Shown here: positions 1 through 8,971 of the stretch, piece after piece
Position numbering within the stretch: the stretch's first letter is position 1
Layout: the number at the start of each line of letters is the position of its first letter
Origin: a bacterium
GTDB taxonomy: Bacteria; JAHJDO01
DNA: 8,971 bases
NCBI GenBank assembly: GCA_030652805.1
Contig: JAUSPT010000010.1
Location: 1-8,971 of the forward strand
Reading direction: 5' to 3'
Made by a program: the position numbers and the translations under genes
Notes under the pieces: model-generated
Told to the model about the DNA's origin: nothing
Databases searched by the model: none
The model's input: only the letters and a program-made list of their open reading frames with translations

Positions 1-90
1 GACACACGCAATAAAAATAGAAAAGAAATAGCGGCTGAAGCGGGGTTTACCACGCTATATAGATGGATGTTGCAAAAAAAAATTAAATAA
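1..90 (+). CDS. C-terminal fragment, possible helix-turn-helix protein
   Basis: An open frame enters from the left edge and ends at a TAA at 88-90, leaving 29 visible residues. The segment RKEIAAEAGFTTLYRWMLQK resembles a helix-turn-helix: an alanine-rich first helix, a glycine turn and a second helix ending in an aromatic-basic stretch. That would suit a small DNA-binding regulator at the head of a phage early region, but the fragment is too short to assign a family. A new gene with its own SD begins 26 bases downstream on the same strand, so it is probably the upstream member of the same transcription unit. It could equally be the end of an unrelated small protein. Confidence 0.45.
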   Translation, partial: DTRNKNRKEIAAEAGFTTLYRWMLQKKIK

Positions 91-116
91 ATCGTGGAAG
101 AAGCTGAGGAATTAAT

Positions 117-287
117 ATGGACATCGTAGAAAGATTAAAAGGCATCCTGAAAAAGGATCAGCTACTTGCCCGTGACTGGGACGAATATGGCGATGACATC
201 GAATGTGAAATCGAGGATGCTATTGAGGAAATTGAGCGGCTGAGAATATCTCATTTAAATATTGACAAACATACACCACACGCGTAA
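117..287 (+). CDS. Small acidic hypothetical protein, 56 aa
   Basis: The ATG is preceded by GAGGA at 106-110 with a 6-base spacer, which supports the start. The product is strongly acidic in its middle (residues 21-40 are dominated by D and E) and ends in a short polar tail. No catalytic motif, signal peptide or membrane segment is visible. The predicted fold is mostly helical (MDIVERLKGILKK, then EIEDAIEEIERLR). Small acidic helical proteins of unknown function are common in phage early regions. It lies between a possible DNA-binding protein and the structured leader of the HNH gene. No function is proposed. Confidence 0.6.
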   Translation: MDIVERLKGILKKDQLLARDWDEYGDDIECEIEDAIEEIERLRISHLNIDKHTPHA

Positions 288-317
288 TGGTGCTTGTGAA
301 AGGTAATTCTATGAGAA

Positions 318-421
318 GTCACGGTCTCGACAATCAATTTAAAATTCAAATAGGGTATATCAAAAGACTGCACTCCCTGTGTAGTTCAGGAGCCGTGACC
401 TCCGTTTTGGTATGCCCTATT
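318..421 (+). promoter_or_regulatory. Candidate pseudoknotted leader RNA upstream of HNH gene
   Basis: Bases 349-365 (AATAGGGTATATCAAAA) pair with 405-421 over 17 positions without a mismatch if two U-G wobbles are allowed. Those two pairs work only in + strand RNA. Inside the loop, GGAG (389-392) pairs with CTCC (400-403), exposing a 7-base loop CCGTGAC (393-399). That loop is fully complementary to upstream GTCACGG (318-324), and CTC at 326-328 can extend the pairing. The result is a pseudoknot. A competing hairpin, 373-379 with 387-392, also exists. The SD (430-436) and ATG (442) of the HNH gene lie just downstream. No known riboswitch or ribozyme class was recognised. Confidence 0.5.
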
Positions 422-441
422 GGTGTTTTAAGGGGATTGTT

Positions 442-1002
442 ATGACAAAGAAGACCATCAAAAGAAAATCTATAAGCAAAAAATTACGATTCGATGTCTT
501 TAAGAGAGACAACTTCCAATGTGTATATTGTGGGAAAACACCACCAGAAATTACACTTGAGATTGACCACATAGAACCAATTTCAAAAGGTGGAGACAAC
601 GATATAAACAATCTGGTTAGCTCATGCTTCGATTGTAATAGAGGGAAAAGGAATGTTCGCTTAACAAAAAAACCAAACAAAACACCTGAAAACATAGAAA
701 TATTAAAAGAAAAAGAAGATCAACTTAAAGAATATAGAAAATTAATAAGAAAAATTAATAGAAGGATTAATAATAATATTAATGGCATAAACAATATTTA
801 TATAAAGGCTTATCCTGGGTGGGAGTTTTCCGATTCATTTAAAACTGGAAGCTTAAAACGGTTTTTGAATTTTTTAACAAAAGAGGAAATTATTGAAGCT
901 TTAAAGATAGCAATCAGTCGTTTGGGAAACGATAATGATAGGGTAATTAAATATTTTTGTGGGGTTTGTTGGCAGAAAATAAAGGACAAGCGCAATGAAT
1001 AA
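442..1002 (+). CDS. HNH endonuclease with C-terminal replication-associated tail
   Basis: A 186-aa protein. The ATG at 442 is chosen over an in-frame ATG at 412 because AAGGGGA (430-436) sits 5 bases before it, and because the 412 start would lie inside the leader stem. Residues 16-75 form a typical HNH domain: a basic FKRDNFQC entry, zinc-binding C27-x2-C30 and C62-x2-C65, catalytic D42-H43, and N57 in the INNL segment. Residues about 80-115 are a charged, coiled-coil-like linker. The tail includes GSLKRFLNFLTKEEI and a YFCGVCW motif at 171-177. From memory, this kind of tail is seen in phage HNH proteins beside replication genes. It overlaps the next gene by 8 bases. It probably nicks or cuts double-stranded DNA. 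Whether it is a homing enzyme or a replication or recombination factor cannot be told. Confidence 0.88.
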   Translation: MTKKTIKRKSISKKLRFDVFKRDNFQCVYCGKTPPEITLEIDHIEPISKGGDNDINNLVSSCFDCNRGKRNVRLTKKPNKTPENIEILKEKEDQLKEYRKLIRKINRRINNNINGINNIYIKAYPGWEFSDSFKTGSLKRFLNFLTKEEIIEALKIAISRLGNDNDRVIKYFCGVCWQKIKDKRNE

Positions 1003-1765
1003 AGATTTTAGAGTTGCCGTATCGTTTCCGCACCATCCTAAAACAAAAAAACTCATACGACAGTTAGGTTATGAGGCTGTTTATTCATTAATTAATTTAT
1101 GGTCGTTTGTTGCTATGAATAAACCAAGTGGTGTTTTAAATAATATGGATATTGATGATATTGAAATTGCTTCTGACTGGAATGGGGAATGCTCAAAGTT
1201 CGTTTTAGCATTACTTGAGCATAAATTTATAGATGAAATAAGTGGTGTTTATAGTATCCATGACTGGAAAGATCATAACGGATATGCTTTTTATTCACCA
1301 GAAAGATCAAAAAAGGCAAAAAATGCAGCAGAAAGCCGTTGGAACAAAAAGAATAAAAACAATAATTTAATGCTAAACGATGCTAAGGGCATACTACAAG
1401 CATCACCAAGCAATGCCCCTTCTCCTGATCCTTCTCCTGATCCTTCTCCTAATAAAAAGGTTTTTAATCAAAAAGAATTTGAGGTTTTTTATTCAACTTA
1501 TCCTAACCGTAAAGGTAAAAAAGAGTGTCTTGAGCGATGGAAGAAATTACTGAAAAACAATCAGCTTCCTGAAATATCTGTTTTACTGACTGCTGTTAAA
1601 AAACAAACAGCGTGGCGTCAAAATGCAAACGGCGAATTTAGACCAGAATGGAAATACCCGGCTACATGGTTAAATAAAGGCTGTTGGGAAGACGAATTTG
1701 AATTAAAGCTAAATAATTTTGAACCTGCTAATTATCAACCACCGATAGAGGATATTCTTGAATAA
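995..1765 (+). CDS. Phage replication initiator / helicase-loader type protein
   Basis: A 256-aa protein that starts inside the end of the HNH gene, with AAGGA about 10 bases before the ATG. The N-terminal part (about 1-95) looks like the winged-helix domain of phage replisome organiser proteins: KKLIRQLGYEAVYSLINLW, then IEIASDWNG, FVLALLEHKFID and SIHDWKDHNGYA. A low-complexity linker follows, with a PSPD repeat at about 142-152. The C-terminal part (159-232) has the block FEVFYSTYPNRKGKKECLERW followed by EWKYPATWLNKGCWED, typical of phage O/DnaD-like replication proteins. By family it should bind the phage origin and help load the DnaB helicase encoded next. The neighbouring helicase supports this. 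The exact subfamily is not resolved. Confidence 0.82.
   Translation: MNKDFRVAVSFPHHPKTKKLIRQLGYEAVYSLINLWSFVAMNKPSGVLNNMDIDDIEIASDWNGECSKFVLALLEHKFIDEISGVYSIHDWKDHNGYAFYSPERSKKAKNAAESRWNKKNKNNNLMLNDAKGILQASPSNAPSPDPSPDPSPNKKVFNQKEFEVFYSTYPNRKGKKECLERWKKLLKNNQLPEISVLLTAVKKQTAWRQNANGEFRPEWKYPATWLNKGCWEDEFELKLNNFEPANYQPPIEDILE
1418..1453 (+). repeat. Three tandem 12-bp repeats in the initiator linker
   Basis: CCTTCTCCTGAT occurs twice in a row and is followed by CCTTCTCCTAAT, encoding PSPD-PSPD-PSPN in the linker of the initiator-like protein. The repeat unit is a multiple of three, so the frame is kept. In lambdoid phages the origin iterons lie inside the O gene, so an origin role is conceivable. 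A simple flexible linker made by slippage is just as likely. Confidence 0.85.
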
Positions 1766-3107
1766 CATCCCACCACAAAATATAGAATTAGAACAAAGCA
1801 TATTATCATCATGTTTAATAAATACTGAATCCCTTGATGATATTGCTGATATATTAATCCCTAACGATTTTTACAAGACATCGCACCAGAAAATATATTC
1901 AGCTATGCTCGAACTAAAAAGAAAATCTGAGCCGGTTGATATTGTAATGCTTGTAGATAAATTAAAAATATTAAAACAATTAGAACTTATTGGCGGGGCA
2001 AGCTATTTAGCTGTACTTATAGATACACCGGTTGCGATTAATATAGAATACACAGTTAAAAAAATAAAACAATATGCTGTATTACGTAACACAATAGATA
2101 TTTGTTATAAGACCATTCAATCATGTCAAGAAGCAAGCGGGGACACAGATGAGATTGTTGATAAATTCCAAACGGATATATTGAGAATAGACACTGGAAT
2201 ATCCGGTGACAACTATATAGATATGAAACAACTTGCTGTAGAGGGTGAAGATAGACATGAAATAATATATAATAATCAAACTAATGTTTCGGGGGTAGCT
2301 TCCGGTTTTATTGATATTGACAAAGTAACATGCGGATTTCAACCAGGGGACTTAATAATAATTGCAGCAAGGCCAAGTATGGGTAAAAGTAGTCTTATGC
2401 GGAACATGGCTGTAAATATGGCAAAAAAAGAAATACCTAACGCAATAATATCATTAGAGATGTCTAAGGAACAGCTTTATGATTCTTTGTCGGCGAGCGA
2501 AAGCGGAGTCAGTTTAATGAAGTTTAGAAATGGCTGGTTTTCTATGGATGATTGGCGCTTAAAAACAGAAGCTGCAAGCAGATTGTATGAATTAAAGATG
2601 TTTGTTGCCGATAAAGATTGTTTTAAGACGCTGGATATTTGCCGGATCGCCCGAAGGCTTAAAAAGAAAGAAGATATTAAAATTGTTTTTATTGATTATT
2701 TACAGTTAATCGAAGGGGATACAAAAAAAGGCAAAAACTATGAAGTAGGAGAGATAACGCGAAGATTCAAACAATTAGCAAAAGAGCTTGAAATTACGGT
2801 TGTTTTATTATCACAGCTTAATAGAGATTGCGAGAAGCGACCGGATAAAAGACCAGTGTTATCAGATTTAAGAGACTCTGGGTCGATTGAACAGGACGCA
2901 GACGTGGTGATGTTTCCGTATAGACGTGAACAATATATCATGAATAAATACCATGATGACGGCACGATGACGCCAGACATGATAAAGTGGCATGGCAAAG
3001 CTGAGTTGAATATTGCAAAGCAACGCATGGGTCCGACACGGAGAATTAATTTAATATGGCTGGACAAGACGGTGCAGTTTAAGGACGCTGTAAAAGATTT
3101 AAAATAA
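1758..3107 (+). CDS. dnaB: Replicative DNA helicase, DnaB family
   Basis: A 449-aa protein, close to the usual DnaB length. It starts at TTG (1758), supported by AGAGGA 5 bases upstream; the start overlaps the end of the initiator gene by 8 bases. The N-terminal helical domain (about 5-110) reads NIELEQSILSSCLIN through NDFYKTSHQKIY. The RecA-like domain has Walker A ARPSMGKSS (204-212), EMSKEQL (234-240), Walker B IVFIDYLQLI (309-318), and the LSQLNRDCEKRP and LSDLRDSGSIEQDAD motifs (351-382). The C-terminal NIAKQRMGPTRR (418-429) carries the arginine-finger region. The hexamer unwinds DNA 5' to 3' at the phage fork. All catalytic motifs are intact. Confidence 0.97.
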   Translation: MNNIPPQNIELEQSILSSCLINTESLDDIADILIPNDFYKTSHQKIYSAMLELKRKSEPVDIVMLVDKLKILKQLELIGGASYLAVLIDTPVAINIEYTVKKIKQYAVLRNTIDICYKTIQSCQEASGDTDEIVDKFQTDILRIDTGISGDNYIDMKQLAVEGEDRHEIIYNNQTNVSGVASGFIDIDKVTCGFQPGDLIIIAARPSMGKSSLMRNMAVNMAKKEIPNAIISLEMSKEQLYDSLSASESGVSLMKFRNGWFSMDDWRLKTEAASRLYELKMFVADKDCFKTLDICRIARRLKKKEDIKIVFIDYLQLIEGDTKKGKNYEVGEITRRFKQLAKELEITVVLLSQLNRDCEKRPDKRPVLSDLRDSGSIEQDADVVMFPYRREQYIMNKYHDDGTMTPDMIKWHGKAELNIAKQRMGPTRRINLIWLDKTVQFKDAVKDLK

Positions 3108-3189
3108 TATCACTATGGCTATATACTCATAGACTACTGCCTAAGTATGCGGTAAGATTAATATTCAAAACGTTTAGACTGGAGGAAAC

Positions 3190-3921
3190 ATGAAAATCTC
3201 AAACGAAGTAGCAAACGTATTGGCAAACTCAGAAATAGATGATCTCAAATTATATCTACCTGGGGAACAACTTGAAAGAAAGCTATATATGGCTGTCAAT
3301 AATGTCCTTGTTGCGCTCGAAGGAAAGTGGAATCGAAAAGAGAAAGCTCATATATTCAAGGTTGAACCGGCTGAAATTATAGAGGAAATCTTACTAACCG
3401 GAGAATACACAGACGCAAAAAAGGAATACCAGTTTTTTGAAACGCCAGACGAGCTCGCTAAAAAGCTGGTAGATATGGCAAATATCCAACCAGGCGAAAC
3501 GGTGTTAGAACCAAGCGCGGGCCGCGGGGCTATTGTAAAGCATATTAATAAAGGCGCTTCTTGCGATTGTATAGAATTAAACTTGAAAGACAGAATATAT
3601 CTCAGGGAAGAAGGATATTATGTTGTCGGAGAGGATTTTTTACAGTGTCAGCAAAGGTATGATGTTATTATTGCGAATCCGCCGTTTAGTTTTCAGTCCG
3701 ATATTTCTCATATCACACACATGATAGAGCTGGCCAATCGGTGTGTCGTGTCGATAGCCTCCTCCTCTGTGATGTGGCGCACAAATAAAAAGTCGGTTGA
3801 GTTTCGTGAGTTGGTGGCTAAATCAGGCGGCACAATTAAGACTTTGCCGGAAGGCTCATTTAAGGAAAGCGGAACCAATGTTAATACCTGTGTTGTTCAT
3901 ATTGAGAAAGGGAGTTTATGA
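3190..3921 (+). CDS. SAM-dependent DNA adenine methyltransferase-like protein
   Basis: A 243-aa protein with GGAGG at 3180-3184 before the ATG. Motif I, the SAM-binding loop, is VLEPSAGRGAIVKHI (105-119), and motif IV is IIANPPF (160-166). The NPPF tetrapeptide is typical of N6-adenine methyltransferases. ETPDELAKKLVDMA (84-97) precedes motif I, as in many type I/IIG-like and phage orphan enzymes. Residues 1-75 form an uncharacterised N-terminal part. No restriction endonuclease or specificity subunit is adjacent, so it is probably an orphan enzyme marking phage DNA against host restriction or controlling replication timing. The target sequence cannot be predicted. Its stop overlaps the next start (ATGA at 3918-3921). 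Confidence 0.88.
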   Translation: MKISNEVANVLANSEIDDLKLYLPGEQLERKLYMAVNNVLVALEGKWNRKEKAHIFKVEPAEIIEEILLTGEYTDAKKEYQFFETPDELAKKLVDMANIQPGETVLEPSAGRGAIVKHINKGASCDCIELNLKDRIYLREEGYYVVGEDFLQCQQRYDVIIANPPFSFQSDISHITHMIELANRCVVSIASSSVMWRTNKKSVEFRELVAKSGGTIKTLPEGSFKESGTNVNTCVVHIEKGSL

Positions 3922-4094
3922 AACTAAAATTCTATGTCGGCTGGCTTTATATTAAAATTGCAAAGAACAGGTTGCTGGGCGGATACTATTTTGAGTTTAA
4001 AATATTGTTTTATGGTAGAGGATATTATGCGTGGAAAAAAAAGATGGAAAAGTTTAAAAGTCAACTACCGTCAGCTAAAGCAGACGGCTTGTAA
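3918..4094 (+). CDS. Small basic hypothetical protein, 58 aa
   Basis: It starts at ATG 3918, overlapping the methyltransferase stop by 4 bases, with AAAGGGA (3907-3913) as SD. The product is basic and aromatic: MKLKFYVGWLYIKIAKNRLL, then FYGRGYYAWKKKMEKFK and a short polar end. The N-terminal 20 residues could be an amphipathic helix. No clear transmembrane segment or enzyme motif is present. Translational coupling to the methyltransferase is likely. A longer frame over the same DNA (3934-4278) has no SD and is regarded as spurious. The last codons overlap the first hairpin of the structured stretch that follows. Function unknown. Confidence 0.65.
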   Translation: MKLKFYVGWLYIKIAKNRLLGGYYFEFKILFYGRGYYAWKKKMEKFKSQLPSAKADGL

Positions 4095-4160
4095 CTGCCT
4101 CGGAAGGCGCTACGATAGGCGGGTTGACTGCCGCCCTACCTGGGTAGCATATAGCGTCCA
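4068..4160 (+). other. Dense cluster of potential RNA hairpins, candidate structured RNA
   Basis: CCGTC (4068-4072) pairs with GACGG (4083-4087), with an inner GC/GC pair. GCCT-CGGA-AGGC is a tetraloop hairpin at 4097-4108. GGCGCTA (4106-4112) pairs with TAGCGTCC (4152-4159) with one bulge. Inside that, TAGGCGG (4116-4122) pairs with CCGCCCTA (4131-4138) with one bulge. CTAC/GTAG (4136-4139/4144-4147) is an alternative. Some stems compete, suggesting a switch or simply chance. The stretch is richer in G+C than its surroundings and has no convincing ORF after 4094. It does not fit a tRNA. Role unknown; a regulatory or antitermination element is speculation. Confidence 0.35.
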
Positions 4161-4218
4161 GGTTCATATTCATACATTAATCATGCTGTATGTAGTTGTC
4201 AAGAGAAATCTTAAAAAA

Positions 4219-4267
4219 AGGAGGAGGCCAATTCCTCTGTCGCCTGAAGACGACAGTCTCCTTGGCC
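4219..4267 (+). promoter_or_regulatory. Split ribosome binding site: SD, bridging hairpin, then AUG
   Basis: A strong SD (AGGAGGA, 4219-4225) lies about 50 bases before the ATG at 4275, and no SD lies closer. Directly after it, GGCCAA (4226-4231) pairs with TTGGCC (4262-4267) and CTGTCG (4237-4242) with CGACAG (4251-4256), separated by a 5x5 internal loop. When folded, the SD is followed by the stem base and then 7 bases to the ATG, a near-ideal spacing. Similar bridging structures are described for some T4 late genes. A competing fold, AAGGAG (4218-4223) with CTCCTT (4258-4263), would hide the SD, so translation could be switched. Confidence 0.5.
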
Positions 4268-4274
4268 AACTATT

Positions 4275-4424
4275 ATGAAAAACAAACTAAAGAAATTGGA
4301 ACAGGTAATATTTGTAAAACGGGGCCCGGGAAGGATAAGTGCTATCCGTGAGGCGTGGGCTGTGTTTATAACTGGGTATCAGAAGCCACTATGGCGGAAG
4401 CTGTGGGAAAGGATAATACGATGA
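4275..4424 (+). CDS. Small basic hypothetical protein, 49 aa
   Basis: The ATG at 4275 has no adjacent SD but may use the SD at 4219-4225 through the bridging hairpin. The stop overlaps the next gene's start (ATGA, 4421-4424), a hallmark of a coupled phage operon. The product is basic, with an aromatic, positively charged end (YQKPLWRKLWERIIR), which may form an amphipathic helix. A short RGPGR motif lies at residues 16-20. No known domain was recognised. An alternative upstream ORF (4183-4278) also ends at this ATG, but it has no SD. The coupling at both ends is the best support for this frame. Confidence 0.55.
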   Translation: MKNKLKKLEQVIFVKRGPGRISAIREAWAVFITGYQKPLWRKLWERIIR

Positions 4425-4759
4425 TTTTCCCAAAAACCATAAAAATTGGAGCTCACACATATCAGGTAAAACATCCTTACATTTTCAGCAATGACACTTT
4501 AACTGGTCAATGTTGTTTAGAAGTCGGAGAAATCAGAATTAAGGCAATGACACCAGCAGGTGAAATACAAACCAATACCGCTCAATTAGTTTGTTTTTTC
4601 CATGAGATTCTACATGCTATAAATTATACAAATTGTATGGAAAACCTTGGAAAGGAGTGCGATCCTGAAAAATTAATAGACGCACTGGCCGAGGGGATGG
4701 TACAGGTACTTATTGATAATGATTTATATAAAAAACCGGTGGAGAAGGTGAAAAAATGA
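4421..4759 (+). CDS. Putative HExxH zinc metallopeptidase-like small phage protein
   Basis: A 112-aa protein. The ATG at 4421 is preferred over the in-frame ATG at 4355 because GGAAAGGA (4405-4412) precedes it and it overlaps the previous stop. The opening MIFPKTIKIGAHTYQVKHPY and the GQCCLEVGEIRI segment resemble a widespread small phage protein. CFFHEILHAINY (58-69) contains H61-E62-x2-H65, a zinc-metallopeptidase signature, and E91 in LIDALAEGM could be the third ligand. The size is normal for this phage family, which is usually annotated as hypothetical, so peptidase activity is unproven. It may act on a host protein during infection. The stop overlaps the next start (ATGA, 4756-4759). 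Confidence 0.78.
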   Translation: MIFPKTIKIGAHTYQVKHPYIFSNDTLTGQCCLEVGEIRIKAMTPAGEIQTNTAQLVCFFHEILHAINYTNCMENLGKECDPEKLIDALAEGMVQVLIDNDLYKKPVEKVKK

Positions 4760-4953
4760 TACGACCGATCTGTAACTGGTTAGAGTGTGCGTCCGGTATG
4801 GGGTTGGCAGGCAGGGGCACGTGCGCATGGGGAAACCCTGATGACCCGAATTGCCCGGAATTTGAAAAATATTTGGAATTTGAGGAGGTTACAGATGGCG
4901 AAACAAGCGAAGAAGCTGACACGGGCGCAGAAAAAGAAACTATATCGAACTGA
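4756..4953 (+). CDS. Small cysteine-containing hypothetical protein, 65 aa
   Basis: It begins at ATG 4756, overlapping the metallopeptidase-like gene by 4 bases, with GGAGAAGG (4741-4748) as SD. The N-terminal half is glycine/tryptophan-rich with cysteines at residues 6, 11, 23 and 33 (ICNWLEC, GTCAWGNPDDPNC), suggesting a small metal-bound or disulphide-stabilised fold. The C-terminal half is a strongly acidic tail. The last 59 bases overlap the following gene in another frame, so the acidic tail may partly be constrained by that gene. Function unknown. Confidence 0.68.
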   Translation: MIRPICNWLECASGMGLAGRGTCAWGNPDDPNCPEFEKYLEFEEVTDGETSEEADTGAEKETISN

Positions 4954-5062
4954 AGCAGGATTTCAGGCTGCGAAGCGGAAAAAACGAGCTCAGGAGCTCA
5001 ACATAGAGTTAAACACTAACCAAGACGCCGCAAGCTCTCAAATTCCAGCGCTTGTGGCATAA
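4895..5062 (+). CDS. Small basic hypothetical protein, 55 aa
   Basis: The ATG at 4895 is strongly supported by GAGGAGG (4882-4888) with a 6-base spacer; the longer in-frame start at 4787 has no such site. Residues 1-36 are very rich in lysine and arginine (MAKQAKKLTRAQKKKLYRTE, then AAKRKKRAQEL), so the protein could bind nucleic acid. The tail is polar and neutral. It overlaps the preceding gene by 59 bases in a different frame. It is the last + strand gene before the convergent intergenic region and terminator. No family was recognised. Confidence 0.72.
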   Translation: MAKQAKKLTRAQKKKLYRTEAGFQAAKRKKRAQELNIELNTNQDAASSQIPALVA

Positions 5063-5089
5063 GACAGGTGGAAACTTGGCTGAAAGAAA

Positions 5090-5120
5090 AAAGCCCGCCA
5101 AATTCGACTTGGCAGGCTTT
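5090..5120 (-). terminator. Strong intrinsic terminator for the - strand operon
   Basis: AAAGCCCGCCAA (5090-5101) and TTGGCAGGCTTT (5109-5120) form a 12-position stem with one mismatch and a 7-base loop. On the - strand the stem is followed by a T-rich run (complement of 5081-5092), which is the classic form. On the + strand only TTTAGATT follows, so termination of the left-arm genes there would be weaker. It separates the two convergent gene blocks. Confidence 0.85.
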
Positions 5121-5200
5121 AGATTCGTTATCGTGAGTCAGTAAGTAAACAACTATTTAAAATGGTGGTTTATGGCTTATTAGTTTGAAATTAAACATCA

Positions 5201-5326
5201 ACACTAATCTACAGCGCTTAAAGCGCTAATCTATGATGCGCCAAACAGGATAGTTATAAACTCACGCATTAATCTACAGTGCTGTTAAGCCATTATTCCA
5301 ATTTTTAAAGCGCTAATCTACAGTGC
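5201..5326. repeat. Four 17-19 bp imperfectly palindromic repeats (operators or iterons)
   Basis: Copies lie at 5201-5217, 5223-5241, 5264-5282 and 5310-5326, with consensus RCGCTAATCTACAGYGC. Each carries short inverted arms (GCGCT and AGCGC in the best copies). Copies 2 and 3 are 2 bases longer. Between copies 1 and 2, AGCGCTT-A-AAGCGCT forms an extra palindrome. The last copy touches the stop codon of the winged-helix gene. The spacing is irregular, so this is not CRISPR. Origin iterons or operators bound by the adjacent winged-helix protein are the simplest hypotheses. Confidence 0.75.
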
Positions 5327-5665
5327 CTAATGTATATCTACCATTGTAAGGGGTGAAAGCCCAAGAGACTTCCAGCGATACGAAAGAATATAGAAATTCT
5401 TTTTTCGGTAAAGCCCGCCTTTTTGAACAACTTCAATAAACCCAATTTTCAGTAATTCCCTAATTTCTTTGCCAAAAGTCGCTTGGCTCATCTCGTCTTT
5501 CATTTCCCGATATGATACTGAAACCTGTTCGCCCTTGTTTGGATTGTATTTTCGTTTAATCCTTAGATAGGCTAATTTTGAATACCATTTGAGGAAACGC
5601 CATTCTTTTGAGTCGTACATGGAATGATAAATTTGGATAAACAACTCGCGGTCTTTTCTTGACAT
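5327..5665 (-). CDS. Winged-helix DNA-binding protein (regulator or initiator-like)
   Basis: A 112-aa protein starting at the ATG complementary to 5663-5665, chosen because GGAGGTG lies just upstream. It resembles small phage winged-helix proteins that begin with a KDRELFIQIYHSMYDSKEW-like block: the helical core KWYSKLAYLRIKRKYNP (26-42), then SVSYREMKDEM (49-59) and TFGKEIRELLKIGFIEVV (63-80) as the recognition part, and a basic wing GGLYRKKNFYILS (83-95). From memory, relatives often occur in mobile elements and may regulate or initiate replication. It is the last gene of the - strand unit. The four repeats directly past its stop could be its binding sites, and its SD and start lie in a long inverted repeat. 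Confidence 0.75.
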   Translation of the reverse strand: MSRKDRELFIQIYHSMYDSKEWRFLKWYSKLAYLRIKRKYNPNKGEQVSVSYREMKDEMSQATFGKEIRELLKIGFIEVVQKGGLYRKKNFYILSYRWKSLGLSPLTMVDIH

Positions 5666-5792
5666 TTTGACACCTCCAGTAAGGTTTATGGGTATGAAGG
5701 GCGGGACTGAATGTACTGGCATTCAGAATTATGTTGGCCTAACAACCGCCCATTCATACTATTACTTATCAGAGGTGATGTCAAAATGTCAA
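5659..5792. repeat. Long imperfect inverted repeat over the start of the winged-helix gene
   Basis: Outer arms TTGACATTTTGACA (5659-5672) and TGTCAAAATGTCAA (5779-5792) are exact complements. Next inward, CACCTC (5671-5676) faces GAGGTG (5772-5777). Further in, GTATGAAGGGCGG (5692-5704) pairs with CCGCCCATTCATAC (5746-5759) with one extra base. CTGAATG (5707-5713) and CATTCAG (5720-5726) form the inner hairpin. In - strand RNA the SD and AUG of the winged-helix gene are buried in the stem. It may control translation, act as a cruciform or operator, or be a replication structure. Confidence 0.8.
5756..5784 (-). promoter_or_regulatory. Candidate promoter for the winged-helix gene
   Basis: On the - strand, TTGACA (complement of 5779-5784) is followed after 17 bases by TAGTAT (complement of 5756-5761), a 6/6 and a 4/6 match to sigma-70 boxes. 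Transcription would begin near 5749. It lies inside the long inverted repeat, so repression by a protein binding the palindrome is plausible. This would let the winged-helix gene be expressed apart from the rest of the operon. Confidence 0.45.
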
Positions 5793-5799
5793 TATAAAT

Positions 5800-5994
5800 T
5801 TATTCCGTTTTTTTCTCCCTTCTCATTGCCCGCTCTAAAATTATGGTTTCTGGTAAATTTATACAAACATTACACAAACATTGATTTACGGTTGCCTCAT
5901 CAAACCGTAAAACCGCTTCAAATTCCGCTAAATTTTGTCGGCAATGGAAGCATGGGAACGCATGCTCCTTCCACCGCATTGGTTTTATTTGCAT
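5800..5994 (-). CDS. Small zinc-knuckle-like hypothetical protein, 64 aa
   Basis: The ATG complementary to 5992-5994 follows AAAGGAGG with a short spacer. The product has a CFHC motif (C15, C18) and CLCNVC (C39, C41, C44), spaced as in a small zinc ribbon, between a basic-aromatic start and a charged tail (ERAMRREKKTE). Zinc-ribbon mini-proteins in phages often bind nucleic acid or RNA polymerase, but no specific family is recognised here. It sits between the 76-aa gene and the winged-helix gene in the - strand operon. Long + strand ORFs over this DNA lack an SD and are shadows. Confidence 0.72.
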   Translation of the reverse strand: MQIKPMRWKEHAFPCFHCRQNLAEFEAVLRFDEATVNQCLCNVCINLPETIILERAMRREKKTE

Positions 5995-6022
5995 TTTTCC
6001 TCCTTTCTAACTTCCCCAGTTG

Positions 6023-6253
6023 TTATATTTCCCCTAAAAACTCTACAAAGTTAAAAGGGGTGCCACCTACGTAGGCGGCAAAAACCATCCATACCTCACC
6101 CTCCGAGGAGAACTGGAAGTCCCAGTCTCCCGAGCGATGGATGTGTATCGCTCCGATTTGCTCCGGAGCAACCTCGTCCCCTGCGGTTTCCCACTGGTTC
6201 TCTGCCAGCGGGCAATCCCTAAACAAAACCATCTCTGAAATTATTTTACACAT
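6023..6253 (-). CDS. Hypothetical acidic protein, 76 aa
   Basis: The start, complementary to 6251-6253, has AAGGAGAG upstream with a short A-rich spacer. The product is acidic, with predicted beta-rich segments (IGAIHIHRSGDWDFQFSS, then VWMVFAAYVGG). That suggests a small beta-sandwich or antiparallel sheet rather than a DNA-binding helix bundle. No catalytic motif, signal peptide or transmembrane helix is clear. Its leader carries a CCGGC/GCCGG hairpin that is also found in front of the 65-aa gene upstream. Function unknown; it is part of the - strand small-gene operon. Confidence 0.7.
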   Translation of the reverse strand: MCKIISEMVLFRDCPLAENQWETAGDEVAPEQIGAIHIHRSGDWDFQFSSEGEVWMVFAAYVGGTPFNFVEFLGEI

Positions 6254-6273
6254 TTTTCTCTCCTTTTTTTTCC

Positions 6274-6289
6274 CGGCATAATTGCCGGT
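6274..6289 (-). promoter_or_regulatory. Leader hairpin before the 76-aa gene
   Basis: CCGGC (6274-6278) and GCCGG (6285-6289) form a 5-bp hairpin with a 6-base loop, 20 bases upstream of the start codon and just 5' of the SD. A near-identical hairpin precedes the 65-aa gene. In both cases a CCCTGGAT motif lies about 20-25 bases further from the start codon, so the whole leader looks duplicated. Confidence 0.5.
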
Positions 6290-6349
6290 TTAGTTCCTCA
6301 CGTCCGCCCTGGATACTCAATCAAGAGCGGGATCAAGAGCTAAGCGGGG

Positions 6350-6547
6350 TTAATAGTCTCCGCAGCATATATCCTCATAACTGCATCCATCAGCGCATCT
6401 GTCGCACTGATACCCAAGCCGCACATCCTTAGCTGTGAGCATATTAGGACGCTCACATGTTGGGCACTGATACGCCCTGGGGTTGTTCTCTGTAGCCCGT
6501 CGTAGAGCGGACTTGCCACCTGGATCCGCAAATAAGTATCTTTTCAT
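6350..6547 (-). CDS. Zinc-ribbon-like hypothetical protein, 65 aa
   Basis: The ATG, complementary to 6545-6547, follows a strong TAGGAGG. The product has CPTC (C28, C31) and CDRC (C48, C51), two pairs 17 residues apart as in zinc ribbons. A cysteine-rich tail (C55, C61, C62) follows, in GCSYEDICCGDY. The N-terminal 25 residues are basic. The fold suggests nucleic-acid or protein binding. The ORF at 6340-6531 in another frame lacks an SD and is a shadow. It is the second gene of the - strand operon, downstream of the HNH gene and preceded by the duplicated hairpin leader. Confidence 0.75.
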   Translation of the reverse strand: MKRYLFADPGGKSALRRATENNPRAYQCPTCERPNMLTAKDVRLGYQCDRCADGCSYEDICCGDY

Positions 6548-6569
6548 GGTTTTTCCTCCTAATTTTTCC

Positions 6570-6585
6570 CCGGCGTGATTGCCGG
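6570..6585 (-). promoter_or_regulatory. Leader hairpin before the 65-aa zinc-ribbon gene
   Basis: CCGGC (6570-6574) and GCCGG (6581-6585) form a hairpin with a 6-base loop, 22 bases upstream of the start codon and 5' of the TAGGAGG SD. It is nearly the same as the hairpin at 6274-6289. On the + strand a T-run follows at 6590-6595, so it could also act as a weak terminator for transcripts running rightward. Confidence 0.5.
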
Positions 6586-6620
6586 CTGCTTTTTTATAGA
6601 GCTACCCTGGATTAAAACTG

Positions 6621-6899
6621 TTACCAATAAATATTATTATTAAGCTGGTGTAACATAATCTCTAATCGTTTTAATATAGTCTTATAGCTTCTACGTTTAC
6701 CCTTCCTGATTCGCATTAATAAAGAATTCTCGTCGAACCGATGTTCCTTGCAATGAGCACTTCTTGATAAAGCAATTAAATTATCTGGGCTGTCATTAGT
6801 AAAATCCCTATCCTTATGGTGGATGTCACAACCTTTTGGAATTTCACCGTAATACTCTTGATATGCTTTTCTTGTTTTGTTGCCGTTATGTTTTAACAT
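6621..6899 (-). CDS. HNH endonuclease, small free-standing
   Basis: A 92-aa protein. The ATG complementary to 6897-6899 is chosen because GGAGGAACCC lies directly upstream; a longer in-frame start would overlap the SD. Residues 20-53 carry the HNH core: IPKGCDIHHKDRDFTNDSPD with H27-H28 and D30, N40-L41 in DNLIALS, and H49/H53 in SAHCKEHR. The tail is basic (MRIRKGKRRSYKTILKR) and probably binds DNA. No zinc-cysteine pairs are present, unlike the HNH protein at 442-1002. It is probably a mobile, homing-like nicking or cutting enzyme. It is the first gene of the - strand operon, just behind an attenuator-like leader. Confidence 0.88.
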   Translation of the reverse strand: MLKHNGNKTRKAYQEYYGEIPKGCDIHHKDRDFTNDSPDNLIALSRSAHCKEHRFDENSLLMRIRKGKRRSYKTILKRLEIMLHQLNNNIYW

Positions 6900-6913
6900 G
6901 GGTTCCTCCAAAT

Positions 6914-6983
6914 AAAAAAAGGGCGCTCCATAGAGTTTGAGGCGAATAAATGGTTTCCCAAAGATTCACTCTATAAAGCGCCC
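6914..6983 (-). terminator. Terminator-like hairpin with U-run inside the HNH leader
   Basis: In - strand RNA the 16-base arm complementary to 6968-6983 (GGGCGCTTTATAGAGT) pairs along its full length with the arm complementary to 6921-6936. This uses two U-G wobbles that exist only on this strand. A run of seven U follows immediately (complement of 6914-6920), giving a classic intrinsic terminator between promoter and gene. It therefore looks like an attenuator. Confidence 0.7.
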
Positions 6984-7026
6984 GATTAATTGTTTTATGA
7001 AATAAAAAATCCATTTACCGCCTCAA
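6914..7026 (-). promoter_or_regulatory. Attenuator-like leader with pseudoknot topology before HNH gene
   Basis: The segment complementary to 7011-7026 (TTGAGGCGGTAAATGG) can pair over about 16 bp, with one wobble and one bulge, with the segment complementary to 6937-6953, which lies inside the terminator loop and directly abuts the terminator's 3' arm. The upstream strand would start almost at the predicted transcription start. The two pairings interleave, so they may compete or form a pseudoknot and set read-through into the operon. No known riboswitch aptamer was recognised; a tRNA, protein or RNA trigger is possible. Confidence 0.5.
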
Positions 7027-7032
7027 TCCCTA

Positions 7033-7059
7033 CTTATAAAACTTACTGGAGAATGTCAA
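7033..7059 (-). promoter_or_regulatory. Candidate promoter of the - strand operon
   Basis: TTGACA (complement of 7054-7059, a 6/6 match) and TATAAG (complement of 7033-7038, 5/6) are separated by 15 bases, slightly shorter than ideal. The predicted start, near 7026, falls at the beginning of the leader's first pairing strand. This fits a transcript whose 5' end is the attenuator-like RNA. Confidence 0.55.
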
Positions 7060-7166
7060 GTGAAAACGTAAACTATTTAAGATAGTACTGCGAACACTGT
7101 GCCACATTGTTAATTTATTTGATATATTTGTATAGGCTGTTGATTTTGTTTGATAATAAAAAAAAC

Positions 7167-7196
7167 TTGACATAGTTAAAAGATTGGTAGTATATC
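7167..7196 (+). promoter_or_regulatory. Candidate + strand promoter 1
   Basis: TTGACA (7167-7172) and TATATC (7191-7196) are separated by 18 bases. Downstream lies the inverted repeat AGCCCG...CGGGCT, which could be a repressor site. The first gene reached is the endonuclease at 7530, giving a long leader. Confidence 0.45.
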
Positions 7197-7282
7197 GTTT
7201 GTAAAAGCAAAACTGGTGATTAGCCCGTGTCACTATTTTAGCGGGCTGACGTGGTGTTGGTCTGTAAGCCATTGATTTTACA

Positions 7283-7291
7283 TGTGGATAA
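7283..7291 (-). promoter_or_regulatory. Consensus DnaA box
   Basis: TGTGGATAA on the + strand is the exact complement of the consensus DnaA box TTATCCACA. It sits in a very AT-rich stretch. Only this one perfect copy was noticed; a perfect 9-mer by chance is uncommon but possible. Confidence 0.55.
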
Positions 7292-7338
7292 AAACGGTGA
7301 AAATAACCTAAAAAAACTTAAGATAACATACAAAACTG

Positions 7339-7367
7339 TTGACATGATTTTATCGGTGTGCGATTAT
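7339..7367 (+). promoter_or_regulatory. Candidate + strand promoter 2 with direct repeats
   Basis: TTGACA (7339-7344) and GATTAT (7362-7367) have the ideal 17-base spacing. TTATCGGT occurs at 7350-7357 and 7364-7371, in the spacer and over the -10 box, so a regulator binding these repeats would compete with RNA polymerase. It is the nearest good promoter to the endonuclease and packaging genes. Confidence 0.5.
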
Positions 7368-7529
7368 CGGTCATAAAAAGTTTACATAATCCAGAAAAAT
7401 GAAAAAACCGTGAAAGATTAGGGATGTATGGAAAATAAAAAGTGTACGAAAATCGAATATGTGTAATCGTGCACAAACAGCACAAGACAATGATAAAATA
7501 TATTCAAGTACCTATGGGGAAGAGAGAAT

Positions 7530-8060
7530 ATGACAAGAGCAGAGGAAATAGCAAAGCAAGAAGAATGGATTAAAAAACATCCATCATACAAGAAACCAAG
7601 AAGGGTAGTCTTTTATAAGTCAAGCCAGTCTAATAAAAAAATTAAGCCATCTAAAAAACATAGACAAAAGAATATAAATAAAGAGTACCGAAAGGCATTA
7701 AGAAGAAATAAACGTGGGCTTATTACAAATATAACAAGATCAGAACAAACCTTCAAAGACCTGCTTAACGCATTAGAGATAGAATATAATTTTCAAAGGA
7801 TTTTTACAGTCGGCAAGAAAGGTTATATAGTTGATTTTTATTTAACGGACTATTTAACTGTTATTGAAATTGACGGCTCTAATCATAACGAGAAAGAACA
7901 AGATACAAAAGACGGTGAGAGGACAGACAATTTGTTAAAATTGGAGAAGATTAAACATATTATTAGATTTGATAACGACGAAGTTCTTTATATGTCTATA
8001 AATAATCTTAAAAGAATCCTGGGATTAAAGATATGCCCATTTATTGAGGACTTGTTATGA
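7530..8060 (+). CDS. PDDEXK endonuclease, DUF559/Vsr-like
   Basis: A 176-aa protein whose ATG follows GGGGAAGAGAG (7516-7526). Residues 1-65 are very basic and likely bind DNA. The C-terminal domain (70-165) matches the DUF559/Vsr-type nuclease fold: E72 in SEQTFKDLLNALEIEYNFQ, then IVDFYL with D102, and VIEIDGSNH with E113, D115 and H119. A GERTDNLLKLEKIKHIIRF helix-strand follows. This is the PDDEXK (or EDxHD homing-like) active-site layout, and all key acidic residues are present. It may be a free-standing homing endonuclease or a repair-type nickase. Its position just before the terminase genes is a common place for phage endonucleases. The stop overlaps the next start (ATGA, 8057-8060). 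Confidence 0.8.
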   Translation: MTRAEEIAKQEEWIKKHPSYKKPRRVVFYKSSQSNKKIKPSKKHRQKNINKEYRKALRRNKRGLITNITRSEQTFKDLLNALEIEYNFQRIFTVGKKGYIVDFYLTDYLTVIEIDGSNHNEKEQDTKDGERTDNLLKLEKIKHIIRFDNDEVLYMSINNLKRILGLKICPFIEDLL

Positions 8061-8161
8061 TAACAATATATCACACCTATCAGAGCAATCAAGCCAAATT
8101 GGATATAAACAGACAGCTTGTAATCGAGCTACAGCGTACATTAACACCAAGGCAAGGGTAA
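8057..8161 (+). CDS. Very small hypothetical protein, 34 aa
   Basis: The ATG overlaps the endonuclease stop by 4 bases and has GAGGA (8046-8050) at a 6-base spacing, so translation is plausible. The product is polar and shows no motif (MITIYHTYQSNQAKLDINRQ, then LVIELQRTLTPRQG). The next small ORF begins 12 bases after its stop. At this length, coupling and the SD are the only support. It could instead be a spacer between the endonuclease and packaging genes. Confidence 0.45.
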   Translation: MITIYHTYQSNQAKLDINRQLVIELQRTLTPRQG

Positions 8162-8173
8162 ACTGGAGATATA

Positions 8174-8293
8174 ATGGGCGATTTAATCACTTATTTTTAT
8201 AGTCTTGATCAAGACAACCAATATGTGATGATGTATTACAGGGTGTGCTCAAGCGCAGAGACAACACAATACATTATGATCAGGATGTACTAA
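8174..8293 (+). CDS. Very small hypothetical protein, 39 aa
   Basis: The ATG has CTGGAG (8163-8168) as SD at about 5 bases. The product starts MGDLITYFYSLDQDNQYVMM and is aromatic with several methionines at the end; it contains one cysteine and no known motif. The stop TAA lies on a run of seven A. The same frame then stays open for 28 more codons and looks protein-like, so a frameshift or a broken longer gene is possible. Another frame (ending at 8358) overlaps the next candidate start. The correct frame in 8174-8380 is uncertain. Confidence 0.4.
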   Translation: MGDLITYFYSLDQDNQYVMMYYRVCSSAETTQYIMIRMY

Positions 8294-8372
8294 AAAAACC
8301 AACTACCGCAGCAGAAAAGCTACCAAGCCGCCCAAAAGCTTTTAAACGCCCGCAATGAAAAGGATAAAAACA

Positions 8373-8861
8373 ATGAATGACCCTGGACAAACAAGCAATG
8401 GGCGGTGCTTACCGAGATTGTCTGGGGATTTATATAAGCGGTTTTTCCAGAATTTATCCCTCACGTGTAACGTTACAAAATCAGCGGCAAGCATAGGTGT
8501 ATCGCGTCAACATGTACATCATCTCAGACGCAACAACAAACAGTTTGCCAAAGACTGGGATGATGCTATAGAGCGTGCTACAGATACACTGGAGGCGGAG
8601 GCCAGGCGTCGTGCTCTGGAAGGGTTCGCCAGGCCAATCTATTATCAAGGTAAAAAAGTCGGTGACGAGATTCTGTATTCTGATCAGTTGATGGTAACGC
8701 TGCTTCGAGCGCACAGACCGGATAAATTCCGAGAGTCAGGCTTTGATCTTCCTCCCGGATCAGAGATCGTCATAGCTATGAGACGTGCAGATGAGGTTAA
8801 GACCGATGAGGTAATCGACATAACCCCTACCCCTGATACACCGGATAAGATTACAGAGTAG
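8373..8861 (+). CDS. terS: Terminase small subunit-like DNA-binding protein
   Basis: A 162-aa protein. The ATG at 8373 is chosen because AGGA (8361-8364) lies 8 bases upstream, whereas the earlier in-frame ATG at 8355 has no SD. Residues 27-52 form a helix-turn-helix, LSLTCNVTKSAASIGVSRQ followed by HVHHLRR. Then comes the block AKDWDDAIERATDTLEAEAR with RRALEGFARPIYYQGKKVGD (59-98) and YSDQLMVTLLRAHRPDKFR (102-120). This order is typical of phage terminase small subunit-type proteins, which recognise the packaging site and recruit the large terminase. The tail is acidic and proline/threonine-rich. A gene starting at 8961 may encode the next packaging component. Confidence 0.88.
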   Translation: MNDPGQTSNGRCLPRLSGDLYKRFFQNLSLTCNVTKSAASIGVSRQHVHHLRRNNKQFAKDWDDAIERATDTLEAEARRRALEGFARPIYYQGKKVGDEILYSDQLMVTLLRAHRPDKFRESGFDLPPGSEIVIAMRRADEVKTDEVIDITPTPDTPDKITE

Positions 8862-8960
8862 CACGCCTGCGCTGATATTATTGACAATACTGATTGGCTT
8901 TTTGAGACTGTTTTAATGACATCTGCAAGGTTGCTGACATCATTATAAGGGGTATTTTTA

Positions 8961-8971
8961 ATGATAACCGA
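8961..8971 (+). CDS. Start of a further gene, cut by the window edge
   Basis: ATGATAACCGA follows AAGGGG (8948-8952) at 8 bases, so a gene begins here. Only three codons are visible. By position next to a terminase small subunit it may be the large terminase, but the sequence does not show this. Confidence 0.4.

Follow-up and report, generated by a model that had tools for sequence, protein, structure and literature searches.

The translational control of replication initiators by leader reading frames and RNA pseudoknots is a textbook mechanism of plasmids. ColIb-P9 repZ is reportedly the pseudoknot case of leader-peptide control. In ColIb-P9 a loop pairs with sequence adjoining the Shine-Dalgarno (SD) sequence, and riboswitches also use a three-way junction with a loop-loop contact. 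Among the I-complex plasmids, translation of repB is necessary for expression of repA (PMC10286972). Hairpins are also associated with homing endonuclease genes of T4 and Aeh1, where an alternative late promoter leaves out the hairpin (PMC2988022).

The DNA considered here (the window, a stretch of 8,971 nucleotides) carries a structured leader directly upstream of an HNH endonuclease gene. This leader RNA appears to be previously undescribed and is probably a translational RNA switch. The specific reading preferred below, a cis-acting leader RNA in which a leader reading frame and a kissing-loop contact switch the translation of phage replication and recombination gene clusters, is given about an even chance of being correct.

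Predicted fold and covariation of the leader RNA

Two relatives of the leader were recovered. L014 (IMGVR_UViG_3300035698_009019) was found by an exact IMG/VR scan with the hairpin-B sequence, and L049 (IMGVR_UViG_3300000558_000008) came from a scan for the ribosome-binding site (RBS) motif, followed by a covariance-model filter with a model built on the window and L014. The predicted leader folds are very stable at all three loci (z about -5 to -8). For positions 301-445 of the window the predicted energy is -51.3 kcal/mol, against -32.0 +/- 4.0 kcal/mol in dinucleotide shuffles (z -4.84), with 0 of 200 shuffles as low. The elements of the fold are as follows.

313-328, plus strand: hairpin A, GAGA(AGUCACGG)UCUC, loop 317-324; stem invariant in the three loci
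329-345, plus strand: 5' strand of the outer helices (P1a 329-335, P1b 338-345), from folding
349-365 (5' strand) with 405-421 (3' strand), plus strand: core stem, from folding; five double compensatory pairs relative to L049
366-386, plus strand: hairpin P2, stacked on the core stem; double changes in 7 of 8 pairs across the three loci
389-403, plus strand: hairpin B, GGAG/CUCC stem, loop 393-399 CCGUGAC; stem invariant
425-441, plus strand: 3' strand of the outer helices, predicted to mask the SD and the stretch ahead of the start codon
430-435, plus strand: AAGGGG, SD of the next gene, inside the outer-helix region; TTTAAGGGGRTTGTTRTG conserved at all three loci

The core stem comprises 17 bp, two of them U-G pairs (356/414 and 360/410), exactly as a preliminary description of this DNA had proposed, and joins P2 and hairpin B in a three-way junction. 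The proposal that the stem is perfect only in plus-strand RNA was likewise borne out, minus-strand RNA losing 7 pairs in the window and 8 in L014. The same description had the structure end nine bases before the SD, whereas in the predicted fold the outer helices (P1a pairing 329-335 with 435-441, P1b 338-345 with 425-432) run over the SD at 430-435 up to the HNH start codon. Their 15 pairs are kept across the three loci apart from one gapped cell. The predicted probability of being unpaired is about 0 at 428-432 and 435-440 in the window, and the SD downstream of the leader is predicted to be paired in both the window and L049. Hairpin 366-386 had been overlooked, as had the leader frame and the outer helix that sequesters the SD.

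The L014 leader is 91% identical to that of the window, with homology stopping at the following gene's start codon. The two differ at 10 positions, including 5 at paired positions that all keep the plus-strand pair (P = 0.015). L049 is more distant (about 60% identity to the window over the structural alignment); it scores 53.3 bits with the covariance model (E 2e-11) and on its own folds to the same architecture (-56.0 kcal/mol, z -8.5). When the three leaders, of which two are 91% identical, are aligned by structure, in an alignment that was fitted to the structure model and so favours it, 12 of 48 pairs have both sides changed yet remain paired, kissing-loop pairs left out of the count, and standard pairs occupy 99.3% of the cells; the model-free fold of L049 agrees. 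Neither value was reached in any of 500 shuffles, and slid structures give 0-2 such pairs. The double changes affect 7 of the 8 pairs of P2 and 5 of the 17 in the core stem. Sequence itself is conserved in the two kissing-hairpin stems, in the outer helix and in TTTAAGGGGRTTGTTRTG, and the 3' border of the leader lies exactly at the start codon in all three loci. Compensatory changes in homologues, named beforehand as the observation on which the stems should stand or fall, were looked for and found, which supports the structure. The suggestion of a regulatory RNA gains strong support from the same covariation, at the level of a conserved plus-strand RNA. Judged from these sequence comparisons, conservation of the structure appears close to certain.

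Positions 318-324 (GTCACGG) are complementary over 7 bases to the loop at 393-399 (CCGTGAC), and a nested pseudoknot had been proposed from this match. The complementarity is present, but the upstream strand is not free: it is itself a hairpin loop (hairpin A, 313-328), so that the contact is a 7-bp loop-loop kiss joining hairpins some 70 nt from each other. A shuffled window contains on average 0.18 pairs of hairpins whose loops share 7 or more complementary bases, and 0.01 if at least 5 G/C are required, as in the window. Loop A reads AGUCACGG in the window versus AACGACGA in L049, and loop B reads CCGUGAC versus AUCGUCG, with 0 of 7 positions identical. Within each locus the two loops are nevertheless complementary, over 7 contiguous bases in the window and 6 in L049, with the register in loop A shifted by one; the chance of such complementarity in a second locus is about 0.0012. 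The long-range loop pairing is conserved by covariation across the three leaders, and few parts of the leader change faster than the kissing loops, while the stems of A and B are invariant. In folds of truncated transcripts of the window and L049, strands A and B pair directly prior to formation of the core stem. This shared intermediate, seen in minimum-energy folds rather than kinetics, suggests a conserved folding path.

Long, sharp-bordered inverted repeats common to otherwise unrelated loci could also be DNA-level elements (a mobile palindrome, a cruciform or a nicking site) with no RNA function. The pairing described above, however, needs U-G, the other strand is broken at 7-8 places, the 3' border coincides with the start codon at 3 of 3 loci, and the covariation extends to non-nested loop-loop pairs; a DNA-level element is accordingly regarded as scarcely credible. 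A riboswitch sensing a ligand or protein, or an autoregulatory mRNA site bound, for example, by the replication initiator, would account for the three-way junction with its loop-loop contact and for the invariant stems of hairpins A and B, the kiss then organizing a pocket as it does in purine riboswitches. The junction nevertheless lacks conserved unpaired bases from which to form one, its linkers being 0-2 nt long; there is no Rfam match, and the members are few, unlike those of known riboswitches. This explanation is regarded as very unlikely.

Searches for further members have returned little. No family in Rfam 15 (HEARO and the known riboswitch and ribozyme classes included) matches the leader at gathering or permissive thresholds, in agreement with the initial impression that it belongs to no known class. 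Nothing in the sequence speaks for a ribozyme, another of the possibilities first raised. Blast of window positions 280-1010 in phages matched only HNH coding sequence, and IMG/VR pattern scans with the leader and leader peptide gave only L014, with L049 reached solely via the RBS motif. The other 36 loci of the RBS-motif scan lack the leader; the pattern is present at L011-L013 and L019-L027 with the rest of the element absent, and L028 is a chance match. Pattern scans of genome contigs found none, and covariance models applied to about 730 different genomes gave nothing convincing and no further member. The 31-bit match of model R2 at L092 1501-1627 (minus strand) is a long near-perfect hairpin in an unrelated genome, with no RBS motif, leader frame or kissing loops, and L032 is likewise weak at 21 bits.

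The leader reading frame and the genes it precedes

The leader contains a short open reading frame, here listed with its putative expression signals and the genes that follow.

262-267, plus strand: TTGACA, candidate -35 element 49 nt ahead of the ATG of the leader frame; a good -10 is absent in the window
299-303, plus strand: AAAGG, SD of the leader frame, 7 nt ahead of the ATG at 311
311-445, plus strand: leader reading frame, 44 codons; its TGA (443-445) overlaps the HNH start ATG (442-444)
442-1002, plus strand: HNH endonuclease, 186 aa (Pfam HNH, 1.5e-13; phrog_14314), first full gene after the leader
995-1765, plus strand: phage replication initiation protein (phrog_9474, 1.5e-27)
1758-3107, plus strand: DnaB-like replicative helicase (Pfam DnaB_C, 3.6e-87)

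This is the sole one of the three frames that is open at the window, L014 and L049 (44, 46 and 45 codons, respectively). Its ATG lies at the foot of hairpin A, which begins within the leader AUG, and its stop overlaps the next start as ATGA in the window and L049, and in L014 falls 6 nt further on. When the two independent lineages are shuffled, the frame is open at frequencies of 0.08 and 0.096; a chance-open frame in both would have p about 0.008, which is suggestive rather than decisive. An AAGG-type SD stands 7-10 nt upstream of the leader ATG at 3 of 3 loci, though the region is otherwise unalignable. Taken as sequence features, these point to a leader frame that is likely translated. The leader peptide is hardly conserved, having diverged in L049, and lacks relatives in the databases, tblastn in phages and plasmids having returned chance matches only; for these reasons, if translated, it probably matters in cis. 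No slippery heptamer for a programmed frameshift from the leader into HNH was seen by eye.

The distance from TTGACA to the leader ATG is 49, 52 and 49 nt in the window, L014 and L049, respectively. In L049 it forms part of a promoter, TTGACA-17-TATATT with TG, that matches 11 of 12 consensus positions, is the only promoter-like site found nearby by consensus scan and has a -10 that ends about 20 nt upstream of the leader ATG. The same scan does not call the window promoter, in which the -10 is poor, and it found no plus-strand promoter-like site inside the leader of either the window or L049.

Downstream of the leader, the gene order in the window is HNH, replication initiator and DnaB helicase. 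L049 has no HNH gene, and the leader is followed by a 10-codon frame, a replication initiator (phrog_2562/9474) and a gene that appears primase-like by eye. The 10-codon frame of L049 (MRRRPNKNGR, about 1277-1309, minus strand) overlaps both the leader stop and the initiator start, and is possibly a link in a chain of coupled re-initiations or the remnant of a deleted gene. In L014 the leader is followed by an HNH remnant that has lost its catalytic middle (compare L034) and then by the helicase half of a recD-like gene. That recD2-like helicase gene (L014 6-2118) is split in its linker by the leader and decayed HNH; its halves match phrog_4412 at 166-304 and 329-737, with about 24 profile positions missing between them. 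Because the gene it serves has decayed, the L014 leader may be non-functional.

Several other features of the window may be recorded here. Within the replication initiator, a CCTTCTCCTGAT tandem repeat (1420-1452) encodes a PSPDPSPDPSP linker. Three copies of an 18-nt repeat (CTAATCTACAGCGCTTAA-like) and two exact 16-nt copies lie in the intergenic region 5204-5330 and could be origin iterons or operator sites. A second small HNH gene (HNH_3) is found at 6621-6911 on the minus strand, and 7530-8060 encodes a DUF559 (Vsr-like nuclease) protein extended at its N terminus by a basic segment, near a terminase small subunit gene.

The gene context at all three loci is DNA replication or recombination. 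HNH kin of the gene in the window directly precede replication initiators in JBD44, Louie, Yoshi and G4, and among seven annotated phages no structured leader was found upstream of related HNH genes (z -1.3 to +0.7). The upstream regions of other phage replication initiators gave no covariance-model match. The presence of the leader in L049 with no HNH gene, together with related HNH genes that have no leader, indicates that the leader belongs to replication and recombination clusters and is not HNH-specific. The earlier idea of a cognate element of the nuclease is not supported, on the same two observations: the closest annotated phage HNH homologues are unstructured upstream, and the L049 leader precedes an initiator with no HNH.

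These gene orders also bear on a simpler explanation, in which the leader is a plain RBS-sequestering hairpin that silences HNH as in phage homing endonuclease genes, the kiss only stabilizing it and the leader frame being incidental. The outer helix is predicted to mask the SD, the published T4 and Aeh1 cases likewise have stable RBS-masking hairpins (PMC2988022), and in L014 the leader and decayed HNH interrupt a recD-like gene, the kind of position expected of a homing gene. A plain hairpin does not, however, fit L049, in which the leader serves a replication initiator, nor the HNH family of the window, which normally precedes phage replication initiators without such a leader, and simple masking would require no covarying kiss or open leader frame. 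It is considered unlikely.

A possible translational switch

Under the preferred leader-frame and kissing-loop reading, transcription would start just upstream of the leader frame, and in the resting fold the outer helix would conceal the SD of the next gene. By translating the leader frame, a ribosome would melt the structure and finish at or beside the downstream start codon, making translation of the next gene dependent on that of the leader. With the 3' strand of the outer helix occupied, the core stem could refold in the ribosome's wake and the A-B kiss could form; the kiss would exclude the outer helix and keep the downstream SD open, acting as the ON half of a switch between two states. 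Predicted energies for the outer helix are -14.3, -12.8 and -18.3 kcal/mol in the window, L014 and L049, respectively, and for the kissing duplex alone about -10.5 kcal/mol in the window and -8.3 kcal/mol in L049. Energies alone favour the outer helix, and given these values a ribosome sitting on its 3' strand could shift the equilibrium. That the kiss corresponds to ON is a hypothesis and the least certain step. With the opposite polarity, the kiss would clamp hairpin A over the leader AUG and repress leader initiation, corresponding to OFF.

By rough geometry, A and B would be too distant to kiss while the outer helix is closed, at about 37 stacked base pair levels (roughly 100 Å). Such a separation exceeds the reach of two short hairpins and their joint helix; an intramolecular kiss would therefore need an open outer helix, whereas an intermolecular kiss would not. 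This estimated distance, and the fast-changing loops on invariant stems, as expected of a specificity element, are what speaks for contact between two leader RNAs, or with a processed leader piece in trans, as a dose-dependent and phage-specific brake on replication genes. A purely intramolecular contact would, however, allow the same drift of the loops. Neither an antisense nor a trans transcript was detected; on the antisense strand, consensus promoter scans gave sites at chance level in the window and L014 and none in L049. An intermolecular kiss is considered quite unlikely.

A broader claim, considered unlikely, is that these leaders represent a new family of RNA switches in phages. The dose of initiator would then be set jointly by translation of the leader frame, by the stem masking the SD and by a fast-diversifying kiss, the last being a phage-specific code. 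If true, the kissing pair could act in trans from one genome copy to another, much as plasmids control their copy number. A covarying analogue ahead of phage replication genes would show phages using plasmid logic, and would offer a compact RNA switch with natural kissing-loop pairs of differing sequence. At the level of structure, an observation made on the raw sequence of a single genome has been borne out by covariation in a distant relative.

Comparison with described systems

The leader resembles the purine riboswitch in its three-way junction and loop-loop contact, and differs in having one kissing hairpin outside the junction, linkers of 0-2 nt and no visible ligand core. Like HEARO and the omega RNAs of IscB-IsrB, it is a structured RNA adjoining an HNH-encoding gene; unlike them, it has no Rfam match, contains an open frame and adjoins a stand-alone HNH protein of 186 aa with no other Pfam domain found.

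As with the hairpins of I-TevI, mobE and segB in T4 and Aeh1, the SD of an endonuclease gene is covered, here by prediction (PMC2988022). Unlike in those phages, the one plausible promoter, which is clear in L049, precedes the entire leader; a covarying kiss and a leader frame are also present, and one member (L049) serves no endonuclease. The gene served is a replication initiator in L049 and, in the window, an HNH gene of a replication-module family.

The nearest working analogue would be the leader-peptide control of rep genes in I-complex plasmids; membership in that class is not claimed, since no antisense RNA was found and Rfam gave no match. Differences from the I-complex plasmids are the phage setting, the antisense RNA not found and, in the window, the HNH gene that separates the leader from the initiator; unlike in ColIb-P9, the phage kiss joins two hairpins and not a loop with SD-adjacent sequence. 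The replication initiator follows the leader after the 10-codon frame in L049 and after HNH in the window, and a decayed HNH and recD-like helicase take its place in L014. As in ColIb-P9 repY-repZ, IncB repB-repA and R1 tap-repA, a structured mRNA leader contains a short frame that may be coupled to the next gene, and, as in the control of ColIb-P9 and IncB plasmids, loop-based tertiary pairing is located upstream of a replication initiator (in the window and L049).
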